In this document: one piece after another, positions 1-64,000 of the stretch | Layout: each line of letters opens with the position of its first letter | Position numbering within the stretch: position 1 is the stretch's first letter | From: a virus | Reading direction: 5' to 3' (one strand) | IMG/VR virus record: IMGVR_UViG_3300019890_000004 | Location: 1 to 64,000 of that record | DNA: 64,000 nucleotides | Translations under genes and position numbers: made by a program | The notes under the pieces: model-generated | What the model saw: the letters and a program-made list of their open reading frames with translations, nothing else | The model's database searches: none | What the model was told of the DNA's origin: nothing

Positions 1-59
1 CCGAGGCGTTCAGGCAGGTCATCGGGTTCGGGCTGACGAAAGCGACGGTTGATGACTGA
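1..59 (+). CDS. 3' end of an upstream head-region gene (partial)
   Basis: An open frame enters from the left edge and stops at TGA 57-59; its last residues read roughly GFGLTKATVDD. It overlaps the next start by 8 bases, as is usual in this phage. Position before the MuF-type gene suggests a head gene such as portal, but too little is visible to name it. Confidence 0.5.
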   Translation, partial: EAFRQVIGFGLTKATVDD

Positions 60-384
60 GCTAGACGAGACCCTTCTCGCCGCTGTCCGGGAGTCGTCGA
101 TCGCCCTGAAGCCGGGCGACGTACTCGCCGTGCGGCTGCCGCTCAGTTTCAACAGCGCCGCCCTGAAGCGCGCCCGCGACCACGGTCACGCCGTCGAGCG
201 GGAGACCGGCATCAAGGTGGTGTTCATCCCCGGCGAGGAATTCGCGGCGACAACGGTGAACATCACGGTGAACGCGACTGCGGCTGACCCGGGCGTGATC
301 GCCGACGAGATCCGCAAGGTGCTTGCAGGCGAAATGCGGCGCGGCATGCGCCGTCCCCCCGGTACGGGGATTATGGTCCAGTGA
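52..384 (+). CDS. Small head-module protein, unknown function
   Basis: About 110 residues, soluble, with no motif I recognise. ATG at 52 overlaps the stop of the preceding gene, and TTG 49 is an alternative in-frame start. The C-terminal third is basic (RRGMRRPP). It is translationally coupled to the next gene through a GTGA overlap at 381. High GC at third codon positions supports coding. Placement upstream of the MuF-like gene suggests a head-associated or accessory role; this is inference only. Confidence 0.65.
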   Translation: MTELDETLLAAVRESSIALKPGDVLAVRLPLSFNSAALKRARDHGHAVERETGIKVVFIPGEEFAATTVNITVNATAADPGVIADEIRKVLAGEMRRGMRRPPGTGIMVQ

Positions 385-704
385 GCTTCTCCGGTCATCT
401 CGTCGACTCCTACCTTGCCCGCACGGGCCAGCCCCGCGACGGCCACCGGGACGCGCACTACGCGTACCAGTGGGCGGTCCTGCGGGACATGCTCGCCCGC
501 CTTGAGGTCATCCTCGACGACGAGGACGTGCCCCGAGAGGTCGCTATGCGGGTGATGCGCTGCCTGCTGTACGGGGCACCGTCAGCTGCCGACGCCGAGC
601 AGCGGATGGAGCGGGACGCCGAGATGGTGAGGCTGATGGCCCGCGTGCCGCCCGCACCGGTGTTCTTCCCTGGTGCCGCCGACCTGAAGATGCCGCCGCG
701 CTGA
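381..704 (+). CDS. Hypothetical protein
   Basis: 107 residues starting at GTG 381, sharing four bases with the previous stop. The sequence is mostly helical in character, with an acidic stretch (ILDDEDVPRE) and a proline-rich end. No catalytic motif, membrane segment or zinc ligand set is visible. It lies in a tightly packed run of small genes between the upstream head gene and the MuF-like gene. Function unknown. Confidence 0.65.
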   Translation: MSFSGHLVDSYLARTGQPRDGHRDAHYAYQWAVLRDMLARLEVILDDEDVPREVAMRVMRCLLYGAPSAADAEQRMERDAEMVRLMARVPPAPVFFPGAADLKMPPR

Positions 705-883
705 CCGCCGGCCCCGCCTTCCGGCTTGCCGCCGAGTTCGCCGCGTCCGTCACCGGCGCGCTGCTCGGCCGGGTACTGATGGCCCGTCTCGGGCTCGGGT
801 ACTCAGTCCCGCTGCCGGCCGACCTGGGCGGTGCGGTCGCCGTGACCGTCTTCCTGAGCCTCCGGCATAGGCGGAACCGGTGA
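701..883 (+). CDS. Possible small membrane protein (non-standard start)
   Basis: An uninterrupted, strongly GC3-biased frame runs to TGA 881-883 and overlaps the next GTG start. It has no ATG or GTG near its beginning. CTG 701 overlaps the previous stop in the coupled style used here; the first ATG is at about 776. The product (about 60 residues) has hydrophobic stretches (ASVTGALLGRVL and GGAVAVTVFLSL) and ends in HRRNR, like a small bitopic membrane protein. The start is unresolved. Confidence 0.4.
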   Translation: MTAGPAFRLAAEFAASVTGALLGRVLMARLGLGYSVPLPADLGGAVAVTVFLSLRHRRNR

Positions 884-1155
884 GCGACGCCGCAATGGGC
901 AGGCTGCTGCGCTCGATGCTCGGCCCGGACCCGTCACCCGGACCCCCGTACGTCCACGTGCTGAAGCTGCCGGAGACCGAGGAAGAGATGGCGGCTAACC
1001 CCTTCGACGAGCCGATGTTCACGGTAGCGCGCGGCGGGCGGCGCGGACGGCAGTACGAGAACGGGCCGCTTGCGGTACCCGCCGCGTTCCGGCGACTGCC
1101 TGCCGACCCGTTGCCGGACACCGGCAACGCCGGGCGCTACTTCCCTCTGACGTAG
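880..1155 (+). CDS. Hypothetical protein
   Basis: 91 residues from GTG 880 (GTGA overlap with the preceding frame). Proline-rich N-terminal part, acidic middle (ETEEEMAANPFDEP) and a basic, Gly/Arg-rich patch (RGGRRGR). No recognisable family. The gene sits 22 bases before the 2H/MuF fusion and is probably co-transcribed with it. Confidence 0.6.
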   Translation: MSDAAMGRLLRSMLGPDPSPGPPYVHVLKLPETEEEMAANPFDEPMFTVARGGRRGRQYENGPLAVPAAFRRLPADPLPDTGNAGRYFPLT

Positions 1156-1177
1156 CCCGCTGCGGGGAGGCTGCCCC

Positions 1178-2644
1178 GTGGCCGACCAGCCCGACTACAC
1201 CGGCTCCTGCATGATCGCCCTCTACCCGCCGCCGGAGACAGCCGAGAAGCTGGCCGTCCCTGACGGGCTCAGCGCCAAGTCGATGCACGTCACGATCGCC
1301 TACACGGGCGATGCGGCGGACGTCGACCCCAAGGCGCTGAAGGCCGTAGCCAAGGCCCTCGCCGCCCGCCCGCCGTTCACCGCGACAATCAGCGGTCATG
1401 CCCGGTTCACCGGCGGCGAGCAGGACGTCATCGTCGCCCTTGTCGACGCGCCCGAACTGGAGACGCTGCGATCCGACGCCCGCAAGGCACTAGACGCGGC
1501 GGGCATCGCGATACCGTCCGAGCACGGGTTCACCGCGCACCTCTCGATTAGGTACTGCGGGCAGGACGACGCCGACCCCGTCGGCCGCCTGGCCGCGTTC
1601 CCCGTCAAGTTCGGCGCGGTATCGGCGGTCCACGCCAAGAAGCGCACCGACTACCCGTTCACTGACCCGCTCGCCGGGCAGGCCAGGGAAGCATACGCGG
1701 CAGGATGGGCGCTCTCCGGCGGCCCCATGACCGAGACGGTGAAGGCCGGGTGCACGGCAGCGGTCGCGCACGCGACCGAAAACCGCGACGACCCCGGCAT
1801 CCTCGAGGTGTCGCTGCACCTCGGGAAACTGACCGGCACGTGGGCGGAAGTCTTCAGGCGCCGCGAGGAACTGACCGCCCGCCACGCCGCCGCGATCACC
1901 GCCGCCTGGCGGAAGCTCGCCAAGCGCCTCGGCGTCCGCGACCTGATCACCGACTACCGCCACCGCCTGGCCATGGGCGAGTCGGACGGGCCGACGAAGC
2001 AGCAGAAGGAAGCAGCCGCCGCCGCGCTCCTGCTGTGGCTCCGGCAGATCCTCGACGACCCGGGTTACGCGGACCTCGCCTCGGCCATCGCCGCGGCGAT
2101 GGCCGCGGCGATCGCCGAGGGGCGGACGGCGATGCTCGCCGTGGCCGCCGACCAGGCCGCGGTGCTCGGGTTCGACTGGGGCAAGGCGTACGACGCCATG
2201 CGCGCCGCAGTGACGGACGCGGAGACCCAGGGCGCGGCCGGCCCGGTCACGCAGCAGATCATGGCCGCGGTCGCCGCCGGCGCGGGCCGGGTCCTCGCCG
2301 CCATGGAGGCCTCCGGGGCCGGTGACCCGGCGATCGAGAAAGCCCTCGAAGACGAGATCGCGGCCGAGGACGGCGCCGCGGCCCTCGCCGCCGACACGGC
2401 CATGAGCGGCTTCTGGGGCAACGGGGCGCTCTCCCTGGGCGCTGCCGAGGGCATCCTGCTGAACTGGATGACAGCGTCGGACGGCAGGGTCTGCCCGAGC
2501 TGCCAGGACAACGAGGATAACGGCCCGTATTACCCATCTGACTTTCCGTCACTGCCAGATCATCCGCGCTGCAGGTGCTGCAGCTCCCCGGCCGAGCCTC
2601 TCCCGATCTCCGCCTTCGCCGCCTTCCTCATCCCCACCGATTAG
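1178..2644 (+). CDS. 2H phosphoesterase fused to MuF-type minor head protein
   Basis: 488 residues from GTG 1178. Residues 10-160 look like a 2H phosphoesterase (2'-5' RNA ligase/LigT superfamily): the paired catalytic motifs are H37-V-T39 and H121-L-S123, about 84 residues apart as expected. A long alanine-rich helical region follows, and the C-terminal 60 residues carry the MuF (Mu gpF) signature: C439PSC442, a proline-rich turn, then HPRCRC at 462-467. MuF proteins bridge portal and capsid and can be carried inside the virion; fused N-terminal enzymes are known for the family. The substrate cannot be read from sequence: 2',3'-cyclic RNA ends, 2'-5' oligonucleotides or cyclic nucleotides (as for Acb1) are all possible. 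Confidence 0.85.
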   Translation: MADQPDYTGSCMIALYPPPETAEKLAVPDGLSAKSMHVTIAYTGDAADVDPKALKAVAKALAARPPFTATISGHARFTGGEQDVIVALVDAPELETLRSDARKALDAAGIAIPSEHGFTAHLSIRYCGQDDADPVGRLAAFPVKFGAVSAVHAKKRTDYPFTDPLAGQAREAYAAGWALSGGPMTETVKAGCTAAVAHATENRDDPGILEVSLHLGKLTGTWAEVFRRREELTARHAAAITAAWRKLAKRLGVRDLITDYRHRLAMGESDGPTKQQKEAAAAALLLWLRQILDDPGYADLASAIAAAMAAAIAEGRTAMLAVAADQAAVLGFDWGKAYDAMRAAVTDAETQGAAGPVTQQIMAAVAAGAGRVLAAMEASGAGDPAIEKALEDEIAAEDGAAALAADTAMSGFWGNGALSLGAAEGILLNWMTASDGRVCPSCQDNEDNGPYYPSDFPSLPDHPRCRCCSSPAEPLPISAFAAFLIPTD

Positions 2645-2653
2645 GAGGCCGGC

Positions 2654-3064
2654 ATGGCGTTCGACGACTCCGTACGGCTCATCTGGTCCCTGACCAGCAA
2701 CGGCCCCGCCACCTCCATCACCACGTCCGGCAACTCCGGCGCCTACACCCCGACCCCGGCACCGGGCGTGCCCCGCGCCGCCGTCGATCTCCGCTGGGCC
2801 GACGACGTGTGGCTGTCCGTCAACGCCACCGCAGGCTCCGGGACCACCGCGACAGTCCAGCTCGACGGCTGGGACTCCCAGGGAAACCTGTTCGCGCAGC
2901 TCCTCAAGGTCACGCTCGCCTCGTCCCCCGGGCAGGCGGTCGCCTACGCCGGCCGGCACGGCGGCGCGACGGCCTCCTTCCTGGTGCTGCCGGAATGGGG
3001 CCGCGTGTCCTGGGCCCTTACCGGCACCATGACCGGCGTCGAGATCGCGCTCTACGCCAGGTGA
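2654..3064 (+). CDS. Putative virion protein, beta-rich
   Basis: 136 residues; ATG preceded by GGAGG. The sequence alternates small polar and hydrophobic residues in a beta-sandwich style (VWLSVNATAGSGTTATVQLD) without cysteines or catalytic motifs. The gene lies between the MuF-like head gene and the protease in a set of three similar small beta-rich proteins, so a head decoration or accessory role is plausible but unproven. Confidence 0.6.
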   Translation: MAFDDSVRLIWSLTSNGPATSITTSGNSGAYTPTPAPGVPRAAVDLRWADDVWLSVNATAGSGTTATVQLDGWDSQGNLFAQLLKVTLASSPGQAVAYAGRHGGATASFLVLPEWGRVSWALTGTMTGVEIALYAR

Positions 3065-3112
3065 CCCGTACCCGCTGCCCTGGCGAATCACAGAAAGGCA
3101 GTCGATAGACCC

Positions 3113-3442
3113 ATGAGCTTCTTCACGACTGGCGCTCTCGGCTCAGGCTCCAGCTTCGAGACCGTCCTTGATGACGTCTGGACTGCCGCGACCTTCGATT
3201 ACGAGTGGGTCAGCGGGACCGACGCGACAGCGGCCGGCTTCGTGTACGGCTCTGTGGATCAGGGCGGCCACTGGTTCGTCATCGAGAACCTCAGCTACGG
3301 AGACGGCGAGTCCCTCCCGGTCGGCCAAGTGGGCATCTGGGCTGCGGGATTTACTTCATTCCTGCCTGTGAACGCCATCAAGGTGGCCGTCACGGCTGCG
3401 GCAGAGGGCAACACCCTGACGGTCCGGTTCACCGGCAAGTAG
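3113..3442 (+). CDS. Putative virion protein, beta-rich
   Basis: 109 residues, ATG at 3113. It contains Gly/Tyr/Trp-rich beta-like segments (GGHWFVIENLSYGDG) and ends VRFTGK. No family assignment. It is spaced about 50 bases from its neighbours rather than overlapping, unlike the regulatory genes. Probably a capsid-associated protein, judged only by context. Confidence 0.55.
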   Translation: MSFFTTGALGSGSSFETVLDDVWTAATFDYEWVSGTDATAAGFVYGSVDQGGHWFVIENLSYGDGESLPVGQVGIWAAGFTSFLPVNAIKVAVTAAAEGNTLTVRFTGK

Positions 3443-3507
3443 CGCCTCCCGGCCCGTCGAGGCCGTCCCTCCCGTAACCGCTCAACCCCTGAAAGGGGCG
3501 CTTCGCC

Positions 3508-3825
3508 ATGGCTAAGCAGACAATCGGCGTCGTCTACGACGACGCCGGGTTCCCGTCCATCGCCGCGTTCACCGCGCCTGTCACCATCGGCACCACGCAG
3601 ACGGTGAAGGCCAGCCCCGGCCGCCTGTGCCGGATCGTCGTGACCACAGCCACCGCCACCGCCCTCACCACGATTTATGACGGCCTGACCGCGGCAGGGA
3701 CGCCGCTGTTCATCGTCCCCATCGCCGCGCCGATCGGTACCGTCTACGCGGTCGACCTGCCCGCCCTGGTCGGCATCACCGTCGCGGGCGCCGGCACCGG
3801 CGCGATCACCATCGGCTACTCCTGA
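3508..3825 (+). CDS. Putative virion protein, beta-rich
   Basis: 105 residues; ATG 3508 with an upstream AAAGGGG motif. Thr/Ala/Val-rich beta repeats (VTTATATALTTIYDG, ITVAGAGTGAITIGYS) resemble small decoration or head-fibre proteins. The gene directly precedes the maturation protease. No enzyme motif; function inferred from position. Confidence 0.55.
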   Translation: MAKQTIGVVYDDAGFPSIAAFTAPVTIGTTQTVKASPGRLCRIVVTTATATALTTIYDGLTAAGTPLFIVPIAAPIGTVYAVDLPALVGITVAGAGTGAITIGYS

Positions 3826-3908
3826 CCGCTCTCCTGTCCTGCTGCCCCGTCCCGCCACCGCTGCAAGCCGCATGAAAGCCGTCTCTCTCGCGGCAGGAAG
3901 AGGGACGC

Positions 3909-5720
3909 ATGGCTAAGGCAATCGCGACGCTAGGCGGCGTGGCCCTTGAGCCCGGAGTTTCCCGCAACCGCCGCTGGTACACCGCCGAGCACATCGCCGG
4001 CGCTGTCGCCGAGGCACGGAAGCGCCTCGCCCGCGGCGACCAGCCGATGGTGATGCTCAGCCACCATGAGGCCGGCGATGACAGCCTCCGCATAGCGGCC
4101 GCCCTCCGGAAGGTGAGCCTCACCGATGACGGGCGGATCCGGTGGGAAGCCGATATCCCCGACACGGAGACGGGCCGGCAGATCGCCGCCCTCGCCGACA
4201 CCAGCGACGGGAAGCCCGCATTCCTCGAGGGCGTCTCGATCCGGGGCCGGTGGACGGGGCGGGTACAGAAGGTCCGCGCCCCTGACGGGGACTTCGCCGA
4301 GCAGGGCCAGGGGCTCCTCATCGACGGCCTGGACTTCACTCACAAGCCCGGCGTACCGGGTGCCCGCATCGACGCGTTCTCGTGGGCGAAGGACGGCGCC
4401 AGCGAGACCGACGACCGGGTGCTCATCACCGAAAGCGTTCAGGAGGCACGGGTGACCGTGATCACCGAGGAGACATCACCCGCGATCGGCGAGTCCGCGC
4501 CCGAAGGCGTGCGGGAGGCCCTGCGGGCCGTCTTCGGCGAGTCCGTCACCGAGGCGGCCACGCCCGCCGTATCCAAGCGCGGACCGGGCCTGTCCGACGA
4601 CGGCGGGCGCGTCTACGCGGACCCCGGCTACCAGAAGGACAAGAAGCAGCGCTACGACATATCGACCAAGGCGAAGGCGAAAGCCGCCTATGCCTACTCG
4701 TCGCAGCCCGGCAACGCCAAGCTGTACACCCCGGCGCAGCTCAAGCGGGTCAAGGGCCGCATCAAGGCGGCGCTCGGCAAGTTCGGCGTCACCGTCGCGG
4801 CCGAGGGCTGGACGATCGACCCGGCGGTCCTGCTGACCGAGGCGCTCGTCGAGTTCTACGGCGGAGACCCGGACTGCTGCGGCAGCTACTCGCTGTCCGC
4901 CACCAACGGCCCCACGACCGTCACCGTCTGCTCGTACGGCCTGGACCCCGCCGACCTTCAGGTGATCCTCGCGCAGGCGTGCAAGGGCGCGGGGATGGCC
5001 CTGTCGGCGCTTGACCCGGACATGGACGGCGACGTCGACGTGGACGGCGAAGATCCAGGCGAGTCCGCTCCCGGCCCGGAAGAGCCTGCCGCCGAGACCG
5101 AGCAGGCCGACCCCGCCGTCACCGAGACGGCACCCACCGAAGACCCGGCACCGGACCCCGCTGCCGACCGAGAAGGAACGGAGGAGCCCGCGATGAGCGA
5201 GCCCACCACAGAGACGGTCGCGCCGGCCCCGGCTGCCGCCACCGCTGTCATCCCGCAGGACATCATGGCCGAGGCGATCCGCAAGGCCGCGAAGAAGGCG
5301 GCGAAGAGGGCGCTCGCGGCAAGCGGCACCGCCCCTGCCGAGTCCGCCGCTGCCCCCGCGGCCGCCGCGGCGGTGACGGAGACCGAGGACGAGCGGGTCG
5401 GCCGCATCGTCTCCGAGCGGCTCGCCGCCGAGCGTGCCGCGGCGGCCGTCACCGAGACCGACGAGGCCCGGATTAACCGCCTCGTCGAGGAGCGCCTCGT
5501 CCGCGAGCGCCAGGAGATCACCGCGTCCGGCGGCGGCCCCGCCCGCAAGGGCCTGGTCGCCGAGCACGCCGGGTCGGGTGCCTCCTCCGGTGAGATCCCC
5601 GCCGACTTCCCCATGAAGAACGGGGCGATGATCCCGACCGAGGAATGGACGGACGACCAGCGGCGCGCTGTCGGCGTGCAGCTCGAGCGCCACGTCCTCG
5701 GCTCCCGCGCCAGCTCTTAG
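3909..5720 (+). CDS. Capsid maturation protease with C-terminal scaffold domain
   Basis: 603 residues. Residues 1-170 resemble phage prohead/S78-like proteases: a His pair at 52-53 (SHHEAGDD) and a Ser at 110 (LEGVSIRGRW) are the likely catalytic residues. Around residues 220-300 is a Lys-rich segment resembling DUF6582 (DPGYQKDKKQRYDIS, LKRVKGRIKAALGKFGV). An acidic Pro/Glu linker leads to a C-terminal helical scaffold-like region rich in Ala/Glu/Arg (VGRIVSERLAAERA). The major capsid gene follows at 5842, the classic protease-scaffold-capsid order. An internal start at 5193 would make free scaffold. Confidence 0.85.
   Translation: MAKAIATLGGVALEPGVSRNRRWYTAEHIAGAVAEARKRLARGDQPMVMLSHHEAGDDSLRIAAALRKVSLTDDGRIRWEADIPDTETGRQIAALADTSDGKPAFLEGVSIRGRWTGRVQKVRAPDGDFAEQGQGLLIDGLDFTHKPGVPGARIDAFSWAKDGASETDDRVLITESVQEARVTVITEETSPAIGESAPEGVREALRAVFGESVTEAATPAVSKRGPGLSDDGGRVYADPGYQKDKKQRYDISTKAKAKAAYAYSSQPGNAKLYTPAQLKRVKGRIKAALGKFGVTVAAEGWTIDPAVLLTEALVEFYGGDPDCCGSYSLSATNGPTTVTVCSYGLDPADLQVILAQACKGAGMALSALDPDMDGDVDVDGEDPGESAPGPEEPAAETEQADPAVTETAPTEDPAPDPAADREGTEEPAMSEPTTETVAPAPAAATAVIPQDIMAEAIRKAAKKAAKRALAASGTAPAESAAAPAAAAAVTETEDERVGRIVSERLAAERAAAAVTETDEARINRLVEERLVRERQEITASGGGPARKGLVAEHAGSGASSGEIPADFPMKNGAMIPTEEWTDDQRRAVGVQLERHVLGSRASS
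5193..5720 (+). CDS. Nested in-frame scaffold protein
   Basis: ATG 5193 lies in the frame of the protease gene and is preceded by GGAGG at 5180-5184, 8 bases upstream, a better ribosome site than many starts in this window. It would yield 175 residues beginning MSEPTTETVAPAP and ending HVLGSRASS, exactly the coiled-coil scaffold portion. This matches the lambda C/Nu3 arrangement, in which a scaffold is translated independently from within the protease gene. Seen: start, ribosome site and frame. Inferred: use in vivo. Confidence 0.6.
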   Translation: MSEPTTETVAPAPAAATAVIPQDIMAEAIRKAAKKAAKRALAASGTAPAESAAAPAAAAAVTETEDERVGRIVSERLAAERAAAAVTETDEARINRLVEERLVRERQEITASGGGPARKGLVAEHAGSGASSGEIPADFPMKNGAMIPTEEWTDDQRRAVGVQLERHVLGSRASS

Positions 5721-5725
5721 CACCG

Positions 5726-5786
5726 GCGCGGCCCTTAACCGGGCCGCGCCCCTGAACTCTCCTGACCGCCAGCCCTTCCGGGCTGG
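5726..5786 (+). terminator. Two adjacent hairpins before the capsid gene
   Basis: GCGCGGCCC (5726-5734) pairs perfectly with GGGCCGCGC (5741-5749), and CCAGCCC (5769-5775) pairs with GGGCTGG (5780-5786) around a TTCC loop. There is no U-tract, so they may be RNA-stabilising or processing structures that set the capsid to protease expression ratio rather than true terminators. Confidence 0.5.
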
Positions 5787-5841
5787 TGCCTTCCGTGGCG
5801 GCGACGGTCCCTGCAACCACACCCCCGGAAGGGATACAGCC

Positions 5842-7248
5842 ATGCCCAGCGAGCTCCGCGAGGCACTCACCGTCAGCGGTGTAGGCCCGCTTCTCCCGAA
5901 GATCATCGACCCGCTCCTCCTGGAGTACATGCGGCGCATCGCGCCCCTGGTGCGGGCCATCCCGTCCACCAAATGGGACACCGACGTCTACTACTGGAAC
6001 AACCGTTCCGCGGTCGCCACCGGCGGGTTCGTGTCCGACGGCGGCGCCGCCCCCGTCAGCAACTCGGTGTACAACCAGTCCAGCTTCCAGATGAAGCACC
6101 TCCAGATCGTCGGCGCGGTCACCGGGTACAGCCAGGCCGTCACCCGCATGGTCATCGGCGACCTGCGGCAGACTGAAATCGAGGGCTCCATCCAGGGCCT
6201 CCTGTGGGACACCGAGACCGCGATCGACTGGGGCAACTCCGCCTCCACGATCAACGGGGCACGCCCGCAGTTCGACGGCCTTGACACGCAGGTCGCGACA
6301 TACTCCGGCGCTTACCAGAACGCGCAGGACAAGGGCGGCAACACGCTCACCACCGCCCACCTCGACGAGCTCATGAACATGGTGCAGATCAACGCGTCCA
6401 TGCCGCTCCTGGGCAGCAGCTGGATGTTCGTCTGCTCGTCCACGGTCATCAGCAAGGTCGCCCAGCTCCTCCAGGGCCAGCAGCGGTTCAGCCAGGTCCA
6501 GGTCGCCCCCGGCCTCCTCGTCGACTCCTACCGCAACATCCCGATGATGACCACGTCGTTCCTGGCGCCGCAGTCCTACGGCATGAGCACCGTCACCGCG
6601 GCAGGCGCGTCCGGGTCCCTGCCCGGCGGCCTGTCCTCGCTCACCGGCTCCCTCGCCAACGCCGCCTACAAGTACGTGGTAGCCCCGGTCATCGCCCGCT
6701 CCGGCGAGATCCTGCCCTGCGCCGAGGTCACGGCCACCACGGGCGGCACCTCCGGGTACGCCACCCTGTCGTTCTCCGTCCCGTCGGGGCAGGACGGCGC
6801 CCTGCCGACCCTGTACAAGGTGTACCGGACCGCCTCGGGCGGGGCGGCGGGCAGCGAGACGTTCCTCGGCTACGTCGACAGCACTGTCGGGCTCGCGGCG
6901 GACGGCGTTACCCCCGTGTACGCCACCTGCATCGTCGACAGCGGCGCCGCGCTCATCCCCGTCGTCGGCTCGTCCGCGACCACAGTGCCCGGCACCCTCG
7001 CGACCACGTACTTCGGCACCAACACCGGCATGTACCCGCTCGCCGCCGGGCTGGAGAACATCTACCTCATGGCCAGGGACCGCAATTTCGTGATCCGGCC
7101 CTACGTGAGGGAATGCATGCCACTCGATGTGTATCCGACCACTAACTCTCCGGATTCACTGCCTTATGCGCTCGTTACCGATACCTGCCTGGCTGTGCGG
7201 GCGCCGCGTTACCTCGGCAGGCTCAGCCGGGTCACCACAAGCGTCTAA
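5842..7248 (+). CDS. Major capsid protein with inserted Ig/FN3-like domain
   Basis: 468 residues; ATG 5842 with GGAAGGG upstream. The N-terminal part (LLEYMRRIAPLVRAIPS, later SFQMKHLQIVGAVTGYS) and the C-terminal part (MPLDVYPTTNSPDSLPYAL) have the character of an HK97-fold capsid protein of the type seen in large-capsid actinophages. Between about residues 255 and 385 is a Ser/Thr/Gly-rich beta segment (LSFSVPSGQDGALPTLYKVY) that reads like an FN3/Ig-type insertion, probably surface-exposed. Length and position after protease/scaffold support the call. Confidence 0.85.
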   Translation: MPSELREALTVSGVGPLLPKIIDPLLLEYMRRIAPLVRAIPSTKWDTDVYYWNNRSAVATGGFVSDGGAAPVSNSVYNQSSFQMKHLQIVGAVTGYSQAVTRMVIGDLRQTEIEGSIQGLLWDTETAIDWGNSASTINGARPQFDGLDTQVATYSGAYQNAQDKGGNTLTTAHLDELMNMVQINASMPLLGSSWMFVCSSTVISKVAQLLQGQQRFSQVQVAPGLLVDSYRNIPMMTTSFLAPQSYGMSTVTAAGASGSLPGGLSSLTGSLANAAYKYVVAPVIARSGEILPCAEVTATTGGTSGYATLSFSVPSGQDGALPTLYKVYRTASGGAAGSETFLGYVDSTVGLAADGVTPVYATCIVDSGAALIPVVGSSATTVPGTLATTYFGTNTGMYPLAAGLENIYLMARDRNFVIRPYVRECMPLDVYPTTNSPDSLPYALVTDTCLAVRAPRYLGRLSRVTTSV

Positions 7249-7276
7249 CCCGCGGCTTCCCTGCCGCACGGCCATC

Positions 7277-7314
7277 CCCTCGCCGCGGCGGACACCCTGC
7301 CGCCGCGGCGAGGG
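7277..7314 (+). terminator. Strong hairpin after the capsid gene
   Basis: A perfect 15-bp inverted repeat: 7277-7291 (starting CCCTCGCCGC) pairs with 7300-7314 around an 8-base loop. No U-tract follows. Location immediately after the most abundantly expressed gene suggests transcript-end protection or partial termination. Confidence 0.55.
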
Positions 7315-7337
7315 CCCCCCGGAAAGGAGAGCCGCGC

Positions 7338-7622
7338 ATGTGGCTCAAGAAGGACAGAGGCGGCTCGGCCATCCGGTGGGAGGGGGCCGACTACGAGTGG
7401 CCGGAGGACGGTTCGGTCACCGAGGTCCCGGACCAGCTCGGCCGGGAGCTGCTGGCGATCCCCGAGGGAGGGCTCGAGAAGGTTGACGGGCCTGAGCCGG
7501 TCACGGAGATCACCGAGCCGGGGCCGTCTGCCGGGATCACCGAAGGCGGGGAGCCCGACGCGGGCAAGTCCCCCCGCAAGGGCCGTGCCGCTAAGGCCGA
7601 GGACACCGGCACCCCGGCCTGA
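7338..7622 (+). CDS. Small acidic head-module protein
   Basis: 94 residues; ATG 7338 preceded by GGAAAGGAGAG. N-terminal half has aromatic/acidic residues (IRWEGADYEWPEDG), C-terminal half is disordered (Pro, Glu, Lys; KSPRKGRAAKAED). Proteins of this style often follow actinophage capsid genes, and a similar one follows the connector region here at 11090. Role unknown. Confidence 0.6.
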   Translation: MWLKKDRGGSAIRWEGADYEWPEDGSVTEVPDQLGRELLAIPEGGLEKVDGPEPVTEITEPGPSAGITEGGEPDAGKSPRKGRAAKAEDTGTPA

Positions 7623-7806
7623 CGTGGACCGCGAACCCCGCTGCGGCCCTGTAGCAGACGGCAGGGACCTGCGCCGACGCCGAGAGGGGGCGCGGCGGCA
7701 GCGAGAACCCGGGAGGGAAGAAGGTTCTTAGCTGCCGCTCGATCTCGCGGTTCGCGTGGTCCCGCAGGGCGTCCGTGATGCCGTAGTGGCTCGTCATGCG
7801 CGCCAT
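7591..7806 (-). CDS. Small antisense-oriented gene, unknown
   Basis: 71 residues from ATG 7806 (or ATG 7797). The first half has convincing coding character (HYGITDALRDHANREIERQL), the second is Pro/Arg-rich. It opposes the surrounding head genes and overlaps the end of the 7338 gene by about 30 bases tail to tail. It fills an otherwise empty gap and parallels the minus-strand genes at 8822-10204. Function unknown. Confidence 0.45.
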   Translation of the reverse strand: MARMTSHYGITDALRDHANREIERQLRTFFPPGFSLPPRPLSASAQVPAVCYRAAAGFAVHVRPGCRCPRP

Positions 7807-7843
7807 TATCCCTGACCTGGCGATACGGCGGGGGTGACCGGTC

Positions 7844-8506
7844 ATGGCGGACAGTCCTGTGCCCATCGTCTCGGCCGCGACTTTCCAGGCCGGCCCATAT
7901 GGCGACCTGGTGAAGGGGTATAGCGCCCAGGCCCTGTCCGACCTGCTGTCGGAGGCGACGCGCGAGTGCGAGTCGGAGACGGGGCGCCGCCTGGTCCCGT
8001 TCACGAGCGTCCCGGAGACGCACCGCGCCGAGGGCATGGACCCCGATGAGTACACCGACTCGGCGAACATCCCGATGGACATCCAGGGCACCCTCGGCCG
8101 GTCGTACGCGCAGGCCCTCGGTGTTACCACGCTGGTGCGGCATTGCTGGCTGAACGAGTTCGCGGTCCGGTACCCCGAGTTGTGGTCGTACAGCAGCATC
8201 AGCATTCAGGTGGTGCGGTCCTACGGCGGGAACCAGAACCTGTCGACGTCCCAGTGGCAGGGGGCGGAGAACGACTCCGGGCATGTCTGGTTCCAGCTCG
8301 GCCAGTTCATCCCGATCGGCAGCCTGATCCGGGTTGTCTACTCGGGCGGGTACACGGTGGCGATCCCCGCCGACCTGGTGCGGGCGGGGAAGTTCATGGC
8401 CGCCTACCTGGCGGTGCGGGACCTGAACCCGGCCGCCACCGACCATGACCCGGACCTGCTCCACACCGATGCCCTGATGGCCCTGGCCAACTACATGCGG
8501 AGCTAG
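7844..8506 (+). CDS. Head-tail connector (adaptor) protein
   Basis: 220 residues, ATG 7844. The N-terminal helix pattern (ALSDLLSEATRECESETGRRL) followed by a beta-rich body and a C-terminal helical domain (LVRAGKFMAAYLAVRDLNP) is characteristic of gp6-like/neck adaptor proteins that bind portal. It is the first gene after the capsid genes, where the connector is expected. Family assignment is by pattern and position. Confidence 0.65.
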   Translation: MADSPVPIVSAATFQAGPYGDLVKGYSAQALSDLLSEATRECESETGRRLVPFTSVPETHRAEGMDPDEYTDSANIPMDIQGTLGRSYAQALGVTTLVRHCWLNEFAVRYPELWSYSSISIQVVRSYGGNQNLSTSQWQGAENDSGHVWFQLGQFIPIGSLIRVVYSGGYTVAIPADLVRAGKFMAAYLAVRDLNPAATDHDPDLLHTDALMALANYMRS

Positions 8507-8508
8507 CC

Positions 8509-8874
8509 GTGGCCGTGCGGAGGCTGACCGGGGCGAAGCCGGGACGTGCGAGGCGGAACCGGAAGGTGCGGTTCCGCAGCAAGCACGGGGTGAAGTCGCA
8601 CGGCGGGTCAGTGTTCCGGGCCCACCACGCGCGCAGCAGGGCGGTGTTCCGGGCGCACGCCCCGAAGGCGCTGCGCGGTTTCCGGCCGCGTGCGGCGAGG
8701 CATTGGAAAGCACCGAAACCGGCGGCGTACAAGGGGACCGGGACGCGGAACCCGTTCCCGGTGCGGTCGAAGGCGAAGGCGTTCAAGGCGGCGGGGCAGC
8801 ACGGGCACGCGATGCGGGCTGTTAAGCGGAAGAAGGCGGCGAAGTACCGGGCGGCGCGGCCGAAGCGGGTCTAG
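8509..8874 (+). CDS. Strongly basic Arg/Lys/His-rich protein
   Basis: 121 residues from GTG 8509, two bases after the connector stop. Around one third of residues are Arg, Lys or His, spread over its whole length (RARRNRKVRFRSKHG, VKRKKAAKYRAARPKRV), with no acidic residues that I can find. That is a protamine- or ribosomal-protein-like composition and fits nucleic-acid binding, perhaps DNA condensation in the head or at the neck. The antisense frame has poorer coding character. No known family recognised. Confidence 0.6.
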   Translation: MAVRRLTGAKPGRARRNRKVRFRSKHGVKSHGGSVFRAHHARSRAVFRAHAPKALRGFRPRAARHWKAPKPAAYKGTGTRNPFPVRSKAKAFKAAGQHGHAMRAVKRKKAAKYRAARPKRV

Positions 8875-9085
8875 GCTCAGCCGGCCTTTCGTCGCCGTCC
8901 AGCCACGCCGACTCTAGTTTGTACGTCATCGAGTCGCCGTCGTCCGTGATGCCCGTCACGCGGTACGGCGTGTAGTGGACCAGCACCAGGTCACCCTTGC
9001 GGATAGCTTCCAGCGGGCGGGCGTCGCCGTAGAGCGTCAGTTCGCCCACTGGCTTGATGTCCAGCGGATTCCATTCCAGCTTCAT
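8822..9085 (-). CDS. Small beta-barrel-like protein, unknown
   Basis: 87 residues from ATG 9085, with a GGGAG motif upstream on the minus strand. The sequence (KGDLVLVHYTPYRVTGITDDG) looks like a small SH3/KOW-type beta barrel, and the tail is Pro/Ala-rich. Its 3' end overlaps the end of the basic-protein gene convergently by 53 bases. First gene of the minus-strand island inserted between head connector and tail terminator. Confidence 0.6.
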   Translation of the reverse strand: MKLEWNPLDIKPVGELTLYGDARPLEAIRKGDLVLVHYTPYRVTGITDDGDSMTYKLESAWLDGDERPAEPRPASAAPPGTSPPSSA

Positions 9086-9110
9086 GCGTGCTCCCGCTCT
9101 TGGCTTACCG

Positions 9111-9434
9111 CTAGATGATGCTGGACAGGTAGAAGCTCGGCGGTCGGCTGATCCCGTAGAACTCCACCCGGTACGGCCGCCTCTCTCCCGTCGGCTCCGC
9201 GAACTCAAACGGAGGAAGCGGGAACGGCGGGATGGGCGGGGGCACCCGGAACGCGCACGTACCACAGGGCTGTCCGGCCAGCGTCGGCCTGGCGGGCACG
9301 CTGTCGCGCAGGACCGCGAGCACCTTCGCCGCCGCCTCCTCGCGGGATTCCCGTGCTTGCGCCGCCAGTCCTTCCGGGGTGCTGAACGGGATGGGGCGGG
9401 TCGGTGCCACCCAGGTCCCGAAGATGCCGCTCAT
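9111..9434 (-). CDS. Hypothetical protein
   Basis: 107 residues from ATG 9434; the ATGA overlaps the stop of the gene transcribed before it. It contains a lone CGTC pair (GQPCGTCAFRVP) and a proline-rich middle, ending GISRPPSFYLSSII. No family recognised. Part of the minus-strand island 10204 to 8822, translated in series through ATGA/GTGA overlaps. Confidence 0.55.
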   Translation of the reverse strand: MSGIFGTWVAPTRPIPFSTPEGLAAQARESREEAAAKVLAVLRDSVPARPTLAGQPCGTCAFRVPPPIPPFPLPPFEFAEPTGERRPYRVEFYGISRPPSFYLSSII

Positions 9435-9637
9435 GACCGAAGTTCCCGCGTGCACCGGATGCAGCACTGGCCTTCGCCCTTGCCTCGCCACTCGCACATG
9501 CGCGCGGTCGACGGCGAGAACACGGTGATGCGCGCGGCGTGGCCGCACCAGTCGCACTCCCGCCGGCGCAGTGTCACGACGAGGATGGGCGTGCCGGGCG
9601 CGTTGAACGGGCTGCGGCTGCGGACCAGGACCGTCAC
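9431..9637 (-). CDS. Small Cys-rich putative zinc-binding protein
   Basis: 68 residues from GTG 9637, with GAGGAG upstream. Cysteines occur as CDWCGH and CCIRC, a four-ligand arrangement typical of small zinc ribbons, with an Arg-rich surrounding. The start overlaps the stop of the preceding small frame (GTGA) and its stop overlaps the next ATG. Nucleic-acid binding is a reasonable guess. Confidence 0.55.
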   Translation of the reverse strand: MTVLVRSRSPFNAPGTPILVVTLRRRECDWCGHAARITVFSPSTARMCEWRGKGEGQCCIRCTRELRS

Positions 9638-9764
9638 CGCTTTCTCCTCTTTACTCTCGCCCGCTGGCGCCTGCGGTACTCGCGGCGATCGATGCGGGGC
9701 TTGTTCGGAATGAAGTACATGATCGTGCCGCCCCAGGTGTAGACGTTCCACCAGGCTCGTTCAT
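9634..9764 (-). pseudogene. Small basic protein with apparent frameshift at its start
   Basis: ATG 9764 overlaps the upstream stop (ATGA), but that frame loses GC3 bias at once and ends at 9651. The well-biased frame (WWNVYTWGG, FIPNKPRIDRRE, ending RVKRRKR) is offset by one base and has no start of its own before a TGA. One missing base within about the first 12 nucleotides, or a -1 shift at GAG-CC, would give a 43-residue basic protein. Sequencing error, mutation or recoding cannot be separated here. Confidence 0.4.
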
Positions 9765-10204
9765 GTCACGCGCTCCGAGTGTGCGGGGCACGGGCCGCCG
9801 AGCGATACCCGCAGGCCGCCCATGATCACGCACCGGCACCCTTCCGGCCAGTCGCGGTGAACCACTACGGCAGGCAGATCACCCGCGACGACAAGCCCGA
9901 GGCGCTGCTTAACGCCCTCGATCCATTCGCGGCGGCCGCGTTCTTCGGCTTCCCTCTGCGCGGCGATGCGGCGGAGCCAGGAACTGGCCTCCCATAGCCA
10001 TGGCATGTGCGCGGGCAGCTCGCTCCCGCGCCCCGCCTGGGCTGCACCCGGTGCCACTACCGGTACCGGGCCGGACAAGACGGCCTCGGTCACGCGCGCC
10101 ATCGCGTCGTCGGAGTCCACATCGAATTGCCGGGCATAGTCCAGCACTCTCACCAGGTCATCACGGAGAACGGTCACCGTCTCCCGGGGTTTCGGAATGC
10201 TCAT
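9761..10204 (-). CDS. Hypothetical protein, helical
   Basis: 147 residues from ATG 10204 (MSIPKPRETV); an in-frame ATG at 10237 would extend it up to the divergent neighbour. Helical N-terminal half (DLVRVLDYARQFDVDSDDAMARV), a Trp-rich middle (PWLWEASSWLRRIAAQREAEE), and a C-terminal portion with a single WPEGCRC motif. First gene of the minus-strand island. No family recognised. Confidence 0.6.
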   Translation of the reverse strand: MSIPKPRETVTVLRDDLVRVLDYARQFDVDSDDAMARVTEAVLSGPVPVVAPGAAQAGRGSELPAHMPWLWEASSWLRRIAAQREAEERGRREWIEGVKQRLGLVVAGDLPAVVVHRDWPEGCRCVIMGGLRVSLGGPCPAHSERVT

Positions 10205-10236
10205 CCGGCCAGCATCCCACGCAAGGGCGGTGACCA

Positions 10237-10746
10237 ATGCCGACCTACACCGGCATCAGCACCGTGGAGACCCGCGAGGCCGCATGGCTGAACACGACAG
10301 TGAACGACGGCCTCCCCGTCCTCCCCTCCTCCGCCGGCGGCCCCTGGGATGTCATACAGGCGTTCTGGACCCGCACCCCCGGAACCCAGCAGACGCAGCT
10401 TTACGTGTCGTCACTGGAGATCGACGACGAGCGGACCTCAAGCCAGCGGATCATGCCGCACTACCAGATCACCCTTGACCTGCACTGGCCGGTCAGGGTC
10501 ACCACCTCGCCGCTGCTGGAAACCGAGCAGCAGAACCTGAAGAACGCCGTCGACCTGCTCGTGCAGCGGATACGCGGCCCGGTAGGCGACAAGACCCACG
10601 GCGGGGCGTTCCTGTCGGCAGGGGAAGTGCCGAGGTCGCCGGGCGTGCACGTCTCGTTCGAGCACCCGATGCAGACCGTCCCAGCAGACAAGGAACTGCG
10701 GGCGAGCGTCGTCTACTACGCGGACGACGACGAGGTCAACGGCTGA
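10237..10746 (+). CDS. Tail terminator/completion protein
   Basis: 169 residues, ATG 10237. It has the profile of phage tail-terminator proteins: N-terminal helix (ETREAAWLNTTVND), a beta-rich centre (RIMPHYQITLDLHWPV) then a helix (LETEQQNLKNAVDLLVQRIRG). It lies two genes before the major tail protein, where this protein is expected. Resumes the plus-strand morphogenesis series after the minus-strand island. Confidence 0.6.
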   Translation: MPTYTGISTVETREAAWLNTTVNDGLPVLPSSAGGPWDVIQAFWTRTPGTQQTQLYVSSLEIDDERTSSQRIMPHYQITLDLHWPVRVTTSPLLETEQQNLKNAVDLLVQRIRGPVGDKTHGGAFLSAGEVPRSPGVHVSFEHPMQTVPADKELRASVVYYADDDEVNG

Positions 10747-11054
10747 TCCGGCTGATCCGCGGCATAGCAGCGGTGCTGAGGCAGGTACTCGCCGATCCGG
10801 TAGACGACCGCGCGGTTGCCCGCCTCAATGTGGAGCGCCGCGCCCCGGTAGCCGTACGGGTCGCCTTCGCCAGGTGATCCCGCCCCGCGGATCTCCGCCC
10901 ATGGCGACTCGCCCGCATCGATCAGCGCGAGCAGCGGAACCGTGATCAGCACGCGCTCCGCTGCCGCGGCGATACGGAGTCGCGGCCCGTTCGGCGGGTC
11001 ATCGACCCAGGCCATCAGTACCTCGCCGAACTCCCGCCCGGACAGCTCGCTCAC
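10716..11054 (-). CDS. Hypothetical protein, minus-strand insert
   Basis: 112 residues from GTG 11054; internal ATG 11015 has a better spaced GAGG and may be the true start. The GC3-biased sequence (RIAAAAERVLITVPLLALID, YGYRGAALHIEAGNRAVVY) looks like a small alpha/beta protein. It converges on the tail terminator gene with a 31-base overlap. Function unknown; resembles the other morons in this block. Confidence 0.6.
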   Translation of the reverse strand: MSELSGREFGEVLMAWVDDPPNGPRLRIAAAAERVLITVPLLALIDAGESPWAEIRGAGSPGEGDPYGYRGAALHIEAGNRAVVYRIGEYLPQHRCYAADQPDQPLTSSSSA

Positions 11055-11089
11055 CCCTTAACCGTAGCCCGCCACCGGGAGGTTCCTGC

Positions 11090-11314
11090 ATGGCCAAGTT
11101 CAGAAACGACACCGGCAGCGTCCTGAACTCCGCCGAGTTCGGCCTCATCGGCCCCGGCGAGTTCGAGCTTGACGGCTACGACCCGGACGTCCACGGGGTG
11201 ATCCCCGGCTGCACGCGGCTTGACGTCCCGGAGACCACGGAAGCCCCTGACGACGCCAAGCCCCCAGCCAAGCGCGGCAAGGCCGCCGGACAGGACAAGG
11301 AGACCGGCGAATGA
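11090..11314 (+). CDS. Small tail-module protein
   Basis: 74 residues, ATG 11090 with GGGAGG upstream. N-terminal beta-like half (VLNSAEFGLIGPGEFELDGYD) and a charged, disordered C-terminal half (KPPAKRGKAAGQDKETGE) much like the gene at 7338. Its last four bases overlap the major tail protein start. Possibly a neck or tail-tube accessory protein; unproven. Confidence 0.6.
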   Translation: MAKFRNDTGSVLNSAEFGLIGPGEFELDGYDPDVHGVIPGCTRLDVPETTEAPDDAKPPAKRGKAAGQDKETGE

Positions 11315-12462
11315 CCTACCTGTCACGCCTGGCCAAGCTCGGCCTCGCCAAGGAGGGCACCCAGTACACGTACACCGCCCCCGCGATCTCGGTCCCGTTC
11401 ACGACCGCGAAGTTTTTGGACGTCATCGCCCCGCTCCGCGATGAGTCGGTGCGGGCCAACGACAGCGTGGTCCAGGGCCTCAACCAGGGGCCCGCCTACT
11501 GCACGTGGGATATCGAGTCGAACGCGTACGCGGACCTGATCGGCCACTTCTTCCGGGCCATGATCGGCCCGGACACGGTGGCGGCGGGCGTGTCCACCAC
11601 CCTGGCGTCGAACTGCGCCGCGGGGGCGACGTCGCTGACCCTGACCGTGACGGTGCCGACGAACAGCGTCATCCAGATCAGCGACGCCGGCGGCACCAAC
11701 CTGGAGTGGGTGAAGGTGACCACGGTGGGGACCGCGGCGACCGTCATCGTCCCGGCGACCGGCACGAAGTACGCGCACACCGCGGCGGGCGGGGCGCTGC
11801 TGTCCCAGTCGACGCACGTGTTCAAGCAGAACCGCACCTTCTCCACCGTATGGCCGACCTACAGCTTCACCGTCGACGACGGCACCGACCAGCTCGGCTG
11901 GCCCGGCTGCGTCATGTCCGACCTCGGCATCAAGGTCGACCCCAAGGGGTTCATCACCCTCACGCCGAAGTACTCCGGGTTCCCCTCGGCCGCCCAGTCG
12001 ACGTTCGCCTACGCCGCGTCCGCGGTGCAGCCCATCGTCGGCTGGGCGTGGACCGTCACCAACGGCGGCGCGGCCTCCACCCGCGGGCTCACGTTCGACC
12101 TGACGCTGAAGCGGGCCGTGGAGGTCATCGACTCCTCCGACGGCACCCAGGGACCCCGCGAGATCTTCCCCGGCGCCATGGAAGCCGACGGCACCTACAA
12201 ATGTATTTTCGAAAACGATCTCGATGTAAATCTATTCAAGCAGTACAGCCAGCTCCCCACGGTACACACACTGACCCAGCCCGTCACTAGTGGCGGCTCC
12301 GTCCTCGCGATCACCATGAGCCAGTCCGGCTACACGACCGGCGAGGTCGACCTCGCGAGCCAGTACGTGCAGCTGAACCAGGCGCTGTCGGGCATCGCGA
12401 ACGCCACCGATAGCGGCGTGGTGTCCGTCAGCCTCAGCAACTATTTGACATCAGCCTACTGA
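11311..12462 (+). CDS. Major tail (tube) protein
   Basis: 383 residues, ATG 11311. It has tube-protein character: an N-terminal strand-helix unit, a Thr/Val-rich beta insertion (ATSLTLTVTVPTNSVIQISD) and a C-terminal beta domain (SGVVSVSLSNYLTSAY). It lies between the terminator protein and the tail assembly chaperones, the standard order. Codons at 12196-12240 (CIFENDLDVNLFKQ) are unusually AT-rich against the rest of the gene, next to the inserted endonucleases. Confidence 0.75.
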   Translation: MTYLSRLAKLGLAKEGTQYTYTAPAISVPFTTAKFLDVIAPLRDESVRANDSVVQGLNQGPAYCTWDIESNAYADLIGHFFRAMIGPDTVAAGVSTTLASNCAAGATSLTLTVTVPTNSVIQISDAGGTNLEWVKVTTVGTAATVIVPATGTKYAHTAAGGALLSQSTHVFKQNRTFSTVWPTYSFTVDDGTDQLGWPGCVMSDLGIKVDPKGFITLTPKYSGFPSAAQSTFAYAASAVQPIVGWAWTVTNGGAASTRGLTFDLTLKRAVEVIDSSDGTQGPREIFPGAMEADGTYKCIFENDLDVNLFKQYSQLPTVHTLTQPVTSGGSVLAITMSQSGYTTGEVDLASQYVQLNQALSGIANATDSGVVSVSLSNYLTSAY

Positions 12463-12479
12463 TCGGTAACTTACCGGTC
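12461..12479. terminator. Hairpin between convergent genes
   Basis: GATCGGTAA and TTACCGGTC form a 9-bp palindromic stem with one G-T pair (or a 7-bp stem with a 5-base loop), starting inside the stop codon of the major tail gene and ending at the stop of the convergent endonuclease gene. It has CTTTTCT just before it on the minus-strand transcript. A bidirectional barrier is plausible; there is no canonical U-tract. Confidence 0.45.
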
Positions 12480-12885
12480 AGAAAAGGGCCTCCGGTACCT
12501 CTCGTCGTCGCGATAGGTACCGGATCGCCGAGCGGATCACCTTCGGGTCATCCTTCAGCAGTCCGATCGTCCGGTTGCACCTGGCACACAGAAGCCCGCG
12601 AACCTTCCCGGTCGCGTGATCGTGGTCAACGTTCAGGTTCTCGGCCGTGATCTGCGCGCGGCAGATCAGGCACCGGTCCCGCTGGCCGGCAAGCATCCGG
12701 GTCACGTCATCTTCCGTGAGCCCGTACTTGCGCTTGAGGACGGACCTGCGCTGGGTCCGGCGGAACTGCTCGGGGTTCTCTCGCTGCCACCGGGCGACGT
12801 CGGCCTTAGTGCAGGACTTGCAGTAACCGCCGGTATAGAAGTCGGCGCGCGGCTTGAGCGTTTCACACTTCGGGCACCGCCTCAC
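12478..12885 (-). CDS. HNH endonuclease, recombination endonuclease VII type
   Basis: 135 residues from GTG 12885, overlapping the stop of the next endonuclease (GTGA). Two N-terminal zinc ligands pairs (CPKC, CKSC) precede the Endo VII/HNH core: CLICRA, then [21 protein letters not shown] with DHDH catalytic residues and a CxxCN ligand pair. These stand-alone enzymes act as homing endonucleases in actinophages. It is inserted against the direction of the tail genes. Confidence 0.85.
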
Positions 12886-13622
12886 GCTGCGCTCTTTTCC
12901 AGGTACCTGGCGGCGCGCGCCATGAGACTCACGTCCTCGCCGAACAGGCCGACGGCGGTGTTGCACCATCCGCAGAGGACGCCCCGCACCGCTCCGGTCT
13001 GATGATCGTGGTCAAGGTGCAGCCGCTTCTTGCCCGGTCTCGGCGGCGTGCCGCAGATCCCGCACACACCGCCCTGCGCGGCCAGCAGAGCCTCATACTG
13101 CTCGCGCGTGATGCCGAATTTGAACTGAAGCCGATAGCCGATCTGCCGCTCACTGAGCAGTTCCGGGTTTTCCTGCCGCCATTTCTGCCGTTCCGCCTTC
13201 ACGCACTCCTTGCAGGGCTGCCGACGGTAGGGAGCGACGGGCTGCGCCTTGCTCCCCCGGTACACATAGAAGTCCTTGGCCGGCTTGATCTCGCCGCATC
13301 CCTGGCATGTCGCCTCGGGGCCGTCCACGCTGCCGGTTTCCTTGCGCCTCTCCCGAATCTCGGCACCGCCAGCGGTCCCTGTCTTATGAACGCGCGAATA
13401 GTGGCCCTTGCAGTAGCCCAGGCAGGAATGCTCGCGGTCGCAGTCATCGACCAGGCAGCCTGTCCGGCCTCGAACGAGTGCCTTGACGACCACATCCGGA
13501 TCGCCGTGTCGCTGCCAGCGCGTGTAGTGCATCTTGCAGTAGCCCCGGCAATGGCGACGCCCGTCGCAGTCGGGAACGCTGCATTTTGGCTTGCTCTCGG
13601 GCTCAGGCGTAGCCTGGGACAT
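12882..13622 (-). CDS. HNH endonuclease, recombination endonuclease VII type, with extra zinc modules
   Basis: 246 residues from ATG 13622 with AGGAG 7 bases upstream. N-terminal part repeats a CSVPDCDG...[12 protein letters not shown] module twice (CLVDDCDR...[12 protein letters not shown]), a zinc DNA-binding repeat seen in phage endonucleases; then CQGC/CKEC; then the Endo VII core [23 protein letters not shown] and CNTAVGLFG. The core parallels that of the downstream neighbour, suggesting tandem duplication. Probable homing endonuclease lying between tail-tube and chaperone genes. Confidence 0.85.
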
Positions 13623-13755
13623 GTCGATCTCCTGCCAAGGATAAGGATCGGCCGTGCCCGGGACGGTTGCCACCGTCGCCGGGACTTTTCGTACCCAAAT
13701 TCTATCAGCGAGCGAATCCCGCCGCTGTCTGTAACTACCTGCTAAGGAGCATCCC

Positions 13756-14187
13756 ATCGGATATAGGAACGCGTTCATCACCCTGGACTTCCCTGACCTC
13801 GCGGAGGACGGCGACCACATCGACGTCCTGATCCGCAACCCGCGCCTCATGCCGGCCGGGGAGCTGAAGGCACTGGCAGGGAAGCAGGGCGCGGCGGACG
13901 CGCAGAGGCTCGCGGCAGCACGCCAGATCGCCGAGGCGGGCGGGGAAGTCCCCGACGACCTCGTCACCGAGGATGACGCCGACCGGGGCTTCGCGTTCGC
14001 CGCGAAGCTGATCGCCGGGTGGCACGTCTACGACGCGACCGTGCAGGACGGCGGCCTCCTGCCGATGCCCGCCACCGCCGAGCTCGTCGCGAAGCTCCCG
14101 CAGGACATCCTCCTCGCGATCATGGCCGAGGTGAGCAAGGCAAACCCTCAGCAGGCCCCGGCGGATGGTACTGGGAAGACGTCCTAG
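13756..14187 (+). CDS. Tail assembly chaperone, short form (ATC start?)
   Basis: The coding frame ([18 protein letters not shown]) runs uninterrupted from about 13756 to TAG 14187, 143 residues. AAGGAG (13744-13749) is ideally placed six bases before codon ATC 13756, where ATG would be expected; upstream there is only TAA at 13732 and no ATG/GTG/TTG. The next ATG (13849) would discard a strongly GC3-biased stretch. Product is helical and acidic, typical of lambda gpG-like chaperones that coat the tape measure during tail assembly. Confidence 0.7.
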
Positions 14188-14396
14188 CCCCGGCAGAAAG
14201 CATTTACGACGGGACATGGTCCGGGCACGACCCGGTCCCCGACGAGGTCGCCGACTTCGAGCTGATGGGCGGGGAGAACATCGCGTTCTCCTGGCGCGAC
14301 CTGGAGGAGACCCCCGCCTACGTGCGCCGGTTCTGCCTCGACCTCCTCGCCGTCAAGCGCCGCTGCATCGCCGAAAGGTCGAACCGCCGGGGGTGA
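13756..14396 (+). CDS. Tail assembly chaperone, -1 frameshift long form
   Basis: After a -1 shift near 14156-14161 translation leaves the short-form frame and continues [11 protein letters not shown] through to TGA 14396, adding about 78 residues (ending [10 protein letters not shown]). Overlapping chaperone frames between tail tube and tape measure are near universal in siphoviruses (lambda G/GT), so the long form is expected at low yield. The GC3 bias switches frame at this point. Confidence 0.7.
14156..14161 (+). promoter_or_regulatory. Probable -1 ribosomal slippage site
   Basis: CCCCGG within frame GCC CCG GCG. Slipping one base back after CCG re-pairs proline tRNA on CCC and opens the frame GGC GGA TGG. 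It is not the classical GGGAAAG heptamer, and no other good slip sequence is seen before the short-form stop. Confidence 0.5.
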
Positions 14397-14887
14397 CCGT
14401 GAGCAACGCGGCACGGGAAGTAGCGGACCGGCTCCGGGTCATCCGGGCGAAAGCCGCCGCCGAAGCGCCCCGTGCGGCGTGCGAGGCGCTCGGGCGGGCG
14501 GCGGAGACCGCGGTAAAGGTCACGCTCACGTCGTCGACGCACCCGGAGGGCACCCGCACCCCGTCGAAGCCCGGGATGCCGCCGTCGCTGATCACCGGGA
14601 CGCTCCGGCGGTCGGTTGCCCGGACCCCGGTCATGCAGGCGGGCACCGCGGCGTTCAGGTGCCTGGTCGGGTCGAAGATCATCTACGCGGCGGTGCACGA
14701 GTTCGGGCCGGTGACCATCACGGCGCGGAACTTCCCGCAGCTCGGCAACCCTGACGCGGGGTTCTTCGGCCGGAGCGTCGTCATTCCCCGCCGGCCGTTC
14801 CTCGCGACAGCGGTACGGGGGCTGGAGACGAGCGGGATAGCGCACCGTGCCGCCACTGACGCATGGCGGGCCGTCATCGACCTTTAG
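14393..14887 (+). CDS. HK97 gp10-like neck/tail-completion protein
   Basis: 164 residues from GTG 14393 (GTGA overlap). The hallmark order is present: GTLRRSVARTPV, then VGSKIIYAAVHEFG and VIPRRPFLATAVRGLE near the C-terminus, matching HK97 gp10/minor tail completion proteins in which the G..R, YA..HEFG and P.RPFL elements are conserved. Its position between chaperones and tape measure, instead of before the tail tube, is unusual. Confidence 0.7.
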   Translation: MTVSNAAREVADRLRVIRAKAAAEAPRAACEALGRAAETAVKVTLTSSTHPEGTRTPSKPGMPPSLITGTLRRSVARTPVMQAGTAAFRCLVGSKIIYAAVHEFGPVTITARNFPQLGNPDAGFFGRSVVIPRRPFLATAVRGLETSGIAHRAATDAWRAVIDL

Positions 14888-14908
14888 CTATCCCGGCTGG
14901 GGGCGACC

Positions 14909-17900
14909 ATGAGCCTGCCCCCCGCGATCCAAGAGTTCGCCGTCAGCGCAGCCGCCTATCTCGCGGGCATCGACGAGATGATCGCCGCGACGGACCGGCT
15001 CGCCGCGGGCATTGACGCCGCCGTTGCCTCATCGGCCCGGATGAGCGCGGCGATGTCGTCGGCCGGCGCCGGGGTCACCGCCGCGGCGGATGAGGCCGCG
15101 GCGGCGGCGGACCGGAACGCCGAAGCCCAGGCGGCCATGTCGGACGCGGAGAAGGCCGCGGCCGGGGCGGCGACGTTCGAGGCGGAGCTGCTGGCCGACC
15201 TCGCGGCGAGCGAGAAGCTGCTGGCCGACTCGGCGAAGGTCGTCACCGACGCCCTTGCCGTCGAGGCGAAAGCGCTGAAGACCGTGGCCGACTCGGCCGC
15301 CGCAGCCGGGGATGCCGTGGCGGTGGCCGGGGACAAGTCCGAGGTCACGGCCGGGAAGATGGACGCGGCGAAGGGGAGTGCCGCCGGGTTCGGGTCCGTC
15401 ATGAAGACGGCCCTGCTCGGGGTCGGCATCGCCATGGTGTACAGCATCGCCAAGGCGGCCGAGTACCAGTCGACGATGACCCGGCTGCTCACCCAGGCCG
15501 GCGTCGCGCCCAGCCAGTTCAAGGCACTCACGTCCGGGGTCCTCCAGCTCGCCGGGGCTGTCGGGTTCAGCCCGACGAGCCTCGGCGAGGCGCTCTACCA
15601 CATCGAGTCCAGCTTCGCGTCAGTCGGCATCACCGGCCCGAAGGCCCTGTCCCTGCTGAAGATCGCCGCCGAGGGCGCCGCGGTGGGCCACGCGAACCTG
15701 ACCGACGTCACCAACGCCCTGGACGCCACGATCGCCTCCGGGGTGCCGGGGATCACCAGCTACTCCCAGGCGATGGGCGTCCTGAACGCGATCGTCGGCG
15801 CCGGCGATATGACGATGCAGGACCTTGCCGACGCGATGGGCACCGGCCTGATGGCCGTCGCGAAGACCTACGGGCAGTCGATCTACCAGGTCGGCGCCGC
15901 CATGGCGACCTTCGGCGACAACAACATCCGGGGTGCCGTCGCCGCGACCGACCTGCGGATGACGTGGCAGGCGATCCAGGCCCCGCTCAAGACCTCCGTG
16001 CCGCTTCTGGCCTCGATCGGGCTGCAGTACACGACGCTCGCCACGACGATGAAGCAGCACGGCCTGTCCGCCGGGATCGGCGAGTTCATCGCGCACATGC
16101 GGGCCAGCAAGGTGCCGGTAGCCGACTGGGGCCAGTACGTCACCGAGATCTTCGGCAAGAAGGCCGGCGTGGGCATCGGCGTGCTGATCAGCCAGTACAG
16201 CCGCCTCCAGTCGAAGTTCCCGGACCTGTCGAAGGGCGCGGACGGCTTCGGGACCGCCTGGGGCAAGACCCAGGCCACGATGGCGCAGCAGTGGGCCAGC
16301 CTGAAAAGCGGTGCCGACGCCCTCGCCGTCTCCTTCGGCACCATCCTCCTCCCGGCCGCGACGAAGATCGTCGGGGCACTGGCGAAGTTCGCGCAGGCAC
16401 TGGAGCAGCACCCGGTGCTCGCCGCGTTCGCCGGGGCGCTCCTCGCCCTCGCCGCCGGGTTCAAGATCGCGGCCACGATGGAGGGGCTGTTCACCGCGGC
16501 CACCGAGATCGACCCCGTTTTCCTCATCCTCACCGCCGTCATCGCCCTGGCCGCCGGGTTCAAGATCGCGGCCACGATGGAGGGGCTGTTCACCGCGGCC
16601 ACCGAGATCGACCCCGTTTTCCTCATCCTCACCGCCGTCATCGCCCTGGCCGCCGGCCTGTACGAGCTGTACCGCCATTTCAAGATCGTCCGCGACATCG
16701 TGGCCGACGTCGGGAAGTTCTTCGCGGGTGCCTGGCGGCTGTCCATGGAGGCCGCGGGGGCGGTCATCAAGTGGTTCGTCTCGGGGCCGCTGGCGTTCAT
16801 CAAGCAGCAGATCAAGGTCTTCTCCGACTGGTGGAAGCAGAACGGCGCCGAGGTCAGGCAGGTCGCATCCGAGGCCTGGCACGCCGTCTCGGCCGTGATC
16901 ACGACAGCCTGGCGGCTGATCTGGGACGGGGAGATCCGGCCGGGCCTCGCGATCCTGAAGGCCGCCTGGACTCTCGCCTGGGGCCTGATCCGGGACACGG
17001 CGCGCCTCGTCTGGGACACCATCGCCGCAGTAACACGGGTGCAGATCCGGGTAATCCTCGACGTCATAAGCGTCGTCCTTGACCTGCTGACCGGCAAGTG
17101 GGGCAAGGCCTGGTCCGACCTGAAAAAGCTCGCCTCCGACGCCCTCCACGGTGCCATCTCGATCATCACGACGATCACGTCCGGGTTCGGCCGCCTGCTG
17201 TGGGACGCGGGCGTCAACCTCATAAAGGGCCTGATCGGCGGCATCAAGTCGATGGCCGGCGCCGCCGGGAACGTCGTGGGCGACATCGGCCACGGGGTCG
17301 CCAGCGCGTTCAAGCTCGCGACGGGCATCGGCTCCCCGTCGAAGGTGTTCTACGCCCTGGGCGGGAACATCACCACCGGGCTGGCGCTGGGCCTGCGGGA
17401 GACCGCCTCCCAGGTGTACGCGGAAGCGCAGGCCCTCGCGCAGAAGGTGACCGCCGCGTTCGGGGCCGGGCAGATCACCGGCAGCGAGGAGAGCAGCCTC
17501 CTCGCCCGCATCAGCAGCGACCTGTCCGCCCGGAACCTGTCCCTGGCGAAGATCGCCGCCAGCATCGATTACGCGAAGCTCGGCGCGGACATCACCGCCC
17601 GCATCGGGGCAGGCATCACCGAGACGATGCCGCAGGCGCAGGCCGCCGCCCGCAAGCTCATGGCGGCAATCAAGGCGGAACTCGACCGCGGGCAGATCAG
17701 CACCGCCGACGCCGAGCGGCTCACGCTGAAAATCTCCGAGGACCTGAACTCCCGCCGCGAGAAGCTCGTCAAGACGATGACGGAGATCGGCCTCAAGATG
17801 AAGGCCGGGATGCTGGCCTCCCTTGAGAACGCCTCGTCGGCGTCCCAGGCGAAGGCCGCCGTTAACAAGCTCATCACCTACGTGCGGCAGGCGTGGGCGG

Positions 17901-18670
17901 CCGGGGACATCACCGCCTCGAAGGCGTCCGCCATGACGAAGTGGCTCGAGGCCGACAGCACCCGCCTGCAGGCTCTCGCCGCCAAGAGGCAGACGCTGCT
18001 CGCGACGATCAAGGCAGCCGACGCCTACGCCGCGACCACCACGTCGAACACCGAGTCGTGGGCGGGACTTTCCAGCGTCGCCTCCGCCACCACCTCCGGC
18101 GGCATGACGTACAGCGGGACCCTCCTCGCCGGGATGCAGGCCAACCTCGCGTCGATCCGCCAGTTCGGCGCCGCGGTCAAGAAGCTGGGGAAGCTGGGGC
18201 TCCGCCGCGATCTCATCAACCAGATCATCCAGATGGGGCCCGACCAGGGGCTCCAGGTCGCGCAGGCACTGATCGACGGCCCCGCCTCCGTCATCCGCCA
18301 GATGGACGTCACCCAGGCGGCGATCATCGCCGGGAGCAACCGGCTCGGCCAGGCGGCGGCGAACGCGGTCTATGACACCGGGAAGGCCGCGGGGAAAGGA
18401 TTCCTGTCCGGCCTGCAAGCCCAGGAGCACCACATCACCGCGATGATGGACCGCGCCGCGGTGTCGATGGTGAAGACGATGCGCCGCGAGCTCGGCATGG
18501 GCGGCCACGGCGGCGGCGGAGGCATGATCGGGAACGTCACGGTGAACGTGCCCGGCGGTTTCGTCGGCACCAAGGCCGAGCTCGCACGGGAGATCCACGA
18601 CGAGCTCCAGGCCCTGATCCTCCAGTACAACCGGCGCAACGGCAAGAACGGGCTGAGCCTGAGCATCTGA
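14909..18670 (+). CDS. Tape measure protein
   Basis: 1253 residues; the longest structural gene. Ala-rich coiled coil at 20-160, hydrophobic membrane-spanning segments around 165-185 and 510-590 (GALLALAAGF, FLILTAVIALAAG), long helical regions, and a C-terminal basic tail (ILQYNRRNGKNGLSLSI). It sets tail length and probably aids DNA passage through the cell envelope. By the usual 0.15 nm per residue rule the tail would be about 190 nm. An internal exact 33-residue duplication lies at 16451-16648. Confidence 0.9.
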   Translation: MSLPPAIQEFAVSAAAYLAGIDEMIAATDRLAAGIDAAVASSARMSAAMSSAGAGVTAAADEAAAAADRNAEAQAAMSDAEKAAAGAATFEAELLADLAASEKLLADSAKVVTDALAVEAKALKTVADSAAAAGDAVAVAGDKSEVTAGKMDAAKGSAAGFGSVMKTALLGVGIAMVYSIAKAAEYQSTMTRLLTQAGVAPSQFKALTSGVLQLAGAVGFSPTSLGEALYHIESSFASVGITGPKALSLLKIAAEGAAVGHANLTDVTNALDATIASGVPGITSYSQAMGVLNAIVGAGDMTMQDLADAMGTGLMAVAKTYGQSIYQVGAAMATFGDNNIRGAVAATDLRMTWQAIQAPLKTSVPLLASIGLQYTTLATTMKQHGLSAGIGEFIAHMRASKVPVADWGQYVTEIFGKKAGVGIGVLISQYSRLQSKFPDLSKGADGFGTAWGKTQATMAQQWASLKSGADALAVSFGTILLPAATKIVGALAKFAQALEQHPVLAAFAGALLALAAGFKIAATMEGLFTAATEIDPVFLILTAVIALAAGFKIAATMEGLFTAATEIDPVFLILTAVIALAAGLYELYRHFKIVRDIVADVGKFFAGAWRLSMEAAGAVIKWFVSGPLAFIKQQIKVFSDWWKQNGAEVRQVASEAWHAVSAVITTAWRLIWDGEIRPGLAILKAAWTLAWGLIRDTARLVWDTIAAVTRVQIRVILDVISVVLDLLTGKWGKAWSDLKKLASDALHGAISIITTITSGFGRLLWDAGVNLIKGLIGGIKSMAGAAGNVVGDIGHGVASAFKLATGIGSPSKVFYALGGNITTGLALGLRETASQVYAEAQALAQKVTAAFGAGQITGSEESSLLARISSDLSARNLSLAKIAASIDYAKLGADITARIGAGITETMPQAQAAARKLMAAIKAELDRGQISTADAERLTLKISEDLNSRREKLVKTMTEIGLKMKAGMLASLENASSASQAKAAVNKLITYVRQAWAAGDITASKASAMTKWLEADSTRLQALAAKRQTLLATIKAADAYAATTTSNTESWAGLSSVASATTSGGMTYSGTLLAGMQANLASIRQFGAAVKKLGKLGLRRDLINQIIQMGPDQGLQVAQALIDGPASVIRQMDVTQAAIIAGSNRLGQAAANAVYDTGKAAGKGFLSGLQAQEHHITAMMDRAAVSMVKTMRRELGMGGHGGGGGMIGNVTVNVPGGFVGTKAELAREIHDELQALILQYNRRNGKNGLSLSI
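16451..16648 (+). repeat. Exact 99-bp tandem duplication in the tape measure gene
   Basis: Copy 1 at 16451-16549 and copy 2 at 16550-16648 look identical base for base, both starting GCCGCCGGGTTCAAG, and a third partial unit (GCCGCCGG) follows. It is in frame and duplicates 33 residues containing a hydrophobic segment (FLILTAVIALAAG). Lack of divergence implies a very recent event or an assembly artefact. Confidence 0.9.
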
Positions 18671-18729
18671 GCAGACGGCCCCTTCCCCCGCCCCGCACTG
18701 CCTGACAAGACCGGGGGGCGGGTACCCGC

Positions 18730-20313
18730 ATGAGCAAGATCACCGGCTACGCCACGATCGCCGTCCCCAAGCCGGCCGTGTGGATTCCGGTCACCGACCC
18801 GACCGACACGTCGATGGCCGGCACCGGCACGACGGAGAAGATAAGCGCGAGAGCCCTGCTGGCGGGCCTGGGCCCGACCGGCACCGACGACACGGCCAAC
18901 ATCCAGGGCATGCTGTCCCTGGCCGGCAAGTGCCTGCTGGGCGCGGGCGTGTTCCTCATCAGCCAGTCGCTGACGTTCAGCAGCAGCACGGGCCTGGCCG
19001 GCAACGGCCCCGGCATCACCACGGTCCGGGCCGCCAGCGGGTACGCGGCGGCCCAGGTCGGCTCGAACGCCGGCATGAACATGCTCATGACCACGGGCAA
19101 CGGGTCGGTGCGCCAGTCCAGGATCACGGTAGCGGACCTGACGCTCGACATGAACGAGTCGGCCGCGGGGTTCCCGCTGCCCGGCTACGCCACCCAGGCC
19201 CTGTGCTCGCCGGCGTCCTTCTACGGGGTCGACGGCCTGACGATCCGCAACGTCGAGATCATCAACTCAGTCGGGTACGCGCAGTGGCTGAACAACTGCA
19301 CCAGCGTGCGGGTGGAAGACTGCACGATCGTCACCGGCCAGGCGTCGCTGCACTCGTGGAACCAGCAGGACGCCATCCACGTCAGCGACTGCACGGGCGT
19401 GATCATCGCGGGCTGCACCCTCACCACCGGCACCAGCGGCGGCGACGACGCGATCGCCATCCAGGGCATCACCTCTGGATGCGCCGACGTGGCCGTCAAG
19501 GGCAACGTGATCCTGGCCGCCGGCGCGCACGGCATCAGCCTGAACCTGGGCGGGGCCTCGATCACCGGGGTCGCGATCAGCGGCAACACGATCAAGAACA
19601 CCCAGAACGAGGCCATCTTCCTCGGCTTCCAGACATGGAACTCCTCCAGCATCACCGGTGACGTATCGATCACCGGGAACGTGTGCCGGAACGTTGCCCT
19701 GGCCAACTCCTCCTCCGGGATCACGCTCCAGGACGCCACCAACGTGACCGGCGGCGGCCACACCGGGGCAACCGGCTGGAAGGGCGTGGCCATCGAGGGC
19801 AACGTCTTCGAGGGCTTCGCCAACACCAGCGGATTCGGCCTCTACGCCATGACAGGCGACGGCCTGACCGTCGCCGGCAACACGTTCAGGAACTGGAACG
19901 CCGTCCGCGGCATCGTCATCGGCGACAACATCAGCTCGACGCCCATCACGGTGAAGAACTGCGAGGTCAGCGACAACATCGTCGACCTGTCCGCCGCCAC
20001 CGCGGCCACCCCGTACGGGATCGCGGTCATCGACTCGCCCGACACCGTGGTCAGCGGCAACAAGGTGACCGGCCCCGGCGCCGCCGGCAACGGGATCTGG
20101 GTGCTCGCGATCGGCACCGCCGTGACCGGCACCGCCGTGACCGGGAACCGGGTCAAGGGCTGGGCGACGGCGATCCTGGAGGCGAACGGCGGCGCGGCCC
20201 CCGACTACAACTCGTTCGTGGGCAACAACTGCCATGGCTGCACCGCGTTCATCACCACCGTGGGCACGCATGACGTCCCTGCAACGATGTCGTCCGTCAA
20301 CGTGGTCGCCTGA
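18730..20313 (+). CDS. Tailspike with right-handed beta-helix (putative depolymerase)
   Basis: 527 residues. The N-terminus resembles a spike anchoring segment (MAGTGTTEKISARALL), followed from about 55 by GTDDTANIQGML, the usual opening of pectate-lyase-type helices. Many Gly/Asn-rich rungs follow (GLTIRNVEIINSVG, VAISGNTIKNTQNEAIF, GLTVAGNTFRNWN). Such spikes bind and often cleave surface polysaccharide. Catalytic residues cannot be assigned. Placement directly after the tape measure, ahead of the other tail tip genes, is atypical. Confidence 0.8.
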   Translation: MSKITGYATIAVPKPAVWIPVTDPTDTSMAGTGTTEKISARALLAGLGPTGTDDTANIQGMLSLAGKCLLGAGVFLISQSLTFSSSTGLAGNGPGITTVRAASGYAAAQVGSNAGMNMLMTTGNGSVRQSRITVADLTLDMNESAAGFPLPGYATQALCSPASFYGVDGLTIRNVEIINSVGYAQWLNNCTSVRVEDCTIVTGQASLHSWNQQDAIHVSDCTGVIIAGCTLTTGTSGGDDAIAIQGITSGCADVAVKGNVILAAGAHGISLNLGGASITGVAISGNTIKNTQNEAIFLGFQTWNSSSITGDVSITGNVCRNVALANSSSGITLQDATNVTGGGHTGATGWKGVAIEGNVFEGFANTSGFGLYAMTGDGLTVAGNTFRNWNAVRGIVIGDNISSTPITVKNCEVSDNIVDLSAATAATPYGIAVIDSPDTVVSGNKVTGPGAAGNGIWVLAIGTAVTGTAVTGNRVKGWATAILEANGGAAPDYNSFVGNNCHGCTAFITTVGTHDVPATMSSVNVVA

Positions 20314-20315
20314 CG

Positions 20316-23300
20316 ATGGCGGACATCCTCGACGAGGGCGGGGCACCGCTTCTCGACGAGGCCGGCCAGAACATCTACGACGAGGCCGGGGCGCCGGCCG
20401 CCGTCACCGGCGCGTGGTCCGCGACGACGGCGCTCCCGTCCGGGTACGCGGTCCCGCCTCCCGCCGCCCAGTCCCTCCCCGTCCCCGTCGCGAACACGGG
20501 GCTCGGCGGGAACTGGCTGTTCGCCCTGTGCGCCTGGCGGACCCCGCCGGGGGTGCTGACCACCGTCGCGGTCGGCGATGACGCCCATAACGTGTCGCCC
20601 GGCGCGAACGTGTGGGAACCCCTCGGGCAGCCGAACGGCACGTCCCCGCTCGCCGGGAACACCGCGGCCAGCATCTGGTACTGCCGGAACGCGTTCCCCG
20701 CCCAGAACGTCTACGTCGCCCCGGACGGCCCGGTCACGGCGATGGCCGTGCAGGTCCTGGAAGTGCCAGGCCTCGGCCCGTGGGCGACCCTCGCCGCGCT
20801 GTCGACCGGGTACGCGGGCGCGGCGACCGCAGGACCCGCCGCGGCCCCTCCCGTGCCGCCTGCGCAGGCCCTGGTATTCACGGCCCTGGCCGGCGATAAC
20901 GACACCGCCACGGTCACCGGGCCCGGCGCGGCCTGGACGGCCCTCAGTACCATCACGGCGACAAACGGGACCGACCACGCCTCGGACTGCGTCCTCTCGT
21001 CCGCCTATCAGGTCACCTCGCTGGCCCCGGGCGCATCGTGGTCGGTGTCGGTGGCGCAGGACCTGGCCGAGGTGATCGCCGGGGTCCTGATCACCGGCAC
21101 CGCCCCGGCGGCGCCGAACCAGAACTGGCCGTACATGCAGACCCTCGCCGGGTTCGGCAGCGGCGCCCAGACCCCGTGGGACCAGGTCGCGTGGACCGAC
21201 CTCACCGCCCGCCAGCTGTCCGGCAGCACGCAGCGCGGCAAGCAGTACGAACTGGACTCGATCCAGGCCGGCACCGTGAACCTGACGCTCGCGAACAACG
21301 ACGGTGCGCTGACTGAGGGAAACGCGGCTTCCCCCTACTACCCGAACCTGAAGGTCTACACGCCGGCGAGGCGGCTCGCCACGTGGCCCCCGCCGCCGGC
21401 GCAGAACGCCCGCACCTACAGCGTGTGGCGCGGGTACATCGAGCGGTGGCCGCAGTCCCTCACCCCGGCCCGCTACCAGGTCACGAACTCGGTAGCCACC
21501 GACGTGTACTCGCTGCTGACCCCGCTGATGCGGACCCTGGCGCAGGCGGAGATCCTCGCCGACCAGCCCTACGCTTACTGGCCGTGCAACGACCCGCAAG
21601 GGGCGCTGGCGGCGGCGAACCTGGCGAAGGGCAACAGCCAGCAGCTGCAGGCCGTGCAGTCCAAGTACGGGGCGGGCGGCGCCACGGCGGCGTTCGCCGT
21701 CGCGGTGCCCTACCTGGCGGGCGACCCGTCCGCGAGCGGGTGGCAGCAGGCGTCCGTGCCCGCCGCCGGCACCCAGGGGTGGTGCCTGTACTACCAGGAC
21801 ACGGCCCTGCCGGCCCTGTCCGGCGGGATAACCGTCGAGGGCTGGTTCGCCCTGAACGCCAGCCAGCCGACCGGGCTGAACCTCGTCCCGATGGTGGTGC
21901 GGAACGCGCAGGGACCGGTGCTGCAGGTCCGCGTCACCTCCGCGGGCCTGCTGACCCTGGACGTGTGGGACAAGCTGACCCAGGTCCGCACCTCCACCAC
22001 GATTTCCGCTGCCACGATGCTCGCCGGCGTCCCCGTCCACATTGCCGTCAGCTTCACCCAGACCGCATGGACCCTCTACGTGAACGGGGGCGCGGTCCGC
22101 ACCGCCACCGGGTCATGCGACCTCGCCAACAGCGGGTACTGGGTGTCGTTCTGCGGGTACGCCGACCGGCTCGGCGCCGCCGGGTTCGCCAACATCACCG
22201 CCGCCCACCTCGCGGTCTACGGCTACCTGCTGCCGCAGTCCCGCGTCATCTCCCACTACTACTCCGCGGTAGCGGGAATGACCGGGCAGGACACGTCCGG
22301 GCCCCGCATGGACCGGCTGCTCGGGGACGGGAACTGCGCGTTCCCGCGGATCATGCCGGCCGGGGCGAACCTGCTCACCGGGGCCGTCGACACCGGCGGG
22401 CAGGCCGTCAGCCAGAACGCGGTCAATGTCGCCGAGTCCGACAGCAGCTGGCTGATGACCGACTCCGCCGGGTACCTGTTCCTCCAGGCTCGCAGGGCCG
22501 GCTACGACCTGCCCGTGCTGTGGGCGTTCGGTGAACTCCAGGCCGCCGCGCTGAATGCCAACAGCCAGTTCACCGTCACGTCCGCCCCGTGGACGGGTTT
22601 CGGCGGCGCCGCGGTCTCCTACAGCACCGCCTGGTCGCACGGGCTGTCCGGGGGGTCGCTGCTCATCACCCCGGACGGGGTCACCGCCAGCCCGTACGCG
22701 GCGTCGGAACGGGTGTCCGTCACCCCCGGCACCGCCTACTCGGCGCAGGCATGGCTGTACTCACCGCAGGGCTGGGCCGCGGTCCACGTGAACATTGACT
22801 GGGCCACCGCGGGCGGGGCCTACCTGTCCACCGCGGTCGGCGCCGCCGGGGTCCTCCCCGCCGGGGTGCCGCTCGAGGTGACCGTCGCCGGCCGTGCCCC
22901 GGCCGGCGCAGGGCTCGCGAACATATCGGTCGCCATGGACGGCACCCCGCCCTCCGCGGTGCTCTTGTACACCGGGTTCGCGGCCCTGTACCCCCCCGGC
23001 GAGTACGCCTACCTCGGCGACGTCCAGACCGACTGCGACCCGTCGCAGCTCTACAACGACGTCACCCTGAGCCAGCTCGGGTCACCGCAGGCGTACCAGG
23101 CCGCCCTCACGGCCTCCTGCACCGCCGCGGCGGCGAGCATCACCGTCTCGCCCGCCACGGGAATCGTCACGGGCGGCGTGCTGCTCCTCGCCTCGGGGAC
23201 CGCCAGCGGGGAACTCGTCACCGTCACCACCGTGTCCGGAACCACGATCGGGATCACGGCGACCGCCTACTCGCATGCCGCGAGCACGGCCGTGACGGTC

Positions 23301-24059
23301 GTGAACCAGCAGGCGTCCGGCGTCACCGTCACCGCTTCCTCTCCCGCCTCCATCGGCGCCTACGGCGACCAGACCCTCCAGCAGACCAGCTACCTGAACG
23401 ACCCGGCGGCGATCGCCGACCAGGCCCAGTGGATCATGCAGACCACCGGCACCCCGGTCAACCGGATCTCCGTCCTCACCCTCGACCCGGCCGCGAACCC
23501 GGCACTGTGGCCGGTCGTGCTCGGCCTCGAAACCGGGCAGGTCGCGCAGGTCAACCGCAGGCTACAGGGCACCCAGCTGGTGATCAGCGGCCTGTTCCAG
23601 GTCATGTCCGTCGCCCACTCCGAGGCGCCCGGCCAGTGGAAGACGAAGGTGGCGCTGGTCCCCTACCCGGGGCAGGTCCTCGCCCTCGACGACCCGGTAC
23701 GCGGGATTCCCGCCGCCCCGAACGTGCTCGGGTTCTTATGCCGCTTTGGCCGACCGCTTGCGCGGGCGCGTGTTCGCGGCAGCTTTGGCATCCGGATTTC
23801 GCGCATACCATTCGGCAACGCGCTCCCTCCGGCATGTCCGGCACACGCGCTGCTTGCCGTTCCAGTAAGAGTTCTCCGGCGTGAACCCGTGACCGTTATC
23901 GCACGCCTCGCGACCCGACCAGTAGTTGGTGCCGTGCGCGACCGAGTCGTGAAGGTTCTCGCTGTAGGTGCCATAGGTCAGATTGGCAGCCGCATTGTTC
24001 CGGTGGTTGCCATCAAGGTGGCGGATGATCAGCGAGTCGGGCCTCGGCCCTATGAATGA
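20316..24059 (+). CDS. Large tail-tip protein with LamG-like domain
   Basis: Up to 1247 residues from ATG 20316. The N-terminal 260 residues resemble a virion beta domain also found in the 24401 and 32448 products. Around residues 405-640 is a LamG/concanavalin-like domain (YAYWPCND, GGITVEGWFALN, VHIAVSFTQTAWTLYVNGGAV). A third region (1000-1130) has tail baseplate character (NRISVLTLDPAAN, TQLVISGLFQVMSV). The last about 115 codons, after LALDDPVRGIPAAP, are antisense to an HNH gene and have non-native composition, so the original C-terminus was probably near 23730. Confidence 0.75.
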   Translation: MADILDEGGAPLLDEAGQNIYDEAGAPAAVTGAWSATTALPSGYAVPPPAAQSLPVPVANTGLGGNWLFALCAWRTPPGVLTTVAVGDDAHNVSPGANVWEPLGQPNGTSPLAGNTAASIWYCRNAFPAQNVYVAPDGPVTAMAVQVLEVPGLGPWATLAALSTGYAGAATAGPAAAPPVPPAQALVFTALAGDNDTATVTGPGAAWTALSTITATNGTDHASDCVLSSAYQVTSLAPGASWSVSVAQDLAEVIAGVLITGTAPAAPNQNWPYMQTLAGFGSGAQTPWDQVAWTDLTARQLSGSTQRGKQYELDSIQAGTVNLTLANNDGALTEGNAASPYYPNLKVYTPARRLATWPPPPAQNARTYSVWRGYIERWPQSLTPARYQVTNSVATDVYSLLTPLMRTLAQAEILADQPYAYWPCNDPQGALAAANLAKGNSQQLQAVQSKYGAGGATAAFAVAVPYLAGDPSASGWQQASVPAAGTQGWCLYYQDTALPALSGGITVEGWFALNASQPTGLNLVPMVVRNAQGPVLQVRVTSAGLLTLDVWDKLTQVRTSTTISAATMLAGVPVHIAVSFTQTAWTLYVNGGAVRTATGSCDLANSGYWVSFCGYADRLGAAGFANITAAHLAVYGYLLPQSRVISHYYSAVAGMTGQDTSGPRMDRLLGDGNCAFPRIMPAGANLLTGAVDTGGQAVSQNAVNVAESDSSWLMTDSAGYLFLQARRAGYDLPVLWAFGELQAAALNANSQFTVTSAPWTGFGGAAVSYSTAWSHGLSGGSLLITPDGVTASPYAASERVSVTPGTAYSAQAWLYSPQGWAAVHVNIDWATAGGAYLSTAVGAAGVLPAGVPLEVTVAGRAPAGAGLANISVAMDGTPPSAVLLYTGFAALYPPGEYAYLGDVQTDCDPSQLYNDVTLSQLGSPQAYQAALTASCTAAAASITVSPATGIVTGGVLLLASGTASGELVTVTTVSGTTIGITATAYSHAASTAVTVVNQQASGVTVTASSPASIGAYGDQTLQQTSYLNDPAAIADQAQWIMQTTGTPVNRISVLTLDPAANPALWPVVLGLETGQVAQVNRRLQGTQLVISGLFQVMSVAHSEAPGQWKTKVALVPYPGQVLALDDPVRGIPAAPNVLGFLCRFGRPLARARVRGSFGIRISRIPFGNALPPACPAHALLAVPVRVLRREPVTVIARLATRPVVGAVRDRVVKVLAVGAIGQIGSRIVPVVAIKVADDQRVGPRPYE

Positions 24060-24281
24060 TTCAGCCACAAGATGGTGGACATATCGCTTCTTATACTTGC
24101 CGCCCACGCACAGCATGACCATGAGATAGCCGGTCTTCTTGGCCGTTCCGCTCGTGCCGGGCTTCAGGATCACCTGCTTGCGCAAGCTCCGGACCCTGCC
24201 GAGGTCTGAGACCTCGTAAAGGCCCTCGTACCCCTGCACCGGGAGCCACCGCTCAGCGGTAGCTTCATCCATGTCGATCAT
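23736..24281 (-). CDS. NUMOD4-HNH homing endonuclease
   Basis: 181 residues (ATG 24281; ATG 24272 has the better spaced AGAGG). N-terminal NUMOD4 motif ERWLPVQGYEGLYEVSDLGRVRS, here split as WLPVQGYEGLYEVSDLGRV; HNH core VHHLVAESFIGPRP, IIRHLDGNHRNNAAANLTYGT; then a C-terminal zinc module (CDNGH...CRTCRRER) and basic tail. Typical phage homing endonuclease. It lies opposite to and overlapping the 3' end of the large tail gene. Confidence 0.9.
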   Translation of the reverse strand: MIDMDEATAERWLPVQGYEGLYEVSDLGRVRSLRKQVILKPGTSGTAKKTGYLMVMLCVGGKYKKRYVHHLVAESFIGPRPDSLIIRHLDGNHRNNAAANLTYGTYSENLHDSVAHGTNYWSGREACDNGHGFTPENSYWNGKQRVCRTCRRERVAEWYARNPDAKAAANTRPRKRSAKAA

Positions 24282-24400
24282 CCTCTGGTAGATCGGCCGT
24301 GCCCCGGGGCGGTGCCAGCCGTCGCCGGGGTCTTTTATCTGAACATTTTATCGCTAAACCGGCCTCCTCCTTGCTAAACAGAGGAATTGGGAGGCGGCCG

Positions 24401-26374
24401 TTGATCGGCACCCCCGTGTTCGCCGGCTTCACCTCGAGCGTCGCCTCGTCGGCGACGTACGCGGTGCCGATGACGACGGCCCCGGTCCCCCCGGGGGCCG
24501 TCATCGTCGTGTTCGCCGGGGCGTCGGGGGCGACCGCGGCAACAGGGGTCACCGACACCCAGGGCAACGCGTACGCCCTGGCCGCGTCGTCCACCGCGAA
24601 TGAGTACCTGCAGGCGTTCACCGCCACCGCCGTCACCGGGCTGAACCCGGCCGCCGGGGATTCCCTGACGGTCTCGTTCGCCGCGGCCAACAGCCAGAAT
24701 AAGAACATCCTCGCGGTGGCGGTCACCGGGTGCGCGGCGGCCGACATCGCCGTCGCGGCGAACGGGTCGTCGGCGTCCCCGGCGGCGGCCGGCACCGCGG
24801 CGGGCGGCAACGAGGTCATCATCGCCTGCGTCCAGAACGCGGCCGCGGGCGGGACCCCGTCGTTCCCCGCGGCGCTGCCCGTCCTCGGCATCCTCGCCCC
24901 GGGCGGGCAGCAGGCCACCGCGGTCGCCTACGGCCAGGTGACCCGCGCCGGCAGCGCCGGCGTGTCCGCGACGATCACGTCCGCCCCGTGGGCGATGGTC
25001 ATGCTGTCGTTCACCGCCGCGGCACCGGCGGCCCTGGGAACGGGCGGCTCGCCGTCCGGCGGCGCCCAGCTCCCGCCCTACCCGGTGCTGCCGTCGCCCC
25101 GCACCTGGTCCCCTCGCGACAAGCTGCTCACGCCGCTGCTGCGGGCCGACCCGGGCAACGCCCTGCTGCTGCTCGCGAACCCGCCGCTGTACATCGGCGG
25201 CCAGACCGTCACCGGCCAGCCGGTCCCGTCCGGGGCCGACACGCCGCTGACCCTGGACACCGACCTCACCGACACGTGGGGGGCCCACGCCATCCCCGCG
25301 AAGACGATCGCCCCGCCCCTGGCCGGCTGGTACCTCGCCGAGGGATTCCCGAACCTCGCCTCGATCTCGTCGGGGACGGCCATCGCGGGAATCCAGGCCG
25401 TCCAGGGCGGCGTCACCGCGAACTGCGACGGCGGGCGCGGTGCCGGCAACGGCGTCAACGACCCCCTCCCGAACGTCGCCGACCTCATCCAGGTCAACCC
25501 CGCCACGGGGGACACGATCGCCCTGTACTGCGCGCAGACCTCCGGGACCGCGAAGACGATCCAGGCGGCCTGGCTGAAGGCCGAGTGGGCCGCGGCATCA
25601 TCGGGCACCGTGGTCGCGGCCCCGGTTCCGGCCGGCCCGTGGACCACCGGTGCCACTGTCCTCCTCGCCGCGGTCACCGCGGGGGCGACGACGGTGCTCG
25701 TCGCCGACCCGTCGGGGATCGCCGCCGGCACGGTGATCGCCCTCGACTACGGGAACCCGGCGCAGGAGAGCGTCACCGTCTCCTCCGCGGCCGGGCAGAC
25801 CGTCGTGACCGGAGCCTGCGCTTACCCGCACCCGGCGCAGGCGCCGGTGTCGGTACCGGTGTCGGCCGCGTGGATGAACCAGCAGGTGCGGGACAAGATC
25901 CGGTTCCTGTCCTACCGGCCCATAGCCCGGCTGACGACCCAGGGCGGCTCCCAGTCGCTCCCGTCCCAGGCGTGGCCCGCCGGCACCGCGATCACCTGGT
26001 CGGACCCGTCGACATCCGGGTACCGGTGCACCGACAACTTCACCGGGTGGAGCGTCTTCAGCCCGACCCGTTACACGTTCCCGCTGAGCGGCACCTGGTA
26101 CCTGTACGGGCAGGTGTACCTGGCTGACACGTCGTCCCCGTTCACCGCCTCGGCGGGGCTGGCCATCTCGGGCGGGGCGATCTGGTGGGGCGACCGGACC
26201 CTGTCCGCCGGCAGTGCCGGCGAGTTCGCGTGCGCGACCGTCCGGCGCGTCATCCGTGCCGCCGCGGGCCAGTACGCGGAGGTGTACGGCTCGCAGGGGT
26301 CCGGCGGGTCGCGGGCGGTCCAGGCCACCGCGATCGCGCACTCCAGGCTCCTCGCGGTCTGGCGCGGTTTCTGA
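24401..26374 (+). CDS. Minor tail protein
   Basis: 657 residues if TTG 24401 is used: GGGAGG stands six bases upstream and the first residues would be MIGTPVFAGFTSSV. The longer frame from 24299 reads through endonuclease-flanking sequence and is unlikely. N-terminal beta domain (VPPGAVIVVFAGASG, TGVTDTQGNAYAL) is shared with other fibre-like proteins here; the C-terminal 150 residues (TFPLSGTWYLYGQVYL, GGAIWWGDRTL) look like a receptor-binding or C1q-like beta domain. Part of the tail-tip set. Confidence 0.7.
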   Translation: MIGTPVFAGFTSSVASSATYAVPMTTAPVPPGAVIVVFAGASGATAATGVTDTQGNAYALAASSTANEYLQAFTATAVTGLNPAAGDSLTVSFAAANSQNKNILAVAVTGCAAADIAVAANGSSASPAAAGTAAGGNEVIIACVQNAAAGGTPSFPAALPVLGILAPGGQQATAVAYGQVTRAGSAGVSATITSAPWAMVMLSFTAAAPAALGTGGSPSGGAQLPPYPVLPSPRTWSPRDKLLTPLLRADPGNALLLLANPPLYIGGQTVTGQPVPSGADTPLTLDTDLTDTWGAHAIPAKTIAPPLAGWYLAEGFPNLASISSGTAIAGIQAVQGGVTANCDGGRGAGNGVNDPLPNVADLIQVNPATGDTIALYCAQTSGTAKTIQAAWLKAEWAAASSGTVVAAPVPAGPWTTGATVLLAAVTAGATTVLVADPSGIAAGTVIALDYGNPAQESVTVSSAAGQTVVTGACAYPHPAQAPVSVPVSAAWMNQQVRDKIRFLSYRPIARLTTQGGSQSLPSQAWPAGTAITWSDPSTSGYRCTDNFTGWSVFSPTRYTFPLSGTWYLYGQVYLADTSSPFTASAGLAISGGAIWWGDRTLSAGSAGEFACATVRRVIRAAAGQYAEVYGSQGSGGSRAVQATAIAHSRLLAVWRGF

Positions 26375-26401
26375 GCCGCTCACGCGGGCGGGGGTTCTGA
26401 C

Positions 26402-27592
26402 ATGACCTCGATCACGTTCACGGTGCCCGGCACCGTGAAGTGGACGGTTCCCGCGAACGTGCTCGTCTACCAGGTGGAATGCGGGGCGGCCGCGGCGGGA
26501 GGCGCCGGCCCGTCCGGCACGTCGGCGGGGGCGGGCGGCGGGGCAGGCGAGTACGCCGCCGAGCCCGCGATCACCGGAGTCCCCGGCACTGTCGTCTACG
26601 GGTCGATCGGGCAGGGCGGCGCCCCGGGCAGCTCCGGCGGGAACACCACCTGGAACGCCGGGCAGGTCACCGCCAATGGCGGGTACGGCACCACGGGCGG
26701 CTCCGGGTCGGCGAACACCGTCCACCGCAACGGCGGGAACGGCGGGAACGGCGGCGGCGCGAACGGCGGCGGGGGCGGCGGGGGAAGCTCCGGCGCCCCG
26801 TCCGGTGCCGGCCACGCCGGGGGAAACGGGACGGGAAGCGCGGGCGGCGCAGGCGGCGCGGCGGTTCCCCCTGGCGGAGGCGGAGGCCATGGCGGCGCCC
26901 CCCGCGCGTCGGGGAGCAACGGCGGCAGCCCGGGCGGAGGCGGCGGCGGCGCGGGCGGCGGCACCCCGTTCGGCGGCGGCCCGTCCCCGCAGGGCGCCCG
27001 CGGCGGTGACGGGTGGATCCGCATCACCTGGACGTCCGCCCCCGGCTCCCCGTCGACGTTCCCGCTGCCGTCGGTCCCGTTCTTCCCCGCCGGCTACAGC
27101 CCTTCCGCGTCAGACCTGGGCAGCTGGTTCCACGACCCGTTCGCCGCGATCGAGAACCGCCCCGTCGCCCGGTTCAGGCAGGCCGCCGCCGCCCAGGCCC
27201 TCCCGTCGTCCGGCGCCGCGACCGTCCTGCAATTCGACACGGTCGACGAGGACCCCCTGGGAGGCTGGCAGCCCGGCGCCTGGGCGTGGGGGCCCCCGCC
27301 CGGCTGGTCCGCCTGGTACCAGGTCACCGTCACCCTGTTCACCCAGCCGGTCGCATCAGGGAACGTGATCAGGCCCGGGATCACTGCCCCCGGGTCGCCC
27401 GGCCCCGTCGGGTCCCAGCTGCCCGGAGCCGGGAACAACGCCGGCGCCCAGGGCACGTTCTGGGTCTACCTCATCGGCGGGCAGGACACGGTCCAGGCCA
27501 CCGGGGCACTGGTGAACGCCTCGGTGAACGTGAACACCGACATCGGCGCGACCCAGCAGTCCGCGCTGGAGATCACGTGGCTGTCGGCCTGA
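26402..27592 (+). CDS. Glycine-rich tail fibre/adhesin-like protein
   Basis: 396 residues. N-terminal strand region ([20 protein letters not shown]), then residues 90-205 are dominated by Gly runs ([32 protein letters not shown]), then a beta-rich C-terminal domain from about 240. Poly-Gly rich stretches followed by a distinct domain resemble phage adhesins with polyglycine-II packing and glycine-rich tail proteins of Streptomyces phages. Receptor recognition is likely but not demonstrable. Confidence 0.6.
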
Positions 27593-27649
27593 GCGGGACG
27601 CCCGGCAGCAGCAGCCCAGTCCGCTCCTCCGCCTCGGGAAAGGGCACCG

Positions 27650-28108
27650 ATGCCCAGGCTTTCCAGGCCGTTCGCCCGCACCATCGGCGCCTCAAGGGCG
27701 AACATGCTCACGATCGGCACCGGGTACGGGATCTACGCGCTCTCCCTCCTCCTCCAGGGCGCCCGGTGGTCCCGGACTCCCGCCTACAGCAACCTCCTCG
27801 CGCTCATGCCCGCCACCGCATGGGGGGCGTGCTTCGCCCTGGTGTCGGCGGCCCTGTTCGCCGCCGTCACCGCCTACAGCCTGCGGTGGCTGTCGGTCGC
27901 CGCCCTGACCGCCGCCGGGATCATCACCCTGGCATGGACGCTTGCGTTCATCGTCCGGTGGGTCACGAACGATTCCACCACCCCGGAAACCTGGGTGAGC
28001 TGGGCGGTCAACGCCTACGTGCTGGCCAGGGCGGCGGTCCTCCTCGACTACCGGGAGGTACTGGTCCCGTCCCGCGCCTCCGAACGGGAAGGACCCGATG
28101 GCGCTTGA
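27650..28108 (+). CDS. Polytopic membrane protein (holin candidate)
   Basis: 152 residues, ATG 27650 with GGGAAAGGG upstream. Three to four hydrophobic segments: [52 protein letters not shown] and [11 protein letters not shown], with charged ends. It overlaps the next gene by 11 bases and opens the membrane/lysis cluster. Topology and position are compatible with a holin or an envelope accessory protein. Confidence 0.6.
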
Positions 28109-28433
28109 CCCGGTCGCGCTCACCACGATTGTCGTCGCCGTCGGAGGTGTCGCCGCCGGCTACATCGTTCCCCTCGTCCTCGCCCGCAGGAACGCCGCCG
28201 GGGACGAGAAACGCGACGCGGTGTCATCGTGGGCACAGCTCAACGACGCGCTGCAAGAGGAAATCAAGCGCGTCACCGGGGAACTGGCCCTTCAGCGCGC
28301 CGACTTCCAGCGGCAGTTCGAAGCCGCCCGCGCCGACTACCAGGGCCAGCTCGATGCGTCCCGCAAGCGGATCACCGAGCTTGAGGCCGAGGTCGCGGCG
28401 CTACAGCGGGCATTGCGGGGCGCGCAGCCTTGA
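28098..28433 (+). CDS. Membrane-anchored coiled-coil protein
   Basis: 111 residues. One N-terminal hydrophobic helix ([21 protein letters not shown]) followed by a long heptad-rich coiled coil ([36 protein letters not shown]). The architecture resembles small phage membrane-tethered lysis regulators or spanin-like proteins. It sits between two membrane proteins, all overlapping by a few bases. Confidence 0.6.
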
Positions 28434-28777
28434 CGGGCAGGGCACTCCTCCTGCTGATGCTGCTGGTGTCGTGGACGTCGCTGGTGCTCCAGTCCGGTGC
28501 CCTCGTGCACCTGCGGCGGCAGCAGGCCACCTATGCGGCCGAGAAGCTCGCCGGGCACGGGTATGTCCGCACCGCCGCCTGCCGGGTTCTCGCCGCCGCC
28601 GTCTACTCGGCGATCGCCCTGCTCGACATCATCGGCGTCCGCATCCCTGGCGGGGGCACCCTCGGCCCGGAAGCGCTCGTCGTCTTCGTGGCCGTGCAGA
28701 CCATCTGGCTGTGCAACACCGCCATGGACATCAGGGTGCGCCGGCGGCTCGCGAAGCATCCCGAAGACACCCCATAG
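28430..28777 (+). CDS. Polytopic membrane protein
   Basis: 115 residues from TTG 28430, whose last bases are shared with the preceding stop (TTGA). Hydrophobic segments at the N-terminus ([16 protein letters not shown]), the middle ([18 protein letters not shown]) and near the end ([17 protein letters not shown]). Second holin-like candidate in the cluster; actinophages often carry pairs of such genes beside the endolysin. Confidence 0.6.
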
Positions 28778-28899
28778 ACGGGGAGAGGCCAGCAGCGGCA
28801 TCTTCTGCGGCTTTGGGCCGTCTCGCCGCCCGTGAAGCCGAGCCGCGTCAGCGGGCGGGGCGGGCCTCTCCCCTCAACTTCCACGGCAAGGAGGCCCGC

Positions 28900-29436
28900 G
28901 TGGCCCTCGCAGACCTGTCCGTCCTCGACAAGCGGAAGCGGGGCGGATCGTTCCCTCCCGGCTATCCGTCGTCGCCGCTCTCGTTTTTCAGTCCGGTCGA
29001 CGACGTTCACGGCGCCCTGCTCGACGCGATGAACGCTGCCACGTCCAGCCTCGTGGTGGTCATGTACGGGCTGGACGATGACGAACTCGTCACGCTGCTC
29101 CACGAGAAGCTCGACGACGAGCACTGCTTCGTTCAGCTCACCCTCGATTCCTCGCAGGCGGCGGGCAAGCATGAGGCGGCGCTGCTCGCCAAGGACGCGT
29201 TCCCGTCGAATACCGTCGCCATCGGCCGGTCGGAGCGGGGCGCGATCATCCACCTGAAGATGGCCGTGGTTGACAGCCTGGACGTGATCACCGGGTCAAC
29301 CAACTGGTCGGACTCGGGGGAGACGAAGCAGGACAACGTTCTGGTGATCATCAGGGACGCGCACGTGGCGGCCGAGGCGCGGGCGCGGGCGGACATGATC
29401 CACCAGCACATGCTCACCGCCGCGGCGGTGAAGTGA
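28900..29436 (+). CDS. Phospholipase D-family nuclease (single HKD motif)
   Basis: 178 residues from GTG 28900, with a strong AAGGAGG at 28888-28894. The HKD signature is present once: [23 protein letters not shown], given here as HLK at about 122-124 with the downstream Asp and GSTNW. Single-HKD enzymes (Nuc/ endonuclease type) dimerise to form the active site and cleave phosphodiesters, usually DNA, without metal. No signal peptide is seen. Lies between membrane proteins and small accessory genes, so it may degrade host DNA or modify the virion. Confidence 0.75.
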
Positions 29437-29726
29437 CCGGCATCCCGCTCCGCATCGTCGACCCCGACGAGCCCGGCCGCCGCCTTGAGCCGGGCGACAT
29501 GTGGCACGACCACGACCACGATGCCGCCCACGGCGGTGCCTGCTACGCGATCGTCCTGCCGAACCGGGGCATCTGGTACACCTGCGTTCCCGCGCACGGC
29601 AGCGGTGCCCTGTGGACCGTGACCGGGGAAGCCCCGAACCTGACCGTTCACCCGTCGATCAACGACCTCGACGAGCGGGCACCGTGGCACGGGTGGATCC
29701 GCAATGGCGAGATGGTGCCCGCTTGA
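29433..29726 (+). CDS. DUF6527-like protein
   Basis: 97 residues from GTG 29433 (GTGA overlap). Features recall DUF6527 proteins: [11 protein letters not shown] near the start, [33 protein letters not shown] and the ending [10 protein letters not shown]. The family occurs in phages and in gene clusters with ubiquitin-like/ThiF systems, but its activity is unknown to me. Translationally coupled to the PLD nuclease and to the following gene. Confidence 0.6.
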
Positions 29727-30130
29727 GCGAGATAAGCGAAGTCACCCAGACGATCCTGTACAGCCCCGAGAACGAGGCGCGAGGCGTTTACGGCAACTGC
29801 CTTCAGTCGGCCGTGGCGTCCGCGCTCGGCCTGGACCTGGACGCCGTTCCGAACTTCGCGGACTTCATGTGGTGGGAGCCGGCGGCGCGGCTGTGGCTCC
29901 GAGGTCACGGCCTGGACTGGCGCATGGTTTCCGGAATCCCGCCCGGCCGCTCAATCGTGATCGGCCCGACCGTGCGCGGAACGGGAGACCACGCCGTGGT
30001 CGGCGATGACGGCGAGATCGCGTGGGATCCGCACCCGTCGCGGGCCGGCCTGCTTGAGGTGAAGCGCGCCTATGTGCTGGAGAAGTGGCCAGACGGCGAG
30101 CCTAGTCCCTGCTGGCACTGCGGCAAGTAG
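29723..30130 (+). CDS. Papain-like cysteine peptidase-type protein
   Basis: 135 residues from TTG 29723 (TTGA overlap). A Cys-His-Asp layout of papain/C39-like folds is visible: GNCLQSAVASALGLDLDAVP with the Cys at the start of a helix, then GTGDHAVVGDDGEIAWDPHPS. A C-terminal CWHCGK pair could bind zinc. Similar small proteins are widespread in phages without known substrate. It might process a virion or host envelope protein; that is inference. Confidence 0.55.
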   Translation: MSEISEVTQTILYSPENEARGVYGNCLQSAVASALGLDLDAVPNFADFMWWEPAARLWLRGHGLDWRMVSGIPPGRSIVIGPTVRGTGDHAVVGDDGEIAWDPHPSRAGLLEVKRAYVLEKWPDGEPSPCWHCGK

Positions 30131-30149
30131 GACGGAGGCGACCGACCGC

Positions 30150-30248
30150 ATGACCGCCAAGAACCGCGCCGACCTGCTGACGACCACCCAGATGTTCCAC
30201 CTTGACCAGGCGTGCCAGGTGATCACCCGGGCGTTCGGCGGGGAGTGA
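30150..30248 (+). CDS. Very small protein (32 aa)
   Basis: ATG 30150, with GGAGG ten bases upstream; product begins MTAKNRADLLTTTQMFH and ends FGGE. Its stop is interlocked with the next start (TGATG), which supports real translation. Function unknown. Confidence 0.5.
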   Translation: MTAKNRADLLTTTQMFHLDQACQVITRAFGGE

Positions 30249-30691
30249 TGCCCGGGACGATCCCGCTGCGGGAGCACCTGGCGGCGCTCCGGGCGGCAGA
30301 CGCACTGCTGGCGGCGGAACGGGACCGCCGGCACGCCGAGATCGGCGTCGAGCGGGAGAAAGCCCTCCGCATCAAGGACACAGCCGACCGTGACGCGCTC
30401 GACCTCGCACGGCAGGCCCAGACCTACAGGGACGAGCAGGCCAACAAGCTCCGCGAGCAGATCAACTCCGAGCGCGGCCTGTACGCGACGAAGGATGACC
30501 TGGCCAATGCGGTGCGGGAGATGACCGCCGCGATCAAGCCGCTGAGCGAGTATGTCGCGTCCACGGCCGGGCGCACCGGCGGGGCGGCGGAGTCCCGTAC
30601 CGAGCGCCGCCTCGACGCCGGGCAGGTAATCCAGGCGCTCATCGTCCTCATCGCAGTCGCCACCGTCATCGTCGCGATACTCAAGAAGTAG
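30248..30691 (+). CDS. Coiled-coil protein with C-terminal membrane anchor
   Basis: 147 residues from ATG 30248. Charged coiled coil (LRAADALLAAERDRRHAEIG, DALDLARQAQTYRDEQ), the phrase YATKDDLANAVREMTAAIKP seen in many actinophage lysis-cassette proteins, and a C-terminal hydrophobic segment (ALIVLIAVATVIVAIL) ending KK. Orientation suggests an inner-membrane tail-anchored protein. Candidate holin-associated factor. Confidence 0.65.
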   Translation: MPGTIPLREHLAALRAADALLAAERDRRHAEIGVEREKALRIKDTADRDALDLARQAQTYRDEQANKLREQINSERGLYATKDDLANAVREMTAAIKPLSEYVASTAGRTGGAAESRTERRLDAGQVIQALIVLIAVATVIVAILKK

Positions 30692-30706
30692 GCGGGCGGG
30701 GGCGGT

Positions 30707-31204
30707 ATGACCCTGCACGAGCATGTACCCCACCCCCACCTGAGGCACCGGGCCGAGGCGGGGCCGGTCACGGTCGCCCGCGCCGGCGGCAGCCCGGTGA
30801 CCCGCTTCAACACCCGCGCCGCCGTGGTGGTGACACGGGGCGTGGGGACGATGTGGTGCGCGTACGCGTTCACGCTGCTCGCCCTCTACGGACTGCCCGC
30901 TGCCCTGCACGGCGGCCCCGCCGGGTTCGTCCAGTGGGCGAGCAGCCAGTTCATCCAGCTGGTGCTCCTGCCGGTCATCATCGTCGGCGCCGCCGTCCTG
31001 GCAGAGGCCACCGACCGGATGGCGAAACGCCAGTTCGACGACGTTGAGGCGCTCCTGCACGGCCAGTCCGAGCAGGCCGCGCACCTCGCGGCGCAGGACG
31101 AGAAGATCCTCGCGATCCTCGCGGAAGTCCGGGCGAACACCGCCCTGACCGCGCAGGCCCGAGACGCGGCAGTGGCCGCGAGCCTGAAAGGGGAAGCGCC
31201 TTGA
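30707..31204 (+). CDS. Membrane protein beside endolysin (holin candidate)
   Basis: 165 residues, ATG 30707. Two hydrophobic segments (MWCAYAFTLLALYGLPAAL, FIQLVLLPVIIVGAAVL) are followed by a cytosolic helical tail (ATDRMAKRQFDDVEALLHG, ILAILAEVRANTALTAQ). Immediately upstream of, and overlapping, the endolysin gene, which makes it the best holin candidate of the four membrane proteins. Confidence 0.6.
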   Translation: MTLHEHVPHPHLRHRAEAGPVTVARAGGSPVTRFNTRAAVVVTRGVGTMWCAYAFTLLALYGLPAALHGGPAGFVQWASSQFIQLVLLPVIIVGAAVLAEATDRMAKRQFDDVEALLHGQSEQAAHLAAQDEKILAILAEVRANTALTAQARDAAVAASLKGEAP

Positions 31205-32004
31205 CCGGCACGACGATGTACGACACCGCGTTCAGCAACCAGTTCCCGGGCGGTGCCGCCGCGTACGCAGGTTACGTCGACGGCGGGATCGGCGACCAGC
31301 CCAACTACGCGCACATCGTGTCCGCGTTCCCGTCCGCGCACCACCTGTCGATCGCCCTGTTCGCCGATCGGGACGCCGACGCGCTCGACGTCGAATCGGG
31401 GGCGGCGCGGCCGTCGGACATCCCCGGCTGGTACGCCCGGCAGCGCAGGCGCGGCATCGACAGGCCGTGCATCTACGCGAGCGCCTCCACCATGGAGGCG
31501 GCGGTTATCCCGGTGATCCGGGCCATCCCGGTGATCCGGACCGCGATCCGGCTGTGGACGGCGCACTACGGGGAGGGCGAGCACATCTGCGGCCCGAAGT
31601 CCTGCGGGCAGCTCTCGTTCGACGCCGACGGCACGCAATGGACCTCGAACGCTCTCGGCCGCACGCTCGACCAGTCCCGCCTCCTCGATGACTTCTTCGG
31701 CACGCCCGTGCCGTCACCATCCCCGGCTTATGCGGAGGTCGACATGGCAAAGCTTCCCGTCCTGAAGCAGGGCGACTCAGACAAGCCGGGCCAGTTCTGG
31801 CCGGTGCGCAGGCTCCAGGCGCTCGTCGCGCTGACGGGGAAGATCAACGGCATCCCGGCGGCAGCAGCGGTCGTCGACGACGGCGTGTTCGGGAAGGCGA
31901 CCGCCGCCGGGGTCAAGGCGGTGCAGGCGCATTACGGGATCACGGCCGACGGGATCGCCGGGGCGCAGACCTGGGGCGTTCTCCTCACCGGGTCGGCGGC
32001 CTGA
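31201..32004 (+). CDS. Endolysin: glycoside-hydrolase-like domain plus peptidoglycan-binding domain
   Basis: 267 residues from TTG 31201 (TTGA overlap). Residues 1-165 match the DUF1906/GH25-like TIM-barrel style of actinophage lysins (YAGYVDGGIGDQPNYAHI, GIDRPCIYASASTME, IRLWTAHYGEG). Residues 180-265 form a PG_binding_1 repeat (DDGVFGKATAAGVKAVQAHY, DGIAGAQTWGVLL). It would cut cell-wall glycan at the end of infection. No signal peptide, so export depends on a holin. Confidence 0.75.
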   Translation: MTGTTMYDTAFSNQFPGGAAAYAGYVDGGIGDQPNYAHIVSAFPSAHHLSIALFADRDADALDVESGAARPSDIPGWYARQRRRGIDRPCIYASASTMEAAVIPVIRAIPVIRTAIRLWTAHYGEGEHICGPKSCGQLSFDADGTQWTSNALGRTLDQSRLLDDFFGTPVPSPSPAYAEVDMAKLPVLKQGDSDKPGQFWPVRRLQALVALTGKINGIPAAAAVVDDGVFGKATAAGVKAVQAHYGITADGIAGAQTWGVLLTGSAA

Positions 32005-32025
32005 CGCAAGCCCGGCCTGCCGCGC

Positions 32026-32325
32026 TTAGGGCTTCGGGTCGCTTAGCGGCCCGCTGACGCCCTTCTTCCCGCATTCGCGGCAGGCGAGCGAGTCCCAGAA
32101 CGCGTCCGATTCCTCGTCGGTCCCGAACACCGGGAACGCGACGCAGATCACGCCGGATTCCTCGCCGCAGGAGCATTCGACCATCGAGCCGTTCAGGTGC
32201 CGGTGATGGCCCTCGTGCTCGTCTGGCATCTCCCCGGCGGCGCGGGCCTCACGGTTCCACTCCTGCCGCAGCGTCCAGCCCCTGGCCTCCGCCTGCGCGG
32301 CCATCCGCTCCTCCCAGGTGCTCAC
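32026..32325 (-). CDS. Small Cys-containing protein, unknown
   Basis: 99 residues from GTG 32325 (internal ATG possible at the MAAQAEARGW codon). Contains CSCGEES and CRECGKK, a likely zinc site, and His-rich HEGHHRHLNG. Minus-strand gene isolated within the plus-strand late region and just after the endolysin. Could be a moron; no family recognised. Confidence 0.55.
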   Translation of the reverse strand: MSTWEERMAAQAEARGWTLRQEWNREARAAGEMPDEHEGHHRHLNGSMVECSCGEESGVICVAFPVFGTDEESDAFWDSLACRECGKKGVSGPLSDPKP

Positions 32326-32388
32326 CCGCCCATACTGCCAGGCCCCTTGCCGTGCGGCGGTCGCCCCTTCCCCTGGAGGTGACCGCGC

Positions 32389-32451
32389 ATGGCTCTCAAC
32401 CGCAGCGCGCTCAAGGGCATGCGCCAGGGCTGGAAGCCGGGCTTCCGGTGA
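32389..32451 (+). CDS. 20-residue leader-like peptide gene
   Basis: ATG 32389 follows GGAGGTGA (32376-32383), the best ribosome site in the area. The peptide begins MALNRSALKGMRQ and ends WKPGFR. Its stop is fused to the next gene's start (GTGA at 32448), so ribosomes would be handed on to it. Perhaps a translational leader rather than a functional protein. Confidence 0.5.
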   Translation: MALNRSALKGMRQGWKPGFR

Positions 32452-33167
32452 CCATCTCCCTGGTGGGCCAGGCCACGAACACGGCCAGCGCGAACTCCCT
32501 GGCGGTGAGCCGGTCCAGTGCCGGGGGCAATGCGCTCGTAGCGATCGGGCAGCTCTACACCGGCGGCAGCTCTGGCGCGTACCCCTCGACGATCACCGAC
32601 ACGGCGGGCAACACCTGGCAGGTCGCCACGGCGCTGTCGTCCAACCCGCCGGCGTCGACTCCGGACGCCAGCCTGAACGCGGGCCGGGCGATCGCGATCG
32701 CCTGGACCCTCGGCGCGAGCGCTATCACCAGCGTCACGCTGACCGCCCCGAACGCGGCCTTCATGAGCTTCAACATCTCGGAGTGGTCCGGGATCGGGTC
32801 CGAAACCGCAGGCGGCTACGTCCAGGGCGCGCCTAGCACGCCCAACGAGGTCGTGTCCTCGTCGCTGGCGGTCCCGGCCGGGGGCCTGGTGATCGGCGGC
32901 GCCTACCCGTCATCGGGGTCGGGGCTGACCTCCGGGGAGTTCCCGGCCGCCGCGACCCAGCTGACCGCGCCGCAGGCCGGCAACGCGTTCTGGTTCGGCT
33001 ACCAGATCTTTACCAGTCCCGCGACGCTCGCGTGGGACTGGCTGTTCACAGACGCCGGCTGGATCAGCGTCGCCGCCGTGTTCGCCCCGCCGGGTGCCGT
33101 CTCCTCGCTCCCCGCTCAGCCGCTCGTAGTCCCGTCACTGGCCGCCATTCAGGCAGCTAGCTGGTAA
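32448..33167 (+). CDS. Fibre/virion beta-domain protein
   Basis: 239 residues from GTG 32448. The body resembles the N-terminal domains of the tail proteins at 20316 and 24401 (ITDTAGNTWQVATAL against VTDTQGNAYAL; VPAGGLVIGGAYPS). It ends with a short helical stretch (VPSLAAIQAASW). Likely a secondary virion or fibre protein encoded after the lysis genes. Confidence 0.6.
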   Translation: MTISLVGQATNTASANSLAVSRSSAGGNALVAIGQLYTGGSSGAYPSTITDTAGNTWQVATALSSNPPASTPDASLNAGRAIAIAWTLGASAITSVTLTAPNAAFMSFNISEWSGIGSETAGGYVQGAPSTPNEVVSSSLAVPAGGLVIGGAYPSSGSGLTSGEFPAAATQLTAPQAGNAFWFGYQIFTSPATLAWDWLFTDAGWISVAAVFAPPGAVSSLPAQPLVVPSLAAIQAASW

Positions 33168-33178
33168 AAGGAGCAGAA

Positions 33179-33658
33179 ATGTCCGACGCACTCTACGCAG
33201 TGGCCACGAACGCCGCTGTTCCCCTGGTGGCGGCTACCGCCAAGACCGCGCTGTTCATCGTCACCCCGGCGGGCCACGGCATGTCACTGAAGAAGTTCAG
33301 CATCGGCTTCGACGGCGTGACCGCCTCCGCCATCCCGGTGTTCTGGGAGGTCAACGCCCTGTCCGCCGCGTCCAACTCGACGCCCGGCACCGGCAACACC
33401 TCGCAGTCGGCGGCCGTCACGCAGACCAGCGGCGTGCGGATCGCCAGCGCGTTCCTCGCCGGGTCGAACTGCTCCTCCGAGCCGACCGTGCAGACGTTCG
33501 CCCGCGCCAACCTGCTGACCCCGAACGGCGGCGTGCTCCTGTACGACATCCCGCTCGGCGACGAGCTGGACAACATCGCCAGCGCGGGCTTCGCCATCCG
33601 CCTGACCGCCCCCGCCGCGGTCAACGTGCGCCTCGACGCGGTGTTCAAGCGCATCTAG
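33179..33658 (+). CDS. Putative virion protein
   Basis: 159 residues; ATG 33179 preceded by AAAAGGAG. Beta-rich with Ser/Thr-rich loops (NSTPGTGNTSQSAAVTQTSG) and a compact C-terminus (AAVNVRLDAVFKRI). Similar in style to small decoration proteins at 2654-3825. No enzyme motif. Confidence 0.55.
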   Translation: MSDALYAVATNAAVPLVAATAKTALFIVTPAGHGMSLKKFSIGFDGVTASAIPVFWEVNALSAASNSTPGTGNTSQSAAVTQTSGVRIASAFLAGSNCSSEPTVQTFARANLLTPNGGVLLYDIPLGDELDNIASAGFAIRLTAPAAVNVRLDAVFKRI

Positions 33659-33707
33659 CCGCAGCAGCGTTCGCCGATTCCGCCTAGCGAGCCGCGGGAG
33701 GCGACGC

Positions 33708-34496
33708 ATGGCAATAGCGGGGCGCAGCTATCCGAGCGTGCCGGTCATCTCCCGCGGCTCGCTGGAAGATCCTGACGACTTCATCGCGAAGGTAATGCTC
33801 GTCGTTACCTCGCAGCCGTCGCAGGCGCAGACGGCGACGCAGCCGGCAACGGTCCTGCGGAGCACCCTGGCCGACCCGCCGGTCCTCACCACGCCCGCAC
33901 CGGTCGTCATCGCCGCCCCGGCTGACCGCCGGTGGTTCACCGGTGCCGCCGTCACCGTCCGGGGCACGCTCGCCGACCCGCCGGTCCTGACCACTCCCGG
34001 CCCGGTCGTCGTAACGTCTCAGCCCGCGGCGTCCCAGACGGCCACGCCGCCGGTCCTGGTATTCCGCAGCACCCTGCAGGACCCCCCGGTGCTCACGACT
34101 GCCGCCCCGGTCGTCATCGCCGCACCGGCCGATCCCCGGTGGTTCGGCGCCAGTCCCGTGCAGGTGCTGACCGGCAAGCAGGCGCCCGCCGTAACACCGG
34201 TTTCCGCACCGGGACCGCTGGTCATCACGTCACAGCCGCCTGTGCTGCCGGCCGTCCCAGCGTTCATCACCAGGGGCACGCTCGCCGATCCCCCCGTCCT
34301 GACGACCCCGGGGCCCGTCATCGCAGCCGGGCCGCCCGACCCCAGGTGGTTCGCCGCCCGCCCCGCCCTGGTCCTGGCCGGCGCCGCGGCTCCTGCCCCG
34401 CTGCCGGTCCTGTTCTCCGCCGCCGCCGCGAGGCAGGTGTGGGGTGCCCCCGCCGCGAGGCAGCTGTGGGCCGCCCGCACCGCCCGGAACTCCTGA
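33708..34496 (+). CDS. Proline-rich repeat protein
   Basis: 262 residues. A unit of the form (R)GTLADPPVLTTPxPVVI recurs four times, often followed by APADxRWF; the copies start near residues 47, 86, 122 and 185. The C-terminus carries a short duplicated AARQxW phrase. Such Pro/Thr/Val repeats suggest an extended fibrous or linker protein attached to the virion. No known family. Confidence 0.6.
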   Translation: MAIAGRSYPSVPVISRGSLEDPDDFIAKVMLVVTSQPSQAQTATQPATVLRSTLADPPVLTTPAPVVIAAPADRRWFTGAAVTVRGTLADPPVLTTPGPVVVTSQPAASQTATPPVLVFRSTLQDPPVLTTAAPVVIAAPADPRWFGASPVQVLTGKQAPAVTPVSAPGPLVITSQPPVLPAVPAFITRGTLADPPVLTTPGPVIAAGPPDPRWFAARPALVLAGAAAPAPLPVLFSAAAARQVWGAPAARQLWAARTARNS

Positions 34497-34505
34497 GGAG
34501 GACGG

Positions 34506-34835
34506 GTGCAGACACTGTCGCAGCCGGTGCTGTCCACCCAGTACATACAGGTCCTCGTCGCGGTCACCAGCATCAGCGGCGGCTACGACCCGACCGGTGA
34601 TCCCGTGGCGTTCGCGTTCACGGACGCGAACGCCTACCCGGCCGCAGAGCCGTCGCAGTGGTACGCCGGGTCATGGGTGGCTTACCCCGGCGGCCAGGAC
34701 TGGGCGCAGGTCCTCGTCGGGCCCGTGAACGGGGGAATCGCCCTCGCGACGGGGGCGTGGAAGGCCTGGCTGAAGATCACCGACAACCCCGAGGTTCCCG
34801 TCCTGCAGCCGCTGATCCTCTGGATAACCCCGTGA
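34506..34835 (+). CDS. Putative virion protein, Ig-like
   Basis: 109 residues from GTG 34506, ten bases after the repeat protein with GAGGAGG before it. Segments such as TQYIQVLVAVTSISGG, WVAYPGGQDWAQVLVG and AWKAWLKITDNPEVPVL read like a single immunoglobulin-type beta sandwich. Probably co-translated with its neighbours as part of a late virion accessory set. Confidence 0.55.
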   Translation: MQTLSQPVLSTQYIQVLVAVTSISGGYDPTGDPVAFAFTDANAYPAAEPSQWYAGSWVAYPGGQDWAQVLVGPVNGGIALATGAWKAWLKITDNPEVPVLQPLILWITP

Positions 34836-34898
34836 GCAGCCCGGCGGCCTTACCGCCCGCTTTCCCCTCATCCCGGATACCGACCGAAGGAGAACAGA

Positions 34899-35210
34899 AT
34901 GACCGAGACAGCCCCCGCCCCCGTACCCGGGCCTGCCCCCTCGCACGAGGGTTTCCTCGCCCGCCTCCGCGACTGGTTCGAGAAGTTCGGGAAGACCGCC
35001 GAGTCCCGCCTCCTCGCCGTCGAAGCCGACCTCGGCAAGCTCAAGGGCCTCGGCCCCGAAGTGTCCGCCCTCGCGGCCATCGTGGAGAAGATCGCCGAGG
35101 CTGCCGGCCCGTCCGCCGCGCCCGAGATCGCCGCCCTCGCCGCCGGTGCCGGGAAGGTCGCGGCCCGCATCAGCGCGATCATCGCCAGCCTTGAGGCCGG
35201 CGGCGTGTAG
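34899..35210 (+). CDS. Small helical protein at the end of the late operon
   Basis: 103 residues; ATG 34899 after GAAGGAG. Pro-rich N-terminus followed by a helix with aromatic residues (LRDWFEKFGKTAESRLL) and Ala/Glu-rich helices. Ends just before the first terminator. Function unknown; no membrane segment. Confidence 0.55.
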   Translation: MTETAPAPVPGPAPSHEGFLARLRDWFEKFGKTAESRLLAVEADLGKLKGLGPEVSALAAIVEKIAEAAGPSAAPEIAALAAGAGKVAARISAIIASLEAGGV

Positions 35211-35246
35211 GCTTCCGCTGCACCGTAGTTTCAAGGGGATCGCGAG

Positions 35247-35284
35247 ACGCGCCTGACCGCCTCCGGGTGGCCAGGCGCGTTTTT
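35247..35284 (+). terminator. Rho-independent terminator of the late operon
   Basis: Stem ACGCGCCTG (35247-35255) with CCAGGCGCGT (35271-35280), followed directly by TTTT. Sits 37 bases after the last plus-strand late gene. Confidence 0.8.
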
Positions 35285-35324
35285 CGCGTTCCCGGCTATC
35301 CTCGGCCCGCTAGCGTGAGGGGTG

Positions 35325-35540
35325 TCAGTCTGGGTTTCTGACGTCCTGCTTGTCGATGATCACGACGCGCCCCCGCTGGCTTCGGTCAGCGGGGCGCGTT
35401 TTCGTGTTCGCCTCAGGACCTGGTCCCTCCGGGAGTCCGTCGTCCAGCAGGTCCCTGATCTCGGCGAGCAAGTTCCGCATTTCCTTGAGCGTGGCGAGGA
35501 TCTGCTTCTGTGTAGCCTCGCGGGCCTCATCGATTCCCAT
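35325..35540 (-). CDS. Small coiled-coil protein
   Basis: 71 residues from ATG 35540 with GAGGAG upstream. Helical first half (QKQILATLKEMRNLLAEIRDLLDD), charged disordered second half. Its C-terminal codons form the left-to-right terminator hairpin of the opposing late operon, a compact dual use. Last gene of the leftward conversion operon. Confidence 0.6.
   Translation of the reverse strand: MGIDEAREATQKQILATLKEMRNLLAEIRDLLDDGLPEGPGPEANTKTRPADRSQRGRVVIIDKQDVRNPD
35365..35402 (+). terminator. Second terminator with UUCG loop
   Basis: ACGCGCCCCCGCTGGC pairs with GTCAGCGGGGCGCGT (one bulged C) around a TTCG tetraloop, followed by TTTTCG. It backs up the first terminator and overlaps the 3' part of the convergent minus gene at 35325. 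Confidence 0.7.
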
Positions 35541-35615
35541 TACCGCTGCTCCTCTGTGTCTGTACGCACTTCCACGCGGAACGCGGCTAGTACTGCCGGG
35601 CCGATCAGACTTCCA

Positions 35616-36164
35616 TCACTCTCGGCGCGCCCGGCGCGTGATCGAGGCGGGCAAAACGGCACCGTAGGACCGGAACCGGGCCGCTTCGCCGGTGCCCTTC
35701 CCCGCGAGTTCCCTCGCGAGGGCGGCGACCTGGGCGGGGTCCTTCAGCTTCTCGAACGCCTCGGGGCTGACGGGGTGTCCCGTGCCGCCGAGCTCCGTCG
35801 CTTCGAGCAGCAGCCGGAACGCCTCGTCGTCGGGCATCCACCCGCCTTCGGGCTTGCATCCCCACGGGCACGGTAGCCATTCGACAGCGCCCCACAGGCG
35901 GCAGATCAGGGGCCTGATGCCGTAGGCCATGCACCGGCCGTCAGGTCCGAGGGCCTCGCACCAGAAGTCGTAGGGCGCGCGGCGGGCGGTCTCATCCGGG
36001 GTGATCTTGTGGCCCGCGAGCGCGAGACGCCGCCGTTCCCACGGGGTCATGCTGGCGGGTCCGCAGGAGATCCAGCAGTTGCCCTTGCAGTCGGCCATCT
36101 TCGGTACCTGGTCGTAGATGGCCTGCATTCGCTCAGCGCGGCCGGGTGTGAGTTCCGCGCTCAT
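35616..36164 (-). CDS. YkgJ-like cysteine-cluster protein
   Basis: 182 residues from ATG 36164 (ATGA overlap). A Cys pattern resembling the YkgJ/zinc- or iron-chelating family is visible: DCKGNCWISCG near residue 25, later CEALGPDGRCMAYGIRPLICRLWG and CPWGC. In this family the cysteines bind metal; function is mostly unknown, with proposed metal-chelation roles. It is downstream of a zinc-ribbon protein in the operon. Confidence 0.65.
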   Translation of the reverse strand: MSAELTPGRAERMQAIYDQVPKMADCKGNCWISCGPASMTPWERRRLALAGHKITPDETARRAPYDFWCEALGPDGRCMAYGIRPLICRLWGAVEWLPCPWGCKPEGGWMPDDEAFRLLLEATELGGTGHPVSPEAFEKLKDPAQVAALARELAGKGTGEAARFRSYGAVLPASITRRARRE

Positions 36165-36436
36165 GGAGCACTCTCCCGCGATGTCCGCAGGTCGATCTCG
36201 TGGATGCACTCGGCGAGCATCTCCGCCCGGGTCATGGTCGGATCCCACTTCAGGATCCGGCAGCCGTCGACGCCGCAGAACGCCTGGTCATCGCCGATCA
36301 GGAATACCGCGAGCGTCCCGCACTCGGGACAGTTCAGCCCGATCGGCTCTCGACCGCTATCCGGGTCCGGCCGTACCGGGGGCTGAGGGGGTCGCGGTCC
36401 TGGCATCCCCGGGGGCAGCATCGGCGGGTGGTGCAC
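36161..36436 (-). CDS. Small zinc-ribbon protein
   Basis: 91 residues from GTG 36436, with GGAGG five bases upstream (ATG 36421 is the alternative). Proline-rich first 30 residues, then CPECGTLAVFLIG and FCGVDGCRILKWD as a four-Cys ribbon, then a helix. Its stop is embedded in the start of the YkgJ-like gene. Confidence 0.6.
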   Translation of the reverse strand: MHHPPMLPPGMPGPRPPQPPVRPDPDSGREPIGLNCPECGTLAVFLIGDDQAFCGVDGCRILKWDPTMTRAEMLAECIHEIDLRTSRESAP

Positions 36437-36438
36437 CG

Positions 36439-37220
36439 CTACCTCCCTTTCCGCGTGTAGGCCGTCAGGTAGCAATGGATTCCCCAGTAGGAGATGTGCG
36501 CGGGTGATCGCCCGGCTTCCTCCCATTCGCTGTCGACGAGCTTGAAGAACTCGTCGTCGGCACAGCACCCGCACTCGGGCTCGCCGCAGTAGATGAGCAG
36601 GTCGCCCTCGTAGCAGGAGAGGGCGTGGGCCGCCCATGGGTCGCCGTAGGACGGCCAGCACAGGAACAGGGCGCGGTCCGGGTGGCGTTTCGGCGCGTCG
36701 TGCCCGTCGCGGAGCAGTTCCGCCCATTCGCGGCGCGCGTACTTGTTGTCCGCGATGTCGAGCGGCTCGTACGCGACCGCGTCGATGCCAGCCTGCCGCA
36801 TCTGCCAGGACCAGTACCCCCCCCAGCGCCTGTCTCGACAGTGCCGCGCCCGGCGAGAACCCGCTTCATCCACGTCATGTCGCCAGGCGAGGGGATCGAC
36901 CAAGAGAACGTGCCGCACAGACCGTCCCTGCCCACGATGATGCGGTGGTCCGGTTGCGGGCTCATGACGTACATGGCAGGTTCCGGGCGCGGCGGCCGCC
37001 AGAAGGTCGCGAGGTCTTCGAGGGGAAGCTGGCGGATGATCTCCCAGTACGGGTTCTCCGTGCCCTCCGCCACCTGCTGGTCCCACTGGCTGCCCGCGAT
37101 CCGGGTGTGCTCGACACGCGCCCGCAGGCCCGTGTCGCCGGGGTTCCGCCACCACTCCGCGAGATCGGCGAGGACGGCGACGGGATCAAGGGGCGTCTTC
37201 GCACTGGCCATGGCGGTCAT
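36439..37220 (-). pseudogene. Class I SAM methyltransferase, frame broken at a G8 tract
   Basis: ATG 37220 overlaps the BldC-like stop (ATGA). The first half (LADLAEWWRNPGDTG to GRGTVETGAGG) and the second half (YWSWQMRQAGIDAVAYEP to LTAYTRKGR) are in different frames, joined at eight G residues (36817-36824 on the plus strand as C8). With nine Gs they make one 260-residue protein with a clear SAM-binding motif I (VETGAGGGYW) and acidic motif II end (AYEP). C-terminal part contains LFLCWPSYGDPW. Substrate unknown. The break could be phase variation, slippage recoding, mutation or sequencing error. Confidence 0.65.
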
Positions 37221-37447
37221 CCTTCGCCCCGTCCCGTGTCGGACCCGTCGATCAGCTCCCGTACCTCCGCCTCCCGGTACCTGCGGTCCCGCCCTCCCGG
37301 GGTCAGGATGGACGTCAGCTTCCCCGTGCTCGCCCACCTGCGGACCGTCTTCGGGTCGACGCGGAACATTACGGCGACCTCGCCGGTGCGCAGCAGCCTC
37401 TCCATGACTTCCGGCCCGCTGGTCCCCGGTGCCGTGCTGTCGCCCAT
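37217..37447 (-). CDS. BldC-type MerR-like DNA-binding protein
   Basis: 76 residues from ATG 37447. The winged-helix body LRTGEVAVMFRVDPKTVRRW, with STGKLTSILTPGGRDRRY as wing and a C-terminal helix, is the classic BldC/ MerR_17 single-domain arrangement common in Streptomyces. These bind DNA cooperatively as head-to-tail oligomers. A second member is encoded at 56952. May regulate the conversion operon. Confidence 0.8.
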   Translation of the reverse strand: MGDSTAPGTSGPEVMERLLRTGEVAVMFRVDPKTVRRWASTGKLTSILTPGGRDRRYREAEVRELIDGSDTGRGEG

Positions 37448-37488
37448 CAGTCCCTCTCCCGTCCCTGGGTTCTTGTCGTCCTGTCCGT

Positions 37489-37845
37489 TCACGCCCGTGC
37501 CGCCTGCGGGACTGGCCGCAGTACCGGACCCGGGCGGGGCATGTTCCTGGCCAGTGCGGCGAGCCTCGCCCGCGCTTTGTGCCCGAGCTGGCGCAGCGAC
37601 CGCTTCCGGCCTCCCCGTCTGCGCCGCCACCAGATCCACGCCCACATCGCGGCGTTGAAGGCATGGACCCCGGTCAGCAGTCCGTCACCGTGGAGCGCAT
37701 AGAACAGCGCGAGGACCGCGTAGGCGACCGCCGTCATTCCCGACAGGAACGCCGCCAGCGCCCAGCGGGCCGTCATGGCGGTCGCGATCGCGCCGAAGAC
37801 GCAGGCCACGGCCGCGAAAGTCAGGCACCACTCCGCCCCGCTCAC
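37489..37845 (-). CDS. Polytopic membrane protein
   Basis: 118 residues from GTG 37845 (GTGA overlap). Three hydrophobic segments (CLTFAAVACVFGAIATAM, LAAFLSGMTAVAYAVLAL, HAFNAAMWAWIWW) followed by a strongly basic cytosolic tail (RRRRGGRKRSLRQLG). Part of the envelope-associated conversion operon; possibly helps the Gtr-like protein or alters the envelope. Unknown family. Confidence 0.6.
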   Translation of the reverse strand: MSGAEWCLTFAAVACVFGAIATAMTARWALAAFLSGMTAVAYAVLALFYALHGDGLLTGVHAFNAAMWAWIWWRRRRGGRKRSLRQLGHKARARLAALARNMPRPGPVLRPVPQAARA

Positions 37846-38162
37846 CCGGACGCCTGCGGGACGATGGACACGAACTGTCCCGACGGGCAGGACGGCACTC
37901 CGTCGGTGAGCACTGGCGCGGTCACCGGCTGGTCCAGGTTCCATGCCGAGGTTGATAGCTGGAGGAAGCCCATATTCCCCGCGGTGATGTTCACGCATAC
38001 GCCGAGGTGGGCGGTCTCGGCGTTGCGCCCGGTCTGGCCCTGCGGCCCGGGCGCTCCCTGCGGGCCGCGCGGCCCGGACGGCCCGCCATGGGCGACGCTT
38101 ACTCCCAGTGCCGCGCCGGCGAAGGCGCAGGCAATAAGCGAGATGATTCTCGCGAGCATCAT
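37842..38162 (-). CDS. Membrane-anchored collagen-like protein
   Basis: 106 residues from ATG 38162. N-terminal hydrophobic signal/anchor (RIISLIACAFAGAALGVSV), then a short collagen-like Gly-X-Y tract (GPSGPRGPQGAPGPQGQTG), then a globular end with two cysteines (LGVCVNIT, VPSCPSG). Likely outside the membrane, possibly trimeric through the collagen tract. Sits between the glycosidase lipoprotein and a membrane protein. Confidence 0.65.
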   Translation of the reverse strand: MMLARIISLIACAFAGAALGVSVAHGGPSGPRGPQGAPGPQGQTGRNAETAHLGVCVNITAGNMGFLQLSTSAWNLDQPVTAPVLTDGVPSCPSGQFVSIVPQASG

Positions 38163-39211
38163 CGGCCCCCTTCCGTGCATGACCGGATGGCCGCCTCGGC
38201 TGCCGGGCGGTTCTCGAATTTCACCGGTGACGGCGACGGGGCTGCCGGGTCGTCGGCGAGGTTGATGTTCCAGAACCAGATCCCGCGCATGTGCTCGGCG
38301 GCTGCTGCGGTGCAGGCGGCGGTGAACCAGCGTGCCTGCACCTCGTCGTCGGGCGGCCCGGACCCTGGCCAGTCCCACGGTCTCCCGTACGCGCCTGCCG
38401 CTGCGGGGATGCCGATCTCGTCGATCGCGGTCCGGTGCAGCACCGGCGCGGGGACGCGGGACAGGAAGGCCTCCCATGCCGCGGTCAGATCCGTCACCGT
38501 GGCGGTGGCCGGGAGGGCGATGTTCGGGTAGGCGGTCACCCCGTACTCGCTGACCGGCATGAGGTGGCCGTCACCGTAGAAGAACCCGCCGTCGCCCGGC
38601 TCCCCGCCCCACTGGGCGTAGGAGAGGATGCCGCGGTAGATGCCCGCCGCTTTCGCGAAGAACCAGGCCCACCGGGGGCTCGACGCGATCGAGGCGCGCT
38701 CGGTCCCGGCGATGAACTCTGCGACATGGTCTTGCTGCGCGAGGGCCAGGTAGGGCCGTTCGGCGGCGAGGAGGCTGCCGAGGAACCCCGCGGGGCGCGC
38801 CGGGCGCAGCGGCTCGACGCGCCCCGGGACCCGCAGCAGCACCCGGTAGGTGACCTGGAGCCCGTACGAGCGGGCGATCGACGTCAGCGCGCCGATGTCG
38901 GCCGGCGGCGGGGTGCCGGGACCGGCCGCGTCGACGGTGCTCGCGCGGTCGCCGCGCACCTCGTACGTCCATGCGATCTGCACCGCGCTGACGTGCAGGA
39001 CGCGGGCAGCCCAGGCGATGCTCTGCCGCCCGCGCGCCTCCGTATCGGCAAGCGGCCAGTCCCGGTCGGCGTACAGCACGACGCCCGCCGTGAGCCGGTA
39101 CGGCGCCGGGGAAGGCCCCGGGGGTACCGGGCCGGAGCTGAAGCTGAGGCGCGCCGTGCAGCCGGCCAGGAGCAGGGCCGCGGCCGCGCAGCCCGCAGCG
39201 CGCCGCCTCAC
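38159..39211 (-). CDS. Lipoprotein with glycosidase-like TIM barrel
   Basis: 350 residues from GTG 39211 (GTGA overlap). N-terminus VRRRAAGCAAAALLLAGC is a lipoprotein signal with lipobox LAGC. The rest looks like a glycoside-hydrolase barrel of the GH113/mannanase-like kind: ALTSIARSYGLQVTYRV, SPRWAWFFAKAAGIYRG, TAIDEIGIPAAAGAYG (with a Glu in a position typical of a nucleophile) and MRGIWFWNINLADDP. Catalytic role and substrate are inferred. It is coupled to the glycosyltransferase gene, so the pair probably acts on the same surface polymer. Confidence 0.65.
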   Translation of the reverse strand: MRRRAAGCAAAALLLAGCTARLSFSSGPVPPGPSPAPYRLTAGVVLYADRDWPLADTEARGRQSIAWAARVLHVSAVQIAWTYEVRGDRASTVDAAGPGTPPPADIGALTSIARSYGLQVTYRVLLRVPGRVEPLRPARPAGFLGSLLAAERPYLALAQQDHVAEFIAGTERASIASSPRWAWFFAKAAGIYRGILSYAQWGGEPGDGGFFYGDGHLMPVSEYGVTAYPNIALPATATVTDLTAAWEAFLSRVPAPVLHRTAIDEIGIPAAAGAYGRPWDWPGSGPPDDEVQARWFTAACTAAAAEHMRGIWFWNINLADDPAAPSPSPVKFENRPAAEAAIRSCTEGGR

Positions 39212-42200
39212 CGGCGCAGCCTCCAGACGGTGACGGTCCCGTTGAACCCGGTCCATGACCTCACCGGGACCGCCCCGGCGAACACGCGCCGGAACGGCAC
39301 GTCCCCGAGCGACTGCGTCGTCTGGAGGTAGGTGTCCCAGGTGATCGCCCAGGACGCTTCCCCTTCGCACGGGCCGGATACCTGCTCACGGCAGTACGGC
39401 TGGCCGATCAGGTCCCCGACGGCCTCGTCGGCGATCACGACCGCGCCGGGCGGGATCGATGCGGCCGCGTACTGCTGCACGCCGGCGAACACGTTGTCGT
39501 CATGGGCGGCGACGCGGGCGCCGAACGACAGCAGCCCGGCCGCGACCGCCGCAGCGGCGATTACCGCGCGGTAACGCGGCCGCACTTGGCGCCGGTGCGC
39601 CTCCGTCCAGAAGTAGGCGTAGGCGGGAATGAGGATGAGGGCGAAGTACTGCGGGAACCGCAGCGAGCTGGCACCGAACACGACGACCCCGGCAGTCATC
39701 CACGACAGCAGCAGGGCGTTGCCGCGCAGCGAGGCGAGGTTCCGCGCCCGCCACGCCGACCGGACCCGCCGCAGCGCCGTCACCACGCCCGCGCACGCGA
39801 CCGCGAGGCTGGCCGCGAACATCCAGTACTCGCCGAAGAGCAGGTGCAGCGCCTTCGCCGGCGATGTCAGCGTCCCGCCGGACTGCTGGACGCCGAGGAC
39901 CCGGCGAACCTGCACTATCGTGTCCTGCCACCACAGGTGGCCGCCGAACATCCGCGCCTCGATGAGGATGCACCCGGCGAACGCGGCGGCCGCGCAGCCG
40001 AGGAGCACCAGGTGCCCGCGGCGGTCACCGCGGCGGATGAGCCAGCACAGGGCGACCGCGACGAGAACATACGTCCCGGTGTATTTGAACGCCGCGGCGA
40101 ACCCCAGGACGGATCCGGCGGCGGCGAACCGCTGCCACGACGGGCGGTCCAGTGCCGCCTGGTACAGCAGCATCCCGCCGGTGATGAGCGCGAGCAGCGC
40201 GTTCTCCAGGTAGCTGACCCGCTGGATGTACAGCAACCACCCGTCGAGCATGACCGGGACAATGGCGAACAGCGCCGTCCGCGGCCCGTGGACCCGCCGG
40301 ACCAGCAGGTACAGCAGTCCCAGCGACGCAAGCGAGCACGCCGCCCCGAGGAGCCGGGCGTGGTAGACGGACGGCCCGGCGGCGGCGAACCAGCGGGCGA
40401 GCGCCAGGAAGTAGAACGGCGGCTGGAACAGGTCAGTGGTCACCGCCGTGCCGTAGGTGGCGTGCTCGGCGAGCTGCCCGTGGCGCAGCAGGCCCGTCGC
40501 GACCTGGGTGTAGACGCCTTCGTCGTACTGCCAGCCGGGGCGGGATGCCAGGGACCACAGGCGCAGGACGGCACCGGCGGCGAAGACGGCGGCGAGCGCG
40601 AGCAGCCCGGCGCGTCCCAGCCCGCGCGCCGGCGCCCGCGGGCCCGCGGAATCCCACACCGGAGCGTCTCGTTCGGTGGGCATCAGCAGGGTAGTGGTCA
40701 GCGTCCACGCGAACACCCCGCCGAGGGCGAGGGCCGCGGCCGGGTAGGCGGCTGCCTCGAGGGACCGGGACCGCACCGCTTCCCGTCCCGACAGGACTGC
40801 CAGCGCGCCGACCGCCAGTGCCAGCACCGCGAGGGCGTGCCCTTCCGCCGCGGCGGCGGCTGCCGCGATCACCGCGGCGAGAGCGGCGACCGGGAGGCCG
40901 AAGGCCTGCGCCCTCCGCTTCCCCGCCAGCGCCGACCCCGGGTGCCGCCGGACGAACTGGGCGCACCCGTGCGCGGACCGCCGGTACTCGCGCACCAGGT
41001 GCGCGAACTTCTCCCGGTGATGATGATCACCGGTCAGGCCCGGGTGCATGGTGATCGGGCACCCGTCCTCGGCGAGGCGGTGCATCCACTCGTAGTCCTC
41101 GTACCCGTACGCCCACGCCACGTCCAGGGGGCACGCCTCGTACGCGGCCCGGGTGACGACCGCGTTGGCGGTGACCGGGGGCTTGCGGCCCCGGTGCCCG
41201 AAGTTCGCCGCCGTCACCGCGTACGGGCCCGGGATCCGCGACGTCTTCGCCGCCAGGATGTTGTTGTCGACGAACCGGGGCCAGAACTTGTGCGGCCGGA
41301 TCGCCCGCATCCCCCCGCCGACCAGGCCCCCGCCCTGCTCCCGCAGGAGGCCCACGGCCCGGGTCAGCCACCCGGGGTCCATCACTATGTCGGAGTCCGC
41401 CAGGGCGATGACCTCCCCGTGCGCGGCCCGGACGCCCTTGTCCCGCTTCACGTTCGGGTCACGGCGGCCGGGGGTCTTCTCCTGCTCGACCAGCCTCAGC
41501 CGCCGGTCCCGCACTCCGTCCAGCGCGGCCCAGGTGGAGTCGCCGACGTCGCCGACGAGGATCACCTCGAGGAGCCCCGGGTAGTCCTGGGCGAGCAGCG
41601 ACTCCACGGTCGCCAGGATCGTCGCCTCGTTCCCCTTGCAGGGGATCACCGCGCTCACGGAAGGCTGCCACCGCGGCGGCAGCGGAACAACAGGCCGCAG
41701 CACCCCGCCGTCGCGGCTCTTGCGGGCGACGCGGGTGGCGGTGAACGTCCACAGGTCGCCGGTGACGTAGTTCGCCGCCAGGAACACGGCGGTGACTGCC
41801 AGGTTCGCGGCCAGCCACCCAAGGCCGACGCGCAGCAGCAGCGCGTACAGGGCGAAGTTCGGGGCGGTCAGGGCCAGCTTCTGCACGTTGAACCGCCACG
41901 CCGCCGGCCAGAACGGCGACCGCCGGTCCCGCCACGTCACCCGCCAGTTCAGGGCGAAGCTCGCCTCGATGCTGAACACGGCCTGCCCAGCGTAGGACCC
42001 GTACCGGCCTGCATGGGCGGCGACCAGGAGCGCCTGCACGGCAATGCCGGCGACGAGGACCAGGGCGCCGATCGCGCTGAACGCGGTGAACCTCGCCCCG
42101 TGCCTGGCCAGGACCACGCCCGCGGGGGTCGACGGCGGGGCGGAATGACGGCCGCGGCCCGGGGCCATGACTGCGGCTGCCCGGTCGAGCTCGGCGCGCT

Positions 42201-42435
42201 CCGGCTCGCCGAGCGCCCTGAGCTGGTCCCCGGGCGCAAGCCGTTCCTGCTCCCCGGTGTACGGCCCGTCGTACGGGGGGAACTCCCGCGTGGCGGTTAC
42301 CGCCGACTGCCGTGCGGCGAGTTCCTCGAGCACTGCGGTCGCGTCGAGCACCTCGCCCGTATTCGGCCCGAGGTACGGCTGCTCCCGGAGTTCCCGCCAG
42401 TCTTCGTTGGGGAGGGTGGGGGCGTCGGCGTTCAC
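39208..42435 (-). CDS. Tripartite glycosyltransferase: GtrA-like, GT2 and GT-C (PMT-like) modules in one protein
   Basis: 1075 residues from GTG 42435 with GGAG upstream. Residues about 120-255: four hydrophobic segments like GtrA flippases (FSAIGALVLVAGIAVQAL, ANLAVTAVFLAANYVTGDLW). Residues about 290-510: GT2 domain with VSAVIPCKGNEATIL and the metal-binding ALADSDIVMDPGW, later HREKF. Then hydrophobic helices, and from about 650 a GT-C/PMT (GT39-like) part with WQYDEGVYTQVA and FQPPFYFLA plus ten or so membrane segments. In serotype-converting phages these jobs belong to three genes (gtrA, gtrB, gtr type); here they appear fused. Confidence 0.8.
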   Translation of the reverse strand: MNADAPTLPNEDWRELREQPYLGPNTGEVLDATAVLEELAARQSAVTATREFPPYDGPYTGEQERLAPGDQLRALGEPERAELDRAAAVMAPGRGRHSAPPSTPAGVVLARHGARFTAFSAIGALVLVAGIAVQALLVAAHAGRYGSYAGQAVFSIEASFALNWRVTWRDRRSPFWPAAWRFNVQKLALTAPNFALYALLLRVGLGWLAANLAVTAVFLAANYVTGDLWTFTATRVARKSRDGGVLRPVVPLPPRWQPSVSAVIPCKGNEATILATVESLLAQDYPGLLEVILVGDVGDSTWAALDGVRDRRLRLVEQEKTPGRRDPNVKRDKGVRAAHGEVIALADSDIVMDPGWLTRAVGLLREQGGGLVGGGMRAIRPHKFWPRFVDNNILAAKTSRIPGPYAVTAANFGHRGRKPPVTANAVVTRAAYEACPLDVAWAYGYEDYEWMHRLAEDGCPITMHPGLTGDHHHREKFAHLVREYRRSAHGCAQFVRRHPGSALAGKRRAQAFGLPVAALAAVIAAAAAAAEGHALAVLALAVGALAVLSGREAVRSRSLEAAAYPAAALALGGVFAWTLTTTLLMPTERDAPVWDSAGPRAPARGLGRAGLLALAAVFAAGAVLRLWSLASRPGWQYDEGVYTQVATGLLRHGQLAEHATYGTAVTTDLFQPPFYFLALARWFAAAGPSVYHARLLGAACSLASLGLLYLLVRRVHGPRTALFAIVPVMLDGWLLYIQRVSYLENALLALITGGMLLYQAALDRPSWQRFAAAGSVLGFAAAFKYTGTYVLVAVALCWLIRRGDRRGHLVLLGCAAAAFAGCILIEARMFGGHLWWQDTIVQVRRVLGVQQSGGTLTSPAKALHLLFGEYWMFAASLAVACAGVVTALRRVRSAWRARNLASLRGNALLLSWMTAGVVVFGASSLRFPQYFALILIPAYAYFWTEAHRRQVRPRYRAVIAAAAVAAGLLSFGARVAAHDDNVFAGVQQYAAASIPPGAVVIADEAVGDLIGQPYCREQVSGPCEGEASWAITWDTYLQTTQSLGDVPFRRVFAGAVPVRSWTGFNGTVTVWRLRR

Positions 42436-42560
42436 GCGGCACTCCTGACCGTGCGGGCGATGTCGAGGCATGCGGAGGCGAACGACACGGCACCGCAGGC
42501 GGCGAGGGCCAGTGCCGGAAGGATGTCGATGGGCTCGGCGAGGAGAACGGCGGCGATCAT
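42432..42560 (-). CDS. Small membrane protein (42 aa)
   Basis: ATG 42560 overlaps the excisionase stop and its own stop overlaps the glycosyltransferase start (GTGA). Sequence MIAAVLLAEPIDILPALALAA with a single hydrophobic helix. The double coupling strongly suggests real translation. Role unknown; maybe a partner of the large membrane transferase. Confidence 0.6.
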   Translation of the reverse strand: MIAAVLLAEPIDILPALALAACGAVSFASACLDIARTVRSAA

Positions 42561-42787
42561 GCGGCACCCTGCGCGGCCGGCCGCGGGTCGACGCGGCGCG
42601 CGTCGAGCCAGGCGTCAACGTCATCCAGGTCGTAGCGGACATGCTTGCCCACCGGGATGTACTTGGGGCCCTCGTGCTTGTGCCGCCAGTCCTTGAGGGT
42701 GTCCGGGGAGATCCCCCCCAGGTAATCGCCGACTTCCTCGGGACTCGCCAGCGGGCGCTTCTCGGGCGGCTTCTGTGCGCCGGGCAT
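42557..42787 (-). CDS. xis: Excisionase / MerR-like recombination directionality factor
   Basis: 76 residues from ATG 42787, with AGGAGGG upstream. Winged-helix excisionase pattern: ASPEEVGDYLGGISPDTLKD, then WRHKHEGPKYIPVGKHVRY and DLDDVDAWLDARR. Transcribed away from repressor and integrase, it opens the leftward conversion operon and lies beside the operator region. Expected to bind near attP and bias the integrase towards excision, and possibly to act as a repressor. Confidence 0.8.
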   Translation of the reverse strand: MPGAQKPPEKRPLASPEEVGDYLGGISPDTLKDWRHKHEGPKYIPVGKHVRYDLDDVDAWLDARRVDPRPAAQGAA

Positions 42788-42804
42788 GGCGCCCTCCTGA
42801 TCCG

Positions 42805-42859
42805 GCAGGAATCCTGCTCTTAGGGAAGTAATGCAACCGGACCATACCGGAGCGGTTGC
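42805..42859. promoter_or_regulatory. Divergent control region between excisionase and repressor
   Basis: Two inverted repeats: GCAGGAATCCTGC (42805-42817) and GCAACCG (42833-42839) facing CGGTTGC (42853-42859), the latter with an inner CCGG..CCGG symmetry. They lie in the 100-base gap between divergent starts, the usual place for repressor operators. No -10/-35 pair is clear. Confidence 0.6.
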
Positions 42860-42890
42860 GCCCTGTCCAGCCAGATGGTTTACTGCCCGA

Positions 42891-43592
42891 ATGGCAGGAT
42901 CAAAGGAAGCCGGCCCGGCGGCCAGGCTCGTCGCGGCGAACCTGCGGCGCATCCGCCAGGAGCAGGGGCTCAGCTACGCCGAGCTCGCCCGGCGGCTCGC
43001 CGCCATCGGCCACCCTGTCGGCGACACCGCGCTCCTCAAGACCGAGAAGGGGGACCGCAGGGCCAGCGTGGACGACCTCGTCGCCTTCGCGATCGCGCTC
43101 GGGACCGCGCCCGGCCGGCTGCTGCTGCCCCCGATGGACATCGATCACCTCGCCGACGAGTACGAGCTCACCCCGCAGGTGAAGGAAACGCCCCCGCTGC
43201 TGCACGCCTGGGCGGCAGGCGAGGTCCCCCTGGGCAGCCTGCCCGTGTCAGCGAGGAGCGACCGGGCCGCACGGGGCGCGGAAGTGGTCTTCAGCCGGGA
43301 GAACCGGCCGCACCACTGGAACGCGCCTGCCCCGGCCGTCCCCGAGCCGGGCGAGGCCGCGGCACGGGTATTCGCCGTCACCGGCATTGCCGCGTTCATC
43401 CAGGAGGCGTTCATCTCCGGCCTGTCCACCGCGGACATCCGCGCCGCCGTCGAGGGCGCGCTCGCGACAGCGCTCCTGATCCCCGACCCCGCCTCGGCAT
43501 CCGTCCGGATCGAGGTAGACGAAGGCCGGGTGACCGTCTGGACCGGTCCCCCGGACTCCCCCGGCTCCCCCGAAGCGCAGGAGGAACAGTGA
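42891..43592 (+). CDS. Immunity repressor (XRE-family HTH)
   Basis: 233 residues from ATG 42891. Residues 12-65 form an XRE helix-turn-helix (LRRIRQEQGLSYAELARRL, LLKTEKGDRRASVDDLVAF). Pro-rich centre and a C-terminal helical/beta domain (VTGIAAFIQEAFISGLSTAD, VRIEVDEGRVTVWTG) with no visible RecA-dependent Ser/Lys autoprotease motif. No ribosome site precedes the ATG, so the mRNA may be leaderless, as for many actinophage repressors. Overlaps the integrase start by four bases. Confidence 0.75.
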   Translation: MAGSKEAGPAARLVAANLRRIRQEQGLSYAELARRLAAIGHPVGDTALLKTEKGDRRASVDDLVAFAIALGTAPGRLLLPPMDIDHLADEYELTPQVKETPPLLHAWAAGEVPLGSLPVSARSDRAARGAEVVFSRENRPHHWNAPAPAVPEPGEAAARVFAVTGIAAFIQEAFISGLSTADIRAAVEGALATALLIPDPASASVRIEVDEGRVTVWTGPPDSPGSPEAQEEQ

Positions 43593-45070
43593 GCGTCTAC
43601 GACCGGTGGCACCTCGCCCATCCCCCGGCGGGAGCGAAGAAGTGCGGCCAGCACCGTAAGGCGCCGAGCTCGGCGCACGGGACGGGGCTGCGCTGGCAGG
43701 TGCGCGGCACCGACCAGGACGGGCGCCAGGTCAAGCAGAACTTCGAGTTCGAGGAGGACGCGAAGGACAAGGAAGCCGAGCTCAAGGCATCCGTCCGGGC
43801 CGGGACGTTCGTCGATGACCGGGCCGGGAAGATCACCTTCCAGGTCTACGCCGAGCAGTGGCGGAAGACCCGCGTCCACGACCCGGTGACCGCCGAGCGG
43901 ATCCGGTCGGCGTTCGAGAACCACGTCTACGAGGGGCGCGCGAAGGGCGCGGCGAAGGGGAAGACCGCGCAGGGCGGCAACTCGATCGGCCAGTACCCGA
44001 TGGCCGCGCTGTCGCGCCGCGTGTCGATCGTCCAGGGATGGATCGCGAGCCTGCCCGGGCACGCGAATACGGCGCTCCTGATGATCACTGACGTGAGCCA
44101 GGTGTTCCGCGCCGCGGTGGACGACAAGATCATCGCCCTGAACCCGCTGGCCGCCGATTCGGTGCAGAAGCCCCGCCCGGTGGAGAGCCAGGCCGTCGCG
44201 TGGCCTCGCGAGCGCGTCGAGGCGGTGGCCGCGGAGCTGCCCGCCGGGATGCAGCCGATGCCTTACCTCGGGGCGTGCTGCGCGCACCGGCAGGGGGAGC
44301 TGTGCGCGGTCGCGCTGGAGGACCTCGACTTCCTGCGGAAAACGTGCGGGATCTCGTATCAGGTCAAGTACATGGACGTGACCGGGGTGGCCGACCTGAC
44401 GTCGCCGCCGCGCCCGTCGCCGCTGCGGGGGAAGATCCTGGTCTTCGCGCCGACGAAGAACAAGAAGCCCCGCGAGGTGCCGGTCGCCGACGAGGTGATC
44501 CTGATGCTGTCCGCGCACCTGGCCGGGTGCCCGGCGACGGCGGTGACGCTGCCGAGGGTGCGGCGCGACGGGAAGATCGAGGGGGACCTCACGCGGCGCC
44601 TGGTGTTCACGAACGGCGGGCGCCCCTGGTACAGGGGGACGGTCCAGCGCCCGTGGGACAGGGCACGGAAGGCCGCGGGGGTACCGGCGGCGGCTCAGGT
44701 GAACGGGTGGCACGTCCTGCGCCACACGGCCGCGTCCGAGTGGCTGTCGAAGGGCCTGGGCCTCGCGAAGACCGCGGCGTACCTCGGCGACACGCAGGGG
44801 GTCGTGCTGAAGACCAGGCCCCATTTCATGCCGGCCGACGAGGACCGGGCGCGGGAGATCATGAACGCGTTCTTCTCGGCTCCTGCGGAGAGCGCAGATG
44901 CCCCCAGAATGACCTCTGACCTCCCGGCGGGGTCGTTATGGCTGCTGAGAGTGCTGCTGCTGCACTACCGCACGAACTTCAGCGGCATGCAGGCGGGCGC
45001 GTTCCGGTTCACGTTCACGCAGGCCAGGAGGTGTTTTATGGTCCGGACACGTATGGTTGGGTCGGGATGA
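43589..45070 (+). CDS. int: Tyrosine-recombinase integrase lacking the expected tyrosine
   Basis: 493 residues from GTG 43589 (GTGA overlap with the repressor). Arm/SAM-like domain at 55-200 (VYAEQWRKTRVHDPVTAERI), catalytic domain from about 205: AHRQGELCAVALEDLDF (Arg I), a beta hairpin Lys in PTKNKKPREVPVAD, HVLRHTAASEWL at 375-386 (His/Arg). At the place where family members read T-Y-[AS]-H-F the sequence is T409-R410-P-H-F, so the nucleophile is absent; the next Tyr is 460 in an unusual C-terminal extension. Integration activity is therefore doubtful. Confidence 0.85.
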   Translation: MSVYDRWHLAHPPAGAKKCGQHRKAPSSAHGTGLRWQVRGTDQDGRQVKQNFEFEEDAKDKEAELKASVRAGTFVDDRAGKITFQVYAEQWRKTRVHDPVTAERIRSAFENHVYEGRAKGAAKGKTAQGGNSIGQYPMAALSRRVSIVQGWIASLPGHANTALLMITDVSQVFRAAVDDKIIALNPLAADSVQKPRPVESQAVAWPRERVEAVAAELPAGMQPMPYLGACCAHRQGELCAVALEDLDFLRKTCGISYQVKYMDVTGVADLTSPPRPSPLRGKILVFAPTKNKKPREVPVADEVILMLSAHLAGCPATAVTLPRVRRDGKIEGDLTRRLVFTNGGRPWYRGTVQRPWDRARKAAGVPAAAQVNGWHVLRHTAASEWLSKGLGLAKTAAYLGDTQGVVLKTRPHFMPADEDRAREIMNAFFSAPAESADAPRMTSDLPAGSLWLLRVLLLHYRTNFSGMQAGAFRFTFTQARRCFMVRTRMVGSG

Positions 45071-45080
45071 GTCCGGACAC
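45041..45080. repeat. Paired GTCCGGACAC repeats (arm-site candidates)
   Basis: GTCCGGACAC occurs at 45041-45050 and 45071-45080, exactly 30 bases apart start to start, at the 3' end of the integrase gene. Each holds the palindrome GTCCGGAC. Direct repeats about three helical turns apart beside int are typical of arm-type integrase sites. Confidence 0.5.
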
Positions 45081-45312
45081 TTAAACGCCCCGAAAATGAC
45101 CTGACCCCATAGAGCCCCTCCCGCATCCGCCCTGGAATCACGAATCGCGAATCGCGATCTTCCCCGGGAAGCAAGAGACGGGAGATAACGCCCGTGACGA
45201 GCGCCGCGTGCAACGGGACGACCCTGGGGGCTGGAACCAGGCCGTGACGCTCCAACGGAACTTGAGCCCGGGAAGCAAGGAAGGCGCGGAGCGTGAGCGC
45301 CGCGCCTTCCCC

Positions 45313-45376
45313 TGCTCTGCCGGACTGAGCTACAGGGACACCCGAGAGTCCCTGGCGGGATTTGAACCCGCGACCT
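45313..45376 (-). tRNA. tRNA halves in permuted order (3' half before 5' half)
   Basis: On the minus strand 45376-45347 reads AGGTC, then T-arm GCGGG-TTCAAAT-CCCGC, then CAGGGAC and T, an excellent tRNA 3' half. Eight bases later 45339-45313 reads GTCCCTG-TA, D-stem GCTC, loop AGTCCGGCA, GAGC, A, an excellent 5' half. The two acceptor strands are perfectly complementary over 7 bp. No linear partner exists for either half. No anticodon arm could be assigned on either side, so a functional permuted tRNA, a degenerate tRNA, or an attachment core are all possible. Confidence 0.5.
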
Positions 45377-45586
45377 CTATCTCCCGGCCGGAGCCGGGAA
45401 GCTTGCCCGCGCGAGGGCTGAGCCCACTTGTCCCCGTCGCCGTGGGGAGCCAGGCCGGCGCGGCGGCCGCTCCCGAGTCTAGTCCTCGGGAAGCGCGAAG
45501 CCCCGCCCATCCACCGTCCGGAAGACTGCGAGGCTCACGACTTCGCCGCGCTATTGCACGACGCGGGATCAGGATACAGCGGGGCC

Positions 45587-45620
45587 CGGCCGCCGCCGGG
45601 TAGCGCCCCGGCGGCGGCCG
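45587..45620. repeat. Long GC hairpin
   Basis: CGGCCGCCGCCGGG (45587-45600) pairs with CCCCGGCGGCGGCCG (45606-45620) around a 5-base loop. No U-tract on either strand. Could be a structural RNA element, a transcription barrier or a protein-binding site of the attachment region. Confidence 0.5.
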
Positions 45621-45767
45621 TACTACGCCCCAACGGAAAGCAGGCTACCTGCAAGGGGGGCGGGTGCCGGGCCGTTCGCGGTACGCCCGGCCACCCTTCG
45701 GTGAGGCGGGGGAGACAGGATCTCGTTACGGTTTCGAGCACCGGCCAGCACGTAATCCGCCGCGAGC

Positions 45768-45781
45768 GGTGACTGGTCACC
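45768..45781. promoter_or_regulatory. Palindrome GGTGACTGGTCACC
   Basis: A 14-base near-perfect palindrome (arms GGTGAC and GTCACC) about 40 bases beyond the stop of the small membrane gene. Could be an operator or part of the recombination region; no adjacent promoter identified. Confidence 0.35.
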
Positions 45782-45821
45782 CATTCCTAGCGTTCCCCCA
45801 GTGGGAGTCCTGCGGGCTAGC

Positions 45822-45941
45822 CTAGCTCGCCTGGCGTGCGATCTGGAGCTGCTGGTACTGAAACCAGGTGCCTACCACCTGGACGCCGAGGGCTAGTGCC
45901 GCAAGGAAAACTAGCCATGCGTTAGTGGTCTTCTGGTCCAC
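45822..45941 (-). CDS. Small single-span membrane protein (39 aa)
   Basis: GTG 45941 follows AAGGAGG seven bases upstream, a near-perfect ribosome site. The product begins MDQKTTNAWLVFLAALALGV and continues with a short cytosolic end (WFQYQQLQIARQAS). One transmembrane helix. It is last in the leftward early series and separated from it by about 115 bases, so may have its own promoter. Confidence 0.65.
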   Translation of the reverse strand: MDQKTTNAWLVFLAALALGVQVVGTWFQYQQLQIARQAS

Positions 45942-46012
45942 TGGGGGGCCTCCTTCAGGTTTGGGCCTGCAATGATCGCGAGACCTTCACCTGGACGCTA
46001 TCGATCAGGTTC

Positions 46013-46025
46013 CCGTAAATTACGG
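46013..46025. promoter_or_regulatory. Palindrome CCGTAAATTACGG
   Basis: Perfect 13-base AT-centred palindrome between the 46058 and 45822 genes, six bases downstream (on the minus strand) of TTGACA (46032-46037). Likely an operator governing the small membrane protein gene. A matching -10 at 17 bases is not evident. Confidence 0.45.
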
Positions 46026-46057
46026 CATGCCTGTCAATAGCCGTTACCTAAACGTGA

Positions 46058-46348
46058 TCATATCCATTTCCCGAACTGTCCCCCGGCCCACATCCGCCGC
46101 CAGCCAGCCGGACACCGGTCAACGCCGAGCAGCGGGTTAGGGCCCCCGTCCCGCTTCCTCGACCAGAGCGTCACCAGGCACCAGGTGCACACCTCGTAGT
46201 ACACGTCGCAGTGGTGCGGCTGATGATACCCGCGCACCCAGCACCATGGCCGCCACGCGTAGGTGCCGAGGTATGCGGAGACCCAGACCGGGGCGTCGTC
46301 CTGAGTCCATATCCATAGCCGGTGGAACCGGCGCTGCATCGGCGTCAC
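46058..46348 (-). CDS. Hypothetical protein, Trp/Cys-rich
   Basis: 96 residues from GTG 46348 (GTGA overlap). Unusually rich in Trp, Tyr and Cys (RLWIWTQDDAPVWVSAYLG, WRPWCWVRGYHQPHHC, YEVCTWCLVTLW), ending in WRRMWAGGQFGKWI. Pattern suggests a small zinc-binding fold. End of the main early operon. No family recognised. Confidence 0.55.
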   Translation of the reverse strand: MTPMQRRFHRLWIWTQDDAPVWVSAYLGTYAWRPWCWVRGYHQPHHCDVYYEVCTWCLVTLWSRKRDGGPNPLLGVDRCPAGWRRMWAGGQFGKWI

Positions 46349-46749
46349 CGGAACAGCATCCCGGCCTGCATGCGCCGCCAGACCTCCACCGCTTCCTGTC
46401 GCAGCGTCATCCCCGGCGTGCCGTTGCCCTCGCCGCCGTAGCAATGGCAGTGTTTCTCGTGATGGGCGAGTCCCCCGGCGACCTGGCGGAACTGGCATTC
46501 CTTGTGGACGTGCGCGATCCGCGCGCCTTCGGTCGTCACGGCCACGGTCGCCTGCCCCGAGTCGCCCGCCGCCTCGTCGAACGGCTCGCGGCAGTACAGG
46601 CAAGACTCGCCGACAGGGAACGGCTTGCGCATCTCCGCGATGACCTTGCCGGCCTCGTCGTAGCAAACGTAAGACCACCACGGCGGCCCGAACCACCCCC
46701 ACTGCTCGCGGCGGACCTCGATCGGCAAGGCGTCATAGGGAGTGGTCAA
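46345..46749 (-). CDS. Zinc-finger-like protein
   Basis: 134 residues from TTG 46749. CLYCREPFDEAAGDSG and HVHKECQFRQVAGGLAHHEK, then HCHCYGG, form a likely treble-clef style zinc site. Overlaps the preceding gene by 17 bases. Similar proteins are frequent in actinophage early regions with no assigned role. Confidence 0.55.
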   Translation of the reverse strand: MTTPYDALPIEVRREQWGWFGPPWWSYVCYDEAGKVIAEMRKPFPVGESCLYCREPFDEAAGDSGQATVAVTTEGARIAHVHKECQFRQVAGGLAHHEKHCHCYGGEGNGTPGMTLRQEAVEVWRRMQAGMLFR

Positions 46750-46996
46750 GACCCGGTCCTTCCTGTCTCGGTTCCCGCTGCCACTGCCCGCCGGTACCGG
46801 GAGCCGGTCCTGCCTCGTGGTGCGCCCTCAGGTAGTCTTCGTCCCCGAGGTACCACAGCGGGCATCCCCGGCCGTCCTGGCGGAAGCGGATGCCTTCCCC
46901 AGGCTCGATCGTGAACGAGTAATTCACGCCCCTCGGTGCTCCCGCGTAGTCGATGCGGTCTGCGAGGTCGCGGAGCCAGCGGGCGAGGCGCCTCAC
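46733..46996 (-). CDS. Hypothetical early protein
   Basis: 87 residues from GTG 46996 (GTGA overlap). N-terminal amphipathic helix (VRRLARWLRDLADRIDY), then a beta segment (NYSFTIEPGEGIRFRQDGRG) and a charged end. No recognised motif. Confidence 0.55.
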   Translation of the reverse strand: MRRLARWLRDLADRIDYAGAPRGVNYSFTIEPGEGIRFRQDGRGCPLWYLGDEDYLRAHHEAGPAPGTGGQWQREPRQEGPGLDHSL

Positions 46997-47298
46997 GGGC
47001 CCGCCGCGTTTCTCACCGGGCAGTGATGCCACGCCCACCGGCCGCCTTCCATGACGCCGGCAGGGTCGCGGACCAGGTAGCCCCTGCCGTCGCGGACCAG
47101 CACGCCGCGCGGATCCGGGTCCGCCTCTATCAGCGCGCCCTTCAGCCGGCCGCCGCCGGTATCCTCTTCGGCCGTGATAACGGGCTGATGGCACGCAGAG
47201 CACGCGTGGCGCTGCCAGACAGCCCGGTGCACCGGCCGCGACCTTGCCCTCTTGGCGGCACCGTGGCGGCGGTTATGGTTTCCGTTGGTCTTGCCCAC
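46993..47298 (-). CDS. Zinc-ribbon-like early protein
   Basis: 101 residues from GTG 47298, preceded by AAGGAGAG. Basic N-terminus (NHNRRHGAAKRARSR), HACSACHQPVITAEED, then RWAWHHCPV supplies the remaining ligand. Plausibly nucleic-acid-binding. Overlaps the upstream HTH gene by 26 bases. Confidence 0.55.
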   Translation of the reverse strand: MGKTNGNHNRRHGAAKRARSRPVHRAVWQRHACSACHQPVITAEEDTGGGRLKGALIEADPDPRGVLVRDGRGYLVRDPAGVMEGGRWAWHHCPVRNAAGP

Positions 47299-47794
47299 GG
47301 GGGCTCTCCTTGCTCTCGCTGCTGACGTCTTCCGCCCCGCGTGCGAGGTCGCTCCGGTAGACGTGCTCCGCGTTCAGCCAGAACGACGACGGCACTCCCG
47401 TCGCATTCGCGATCCTGATGGCCGCGTCTTCCCCGATCGCCGACGTCCCGGCCAGGATGCCCGCGATCGTCTCGGGCAGCAGCCCGCAGCGCGACAGGTC
47501 CGCCTCGGCGAGATTCCGGCCGGCCATCACGCGGCGGAGCAGGACGCCGGGGCTGAGGGTCCAGTCCGGGATGAAGGGGTGAAGCTCAGTCATCTCCGTC
47601 GCCTTCCGTTCGGGGCACGCCTCCGCCAGGTGCGGCGGCCCGAGCTGCGGGTCTCCGGTGTACCAATGGCAGCGGGCGCAGTAATTCTGTGCGATGTCGT
47701 CGGGATGACTGGACGTCGCGCCGCAGCAGGGGCAGATGAAGACGGAACCGGTCACCGGCCCTCCATCGGTCAAGACGCGCTCCTCAGAAGACAT
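47273..47794 (-). CDS. Zinc ribbon fused to HigA-like XRE domain
   Basis: 173 residues from ATG 47794. Residues 20-50 have FICPCCGATSSHPDD and NYCARCHWYTGD (zinc ribbon). Residues 75-155 match the HigA/VapI antitoxin type of XRE domain: PFIPDWTLSPGVLLRRVMAG, LSRCGLLPETIAGILAG, ATGVPSSFWLNAEHVY. HigA proteins bind DNA and neutralise HigB; no HigB-like gene is next to it. The two parts could be separate genes if ATG at MTELHPF is used. Confidence 0.65.
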   Translation of the reverse strand: MSSEERVLTDGGPVTGSVFICPCCGATSSHPDDIAQNYCARCHWYTGDPQLGPPHLAEACPERKATEMTELHPFIPDWTLSPGVLLRRVMAGRNLAEADLSRCGLLPETIAGILAGTSAIGEDAAIRIANATGVPSSFWLNAEHVYRSDLARGAEDVSSESKESPRGQDQRKP

Positions 47795-48029
47795 TGGTCT
47801 GGCTGTTGCCGTCACCGAACTGGACGCCCGTCACCCCGCGAAGGCGGAGCCCGGGAGTCCGTGCTGCGAGCCGCTCGTTGTGCGCCTGGCACGCCTCGGC
47901 GGCCAGCTCCGCCGTATCGAGGGTGCCGACCAGAGGATCCATGTCGGACGGCTGCCGGCCTAGCTGGGCGTACATGTGACGGCCCTGATGGCGACCCTGC
48001 CGCCAGGGGAGGTCGGTAAGGTTAGTCAA
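47784..48029 (-). CDS. Small protein with C-terminal RHIM-like amyloid motif
   Basis: 81 residues from TTG 48029 (TTGA overlap). Residues 10-55 resemble a domain common in actinophage/Streptomyces small proteins (GRHMYAQLGRQPSDMDP, LDTAELAAEACQAHNERL). The very end is GVQFGDGNSQTNVF, matching the RHIM-like pattern of bacterial amyloid signalling motifs ([VI]QxGxxN.Q.N.F) found on NLR-type and effector-associated defence proteins. The motif occupies the terminal residues, where such motifs sit. A decoy or adaptor role is inference. Confidence 0.6.
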   Translation of the reverse strand: MTNLTDLPWRQGRHQGRHMYAQLGRQPSDMDPLVGTLDTAELAAEACQAHNERLAARTPGLRLRGVTGVQFGDGNSQTNVF

Positions 48030-48283
48030 CGCTCTTCTCCTTCGCTGCGCTCATCGCGGAACTCTCTTGCCTGCACGCCGTGCGCCTTCAGCTCGGCGAG
48101 GATGTCGTCTTCGGTCCGCCCGTAGTGGATGACCACCTCGATCTGCGGGAGGCCGAGCTGCTTCATCTGCGCCGCACTGACCCTGATCGGCTCGCCCGCT
48201 GCCAGCCGGGTGACGTTCTCACCGGACAGGCCGAGCAGGAGCAGCGGGATACCGAGGCCGGTCTTGCCGGCCGCCTTGATCAT
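48026..48283 (-). CDS. Conserved small phage protein
   Basis: 85 residues from ATG 48283 (ATGA overlap). KTGLGIPLLLLGLSGENVTR, LAAGEPIRVS and LPQIEVVIHYGRTEDDILAE form a compact alpha/beta protein that I have seen as a recurrent small gene in actinophages, function unknown. Lies between the phosphatase and the RHIM-motif genes with four-base overlaps on both sides. Confidence 0.6.
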   Translation of the reverse strand: MIKAAGKTGLGIPLLLLGLSGENVTRLAAGEPIRVSAAQMKQLGLPQIEVVIHYGRTEDDILAELKAHGVQAREFRDERSEGEER

Positions 48284-48708
48284 CAGAAGTTGCCTTCCGC
48301 CACGGCGAAGCAGGTGAGGCCGAGGGACCGCCACATGGCGACAACGCGAGCCCGGTCATCGATTACGCCGGTGATCTCGTAGAAGTCCCGGATTTCGCGC
48401 TCGTAGATTGCGCACTTGAGCTTGTCGTCAGGCGTGTAGTCGCCGTCGGGCCGCATGTGCAGGTGAACCGCGTCGATGCGGTGCCGGTTCAGCCACGCGA
48501 TCGTCGCGAAGCGGCACTCCTCCATCCGGCCCGACACGAAGATGATCCGGTGTCCGGCGCCGATAAGTGCGCGGACGACCGCGAGAACGGGCTCGTTCGG
48601 CTTGTCCTCGCCGACCCGGCTCCAGTCGTACGGGCTGCGGTCGCCCCTCAGTGCCACGGTGCCGTCGATGTCGACGATCCACGCCTTCGGCCTGGTCTCA
48701 GGCTGCAT
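48283..48708 (-). CDS. Polynucleotide 3'-phosphatase domain (HAD; PNKP C-terminal type)
   Basis: 141 residues from ATG 48708. HAD motif I DIDGT at 13-17 (nucleophile Asp13), motif II FVSGR, then ATIAWLNRH, HMRPDGDYTPDDKLK with the motif III Lys, and IDDRARVVAMW as motif IV. This is the phosphatase half of T4 Pnkp without a kinase domain. It would remove 3'-phosphate or 2',3'-cyclic phosphate from nucleic acid ends. The RlaP-like gene follows one gene upstream, which points to RNA end healing. Confidence 0.85.
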   Translation of the reverse strand: MQPETRPKAWIVDIDGTVALRGDRSPYDWSRVGEDKPNEPVLAVVRALIGAGHRIIFVSGRMEECRFATIAWLNRHRIDAVHLHMRPDGDYTPDDKLKCAIYEREIRDFYEITGVIDDRARVVAMWRSLGLTCFAVAEGNF

Positions 48709-48895
48709 TCCCGTCCTCCGTCTGCTTGATTTCCGCTGTCCAGCCGAGAGCGGTCACCTGTCCGGCGACCGTTCTTGCCTCGGCCTCGTTCTCGCATCCG
48801 CGCCACAGTCCGAGGTGGAATCCGGCATCCCAGCGCAGGTCATCATCAGCCCACCCGGACGTGTCCGGGGTCATGGCAACCTTCCAGGCGGTCAC
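48698..48895 (-). CDS. Small early protein
   Basis: 65 residues from GTG 48895 (GTGA overlap; ATG 48874 also possible). Contains DDLRWDAGFHLGLWRGCENE and a beta-like TALGWTAEIKQTED, resembling small stand-alone SPOR/RNA-binding style folds, without a firm match. Encoded between the two predicted RNA-repair enzymes and overlapping both. Confidence 0.55.
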   Translation of the reverse strand: MTAWKVAMTPDTSGWADDDLRWDAGFHLGLWRGCENEAEARTVAGQVTALGWTAEIKQTEDGNAA

Positions 48896-49620
48896 TCCCG
48901 GTCCCAGTAGGCGCGGCGGACGTCCTGAAGCCACGCCTCGGCCGCCGCCTCGTCGGGGCGGTCCGGCAGCACGCCGGGCCTGTCGAATGCCGCCTCGGCG
49001 TCTGCGAGCGCCCGCGAGGCCAGGTCAAGATCTCCGGCGGCGACCGCCTCGCCGAACGCGCGGCAGAACTTCGCCATGGACGGGTGGAGCAGCACCGGCA
49101 GGTGCCCCGTCTGATGCAACTCGGAGCCCTGGTAAAGGAGCCGCCACAGGTGCCTGGCGTGCTTGCCCGTTCTCTTTCGGGTATCGGCGCTGAATGAGCC
49201 GTCTCCGCGGTTCCGTATCCGACCGAACTGCTGCGTGGCGTAGCCGAGGTAGGCGTTGCGCACGGCCTTCGCCGACAGGACCGCGGTCCGGATGCCGATC
49301 AGCGCCTCACCCTGGGGGGTCGTCGTCTCGTACTCGTCCAGCCACAGCAGTTCGGTGACCGTGGGGTTGCACTTGAGGATCAGTACGGCCAGCTTCCCCG
49401 CCTCGTGATAGGTGGCGTCAGGCTTGGTGCTGACCCAGGTCGCGGCCTTCCCGATCGGGAGGTGCAGGCCGTGGAACTGCGACGTCGGGGCGGCGTAGCA
49501 GCCGATCCGGTCGACGTCGGAGTCCTCGGTCGCGAGCCCGTAGGCGGTTGACCCGTTGATGCCCGCGAGGAGCACGTTCGGCGGGGGCTTGATCTCAGCG
49601 TCCAGGACGTCGGCGGTCAC
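48892..49620 (-). CDS. RlaP-like nucleotidyltransferase (COG3541 type)
   Basis: 242 residues from GTG 49620 (GTGA overlap). The pol-beta-type nucleotidyltransferase signature is clear: GSTAYG at 23-28 followed by EDSDVDRIG (Asp35, Asp37). The rest (LWLDEYETTTPQGEALIG, LSAKAVRNAYLGYATQQFG, HARHLWRLLYQGSELHQTG) matches RNA-ligase-associated nucleotidyltransferases found in phages and with RtcB/PNKP systems. Precise reaction is not established. Together with the 3'-phosphatase it suggests an RNA repair module. Confidence 0.8.
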   Translation of the reverse strand: MTADVLDAEIKPPPNVLLAGINGSTAYGLATEDSDVDRIGCYAAPTSQFHGLHLPIGKAATWVSTKPDATYHEAGKLAVLILKCNPTVTELLWLDEYETTTPQGEALIGIRTAVLSAKAVRNAYLGYATQQFGRIRNRGDGSFSADTRKRTGKHARHLWRLLYQGSELHQTGHLPVLLHPSMAKFCRAFGEAVAAGDLDLASRALADAEAAFDRPGVLPDRPDEAAAEAWLQDVRRAYWDRE

Positions 49621-50099
49621 CGGGACAGCCCCCTGAAGTCCCCGACCCACTCGCCGAAGGTCGGCACGTTCATATACCCGTACTCGCGGCAGAAGGCCGC
49701 GTACGCTTCGCCGAGGGCCGCCAGGTCCTCACCGCCGAGCGCCGCCCTGGCCGCGCCGGGAGCCAGCGCGGCCTCTGCCTCGGCACGGGCGGCGATCACC
49801 CGCCTCCGTGCCTCCACCGCCTCGCCCAGCACCTTCCCCGCTGCTTCCCGGTCGGTCTCGTACTGCGCGGTCTCCGCCGCGAGCCGTGCCCGCTCCCGCC
49901 CGGTCTCCTCATCGATGAGGCCCGCGGCGACGGCGAGCCGGTGACGCCGCTCCGCCACGTCCACGTCGTGCCCGGCCGCCGTCACCGCGTACGCCGCCCC
50001 CGATCGATCGATTGCCCGCCGTGCCGCCGGAGCCAGCCAGACCACAGCCGTCATCACCGGAACGAGCACGACCGCCGCCCAGATCAGGGTGTCACCCAT
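49617..50099 (-). CDS. Membrane-anchored coiled-coil protein
   Basis: 160 residues from ATG 50099 (ATGA overlap). N-terminal hydrophobic helix (LIWAAVVLVPVMTAVVWLA), then a long Ala/Glu/Arg coiled coil (GRERARLAAETAQYETDREA, RRVIAARAEAEAALAPGA) and a C-terminal aromatic segment (CREYGYMNVPTFGEWVGDF). Unknown role; perhaps membrane attachment of an early phage complex. Confidence 0.6.
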   Translation of the reverse strand: MGDTLIWAAVVLVPVMTAVVWLAPAARRAIDRSGAAYAVTAAGHDVDVAERRHRLAVAAGLIDEETGRERARLAAETAQYETDREAAGKVLGEAVEARRRVIAARAEAEAALAPGAARAALGGEDLAALGEAYAAFCREYGYMNVPTFGEWVGDFRGLSR

Positions 50100-50382
50100 T
50101 GCCTTCCTCCATTTCGGTTCCTTTGTCGGCGAGCCCCGCGAGGTAGGCGCGCATGATGATGCCCGCGAGCACCACGCAGGTCTGCGCCTCCCAGTTCCCC
50201 AGCCACGCGATAATCCGCCGGTCATAGGCGCCCAGCTCGATCCCGGCGGCCTCGCATGCGGCGGTGAGCATCGGCTCGCCGGAGAGCGTGCCGGTTCCCG
50301 CCCGGAACGCCTCGTGGATCGCCCGGACTTCGGGGAGCATGCGGGCCTGGTCTTCGGTCTCGAATGGTCCGTGGTCAGCCAC
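50092..50382 (-). CDS. Hypothetical early protein (VAD start)
   Basis: 96 residues from GTG 50382, beginning VADHGPFETEDQARML. Helical throughout (RAIHEAFRAGTGTLS, YDRRIIAWLGNWEAQTC). The start codon is fused to the previous stop in the recurrent GGTGGCTGA-type junction. No family recognised. Confidence 0.55.
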   Translation of the reverse strand: MADHGPFETEDQARMLPEVRAIHEAFRAGTGTLSGEPMLTAACEAAGIELGAYDRRIIAWLGNWEAQTCVVLAGIIMRAYLAGLADKGTEMEEGNG

Positions 50383-50941
50383 GGGAAACCTCCAGTTGCG
50401 CGCGCACCGCTTGCTCGACGTCTTCGGAGAGCCGCCACAGGCCGAGCGTGCCCTTGCACGGCACTGGCTCGGCAAGCGGGCGGACGCCGGCTAGCTGCCA
50501 GTGGTGCTGTCCGTTGACGGCCCACGGGGAGCATCGCGGGCGGAGCCGGCCGTCCAGGCCCGGCCAGCTGCCATCGCACCCGCGCGGGCCGCTGGCGTGG
50601 CAGCCTGCGACCTCGGCGACCGCGATGACCGCGCCGAAGCCGATGTGCATCGCAGCCCTGCGAAGCGGCCCGGTGATATTCGGCGGAGGGAGCGCGGCCG
50701 ACCATTCGCGCCACGCCGCCCGCGCCTCTGGGCTTCTCTCGCCCGCCGGGTCCCATCCCGAGCAGGCACCCGCATGGATTGCCAGCAGTCCGCGGTAGCC
50801 GGTCGGCCAGGTGCGGTTTTCCGCCGTCTTCCCGCAATGGGCGATCATGTGCGCCCACGGTTGCTTCACGGTCAGCGCTCGAATCGGCTTCGGCTGCGAC
50901 GCGGCCGGGGCGCCTTCCGGCTCGAAAAGCGCGTCAGCCAC
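50375..50941 (-). CDS. ASCH-domain protein
   Basis: 188 residues from GTG 50941 (VADALFEPEG). ASCH/PUA-like hallmarks: IRALTVKQPWAHMIAHCGKT, AENRTWPTGYRGLLAIHAG, FGAVIAVAEVAGC and the C-terminal LAEPVPCKGTLGLW. ASCH proteins bind RNA, and some are nucleases or amidohydrolases acting on modified nucleosides. Located in the early operon a few genes upstream of the RNA-repair pair. Confidence 0.8.
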   Translation of the reverse strand: MADALFEPEGAPAASQPKPIRALTVKQPWAHMIAHCGKTAENRTWPTGYRGLLAIHAGACSGWDPAGERSPEARAAWREWSAALPPPNITGPLRRAAMHIGFGAVIAVAEVAGCHASGPRGCDGSWPGLDGRLRPRCSPWAVNGQHHWQLAGVRPLAEPVPCKGTLGLWRLSEDVEQAVRAQLEVSRG

Positions 50942-51308
50942 CGTCGTTCCCCTCCCCGGTCAGCGCGGCGAGGATCACGTTCCGCTCGAAGCAGTCCTCC
51001 GGTTTCGCCGGGTTGCCGTTCTCGTCCCGGCACCGCTGGCAGCCCAGGCGCTCGACCCTCACGCAGTCCGGGCAGGTACGGCGGGGAAGAATCGTGAACA
51101 GGTGATTGGAGCACGCCTCGGTGTAGGCCACGTAACGGGTCGGGGCGTGCATCTCCAGTACCGCGCCCACGGCGGCCAGGAGCCGGGGCGTGTCGTCCCT
51201 GGCCTCTGTGATCGCCAGGAGGCCGCCGACATTGCCACGGCCATCCCACACGCGCTGATCGCGGTCCCTGATCTCCGCCAGTGCGGCGGCAAGCTTGTCG
51301 TCAGCCAC
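50934..51308 (-). CDS. Early protein with zinc site, paralogue of 51301 gene
   Basis: 124 residues from GTG 51308 (VADDKLAAALAEIRDRD). CPDCVRVERLGCQRC forms a four-Cys zinc site in the C-terminal half. Its N-terminal segment (LAEIRDRDQ, DDTPRLLAAVGAVLEMH) parallels that of the next gene, indicating tandem duplication and divergence. Stop fused to next start. Confidence 0.6.
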   Translation of the reverse strand: MADDKLAAALAEIRDRDQRVWDGRGNVGGLLAITEARDDTPRLLAAVGAVLEMHAPTRYVAYTEACSNHLFTILPRRTCPDCVRVERLGCQRCRDENGNPAKPEDCFERNVILAALTGEGNDGG

Positions 51309-51573
51309 CAGCGTTCCCCTCTCCGGACAGGGCCGCCGCGATCACCTTGCGCAGCTCGTCGGCGCACTCGTCTTGCGCGTCGCCTTCCGCCGCGAACCGT
51401 TTCCAGCCGTCCGCCGCGCGCAGTGCCGCCTCAAGAGCGGCCAGCAGCCGCCGCACGTCGCCCTCGGGCACGTCATGCTCAACCGTCCAGGGCGTGTAGG
51501 CGTGGTACTCGATGCGCCACTCGTTGCGGGCCTTGATCTCCGCCAGGACGGCGGACAGCTCGTCGTCAGCCAC
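51301..51573 (-). CDS. Early protein, paralogue of 50934 gene
   Basis: 90 residues from GTG 51573 (VADDELSAVLAEIKARN). EGDVRRLLAALEAALRAADG aligns with the neighbouring paralogue, but it lacks the zinc cysteines apart from one (QDECADEL). Ends GEGNAGG, like the 50934 product (GEGNDGG). Function unknown. Confidence 0.6.
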   Translation of the reverse strand: MADDELSAVLAEIKARNEWRIEYHAYTPWTVEHDVPEGDVRRLLAALEAALRAADGWKRFAAEGDAQDECADELRKVIAAALSGEGNAGG

Positions 51574-51925
51574 GGTCCACCCCGATCGCGTCGTGGTACT
51601 CGACTGTTCCGCAGGGGATGTCGTGCATGGTCCCTGCCTCGTAGTGGCTGTAGGGGAGCCTGCAGAACGGTGCCGGGCACTGCGGCCAGTGGGCGGCGAA
51701 GTGGTGCCGTCCTCCCTCATGGGACCGGCACGGGAACCACGTCCGCCGGTCCCGGTAGACCACCACGGCGGCGCGGAGGCAGCCGTGGGCGTCCAGCGGC
51801 TCGGCGAGGGGAGGCGGGGGAACGGTCGCCCCGGGGTGCGCGAGCGAGTCGACACGTCCGCGCGCCGACGGCCTGACCGCCTCCAGGAACGCGGCCTGCA
51901 ACAGGGTGAGCGGCTCCTCAGCCAT
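51566..51925 (-). CDS. His/Cys-rich early protein
   Basis: 119 residues from ATG 51925. CRSHEGGRHHFAAHWPQC, then FCRLPYSHYEAG, MHDIPC, EYHDAIG suggest metal binding. Pro-rich N-terminal half. Overlaps its neighbours at both ends by 8 bases. No family. Confidence 0.55.
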   Translation of the reverse strand: MAEEPLTLLQAAFLEAVRPSARGRVDSLAHPGATVPPPPLAEPLDAHGCLRAAVVVYRDRRTWFPCRSHEGGRHHFAAHWPQCPAPFCRLPYSHYEAGTMHDIPCGTVEYHDAIGVDRG

Positions 51926-52277
51926 GACCTATCTCCCCCACAACGAGCGCGGCAGCGAACGCCTTGACGATCGCACCCGCCTGCTCGTCGTTCATCCGGC
52001 TCAGCTTGAAGCGGTCATTGCCGATCGCGACCGCGACGTCGAGGATGGCCAGCTCCGAGCTGGACGCGGTCGCGCCCGGCCCTGTGCGGAACCGGGCCGC
52101 CTCATCCCAGCGGACCCACCTCTCCGTGGTGCCGGTGCCGATGGCCGCAGACCGGAAGTCCTTGCGGCGGAGCCAGTAGCCATCCCAGATCAGGAGTTCG
52201 ACGGCGGCCCGGACGTGCGGGTCGTGGTCCTTCGTCCACCTGCGCAAAGCGGTGACGGTCTTGTCGAAGTCAGCCAC
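51918..52277 (-). CDS. Hypothetical early protein (VAD start)
   Basis: 119 residues from GTG 52277 (VADFDKTVTALRRWTKDHD). Helical N-terminus, a basic stretch (LIWDGYWLRRKDFR), and a C-terminal region ending VVGEIGHG. Encoded in the chain of genes joined by stop-start overlaps. Confidence 0.55.
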   Translation of the reverse strand: MADFDKTVTALRRWTKDHDPHVRAAVELLIWDGYWLRRKDFRSAAIGTGTTERWVRWDEAARFRTGPGATASSSELAILDVAVAIGNDRFKLSRMNDEQAGAIVKAFAAALVVGEIGHG

Positions 52278-52731
52278 CGGCGTTCTCCGTCCGGGCAACC
52301 GAGGCGAGGGTGATCCCGTCGATGAACCGGCGCACGCCCTGCTCCGCCACGTACAGGCTCACGCCAGCGCTGGCGAGGGGCGAGTACCCGTTGCCCTCGG
52401 CGTCCTTCTCCAGGACCACCTTCCGTTCTCTCGGCTGGGTCGCGAGGTAGTCGAGCAGGTCGCCCACGGTGGACATGGGCGCGTCCCCCGCCTCCTGCTC
52501 GTCGTCTTCATCCTCGAAGCCGGGCAGCTCGGCAGGCTCGAACATCACCGTGCTGAAGCCGATGCCGCGCAGGCCCGGCCCGTCAAGGTAGAGCGTCGAG
52601 TCGGAGCGGCCGACGTCGAGCCGGTGCACCACGTACACCTCGCCGGGCTTCAGGTACCTGGCCGCCTGCTCCTGCGCGCCCTTATAGCCGGCGTCCGGGT
52701 GGGCGAACCTCGCCCCGATCGGGAATCCCAT
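52270..52731 (-). CDS. Conserved phage early protein
   Basis: 153 residues from ATG 52731. N-terminal half KPGEVYVVHRLDVGRSDST; C-terminal half MSTVGDLLDYLATQPRERKV and VLEKDAEGNGYSPLASAG resembles a small phage protein commonly annotated as hypothetical (start VG..L..L, ending with KDAEGN.YSPL). Acidic linker (FEDEDDEQEAGD) between them. Function unknown. Confidence 0.6.
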   Translation of the reverse strand: MGFPIGARFAHPDAGYKGAQEQAARYLKPGEVYVVHRLDVGRSDSTLYLDGPGLRGIGFSTVMFEPAELPGFEDEDDEQEAGDAPMSTVGDLLDYLATQPRERKVVLEKDAEGNGYSPLASAGVSLYVAEQGVRRFIDGITLASVARTENAGG

Positions 52732-52751
52732 TGCCTTGTCCTCTCCTGCTG

Positions 52752-53249
52752 CTAGAACGGTGGTTCTCTATCGGTGCGCCGCAGGTAGCGGCGCGTTTCG
52801 GCGAGCTTCCCGATCGCGGACCCGCACCCGCACAAGGCCGCCCCGTTGTAGCCCGCCGGTACCGGGAACTCCGGTTTCGGGGTCATGGTGTAGAACCAGC
52901 CGCGCCCCGAGCAGGCATCGCAGCCCCGGTCGGCGCGCAGGCGGACGGTGATCTCGGCCGGGCCGAGCCGCAGCGTGCACGGCCTCCGCGTGGCGACGGT
53001 CAGCCGGCAGCGGATACCGTGCAGCCAGTTGGCGATATCCCGCGCCCGCCGCGCCAGGCGCTCGGCCAGGGACGGCCGGCAGTCGCACTCGCCCCCGCCG
53101 TGAACCGCGTCAAGGTGCTCGAAGTGCTCCTCGTACGCCCTGGCGATGTCGCCGTCCTCGGGGTCCGGCTCGGGGAGGTCGTCGTCGTCGTACCAGTCGT
53201 CGTCCGGTTCCTGGTCGTCGTCCTCGTCCCAGTCCTCGGCGGCGGTCAT
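52752..53249 (-). CDS. Acidic N-terminus plus zinc-binding early protein
   Basis: 165 residues from ATG 53249 (ATGA overlap). The first 35 residues are almost all Asp/Glu (WDEDDDQEPDDDWYDDDD). Then ECDCRPS, a basic helix, CDACSGRGWFY and LCGCGSAIG, making a DnaJ-like or zinc-ribbon site. The polyacidic tract could mimic DNA. No family. Confidence 0.6.
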   Translation of the reverse strand: MTAAEDWDEDDDQEPDDDWYDDDDLPEPDPEDGDIARAYEEHFEHLDAVHGGGECDCRPSLAERLARRARDIANWLHGIRCRLTVATRRPCTLRLGPAEITVRLRADRGCDACSGRGWFYTMTPKPEFPVPAGYNGAALCGCGSAIGKLAETRRYLRRTDREPPF

Positions 53250-53734
53250 CCCGGCTCCGGCGCAACCCTGGCGAACCGGATCACCATCTGCTTAACCCCG
53301 TGGTTCTCCTCATGCGTGACCGTGGCCGACCATCCCGCGCGTGTCTCGATGCGGACCACCGAATCGGCCGGGTCCTCTCGCGCGACCCCGTTGAGCGGGG
53401 GGTAGGTGTAGTCGCGCGACGTCGACACGTTGGCCACCACGGCGGGGGTGGTCACGGTCACCCACTGGTTCAGGCCGTAGGGCCCCCCGGTCAGCTCGAC
53501 GGAATTGGGGTGGCGGGTCGCCGTCCGCCACGCCACGGCGTCGTCGATCATGGTCTCCAGGCAGCCGCACCCGTCGGCCCCCTCGTGGTGGTGGCCGATG
53601 CAGCGGTCGTCGAAGCAGCCGCAGCGATCACCGCCCCACGTTCCCGAGCCGTAGCCCCACATCCGCAGCCACTCGGCCCGGGTGAAGCCGGCATCGCGGA
53701 TCGCCGCCCTCGCCGCCGCATTCAGGGCTGTCAC
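53246..53734 (-). CDS. Cys-rich early protein
   Basis: 162 residues from GTG 53734 (GTGA overlap). N-terminal helix (LNAAARAAIRDAGFTRAEWL) then a Cys/His cluster (DRCGCFDDRCIGHHHEGADG, CGCLETMID) and a beta-rich C-terminus. Metal binding likely; function unknown. Confidence 0.55.
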   Translation of the reverse strand: MTALNAAARAAIRDAGFTRAEWLRMWGYGSGTWGGDRCGCFDDRCIGHHHEGADGCGCLETMIDDAVAWRTATRHPNSVELTGGPYGLNQWVTVTTPAVVANVSTSRDYTYPPLNGVAREDPADSVVRIETRAGWSATVTHEENHGVKQMVIRFARVAPEPG

Positions 53735-54297
53735 CGGGAACCTTCCTCTCCTGCCGCCGTGGCGGCGTCCGCCTCGTCCTGCCGCTCCTGGCAGGCGTTC
53801 CGGTCGGTGCACCGCACCATGATGCTGTCCTTGCCGTCAGCGTCCGGGTCCCGCACGCTCACAAGCCGCGCGGCGTCGATTGCGGCGACCTCGATCCCGC
53901 ACAAGGCGCACCGCCAGGTCCCGCCGGCGCCCTGGTGCTCTTGCAGCTCCTCGTGCAGCAGGTCGTACATGGACGCAATCGCCTCGTCGGTTTCGTGGTC
54001 GCCGCACAGGACGCCCTCGGGCAGGGCGTCGCAGTCGGCGCAGTCGCCGTCCTGGTACTCGCGGCGGTAGGCGGCGGCGTCCTCCAGTGCGCTGAGCGCG
54101 GTCCCGAGCTGCTCGCGGTCAAGGACCGGGCCGAGCGCCTTGCGCAGTTCCGCCTCGGCCACGGCGTCGCTGGCGGAGTTGACGAGCGCGAGCCGGGCCG
54201 CGATGCGGACCGCGTAGTAGGCGGAGTCGTGGCGCCTCGCGAGTGCCGCCACGAGGAGCGCGGCGAGGTCGGGGATGATGCTGTCCTGGTCAGCCAC
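53731..54297 (-). CDS. Zinc-binding early protein (VAD start)
   Basis: 188 residues from GTG 54297 (VADQDSIIPDLAALL). Helical first half (VAEAELRKALGPVLDREQLG), then GDCADCDALPEGVLCGDHE, and RCALCGIEV with a later CTDRNAC, giving two potential zinc sites. Joined to the upstream gene by the recurrent GGC TGA / GTG GCT GAC junction. Confidence 0.6.
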   Translation of the reverse strand: MADQDSIIPDLAALLVAALARRHDSAYYAVRIAARLALVNSASDAVAEAELRKALGPVLDREQLGTALSALEDAAAYRREYQDGDCADCDALPEGVLCGDHETDEAIASMYDLLHEELQEHQGAGGTWRCALCGIEVAAIDAARLVSVRDPDADGKDSIMVRCTDRNACQERQDEADAATAAGEEGSR

Positions 54298-54724
54298 GGG
54301 ACGCCTCGCTTTCCGCGAGCTGCCGCTCAAGCTCCGCGTTCCTGGCGCGCAGCCGGTCAAGCTCGGCGTTCTTCTCGGCTTCCTCGATCGGCTTCAGCCG
54401 GTTCCGGGCGATGACACCCGCGCTGTCCAGCCGCCGCAATGCCTCGCGGAGAGCCTCCGTGGCCTCGTCGCCAGCCGACGAGTCGAACATCTCGACGTCG
54501 CAGCACATCAGCTCGTCGAGGATCCGCCGCGCACTCTGCACGGCCTTCCGTGCCGTCTCGATCGCCTGCGGCCACCGCTTCACCAGCACGGTGATCGCCT
54601 GCGCCTCAAGCTCCGCGTCCGTGGCGCCTGCTTCCCGCTCTGCCCGCATGACGGCCTCTCCGTCGTCGCTGGCGGCGTTCGCCTCGTTCCACACCATGTC
54701 CGGGTCGCTGTAGTGGTCAGTCAA
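54290..54724 (-). CDS. Coiled-coil early protein
   Basis: 144 residues from TTG 54724 (TTGA overlap). Charged helices with heptads, strongest at the C-terminus (AEKNAELDRLRARNAELERQ). Central ARRILDELMCCDVEMFDSSA. Could be an oligomeric regulator or scaffold; no motif. Confidence 0.55.
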   Translation of the reverse strand: MTDHYSDPDMVWNEANAASDDGEAVMRAEREAGATDAELEAQAITVLVKRWPQAIETARKAVQSARRILDELMCCDVEMFDSSAGDEATEALREALRRLDSAGVIARNRLKPIEEAEKNAELDRLRARNAELERQLAESEASRG

Positions 54725-55133
54725 GGTCGGATCCTTCTCCGTCGATGGGGTCGGGGGCGTCGGCCGGGGCCTCTTCCCGGATGCTCACTGCCAGCCAGAC
54801 AGGGCGCCCGTAAGGCCTGATCTCCTCAAGCAGCACGTAGACGGCCGCGAATGCCTCCCGGTCGCCGGCGAGCATCCTGGCCGCCTTCTGCCACACCGCG
54901 CGGTCGCGCCGGTGACGCCCGAGGCCGATCGAATGCGCGCTGTAGCGGGTCGTCAGGTCCACGCCCCAGAAGGCGAGCGCCGTGCCGGGGACTTCCGCGT
55001 ACGTCACCTCGTCCGTCGCGCGGACGTCATCTGTGAACCCTGGGCGGAGCGGGAAACGGAGCGCAGTCCCTGCGGGGACGCGGGCCAGGGCGACCTCGTG
55101 CGGCCTCGGCGTCACCGTGACCACGTTGATCAT
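54717..55133 (-). CDS. Hypothetical early protein
   Basis: 138 residues from ATG 55133 (MINVVTVTPRPHEVALA). Beta-rich first half, then RDRAVWQKAARMLAGDREAF and VYVLLEEIRPYGRPVWLAV, with an acidic tail. No recognised family. Confidence 0.55.
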   Translation of the reverse strand: MINVVTVTPRPHEVALARVPAGTALRFPLRPGFTDDVRATDEVTYAEVPGTALAFWGVDLTTRYSAHSIGLGRHRRDRAVWQKAARMLAGDREAFAAVYVLLEEIRPYGRPVWLAVSIREEAPADAPDPIDGEGSDLD

Positions 55134-55135
55134 GA

Positions 55136-55855
55136 TCAGCTCTCCTTCGTCTTGCCGTCTGCGATGAGGGCGGCGATCCTGGCGGCTTCCCGCCGTGCCG
55201 CCGGCAGGCCCGCAGCATCGGCCCGGAATCCGGTCCGCCCGAGGGGGGACTTCCACGCGGTCACGGCGCCGGTGCCGGAGTGCCAGCGGACCACCCAGAG
55301 GGCTCCGCGCGGTCCCTCGGCGGTCCAGTGCGCGCCGTCGTGGATGAGGGTTTCGTCGAGGCCGCCGAGCGGGGTCTCGCCGTTGCCCGCGGCCCGCCAG
55401 GTCCCGCCGGTCGACTGCGCGGTCGTCCGGGCCTCCTCGGCGGTGAGGACGGTCTCTCCGTGCCGGTTGGCGTAGATGCCGCCGTCCGGCCAGACGACCT
55501 CGTACGCCTTCGCGGGGGTGCCTGCCGTCTTCGCCTCGGCCGCGCGGCGGGCGTCGTACTTCGCGCGCCACTCCTCCGGCGTCTCCGTCAGCGGTTCGGG
55601 GTCCATGCCCCAGTTCGGCAGCAGCCCGGCGCGCATGGCGGCGAGGTAGGCGTCGCCGTCCGCGTCGGACGGCTCGGGCAGGAGGCTCACGAACGCGGTC
55701 AGGGCGCCGGCCAGGTCGTCGCGGAGGTGGGCTTCGCCGTCCTGGGTCATGGTGTGGGTGCCCAGGCGGCGGACCAGGTCGGCGAGGCCGAAGATCTGCG
55801 CGCCGGTCAGCTCGGCCGTGTAGGTGCGGGGCTTCTGGTTCGCGGTGCTGCTCAT
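55136..55855 (-). CDS. Hypothetical early protein
   Basis: 239 residues from ATG 55855. LTGAQIFGLADLVRRLGTHT starts a helical region, followed by acidic loops and beta-like segments (GGIYANRHGETVLTAEEA, GALWVVRWHSGTGAVTAW). No catalytic motif visible. Second gene of the operon segment starting at the 56.1 kb operators. Confidence 0.55.
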   Translation of the reverse strand: MSSTANQKPRTYTAELTGAQIFGLADLVRRLGTHTMTQDGEAHLRDDLAGALTAFVSLLPEPSDADGDAYLAAMRAGLLPNWGMDPEPLTETPEEWRAKYDARRAAEAKTAGTPAKAYEVVWPDGGIYANRHGETVLTAEEARTTAQSTGGTWRAAGNGETPLGGLDETLIHDGAHWTAEGPRGALWVVRWHSGTGAVTAWKSPLGRTGFRADAAGLPAARREAARIAALIADGKTKES

Positions 55856-55856
55856 G

Positions 55857-56105
55857 TCAGGCGCTCCTGTTCCAGGCGAGGCGGATCTTGCGGGACAGGT
55901 CGGGGCGGCCCTGGCCGGTCAGGTCCGCGCACAGGCGGCGGGTGATGACCTCCGCGACCTCGGCGCGCTTGGCCGCGAACGCCGGGGAGGTGACGTCGGC
56001 GCCGGGGTTGACCCGGGCGGTCAGTTCCCCGGCCTTGCGGTAGACGACGGCGAGCGCGTCGAGCGCGTCCCCGCCCTGCACGGCGGTCTCGATGGTGTTG
56101 CTCAT
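55857..56105 (-). CDS. Small helical protein under operator control
   Basis: 82 residues from ATG 56105. Sequence MSNTIETAVQGGDALDALAV, then FAAKRAEVAEVITRRLCADL and RKIRLAWNRSA. The start overlaps operator repeat 1 (56103-56125) and has no ribosome site, so the mRNA is probably leaderless. First gene of the leftward segment divergent from the regulator at 56178. Confidence 0.6.
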   Translation of the reverse strand: MSNTIETAVQGGDALDALAVVYRKAGELTARVNPGADVTSPAFAAKRAEVAEVITRRLCADLTGQGRPDLSRKIRLAWNRSA

Positions 56106-56156
56106 GGCAATATCATATGGCCAATACACGAGGCATGGCAATATGATTCGGCCAAC
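56103..56156. promoter_or_regulatory. Tandem AT-rich operator repeats
   Basis: Two near-identical 23-base sites, CATGGCAATATCATATGGCC (from 56103) and CATGGCAATATGATTCGGCC (from 56134), 31 bases apart. Each has TGGC/GCCA dyad symmetry and stands out as AT-rich in a 70% GC region. A weaker TGGCATTATTGGC follows at about 56162. They sit between divergent genes and overlap the start of the 55857 gene. Confidence 0.7.
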
Positions 56157-56177
56157 CCGTGTGGCATTATTGGCGGC

Positions 56178-56420
56178 ATGACCGAGAGCGAAGGGATCAG
56201 GCGGCTGCGGAACCTCGTCGCCACGCAGAAACAAGCGGCCGCCGCCGTCGACAGTGCCCTTGAGGAGCTGCTCCGCGCGGGCGAGTACGTCGAGGACATC
56301 GCCGCCGCGCTCGGGGAATCCCGCGAGAAAGTCCGCCGGTTCCGCGTAGAGCACGGCATCCCCGATGCCCGCGACATCCGCCGCGAGAAGGGCGAGCCCC
56401 GCCGGCGCCCTTCCGCCTAG
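56178..56420 (+). CDS. Small HTH-type regulator, divergent
   Basis: 80 residues from ATG 56178. A helical first half and YVEDIAAALGESREKVRRFR read as a helix-turn-helix, ending in a basic tail (REKGEPRRRPSA). It is the only plus-strand gene in the early region and stands divergent to it across the operator repeats, so it is the natural candidate to bind them. No named family. Confidence 0.65.
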   Translation: MTESEGIRRLRNLVATQKQAAAAVDSALEELLRAGEYVEDIAAALGESREKVRRFRVEHGIPDARDIRREKGEPRRRPSA

Positions 56421-56425
56421 CCCCC

Positions 56426-56791
56426 TCACCGCGCGCCCGCCGCGATCTCCTCGCGCAGGCACGCCGGGCAGATCCTCTCCCCGTCCGGCCACCGCTCCCG
56501 CATGTGGGCGGCACACCAGGCCAGTGCCCCGAACCGGACCCCGCCCGGCGCGAACGCGAGCACGGCGATCGCCGCCGCGAACCCGGCGAAAGCCTGGCCG
56601 CCGCCCTTCCCGCCGTAGAGCATCGCGTCGGCACCCCACAGGGCGTTCTCGCCTTCGGGCTGCGGCAGGCGGAGGCGCGCGGCGAGGCAGCCCCTGGCGT
56701 CCTTCCCTGCGTCACGCAGCCGGCCGATCTCCAGCGGGACCGCCATCGCGAGGGTGTCGAGCAGCAGCCCGGGGTTGTCGCGCCCGCTCAC
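56426..56791 (-). CDS. Hypothetical early protein
   Basis: 121 residues from GTG 56791 (GTGA overlap). GLLLDTLAMAVPLEIGRLRD, a Gly-rich centre (GGKGGGQAFAGFAAAIAVLA) and the ending RICPACLREEIAAGAR with CxxC. Its 3' end nearly meets the convergent HTH gene. Function unknown. Confidence 0.55.
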   Translation of the reverse strand: MSGRDNPGLLLDTLAMAVPLEIGRLRDAGKDARGCLAARLRLPQPEGENALWGADAMLYGGKGGGQAFAGFAAAIAVLAFAPGGVRFGALAWCAAHMRERWPDGERICPACLREEIAAGAR

Positions 56792-56955
56792 GGCCGGTCC
56801 CCGAGCACCAGGTCCCCGCCGCGGTGAGCGGCGAGAACCTCGGCCTCGCGAGGTGCGATGCGTTCCGGCCGCCGCGGCTTCTCCGGCTGCCCGTGCAGGG
56901 CCCAGGCGCGCAGCCGCCGCTCCCGTGCCCTGCGGTCCTCCTCCAGTCTCGTCAC
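56788..56955 (-). CDS. Small basic protein
   Basis: 55 residues from GTG 56955 (GTGA overlaps at both ends). Arg-rich (TRLEEDRRARERRLRAWALH) with a short C-terminal beta-like end. Possibly nucleic-acid binding. Confidence 0.5.
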   Translation of the reverse strand: MTRLEEDRRARERRLRAWALHGQPEKPRRPERIAPREAEVLAAHRGGDLVLGDRP

Positions 56956-57158
56956 GACGGCCGGCCGCCTTCCGGCTCCCCGCGCAGCATGTCCCTGAAC
57001 TGGGCGGCGTGGAAGCGGCGGTGCCCGCCGGGGGTGCGGATGCTGGTGACCGTGCCCTCGCGCCCCCACCTGGAGGCCGTCTTGACATCGACCCGGAACA
57101 TGAGGGCGACCTCGGCAGGGGTCAGGAACTCCTCCTCCGGCGGGGGGATCTCGGTCAT
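56952..57158 (-). CDS. BldC-type MerR-like DNA-binding protein
   Basis: 68 residues from ATG 57158 (ATGA overlap). Winged helix FLTPAEVALMFRVDVKTASRW, wing GTVTSIRTPGGHRRFH and C-terminal helix. Shares RVD.KT..RW and the TPGG wing with the 37217 protein, so the phage encodes two BldC paralogues. Probable regulator of early genes. Confidence 0.8.
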   Translation of the reverse strand: MTEIPPPEEEFLTPAEVALMFRVDVKTASRWGREGTVTSIRTPGGHRRFHAAQFRDMLRGEPEGGRPS

Positions 57159-57454
57159 CAGCCGCCCTCGATTCCGGCGGGGAACTCGAAAAGGTGCCAA
57201 ACCAGCCCCTCGCGAGTCCGGGGCGCGGTCCCTGCCCGCCGCGCGCCGGGAGGCAGTACGTGGCCGGTGCCGAACACCTGGAACGTGCGCTCTCGCGGGA
57301 GTTTCGCCTCGTCGTGCTCGGCCCAGAACTCGACCCCCGACCCGTAGCCGAGAGCGCCGACGTGCACCGGCTCGCCGGTCATGCCGTGAGTGGTCCAGCC
57401 GTCGATGCCGACCTCGTAGCGGAGCATCCGGCGGCGTGGGGCGGTCTCAGTCAT
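57158..57454 (-). CDS. Conserved phage protein (DUF7352-like)
   Basis: 98 residues from ATG 57454 (ATGA overlap). RMLRYEVGIDGWTTHGMTGE, VEFWAEHDEAKLPRERTFQV, FGTGHVLPPGA and GLVWHLFEFPAG follow the pattern of a small beta protein I know from many actinophages (DUF7352 type). Function unknown. Confidence 0.6.
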   Translation of the reverse strand: MTETAPRRRMLRYEVGIDGWTTHGMTGEPVHVGALGYGSGVEFWAEHDEAKLPRERTFQVFGTGHVLPPGARRAGTAPRTREGLVWHLFEFPAGIEGG

Positions 57455-57789
57455 CGGCCCTCCGCGATTCCGCGCACGGCTTCGGCGCACCCGTGCTCGA
57501 TCTCGGACTTCTTGCTCGGGTGGCTCGCCGACGCCGACAGTTCGAGCCCGGCAGCGAGGTCCGCGAGCCGCGTGCGGATGAGGGTGAGCGCCCCAGGCTC
57601 GGTCTTGTCCAGGCCGTCGCTGATCACGTCATCCGAGACGGCGTTGCCGGCGGCGTTCCATGCGCGCCGGATCGACGGCTTCTGCTCGCCCCATGCCGGC
57701 AGCGGCTCGCCGGATACGAGCGACTTGCCGTCGCTGTGCGCGGCGTACGCCTCGTAGGCAATCTGGCCGTAAGTGACTATCTCGGTCAC
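57451..57789 (-). CDS. Hypothetical early protein
   Basis: 112 residues from GTG 57789 (GTGA overlap). VTYGQIAYEAYAAHSDGKSL then KPSIRRAWNAAGNAV and helical rest; the phrase IAYEAY...W.....P...AW.AA is common in actinophage early proteins. No activity known. Confidence 0.55.
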   Translation of the reverse strand: MTEIVTYGQIAYEAYAAHSDGKSLVSGEPLPAWGEQKPSIRRAWNAAGNAVSDDVISDGLDKTEPGALTLIRTRLADLAAGLELSASASHPSKKSEIEHGCAEAVRGIAEGR

Positions 57790-58166
57790 GTCAGTCCCCC
57801 GGCCACTTCGAGGACCTCGTCGGCGTTCCCGGTGTAGACGCGGCTCTTCGCCGCGAGCGCCGCCGACTCGATCCTGCTGCCCGTCCTGTCGGCGTCGCGG
57901 TCGTGCATCGCGGCCTGGTCCTTCCACCGGGCTGTCATCGCCGCGAGCTGCTCGCGGAGCTGCCTGGTCTCGGCCATGGCCTCGCGCAGCTCCTCGGGCT
58001 GCCTGAGCCTGGCGGCCTCGACGGCGTCCTTCGCGGCAGTCTCGATGTCGGCGCGGAACTCGTCGGCAAGGTCGTCCCACGGCACCGCCTCGTAGCCCTC
58101 GAAGCGCCCCGCCTGGGAGGCGGTCAGCGACGCGTGGAACGCCTGCCCCGGCGTCAGCCCGGTCAC
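57786..58166 (-). CDS. Coiled-coil early protein
   Basis: 126 residues from GTG 58166 (GTG 58169 possible). PGQAFHASLTASQAGRFEGY, then a long helix (DIETAAKDAVEAARLRQPEE, ETRQLREQLAAMTARWKDQA). No motif. Overlaps both neighbours by four bases. Confidence 0.5.
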   Translation of the reverse strand: MTGLTPGQAFHASLTASQAGRFEGYEAVPWDDLADEFRADIETAAKDAVEAARLRQPEELREAMAETRQLREQLAAMTARWKDQAAMHDRDADRTGSRIESAALAAKSRVYTGNADEVLEVAGGLT

Positions 58167-58387
58167 CACGCGTTCACCTCGACGGGACCGGAACCGGCCG
58201 GCGGCTGCCCCGCGCACGGCTTGATCGCGCCTTCCGCGCGGGCAGTCACCTCGTAGACCTGGCACCGGACACAGCGGAACAGGTCGGTGTCCGGCTCGTA
58301 GCCGAATTCGTGACCGCCGAACGGGTCCGCCTGCCCCGGTGGCACGGCGGGCGCGGCTGCGGGCTGATCTTGCGGGGTCTCGGTCAT
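58163..58387 (-). CDS. Small protein with single CxxC
   Basis: 74 residues from ATG 58387 (ATGA overlap). Pro/Gln-rich N-terminus, then HEFGYEPDTDLFRCVRCQVY and KPCAGQPPAG. Likely zinc-binding in an oligomer. Unknown role. Confidence 0.5.
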   Translation of the reverse strand: MTETPQDQPAAAPAVPPGQADPFGGHEFGYEPDTDLFRCVRCQVYEVTARAEGAIKPCAGQPPAGSGPVEVNAW

Positions 58388-58593
58388 GCCCCGCCCCTTC
58401 CGAAGCGGTCGAACTCGCCGTTGCGCACCCCTCCGAGGAACGCGTGCCACTCATCCGGGGTGAACGCGAGCACCGGGCCGCCCCTGTCTGCGGTGTCGCG
58501 GACGAAAACCGTCGCAGCCACCGAGGCGGCCTCAGCGCAGTTGCCATTAGCGAAGCTGTGCGTTGATTTGCGAAAGTTCAGGTTGTCTTGCAT
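58384..58593 (-). CDS. DUF397 protein
   Basis: 69 residues from ATG 58593. Matches DUF397: FRKSTHSFANGNCAEAASVA, VFVRDTADRGGPVLAFTPDE and EWHAFLGGVRNGEFDRF. DUF397 proteins are abundant in Streptomyces, normally beside an XRE (WhiJ-like) regulator. Here the neighbour upstream ends in a second DUF397 domain rather than an XRE gene. The molecular role is not settled. Confidence 0.85.
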   Translation of the reverse strand: MQDNLNFRKSTHSFANGNCAEAASVAATVFVRDTADRGGPVLAFTPDEWHAFLGGVRNGEFDRFGRGGA

Positions 58594-59279
58594 GACTTTT
58601 CCTCTCCTTGGGAAATTTGCGCAGCAGCGGGAAACGCGTCGAGCGCGCCACTCTTGGCCCTGGCCATGAAAGCGCGCCATTCCCCCGCAGTGAGCCGCAA
58701 GGTGGGATTTCCCGCGTTATGGGCGTGGCGAAGCCCGACGATGCCACCGCCCAGGTCAGCTACCTCAAGGCAGTCGCCGTTACAGGCGGCGCTTTCGGGG
58801 AAATTCAGCCGGGCGTACCTGTCGAATAGTTCGCAGGCGGCGGCGTCGTGGGCGCGTGCGGCATCCTCCTCGGAAGGGAAGTTGCCGAGATGGCGCGTCT
58901 TTCCCTCGAAGGTGATCCGAGATTCCCACTTCGCCCTATTCCCGCTCACCCCTATGTACCGGGAGGTCGCGCGAGGCCGCTTCGGGGTGTTCGCCTTGTT
59001 CTGCCCGGCGGTCGCGGGGCGCAGGTTGATCCGCTGGTTGTTTAGGCCGTCGCCGTCAACATGATCGGGTCGGGGACCGGCGATCAGGTTGTGCATGAAC
59101 AAGGCCTTGCGGTCTGGCCTCTTGCCAACTTCAGTACGGGCGTAAGGGCCTCCCCGGTGCCTGGCGCTGGCGTCTTCCTGCACCCTCCACCTGTGCTGCA
59201 TTACGAGGTCGTAATCCTCGTCGTCAACGAGGGCGACCCGGCCGGCCGCTTTTTTGCCGTAAAGAGGGACTGTTTTCAA
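58578..59279 (-). CDS. HNH-AP2 homing endonuclease fused to a DUF397 domain
   Basis: 233 residues from TTG 59279, GGGAGG five bases upstream. Residues 1-100: HNH part (VPLYGKKAAGRVALVDDED, FMHNLIAGPRPDHVDGDGLN, NQRINLRPATAGQNKAN). Residues 105-160: AP2-like DNA-binding part (SRYIGVSGNRAKWESRITFE, HLGNFPSEEDAARAHDAAA). Residues 175-230: DUF397 (CNGDCLEVADLGGGIVGLRH, LRLTAGEWRAFMARAKSGAL). The endonuclease seems to have inserted in frame into the front of a DUF397 gene. Confidence 0.8.
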   Translation of the reverse strand: MKTVPLYGKKAAGRVALVDDEDYDLVMQHRWRVQEDASARHRGGPYARTEVGKRPDRKALFMHNLIAGPRPDHVDGDGLNNQRINLRPATAGQNKANTPKRPRATSRYIGVSGNRAKWESRITFEGKTRHLGNFPSEEDAARAHDAAACELFDRYARLNFPESAACNGDCLEVADLGGGIVGLRHAHNAGNPTLRLTAGEWRAFMARAKSGALDAFPAAAQISQGEEKSCKTT

Positions 59280-59362
59280 TGTCGCCTCCCGTTTCCGCCA
59301 GGGATGATTTTGATCCAGCCGGAGGCCGGCGGCGGCGGCGCTTGCGAAGTACTCAAGATCAT
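59276..59362 (-). CDS. Possible 28-residue leader ORF
   Basis: ATG 59362, with GAAAGGAA upstream, ends at TGA overlapping the TTG start of the HNH-AP2 gene. Product ends GWIKIIPGGNGRRH. Codon bias is weak, so it may be a leader or the remnant of the DUF397 gene start. Confidence 0.3.
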   Translation of the reverse strand: MILSTSQAPPPPASGWIKIIPGGNGRRH

Positions 59363-59386
59363 TTCCTTTCGGGAATCCGAGGGGGG

Positions 59387-59425
59387 CCGTGCCCGTCCCG
59401 CCGGGTGGAGACGGGACGGGCACGG
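59387..59425 (-). terminator. Perfect 14-bp hairpin between early genes
   Basis: CCGTGCCCGTCCCG (59387-59400) pairs with CGGGACGGGCACGG (59412-59425) around an 11-base loop. No U-tract. It lies just downstream of the lipoprotein gene and before the HNH-AP2 gene, so may limit read-through into the latter. Confidence 0.55.
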
Positions 59426-59438
59426 GGGGCTGCGGCGG

Positions 59439-60059
59439 CTACTTGGCAGGCTTGGCAGGGGCCTTACGGGCGGCCGGCGGGGCGGTGTGGATCGCGGCGG
59501 TGGGCGCGCCGACGACCTTCAGCGTGTGCGTGGCCGCGTTCCACTCGGCAGCGGCGGCGACGGTCATCACGTCGCCCTCCCAGTACTGGAGGTAGTTCGC
59601 GCCAGAGCCGTTGACGCAGATCACGTAGGTTCCCATCGACGCGGACGGGGCGTAGACGCCGTTCGGGTCCATCTGCGCGGTGATCACGCTGCCCGCAGAC
59701 GCGTTCGGGTCGGGGTTGACCTGGTCCGGGTTGCTGAGCTGCGCGGTATTGGCAACCGGCATGCCGATCGACGGGCACGAGAACACCGGGTCCTGGTCGC
59801 CCATCTGGAAGAAGAACGAGGTGGTCTGCGAGCCGTCGGCGGAGATCGTCTCAGCGTCGATGAGGGTCTGCCGGATCTGCGACCAGGAGAAGTGCGGGAT
59901 GGGCTGGTCGGCGATCAGTGACGTGGTGTCCTGGGTCTGCTGGGCGTTCTCCTGCTGCTGCCCGGCGGGCGTGCTGCCGTCGCTGGTGCAGGCGGCGAGC
60001 GAGACCGCGAGCGCGGCGGCTGCGGCGAGGGCGGCGATGGTACGGCGGTTCCTGTTCAC
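59439..60059 (-). CDS. Secreted lipoprotein
   Basis: 206 residues from GTG 60059. Signal MNRNRRTIAALAAAAALAVS with lipobox LAAC, a Gln/Thr-rich linker, then a beta-rich domain (SVITAQMDPNGVYAPSASMG, YVICVNGSGANYLQYWEGD) and an Ala/Pro/Lys-rich end. Phage lipoproteins in lysogeny or early regions often exclude related phages; this is inference. It follows a single-span membrane protein gene. Confidence 0.7.
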   Translation of the reverse strand: MNRNRRTIAALAAAAALAVSLAACTSDGSTPAGQQQENAQQTQDTTSLIADQPIPHFSWSQIRQTLIDAETISADGSQTTSFFFQMGDQDPVFSCPSIGMPVANTAQLSNPDQVNPDPNASAGSVITAQMDPNGVYAPSASMGTYVICVNGSGANYLQYWEGDVMTVAAAAEWNAATHTLKVVGAPTAAIHTAPPAARKAPAKPAK

Positions 60060-60061
60060 GG

Positions 60062-60520
60062 TTACGGCTGTCCTGCCTGGTAGAGGGGGGATTGCGGGGA
60101 TACCGCGCCGTCAGCGCAGTTGACGGAGGCCCACTGTGCCTGCTGGGCGGGGAGCGGGGTTCCGGAGATCTGGGCGGCGTCGGAGCAGACGATGCCGGCG
60201 ATGCCCGCGCGCTGCGCCTTGAGCGCGGTCGTCAGGGACGTGTCGTTCCCGGCCGCCGCGATCTGGGTGGTGATCGTCTCGACGGCGGCGAGCTGGCTCG
60301 TCACCTGGGCGCGGAGCGTGGTCTGGTTGCTGTAGCCGTTCTGGGTGTTCTGCGCCTGGTGCGTGGCGTCCTGGGCGCTCAGCCACCAGCCGAACACGTG
60401 CCCGGCGTAGGTGAGGCCGCCGATGAGCAGGCAGGCCGCGAACAGCACCACCACCCAGGCGGGGAACCATCTCCAGGTGCTGCGGATCACCCCCGCAGGG
60501 GTCGGGTCGTCGTCGAGCAT
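60062..60520 (-). CDS. Membrane protein with extracytoplasmic coiled domain
   Basis: 152 residues from ATG 60520. One hydrophobic helix (WVVVLFAACLLIGGLTYAG) with a short cytosolic N-terminus, then an external helical domain (TTLRAQVTSQLAAVETITTQ) containing two Cys (GIVCSDA, SVNCADG) that could form a disulfide. Probably works with the adjacent lipoprotein at the cell surface. Confidence 0.65.
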   Translation of the reverse strand: MLDDDPTPAGVIRSTWRWFPAWVVVLFAACLLIGGLTYAGHVFGWWLSAQDATHQAQNTQNGYSNQTTLRAQVTSQLAAVETITTQIAAAGNDTSLTTALKAQRAGIAGIVCSDAAQISGTPLPAQQAQWASVNCADGAVSPQSPLYQAGQP

Positions 60521-60524
60521 CTGG

Positions 60525-60874
60525 TCACTTCCTCGGGTTGTCCCGGCGTCCTGCCGGGGTTCTCCTGCCGTCCCGCAGGGAGCGGGCGGCGGTTATCGGG
60601 GTCACGTTCTTCGGGAGGGGCCGCAGCGGCACGGGCGGGGCTGCCGGTTTCCCGCAGGTGGCCATGTGCGGCATGTGCCGGCGCTCGTACCCGAGCGGCT
60701 CCTCCCCGGCCTTGAGCTGCCGGGTCCGGTACCCGCCGGTCCCGTCCCGGTAAGCGGCCTGGTTCCCGCCGCGTCCGGGTGCTCGTCGAGCGGCATGAGC
60801 TTCCCGCGGGCGGTCAGCGCCCACAGGAGCCGGGCACCGCACGCGGAGCAGGTGACGGGCCTCAGGAGGGTCAC
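60525..60874 (-). pseudogene. Zinc-ribbon protein with apparent 1-base deletion
   Basis: GTG 60874 (GTGA overlap) opens VTLLRPVTCSACGARLLWAL and GKLMPLDEHPDA, matching the intact paralogue at 62237. Near 60764-60770 (GGCGGGAACC on the minus strand) the GC3 bias moves by one frame and continues NQAAYRDGTGGYRTRQLKAG to TTPAGRRDNPRK-like basic end. The gene length is one base short of a multiple of three. Restoring one base gives about 116 residues. Either a true frameshift or a sequence error. Confidence 0.55.
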
Positions 60875-61167
60875 GGGTCGCGGCCCTCGGCGAGCACGGG
60901 CTGACTGCCGGTCGCGTCGGCACGGGCCGCCATCGCCGCCTTCTTGGCGAGGTAGTCCGCCCCTCCGGGCCTGCCCGCGTCCGGCAGGCTGCTGTTCCCC
61001 GACGCCCGCCGCCAGTTCGCCGCGGCGGGAGGCGGGGACCAGCCGCGCATCTTCAGCCACGCCACGTACTCGGCGGCGAGCCACTCGTCGGAGGCCTCGC
61101 CCCGGTCGCGGAGGCGGGACACGAGGGCGTCGACCGCGTCGCGGGTCTCCCGGTCCGGTTCGCTCAC
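60871..61167 (-). CDS. Hypothetical early protein
   Basis: 98 residues from GTG 61167 (GTGA overlap). Helical first half (DAVDALVSRLRDRGEASDEW, LAAEYVAWLKMRGW), then a flexible Ala/Pro region. No motif. Confidence 0.55.
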   Translation of the reverse strand: MSEPDRETRDAVDALVSRLRDRGEASDEWLAAEYVAWLKMRGWSPPPAAANWRRASGNSSLPDAGRPGGADYLAKKAAMAARADATGSQPVLAEGRDP

Positions 61168-61511
61168 GATGCCGCCTCCTGCCAGGCGGGGTTCTTGCGG
61201 CAGTGACCGCAGGTCACGGCCTGCGGGTCTGCGTCGACCGCCCGGCCCTGCACCGAAAGCCAGTCACCGGGACGGCAGGCGGGACGCCCGCTCCCCGTGG
61301 TGGCGTAGTGGACCGCCGGGGGCTTCTTCGGGTCCGGGGGGCCTGCGGGCTTCGGGACACGGGGCGGGTGGACGGCCTTAACGCAGGCGTCGGACAGGTC
61401 CATCACCTTCGCCACAAGAGCTGCGCCCTGCCGCCTGCCGGTGAACGCGGGGGCGACGTGCTGCCACAGAAAAGCTTCAAGCTCTTCCCTGCGGTCGCTG
61501 GCGGCGCTCAC
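61164..61511 (-). CDS. Zinc-binding early protein
   Basis: 115 residues from GTG 61511 (GTGA overlap). Helical N-terminus (LEAFLWQHVAPAFTGRRQGA) and a C-terminal half with RPACRPGD and VTCGHCRK, a pattern frequent in small actinophage proteins that bind zinc. Role unknown. Confidence 0.55.
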   Translation of the reverse strand: MSAASDRREELEAFLWQHVAPAFTGRRQGAALVAKVMDLSDACVKAVHPPRVPKPAGPPDPKKPPAVHYATTGSGRPACRPGDWLSVQGRAVDADPQAVTCGHCRKNPAWQEAAS

Positions 61512-61831
61512 GCGGCCGCCCTCGCCATGCGCTCGTCAATCCGAAGCCTGCGCTCCGTCACCTTCGCCACGCAGGCCGACAGCCGGGCGACCTCCACGTG
61601 GCCCTTGAGGATGCCCTGCTCGATGAAGATCTCGCGTCCCTCGGCGGCGGCTTCCCTCGTGCCGCACATGACGTGCCACTCACCGCCGCCCGGCCCCGCC
61701 CAGAGCATGGTCAGCCGGCTTTCGCGGGCACGGGCGAGGAAGTACATCCACTTGCCCTCGCCGATCGTGCTGGCGAAGATGCCGCACTCGTTGACCCAGA
61801 CGCCCCAGTCGGTCGCTGGCACCGCGCTCAT
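61508..61831 (-). CDS. Hypothetical early protein
   Basis: 107 residues from ATG 61831 (ATGA overlap). GEGKWMYFLARARESRLTML then WAGPGGGEWHVMCGTREAAA and a C-terminal basic helix (VAKVTERRLRIDERMARA). Reads like a small alpha/beta domain. No family recognised. Confidence 0.55.
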   Translation of the reverse strand: MSAVPATDWGVWVNECGIFASTIGEGKWMYFLARARESRLTMLWAGPGGGEWHVMCGTREAAAEGREIFIEQGILKGHVEVARLSACVAKVTERRLRIDERMARAAA

Positions 61832-62022
61832 CCGGTCGCCGCCGTCTCGGCCAGCAGTGCCAGGACCTGGGCGCGGTTGTAGACCAGCGGCTTGCCCGAC
61901 ACGGGGACCGGCGGGTCTGAATCGATCCGCTTCTCCTTGTGCGCCTGCCACACGGCGTGGTGGGCGGCCGAGGGCAGGGCGGCGAACTCGGCCCGCGTCA
62001 TGTACTCGCTGAGATCGGTCAC
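61828..62022 (-). CDS. Small helical protein
   Basis: 64 residues from GTG 62022 (GTGA overlap). MTRAEFAALPSAAHHAVWQA and LVYNRAQVLALLAE; a helix-turn-helix-like MerR fragment is conceivable (TRAEFAAL...NRAQVLALL). Unknown. Confidence 0.5.
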   Translation of the reverse strand: MTDLSEYMTRAEFAALPSAAHHAVWQAHKEKRIDSDPPVPVSGKPLVYNRAQVLALLAETAATG

Positions 62023-62240
62023 GTGGTCACCGCCGGCAGTGCCCTGGCCTGGTCCCCGCCGAGGATGGCCACGGTCAGGTACAGGCGATCGCCCTCATAG
62101 GCGTCCGGCCCGGTCACGATCGCCACGCCCGGCAGGGTCGGCAGGAGCGCGGCGAGGGCGGGAGCGGACTCGCCTTGCAGCCGTACCCGGACGATTCCGG
62201 GCGGCAGCGGGGCGAACTCGCGCTGGCGGCGGCCGGTCAC
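62019..62240 (-). CDS. Small early protein
   Basis: 73 residues from GTG 62240 (GTGA overlap). GIVRVRLQGESAPALAALLP, then GVAIVTGPDAYEGDRLYLTV: a compact alpha/beta ferredoxin-like pattern. Function unknown. Confidence 0.5.
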   Translation of the reverse strand: MTGRRQREFAPLPPGIVRVRLQGESAPALAALLPTLPGVAIVTGPDAYEGDRLYLTVAILGGDQARALPAVTT

Positions 62241-62536
62241 GCTAGCCTCCGGTTCGCGCCGGTGCGCCGCAGCTGGGACGGGACGGCGAACGGGATAACC
62301 CTAGCCAGGGCGGCGCAGGAGTCGCGGAGCCGCCGGAACCGGTGTTCTCCCTCCCGCCGCTGGTAGCCGGCCGGGACGTCCCCCACCCGCGGGGTGTCGG
62401 TGGAGTCCCAGCGGACCAGTGCCGGGCCGTCCTGCCCCTCGTCGAGCGGCACGAGATCCCCGGCGACGTCGACGGCGAACAGGACCCGGACGCCGCAGTC
62501 CGGGCAGTCGCCGATTCCTGCGTAAACGCTGGTCAT
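62237..62536 (-). CDS. Zinc-ribbon early protein
   Basis: 99 residues from ATG 62536. DCPDCGVRVLFAVDVAGDLV followed by PLDEGQDGP parallels the frameshifted gene at 60525 (CSACGARLLWALTARGKLMPLDE), so they are paralogues. Basic C-terminal region. ATGA-coupled to the replication initiator upstream. Confidence 0.6.
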   Translation of the reverse strand: MTSVYAGIGDCPDCGVRVLFAVDVAGDLVPLDEGQDGPALVRWDSTDTPRVGDVPAGYQRREGEHRFRRLRDSCAALARVIPFAVPSQLRRTGANRRLA

Positions 62537-63516
62537 GCCGTCAGCCCCTTGGGGTGTCGGAGGCGGTTCTTCTCGGGCGCCTGGCAGATCTTGCAGAAGC
62601 CCACATCGCCCTCCACGAACGGGTGCGCGCCGGCTGCGTGCGCCGGCTCCGGAATGGGCTCGGCGAGGATCTCGGCCACCGGAGGCGGGTCGCCGAGCAG
62701 CAGGAGTTCCACGTCGGCCGCGCGCCGGATCGACCTGGTGAAGTACTTCTCCGGGTCGCGGATGACCGTCCCGGCATCCTCGGCCCGTTTCGCGAGCGTG
62801 CGGATGACCGCGGCGGCCTCGGGGTCGCCGATGATCCGGCCGGCCTGCTTGCTGAACTCGGCGGCGACGACCCGGAGCAGCTTCGGGTCACGCGCGTACG
62901 TGTCGGATTGACTAACCCCTGATGATGATTGATCAGATCTATCTATCTGTGGTGTCACGCGTGACGTCCCGCCGGTGTCACGCGTGACATGACTAACCTT
63001 GACCTGCGGTTTCTTCCGGATTTCGGTTTGGTCCCGCGTGACATCGGCGGTTGTCCCGCGTGACATCGGCGGGACGCCGACGGCGATCCGCTCCTGCCGT
63101 TCGGCTGTCTCTCCTGCCCGCTGCCTGCGCTTACGCTCCCGCGCCATGTCCCGCTGCCGTTCGGCTTCGGCCTTGTCACGCGTGACCTGCTCGGCCTCGT
63201 CGGAGGCGTTCGTGATCGTGATGCCGTTGCCCGCGATGATCCGCCAGCCACCACCCTTGACGGGCCGGATGATCCCGGCGGCGCGCAGCGTTCGCGTGAC
63301 GAGATCGGGGTCGCCGGTGAGCCGGGCGAGCTGCGAGGACGGCACGAACCCGGATTTCGAGTTCCGCGCGGTCCAGGCGCAGGCGCGGTTCAGGAACGCC
63401 ACCGAGCAGTCAGGGAGGCTGGCGCCGAGGTCGTCATACCAGGCGTCGCTGATGTTGAACGGCACGGCTACCCCCGCCAGGGGGAGCGCGTAGGGACGGT
63501 CAAGGTACATCTCCAT
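62533..63516 (-). CDS. Replication initiator (replisome organiser-like)
   Basis: 327 residues from ATG 63516. The N-terminal 110 residues form a winged-helix region (VPFNISDAWYDDLGASLPDC, SKSGFVPSSQLARLTGDPDL, VTRTLRAAGIIRPVKGGGWR) as in phage replication proteins. A basic, charged middle (RDMARERKRRQRAGETAERQ) contains repeated VTRD/SRG phrases encoded by iterons. The C-terminal part (VVAAEFSKQAGRIIGDPEAA, FCKICQAPEKNR with one CxxC) may recruit helicase. The layout matches lambda O, with the origin inside the gene. No other replication gene is present. Confidence 0.7.
   Translation of the reverse strand: MEMYLDRPYALPLAGVAVPFNISDAWYDDLGASLPDCSVAFLNRACAWTARNSKSGFVPSSQLARLTGDPDLVTRTLRAAGIIRPVKGGGWRIIAGNGITITNASDEAEQVTRDKAEAERQRDMARERKRRQRAGETAERQERIAVGVPPMSRGTTADVTRDQTEIRKKPQVKVSHVTRDTGGTSRVTPQIDRSDQSSSGVSQSDTYARDPKLLRVVAAEFSKQAGRIIGDPEAAAVIRTLAKRAEDAGTVIRDPEKYFTRSIRRAADVELLLLGDPPPVAEILAEPIPEPAHAAGAHPFVEGDVGFCKICQAPEKNRLRHPKGLTA
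62895..63186. other. Candidate replication origin: iterons and AT-rich tract inside the initiator gene
   Basis: GTCACGCGTGAC occurs at 62954-62965, 62977-62988 and 63175-63186, and the variant GTCCCGCGTGAC at 63031-63042 and 63053-63064. Neighbouring pairs are 22-23 bases apart, about two helical turns. Directly alongside lies an AT-rich segment (about 62905-62952, with TGATGATGATTGATCAGATC) that could unwind. Iterons plus AT-rich tract in the initiator gene is the lambda-type origin design. Confidence 0.65.
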
Positions 63517-63566
63517 GCCTTGCAAGCGGATTAAGGGCAGCGGAGAGCGGCATAGCCGCAGCCGGG

Positions 63567-63755
63567 TCACGGCTCGCTGCCCGTCATCGGCGTCCAGCCG
63601 CCAGGCAGGCCGAGGCAGAGTCCCTGCGGGTCCGTGACGGCCGGGACGGCCGCAGGTACCGGCACGGGCAGGCCCGGGACTGTCAGGACGGGACGGCGGA
63701 GGAAGCCGAGGCGGGCGAGAATCACCGCGCCCAGGGCGAGCAGGCGCGCTCTCAT
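63567..63755 (-). CDS. Small protein, possible membrane-active
   Basis: 62 residues from ATG 63755. MRARLLALGAVILARLGFLR is amphipathic and partly hydrophobic, then a Pro/Val-rich stretch (LTVPGLPVPVPAAVPAVTDP). First gene after the 63.8 kb operators. Unknown function. Confidence 0.5.
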   Translation of the reverse strand: MRARLLALGAVILARLGFLRRPVLTVPGLPVPVPAAVPAVTDPQGLCLGLPGGWTPMTGSEP

Positions 63756-63776
63756 GACGCACGTTCCCGGTTCGCG

Positions 63777-63849
63777 GGTGCATATGCACCAATGTAGCAT
63801 GGTGCATATGCACCCTGACCCCAGGCCAAAAGAACCTGCACATGCACCG
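63777..63849. promoter_or_regulatory. Palindromic operators of the early divergent promoter region
   Basis: Perfect palindrome GGTGCATATGCACC at 63777-63790 and again at 63801-63814 (24 bases apart), with a degenerate third copy CCTGCACATGCACC at 63836-63849. They fill the gap between the leftward early operon and the rightward ribbon-helix-helix gene. Confidence 0.75.
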
Positions 63850-63864
63850 GATACGCTTTGCCGC

Positions 63865-64000
63865 GTGCCCAACCAGCCGAAGACGCCCAACCGCGCGATA
63901 CGCGTCGACGAGCAGCTGTGGGCCGACTACGGCGCGGCCTGCGACGAGGAAGGCACCACCCGGTCCGACGATCTCCGGGCCCACATGCTCCGCAGGGTGA
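63865..64000 (+). CDS. Ribbon-helix-helix regulator (partial, runs off the right edge)
   Basis: GTG 63865; 45 residues visible: TPNRAIRVDEQLWADYGAAC then DEEGTTRSDDLRAHMLRR. This is a RHH/Arc-type DNA-binding N-terminus (basic strand, two helices). Adjacent palindromes with TGCATATGCA cores are plausible targets. The 3' end lies outside the window. Confidence 0.65.
   Translation, partial: MPNQPKTPNRAIRVDEQLWADYGAACDEEGTTRSDDLRAHMLRRV

Follow-up and report, generated by a model that had tools for sequence, protein, structure and literature searches.

A stretch of 64,000 nucleotides (the window), taken from the start of a 71,571-base IMG/VR virus record, encodes a polypeptide in which a 2H phosphoesterase domain is fused to a MuF-like minor head protein. 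As judged from comparisons of the sequences of its relatives, the 2H domain is a detachable module, which occurs joined to several different head proteins. We tentatively interpret the window gene as coding for a two-part minor head protein that delivers an active 2H phosphodiesterase against a host immune nucleotide signal. Both the fusion and the idea of an anti-signalling function have already been published: Iyer et al. (2017) reported fusions of 2H domains with MuF or portal proteins and proposed that they act as RNases or destroy 2'-5' oligoadenylate and defence nucleotides (PMC5512222), and a 2022 survey restated this proposal, with packaging and injection (PMC9503650). The window gene is a further case, to which the present comparisons add the repeated gain and loss of the 2H domain, its fusions to protease and capsid proteins, its position on a separate branch and the Tyr126 feature. 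The fusion gene, its parts and its neighbours are the following:

1164..1170 (+): putative ribosome-binding site GGGGAGG, read from the sequence, 7 bases 5' of the GTG start codon
1178..2644 (+): fusion gene, 2H phosphoesterase plus MuF-like minor head protein, open frame of 488 aa
1178..1663 (+): 2H phosphoesterase domain, residues 1-162 (PF13563, AlphaFold model, structure matches)
1286..1294 (+): catalytic motif I, H37-V-T39 (conservation in 67 distinct related domains)
1523..1546 (+): H116-G-F-T-A and catalytic motif II, H121-L-S123 (conservation in 67 related domains)
1553..1555 (+): Tyr126, equivalent of LigT Arg130 (alignment)
1664..1825 (+): inter-domain junction, residues about 163-216, of low confidence (pLDDT 47-66 in the full-length model)
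1670..2641 (+): MuF-like helical head-protein core, residues 165-488 (2H-less relatives, PHROGs, BFVD)
2492..2578 (+): Cys/His signature C439-x2-C442 ... H462-P-R-C465-R-C467 (aligned cores)
3909..5720 (+): putative head maturation protease, 603 aa (phrog_207 6.5e-4, DUF6582 2e-6)
5842..7248 (+): major capsid protein, SU10-type (SU10_MCP 1e-8; phrog_752 6e-33)

Residues 28-132 of the fusion protein match PF13563 (2_5_RNA_ligase2; E 5e-13, 49.8 bits against a gathering cut-off of 27), and its 2H half further matches a PHROG labelled 'RNA ligase' (E 4e-14). An AlphaFold2 model of the domain, computed with 15 relatives, has a pLDDT of 89 and adopts the two-lobed fold that, along with two HxT/S motifs, characterizes the 2H superfamily. 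Its top structural match is the Deinococcus CPDase (drCPDase; Z 17.3), with further matches to LigT (Z about 15), Usb1 (14.1), the rotavirus VP3 PDE (13.4), the Arabidopsis Appr>p CPDase (11-13) and Acb1 (11.5-12.2). The 2H fold that the original prediction had assigned to the N-terminal domain is thus recovered in the model, and both catalytic motifs lie where it had placed them, within an open frame. Sequence searches of solved structures returned chance matches only with the single window protein, and Acb1 of phage BCSR5 (E 0.01) with a 2H profile. The two catalytic histidines, H37 and H121, each occur in all 67 of the distinct related domains, whatever their architecture, as does S/T123; Thr39 is found in 66, H116 in 59 and the complete HxT/S motif pair in 66 of these. 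A near-universal extra signature in the relatives flanks motif II, with H116-G-[FYW]-T preceding it and Tyr126 following it; the latter position is Tyr in 64/67. Given the retention of both histidines in all 67 relatives, the 2H domain of the fusion is probably an active enzyme.

Acb1 had also been invoked in the original prediction, and membership in that family is not supported. The window domain scores 15.5 to 18.5 bits with the Pfam Acb1 model, against a cut-off of 27, and falls outside the Acb1 clade in a tree of 2H domains with 44 rows, on which long branches limit placement; membership in Acb1 was hence rejected. When the sequences are aligned, F77 comes close to W74 of Acb1 and M12 close to its Y12, while the Acb1 residues E141, which contacts adenine, and W147, of the lid, belong to a C-terminal part that cannot be aligned. 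What the window domain does share with Acb1 (T4 gp57B) is the 2H fold, an HxT/HxT-type tetrad, a Tyr after motif II and a weak but collinear similarity, with the 2H family profile aligning T4 Acb1 over 96 columns (E 2.6e-5); T4 Acb1, however, has no head protein as a fusion partner. Membership in ThpR/LigT was likewise rejected. ThpR is the best NCBIfam match of the window protein (E 4e-9) and ThpR/LigT are closest to it in fold, the window domain being of LigT-like length with the closing strands; yet its TIGR02258 score of 36.6 bits is under the equivalog cut-off of 65.7, it sits in a separate clade, and it has Tyr126 where the HxTxxR motif of ThpR/LigT has Arg130. This LigT residue coordinates the phosphate and the nucleophilic water (PMC5283653). 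The position is Arg in 8/8 ThpR proteins and Tyr in both T4 Acb1 and the window domain. In the 44-row tree Acb1 (100/100) and ThpR each form a clade of their own, with full support and a long stem, and the head-module 2H domains belong to neither, so that family membership does not reveal the substrate. PADLOC returned no match for the window gene, and since it returned none for T4 Acb1 either, this null carries no weight.

The remainder of the protein (residues 165-488) is a helical domain ending in the CxxC...HPRCRC signature, the residues of which show little or no variation in the alignment of the cores. Head-morphogenesis PHROGs match residues 425-472 (E 1.5e-6 to 1e-3), and BFVD predicted structures annotated as minor capsid and head-morphogenesis proteins align to the core over about 300 columns. 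The curated models score below their cut-offs, with 16.2 against 29.6 bits for Phage_Mu_F (PF04233) and 19.2 against 39.65 bits for the NCBIfam SPP1 gp7 model (TIGR01641). Thus, of the MuF assignment made earlier, the signature with C439, C442, H462, C465 and C467 is real, as are the helical fold and the place after the portal and before the capsid gene, whereas a match to the curated families is wanting; we accordingly call this half a MuF-like minor head protein, weak against curated models and supported by PHROGs, fold and position. That it shares one polypeptide with the 2H domain is confirmed by full-length relatives (L006, L007 and L009; 59-72% identity), all of which keep both halves together. 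No portal gene was found in the whole 71,571-base record, which is therefore probably a fragment beginning just inside the head module, and the head genes directly upstream were read from relatives: portal and terminase precede the fusion gene in L009 and L030, records with more upstream sequence, and a portal also lies upstream in L021. Elsewhere in the window, an open frame of 1144 aa (39208-42642, minus strand) has GtrA, glycosyltransferase 2 and PMT-like mannosyltransferase segments; it is unusually large for a phage gene and may include a non-coding extension.

Copies of the same core without a 2H domain are found in several related records (L008, L010, L014, L017, L021, L022 and L104), and on the core tree the presence of the 2H domain changes at least 5 times, all of these changes being forced by supported branches. 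As the head core exists without it and its presence changes so often, the 2H domain is an accessory that is not required for assembly. Where fused proteins are compared in pairs, the 2H half is mostly more conserved than the head half at a similar dS, the dN/dS values being rough with dS near saturation at this GC content. The identities of the 2H part and the core to those of the window are, respectively, 92% and 63% in L006, 82% and 60% in L009, and 75% and 37% in L030, with L007 (61% and 58%) as an exception. The uneven identity of the halves points to exchange of the 2H part.

The 2H domain also occurs in other settings. In another head module, most clearly in L036 and also in L034, L037 and L038, a solo 2H gene with 60-64% identity to the 2H part of the window gene is lodged between the genes for the portal and for a ClpP-type prohead protease; the tree of 2H domains places these free-standing copies in among fused ones. 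In distant relatives the domain is fused to portal plus MuF (L072, L075, L077), to portal (L084, L086) or to MuF (L073), and S78-type proteases carry it in L001, L003, L071 and L107, among them Arthrobacter phages. An open frame of 983 aa (L085:3977-6928) encodes a single polypeptide with the 2H domain, a prohead protease of the S78 type and an HK97-type capsid domain. Since the relatives were partly collected with 2H queries, these architectures are statements of existence and not of frequency. Two further head-gene variants were seen: the portal of L008, a record without a 2H domain, has a C-terminal extension weakly resembling a ParB-like nuclease (L008:2476-4407), and a Streptomyces prophage (L105:7962-9152; 396 aa) has an intact 2H domain and a head part that the core model fails to recognize, possibly a broken or diverged fusion.

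A tblastn search with the 2H part recovered 347 phage records, nearly all of them actinophages, and the domain was located in the head region in 12/12 sampled isolate records, which are from phages of Arthrobacter, Gordonia, Mycobacterium, Rhodococcus, Brevibacterium and Streptomyces. These head-module genes are usually annotated 'RNA ligase', and otherwise 'aldolase' or 'portal'; T4 Acb1 itself carries the label 'RNA ligase' in NC_000866. For the head-module 2H genes 'RNA ligase' is a misleading name that is worth correcting. In the Gordonia phage FlyingTortilla (L002:5728-7820) the head-module 2H gene is directly followed by a gene for a VIP2-like ADP-ribosyltransferase (PF03496 2e-13), and an open frame of 1030 aa in L074 (1595-4687) has a NUDIX domain near its N-terminus and a 2H domain near its C-terminus. 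A scan of bacterial genome contigs with the head core gave no match; a scan of bacterial genomes with the fused family gave matches in Streptomyces, Peterkaempfera, Streptantibioticus and Kitasatospora (Streptomycetaceae) and in Nonomuraea, from which we conclude that the window phage probably infects a Streptomyces-like actinomycete.

In the mechanism that we tentatively favour, the MuF-like C-terminal half would be built into the procapsid near the portal, bringing along the active 2H phosphodiesterase, which would ride in the head and reach the host cell together with the DNA; position and fusion are what suggest packaging and injection. The enzyme would cut 2'-5' or 3'-5' phosphodiester bonds with a neighbouring ribose hydroxyl, or a 2',3'-cyclic phosphate. 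Its likeliest target, the least certain element of the mechanism, would be a host-immunity nucleotide signal, such as the cyclic oligonucleotides of CBASS-type systems or similar molecules, destroyed before the alarm spreads. The conserved catalytic residues, together with a dispensable and re-attachable place by portal, MuF, protease and capsid genes, argue for a head-carried enzyme delivered with DNA. Some standalone 2H copies have no head fusion, which counts against this mechanism, and the late head-operon position could also mean late expression without injection. In the literature on Arthrobacter phages and actinophage capsids we found no virion mass spectrometry of the 2H-head protein. 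LigT-like PDEs that destroy cGAMP are known from T4 (Acb1) and avian poxviruses, and viral LigT-like PDEs repeatedly target immune nucleotides (PMC9117128, PMC11410667).

The main competing explanation concerns RNA ends: a head-delivered ThpR/LigT-type enzyme might open the 2',3'-cyclic phosphates that anticodon nucleases of the host leave behind and take part in tRNA repair with PNKP and RlaP. Two genes of this kind that had been noted in the window are indeed there:

48283-48708 (-): PNKP 3'-phosphatase domain without the kinase half
48892-49650 (-): RlaP nucleotidyltransferase, adjoining PNKP

Their presence, the drCPDase/LigT-like fold (closer than that of Acb1) and the ThpR match all pull towards 2',3'-cyclic RNA ends as substrates. 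The partnership of the fusion with these genes that had been postulated is not supported by a wider comparison: of 17 related records, 2 have PNKP and 3 have RlaP, counts that are suggestive only, as some records are fragments, and the PF09414 RNA ligase was found neither in 8 related records nor in that of the window (a search for the T4 RnlA-type ligase, PF09511, carries no weight, its control having given no signal). Moreover, the phosphate-binding Arg130 of ThpR is replaced by Tyr in nearly all of the related domains, which lie apart from the ThpR clade, and T4-type PNKP by itself removes 2',3'-cyclic phosphates. Iyer et al. never saw such 2H domains with RNA ligases (PMC5512222). We therefore consider coupling of the fusion to RNA repair weak and this explanation unlikely, and the Tyr-for-Arg replacement, the weak collinear similarity to Acb1 and the scarcity of RNA-repair partners lead us to lean slightly towards destruction of an immune signal by the 2H enzyme, a reading that we hold at slightly less than even odds. 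Of the interpretation proposed at the outset, then, the intact 2H active site and the MuF-like partner stand, as does the character of an accessory module that comes and goes within head operons, in keeping with packaged and injected cargo; Acb1 membership and the RNA-repair partnership are not supported.

Other activities appear less probable still. Activity towards products derived from NAD, such as ADP-ribose 1'',2''-cyclic phosphate or further cyclic ADP-ribose signals, would fit the match to the Arabidopsis enzyme and the head-module 2H domains beside a VIP2-type ART or fused to NUDIX, but these associations are in distant relatives and no ART or NUDIX neighbour was detected among the window genes scanned, making it quite improbable. 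An injected RNase attacking host or CRISPR RNA, in the manner of Usb1 or of MuF-fused PBECR domains, was suggested for 2H-MuF fusions (PMC5512222) and agrees with the Usb1 structural match; this match, however, is general to 2H enzymes and is accompanied by no Usb1-specific sequence match, so we give it very little likelihood. The least probable reading is that the 2H domain merely aids assembly or is a harmless passenger: it does sit in a structural gene, but its catalytic residues are invariant, its half of the protein is strongly conserved and many relatives have a working version of this head protein that lacks it.

A broader version of the immune-signal reading, in which a third phylogenetically distinct branch of virion-delivered actinophage 2H enzymes, apart from Acb1 and ThpR and swapped among MuF, portal, prohead-protease and capsid proteins, destroys an immune nucleotide at DNA entry, possibly a new actinomycete signal, is conceivable but on the whole doubtful.

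The window gene resembles the published 2H-MuF and 2H-portal fusions (PMC5512222, PMC9503650) in its fusion partners, its late-gene setting and the role proposed against nucleotide signals. It differs from them in that the 2H domain is N-terminal to a diverged MuF core, and the present analysis differs in tracing gain and loss on a tree and in the prohead-protease and capsid-polyprotein partners; in the literature consulted we found no 2H domain fused to a protease or capsid protein, though such fusions may be published elsewhere. The MuF polymorphic toxins (PMC5576092) are similarly MuF-type head proteins bearing an enzyme, but they have an N-terminal MuF, a variable C-terminal toxin and immunity proteins (PMC12226406), the reverse of the order in the window. 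We found no test of the 2017 prediction in the literature. The 2H domain occurs in several hundred sequenced actinophages, including easily grown phages of Mycobacterium smegmatis, Gordonia, Arthrobacter and Streptomyces, and hence that prediction is testable in laboratory systems. Should virions contain the enzyme, and should it cut an immune signal, the phage would intervene before expressing any gene of its own.

What the first reader, a model, noticed from the sequence alone, without database searches (positions are those of the whole stretch)
45313..45376. tRNA halves in permuted order next to the integrase
Seen: a textbook T-arm/acceptor half lies immediately upstream (on the minus strand) of a textbook D-arm half; their acceptor strands pair perfectly and are joined by an 8-base loop. 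Linear tRNA models fail for both. Permuted tRNA genes are known in algae and some archaea and would be remarkable in a phage; a permuted self-splicing intron could circularise the transcript. A simpler reading is an attachment core derived from host tRNA with rearrangement.
Basis: seen in the sequence. Interest (0 to 1): 0.75.

Follow-up and report, generated by a model that had tools for sequence, protein, structure and literature searches.

The report
tRNA-like block in phage attachment site
Beside a damaged phage integrase gene lie the two ends of a tRNA in swapped order; the block looks like the phage's docking site for the host chromosome, shaped like a known bacterial tRNA mimic (Y RNA), rather than a working permuted tRNA gene.

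Summary
In detail: minus strand 45376-45313 reads variable loop, T arm, 3' acceptor strand, 8-nt loop, 5' acceptor strand (7/7 pairs), D arm. This is the layout of the tRNA-mimic domain of bacterial Y RNAs (Rfam YrlA, 37.4 bits, E 2.5e-6). A model built from 73 Ro60-linked phage modules scores it 69.5 bits.

It is not a usable permuted tRNA: there is no anticodon arm and no Rfam intron match. It also fails the Y RNA tests outside the core: no Ro60 gene in the 71.6-kb record, and neither the upstream motif nor the adjacent closing helix seen in 93 of 93 Ro60-linked modules.

Capsid relatives explain the place. Of 12 with a tyrosine integrase, 4 carry a tRNA 3' half within 350 nt downstream of int (3 on the strand opposite int, as here): the usual attP core. 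Four direct CGGGAAGC repeats flank the window block, two on each side. Best reading (0.5): attP core, beside an integrase that lacks its catalytic tyrosine. The target, a Y-RNA-like gene or a rearranged tRNA, is unknown. A 9-bp distant helix keeps an orphan Y RNA alive (0.3). By-product: Ro60-less permuted tRNA mimics in complete phages Rey and Abafar.

The parts
45313..45376 (-). tRNA-like block in permuted order: variable loop, T arm, acceptor 3' strand, 8-nt loop, acceptor 5' strand, D arm, position 26
   Evidence: YrlA 37.4 bits, E 2.5e-6; R1 69.5 bits, E 1.2e-14
45348..45376 (-). T half (tRNA positions 44-72): proposed attP core, equivalent in place to the tRNA 3' halves beside int in relatives
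45313..45339 (-). D half (tRNA positions 1-26), fused 8 nt after the T half; absent from the relatives' attP-type sites
45165..45172 (+). CGGGAAGC repeat 1, proposed arm-type integrase site
45269..45276 (+). CGGGAAGC repeat 2 (13-bp identity with repeat 1)
45395..45402 (+). CGGGAAGC repeat 3, other side of the block
45487..45494 (+). CGGGAAGC repeat 4
45381..45400 (-). hairpin H1 (8 bp, UUCCCGGC/GCCGGGAG) just 5' of the block
45279..45310 (-). hairpin H2 (14-bp arms, 93 percent complementary) just 3' of the block; in the predicted fold it competes with the D arm
45378..45386 (-). CGGGAGATA, 9-bp perfect complement of 45179-45187; possible closing helix of an orphan Y RNA (rival reading)
45179..45187 (-). 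TATCTCCCG, distant partner of 45378-45386
43589..45070 (+). tyrosine integrase frame (PF00589, phrog_1); catalytic Tyr replaced (LKTRPHFMP against LRTYTHLMP), C-terminal run-on
42831..43592 (+). HTH protein, probable repressor
42557..42952 (-). HTH_17 protein, possible excisionase

Best explanation
The block is the core of the phage's attachment site (attP), not an expressed permuted tRNA. A phage of this family carries int followed by a short attP holding the 3' part of the host RNA gene it integrates into, so that integration rebuilds that gene. Here the T half is that 3' part. The D half and the closed acceptor hairpin come with it because the target (or donor) was either a gene with the Y RNA (YrlA) layout, in which T arm, acceptor and D arm all lie 3' of the crossover, or an ordinary tRNA (Arg-like by sequence) whose core was later rearranged, for example from tandem copies. 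Shown: the block, its neighbours, the relatives' tRNA halves beside int, the repeats. Inferred: attP function, the arm-site role of the repeats, the target. The integrase lacks its catalytic tyrosine in this record, so the site may be vestigial.
For: Of 12 capsid relatives with a PF00589 integrase among 35 records searched, 4 have a tRNA 3' half within 350 nt downstream of the int stop (G018, G020, G045, G047): Thr-TGT, Thr-CGT and Thr-CGT on the strand opposite int, Pro-GGG on the int strand; a fifth (G021) has one at 1.4 kb. The window T half is about 298 nt past the int stop, on the strand opposite int. Four same-strand CGGGAAGC copies lie at 45165 and 45269 on one side of the block and 45395 and 45487 on the other; four copies of any 8-mer within 340 bp occurred in 0 of 1000 shuffles of 45071-46058, four copies in 1 of 300 shuffles of a 625-bp region. 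Integrating islands often carry a tDNA fragment in a ~250-bp attP, 3760 of 3919 islands with a 3' fragment, about half with the crossover in the T-stem region (PMC4383910, passages). The block lacks the closing helix and upstream motif of Ro60-linked Y RNAs, as expected if only the 3' part of a target gene was captured.
Against: No host gene with the T half was found: GCGGGTTCAAATCCCGCCAGGGAC is exact in 3 loci of genome contigs (three tRNA-Arg genes in an uncultured bacterium, Calescibacterium and SAR202; none titled actinobacterial) and in 1 viral contig, a tRNA-Glu. attP and attB can differ, though: the Boilgate core has five mismatches in 43 bp (PMC10865867, passages). No relative has a D half at this place. 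8 of 12 integrase-bearing relatives show no tRNA half within 350 nt. The other relatives' attP halves begin in the anticodon loop, this one at position 44. G018 and G020 show no comparable flanking repeats. The integrase looks dead. P0001 matches the relatives at E 0.001 in only 1 of 36. A 9-bp helix could close an orphan RNA.
Confidence: 0.5

Rival explanations
1. Orphan Y RNA: a transcribed YrlA-type RNA whose Ro60 partner is encoded by the host or was lost. The tRNA-like domain would sit on a stem made by CGGGAGATA (45386-45378) and TATCTCCCG (45187-45179), with hairpin H2 and more hairpins inserted after the D arm.
For: Core scores as high as Ro60-linked modules (69.5 bits; best of those scored was 68.7, but G024 70.2 and L409 71.3 are higher). 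The 9-bp helix whose 5' strand lies 3-7 nt from the T stem was reached in 9 of 2000 shuffles. RNA 45400-45268 folds with z -5.55. Ro60-less modules exist in complete phages Rey and Abafar. The module has sequence hits to true Y RNAs.
Against: No TROVE in the record, nor any match of the phage Ro60 alignment at E 10. 93 of 93 Ro60-linked modules have an upstream motif from a list written after seeing them (shuffle rate 9.9 percent) and a closing helix of at least 2 bp; the window has no motif and 1 bp. Ro60-less modules in phages keep an adjacent closing helix, 2 to 6 bp over the 11 measured. Among 36 capsid relatives R1 modules occur in the 5 with Ro60 plus G033. The predicted fold does not use the 9-bp helix and H2 competes with the D arm.
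Confidence: 0.3
2. Debris of two adjacent tRNA genes: the end of one and the start of the next, left after deletions, with matching acceptors because the two were tandem copies. No present function.
For: Tandem tRNA junctions score up to about 63 bits with R1. The halves are closest to tRNA-Arg(CCU): 47 of 53 in tRNAs not fetched by this sequence. The D half recurs exactly in ordinary phage tRNAs.
Against: No other tRNA in the window. Both halves end exactly at the variable loop and at position 26, with no anticodon-stem remnant on either side. All stems are intact, unusual for debris.
Confidence: 0.14
3. True circularly permuted tRNA gene, matured by circularisation and cleavage in the acceptor loop.
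For: Order and perfect acceptor pairing. Phage modules with an anticodon-like arm completed across both halves exist next to Ro60 (91 of 138).
Against: No anticodon arm or loop beside the window block; no intron family at threshold; all canonical features fit a tRNA mimic.
Confidence: 0.02

Closest known systems
attP sites of tyrosine-integrase phages that target tRNA genes (e.g. Boilgate at attB-4, Omega at attB-11; Islander tDNA islands)
   Same: Next to int; contains a tRNA 3' fragment; repeats flanking the core; same position in relatives.
   Different: Carries a D half in permuted order after the T half; no anticodon-loop part; target not identified; integrase lacks Tyr.
YrlA-type bacterial Y RNA (Rfam RF02553)
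   Same: T arm, acceptor hairpin closed by a short loop, D arm, in this order.
   Different: No Ro60, no Ro-type motif, no adjacent closing stem; below the Rfam gathering score (37.4 against 69).
Permuted tRNA genes of algae and archaea
   Same: 3' half precedes 5' half; acceptor ends joined by a short spacer.
   Different: No anticodon arm, so no complete tRNA could be made.
tRNA-dependent lysogeny (Fionnbharth type)
   Same: attP that need not rebuild the host tRNA.
   Different: There the phage also encodes an intact tRNA; none is found here.

Membership tests
attP of tRNA-targeting tyrosine-integrase phage | adjacent tyrosine integrase gene | tested here: met
   PF00589 at 44282-44788 in the 43589-45070 frame; catalytic Tyr missing
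attP of tRNA-targeting tyrosine-integrase phage | fragment of the target RNA gene in the core | tested here: inconclusive
   a tRNA 3' half is present but its host gene was not found
attP of tRNA-targeting tyrosine-integrase phage | arm-type repeats flanking the core | tested here: inconclusive
   four CGGGAAGC copies, two each side; binding not shown
attP of tRNA-targeting tyrosine-integrase phage | recombination with attB | not testable with these tools
   no lysogen or host sequence
YrlA Y RNA | tRNA-like domain in order T, acceptor, D | tested here: met
YrlA Y RNA | Rfam gathering score | tested here: not met
   37.4 against 69 bits; positions 27-81 of 114 only. Phage Y RNAs in 13 loci also miss it
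YrlA Y RNA | Ro60 gene linked | tested here: not met
YrlA Y RNA | Ro-binding stem with upstream motif and adjacent closing helix | tested here: not met
   a distant 9-bp helix exists
YrlA Y RNA | RNA expressed and bound by Ro60 | not testable with these tools
   no RNA data
permuted tRNA gene | both halves together give a full cloverleaf with anticodon | tested here: not met
   no anticodon arm
permuted group I or II intron | intron core in the flanks | tested here: not met
   Rfam: none at gathering; 15.3-bit group-II line at E 0.98 only. A permuted-intron model was not available

The most novel reading that the evidence does not exclude
The phage integrates into a Y RNA (YrlA-type) gene. Its attP holds everything from the T arm to the 3' side of that gene and lacks only the 5' strand, so integration rebuilds the Y RNA, as tRNA-targeting phages rebuild tRNAs. 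Prediction: the host attB reads the same block preceded by a strand complementary to the AGGGGA that follows the D arm.
Probability: 0.12. Interest if true: 0.7.

Novelty: new variant of a known kind. Interest (0 to 1): 0.42.

Why it matters
If the target is a Y RNA gene, a third class of small-RNA gene would join tRNA and tmRNA genes as integration sites, and Y RNA genes next to integrases would become a place to look for prophages. Even as an ordinary tRNA-derived attP, the case shows how an attachment core can imitate a permuted tRNA gene. The survey also shows that permuted tRNA mimics are common in phages, many imitate an anticodon arm, and some occur in complete phage genomes without Ro60.

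Tried and rejected
Ro60-linked Y RNA: first choice; lowered because no Ro60 and flanks fail. Permuted intron: no Rfam support. Exact host tRNA core: not found in actinobacterial genomes of genome contigs, nor beyond one tRNA-Glu in viral contigs. Relatives by integrase: none in viral contigs or genome contigs, none in phages, 3 Streptomyces plasmids at 26-29 percent. Same-acceptor modules: 0 in viral contigs. Synteny of window genes with stretches of G018, G024, G032, G033: little. A full-length Y RNA model with flanks was planned but not built; the flank test was used instead. Its motif list was written after looking at the same sequences, so 93 of 93 is not an independent test; one of 94 selected modules (L220 near 1390, tandem tRNAs) was dropped before the count. 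A4 modules were chosen by their pairing, so the covariation counts are by construction; 73 of the 94 selected went into A4. L130-L132 were fetched by the exact T half, so their closeness is biased. In one search the orphan L077 was not measured. 36 of the 70 capsid relatives were searched, 35 (G005 was). R1 matches include weak ones that were not all inspected.

Full report
WHAT IS THERE. On the minus strand, 45376-45313 reads AGGTC, T arm, CAGGGAC, TCTCGGGT, GTCCCTG, TA, D arm, A. The acceptor strands pair 7 of 7. ARAGORN finds no tRNA. The record is a 71,571-base linear virus record with a head protein, a tape-measure protein and an integrase, so a temperate tailed phage; G+C is 70.5 percent.

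WHAT IT LOOKS LIKE. Rfam in permissive mode puts the block in RF02553 YrlA, positions 27-81 of 114, 37.4 bits, E 2.5e-6, below the family's 69-bit threshold. Y RNAs tether the ring protein Ro60; the YrlA type carries a tRNA-like domain (PMC7790460, passages; Chen et al. 2014 was not held, so its details are recalled). To test membership I collected phage modules. A pattern scan of viral contigs and a pairing script gave non-tandem modules; 7 of 15 such records encode Ro60, and in those seven the module lies a short way upstream of Ro60 on its strand (with the gene positions). Two alignments of phage Ro60 then brought 421 and 159 relatives, of which 160 loci were kept. Of these, 106 carry at least one module, 138 modules in all, 137 on the Ro60 strand. 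A covariance model of 73 core sequences (R1) finds one place in the window, exactly 45376-45313, at 69.5 bits, E 1.2e-14, above every module, but below one relative (70.2) and one prophage Y RNA (71.3). BLAST of the 68-nt block also reaches a Rhizobium Y RNA between Ro60 and rtcB (Rfam YrlA 94.9 bits) and a Y RNA upstream of a 'Ro-like' gene in prophiGD43A-5.

WHERE IT FAILS AS A Y RNA. The record has no TROVE domain and no match to the phage Ro60 alignment at E 10. All 93 Ro60-linked modules examined have an upstream motif (shuffled rate 9.9 percent; list written post hoc) and at least 2 bp of closing helix between the nucleotides after the D arm and before the T arm, 82 of 93 at least 3; the window has no motif and 1 bp. 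Shuffled flanks reach 3 bp in about 47 percent, so the helix alone is weak evidence. The 11 Ro60-less modules measured keep 2 to 6 bp. Against this, CGGGAGATA just 5' of the block pairs with TATCTCCCG beyond the D arm; 9 of 2000 shuffles do as well. That is the best argument for an orphan Y RNA with inserted hairpins. The 133-nt RNA folds with z -5.55, but the fold uses hairpins H1 and H2, and H2 takes bases of the D arm; the longer fold does not use the 9-bp helix.

WHAT THE RELATIVES SAY. The head protein brought 70 relatives. Of 36 longer records searched, 5 encode Ro60 and R1 modules occur in those 5 and in G033: in this family the module tracks Ro60, and the window is an exception. Of 35 searched for PF00589, 12 have it. 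In 4 of the 12 a tRNA 3' half starts within 350 nt after the int stop: G018 (Thr-TGT), G020 and G045 (Thr-CGT), all opposite to int, and G047 (Pro-GGG) on the int strand; in G021 one lies 1.4 kb away. These are the usual attP cores: common cores of 30-45 bp with the tRNA 3' half (PMC10865867, abstract and passages), tDNA fragments in attP (PMC4383910, passages). The window T half lies in the same place and orientation. None of the relatives' sites has a D half beside it. The tRNA identities of these halves are my reading of the anticodon loop, not a tool's call.

REPEATS. CGGGAAGC occurs 13 times in the window against 4.6 expected; four copies lie on the plus strand at 45165, 45269, 45395 and 45487, two on each side of the block. 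Four copies of any 8-mer within 340 bp arose in 0 of 1000 shuffles of 45071-46058, four copies in 1 of 300 of 45071-45695. Two of the four comparison sites (G045, G047) have three-copy repeats around the half, G018 and G020 none. I read the four copies as arm-type sites; this is inference. The acceptor strands with their 8-nt loop also form an inverted repeat of the size of a recombinase core site (recalled comparison).

THE INTEGRASE. Aligned with a Streptomyces plasmid integrase (31 percent over the alignment), the frame has LKTRPHFMP where the relative has LRTYTHLMP, and LGD for LGH; the frame runs about 50 residues past the relative's end. It probably does not recombine, or the assembly has an error there.

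ORIGIN OF THE HALVES. Exact T half: three tRNA-Arg genes in genomes not titled actinobacterial and one phage tRNA-Glu. Exact D half (22 nt): two phage contigs, both ordinary tRNAs. Best unbiased tRNA 47 of 53 positions (Arg-CCT), best Y module 45 of 53; this does not decide between them.

CONCLUSION. Attachment core 0.5, orphan Y RNA 0.3, tandem-tRNA debris 0.14, true permuted tRNA 0.02. Within the first, a Y-RNA-type target would explain at once why T arm, acceptor and D arm are all present and why only the 5' strand is missing; I give that 0.12. Searches for 'permuted tRNA' with 'phage', and for Y RNA with prophage and integration site, listed no paper that in title or abstract start describes such a site; most subscription papers are not in that library.

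Noticed in passing
L405:2996-3070 (Mycobacterium phage Rey, NC_041971.1 57989-58063): Unannotated permuted tRNA-like module directly after tRNA-Asn and before a GOLLD RNA, R1 67.8 bits, closing helix GCGGG/CCCGC; no Ro60 in the complete genome. 82.6 percent identical to modules just upstream of TROVE genes in Xanthomonas phages.
   Followed up: partly
L404:3497-3576 (Streptomyces phage Abafar): Unannotated permuted module between tRNA-Pro and tRNA-Gly in a tRNA array, R1 55.1 bits, closing helix GACCGG/CCGGTC; no Ro60 in the complete genome.
   Followed up: partly
L134-L293 (Ro60-linked phage loci): 91 of 138 phage Y RNA modules imitate an anticodon arm whose stem is completed across both halves (positions 27-28 after the D arm pair with 42-43 before the T arm), loops such as CTGCTAA and CTTGTAA. 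Shuffled upstream gives 0.7 percent, swapped partners 27 percent.
   Followed up: partly
L409:1456-1534 (prophiGD43A-5): A gene annotated tRNA-Thr(tgt) upstream of a 'Ro-like' gene overlaps a Y RNA module with an anticodon-like loop CTTGTAA; probable misannotation.
   Followed up: no
L388 about 7144-7219 (G033:37143-37218): Ro60-less permuted module between tRNA-Met and tRNA-Trp, closing helix 5 bp.
   Followed up: partly
L026, L036, L079, L082, L084, L100, L037: Rfam YrlA at its gathering score finds none of the Y RNAs in these Ro60-bearing phages.
   Followed up: no
window 43589-45070: Integrase lacks the catalytic tyrosine (T-R-P-H in place of T-Y-x-H) and has LGD for LGH.
   Followed up: partly
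window 38159-42642: A glycoside-hydrolase-like frame and a large GT2/PMT/GtrA glycosyltransferase frame on the minus strand beside the lysogeny genes.
   Followed up: no
window 48283-48708: HAD_PNKP phosphatase-like protein, E 1.4e-47, widespread in phages (2886 records).
   Followed up: no
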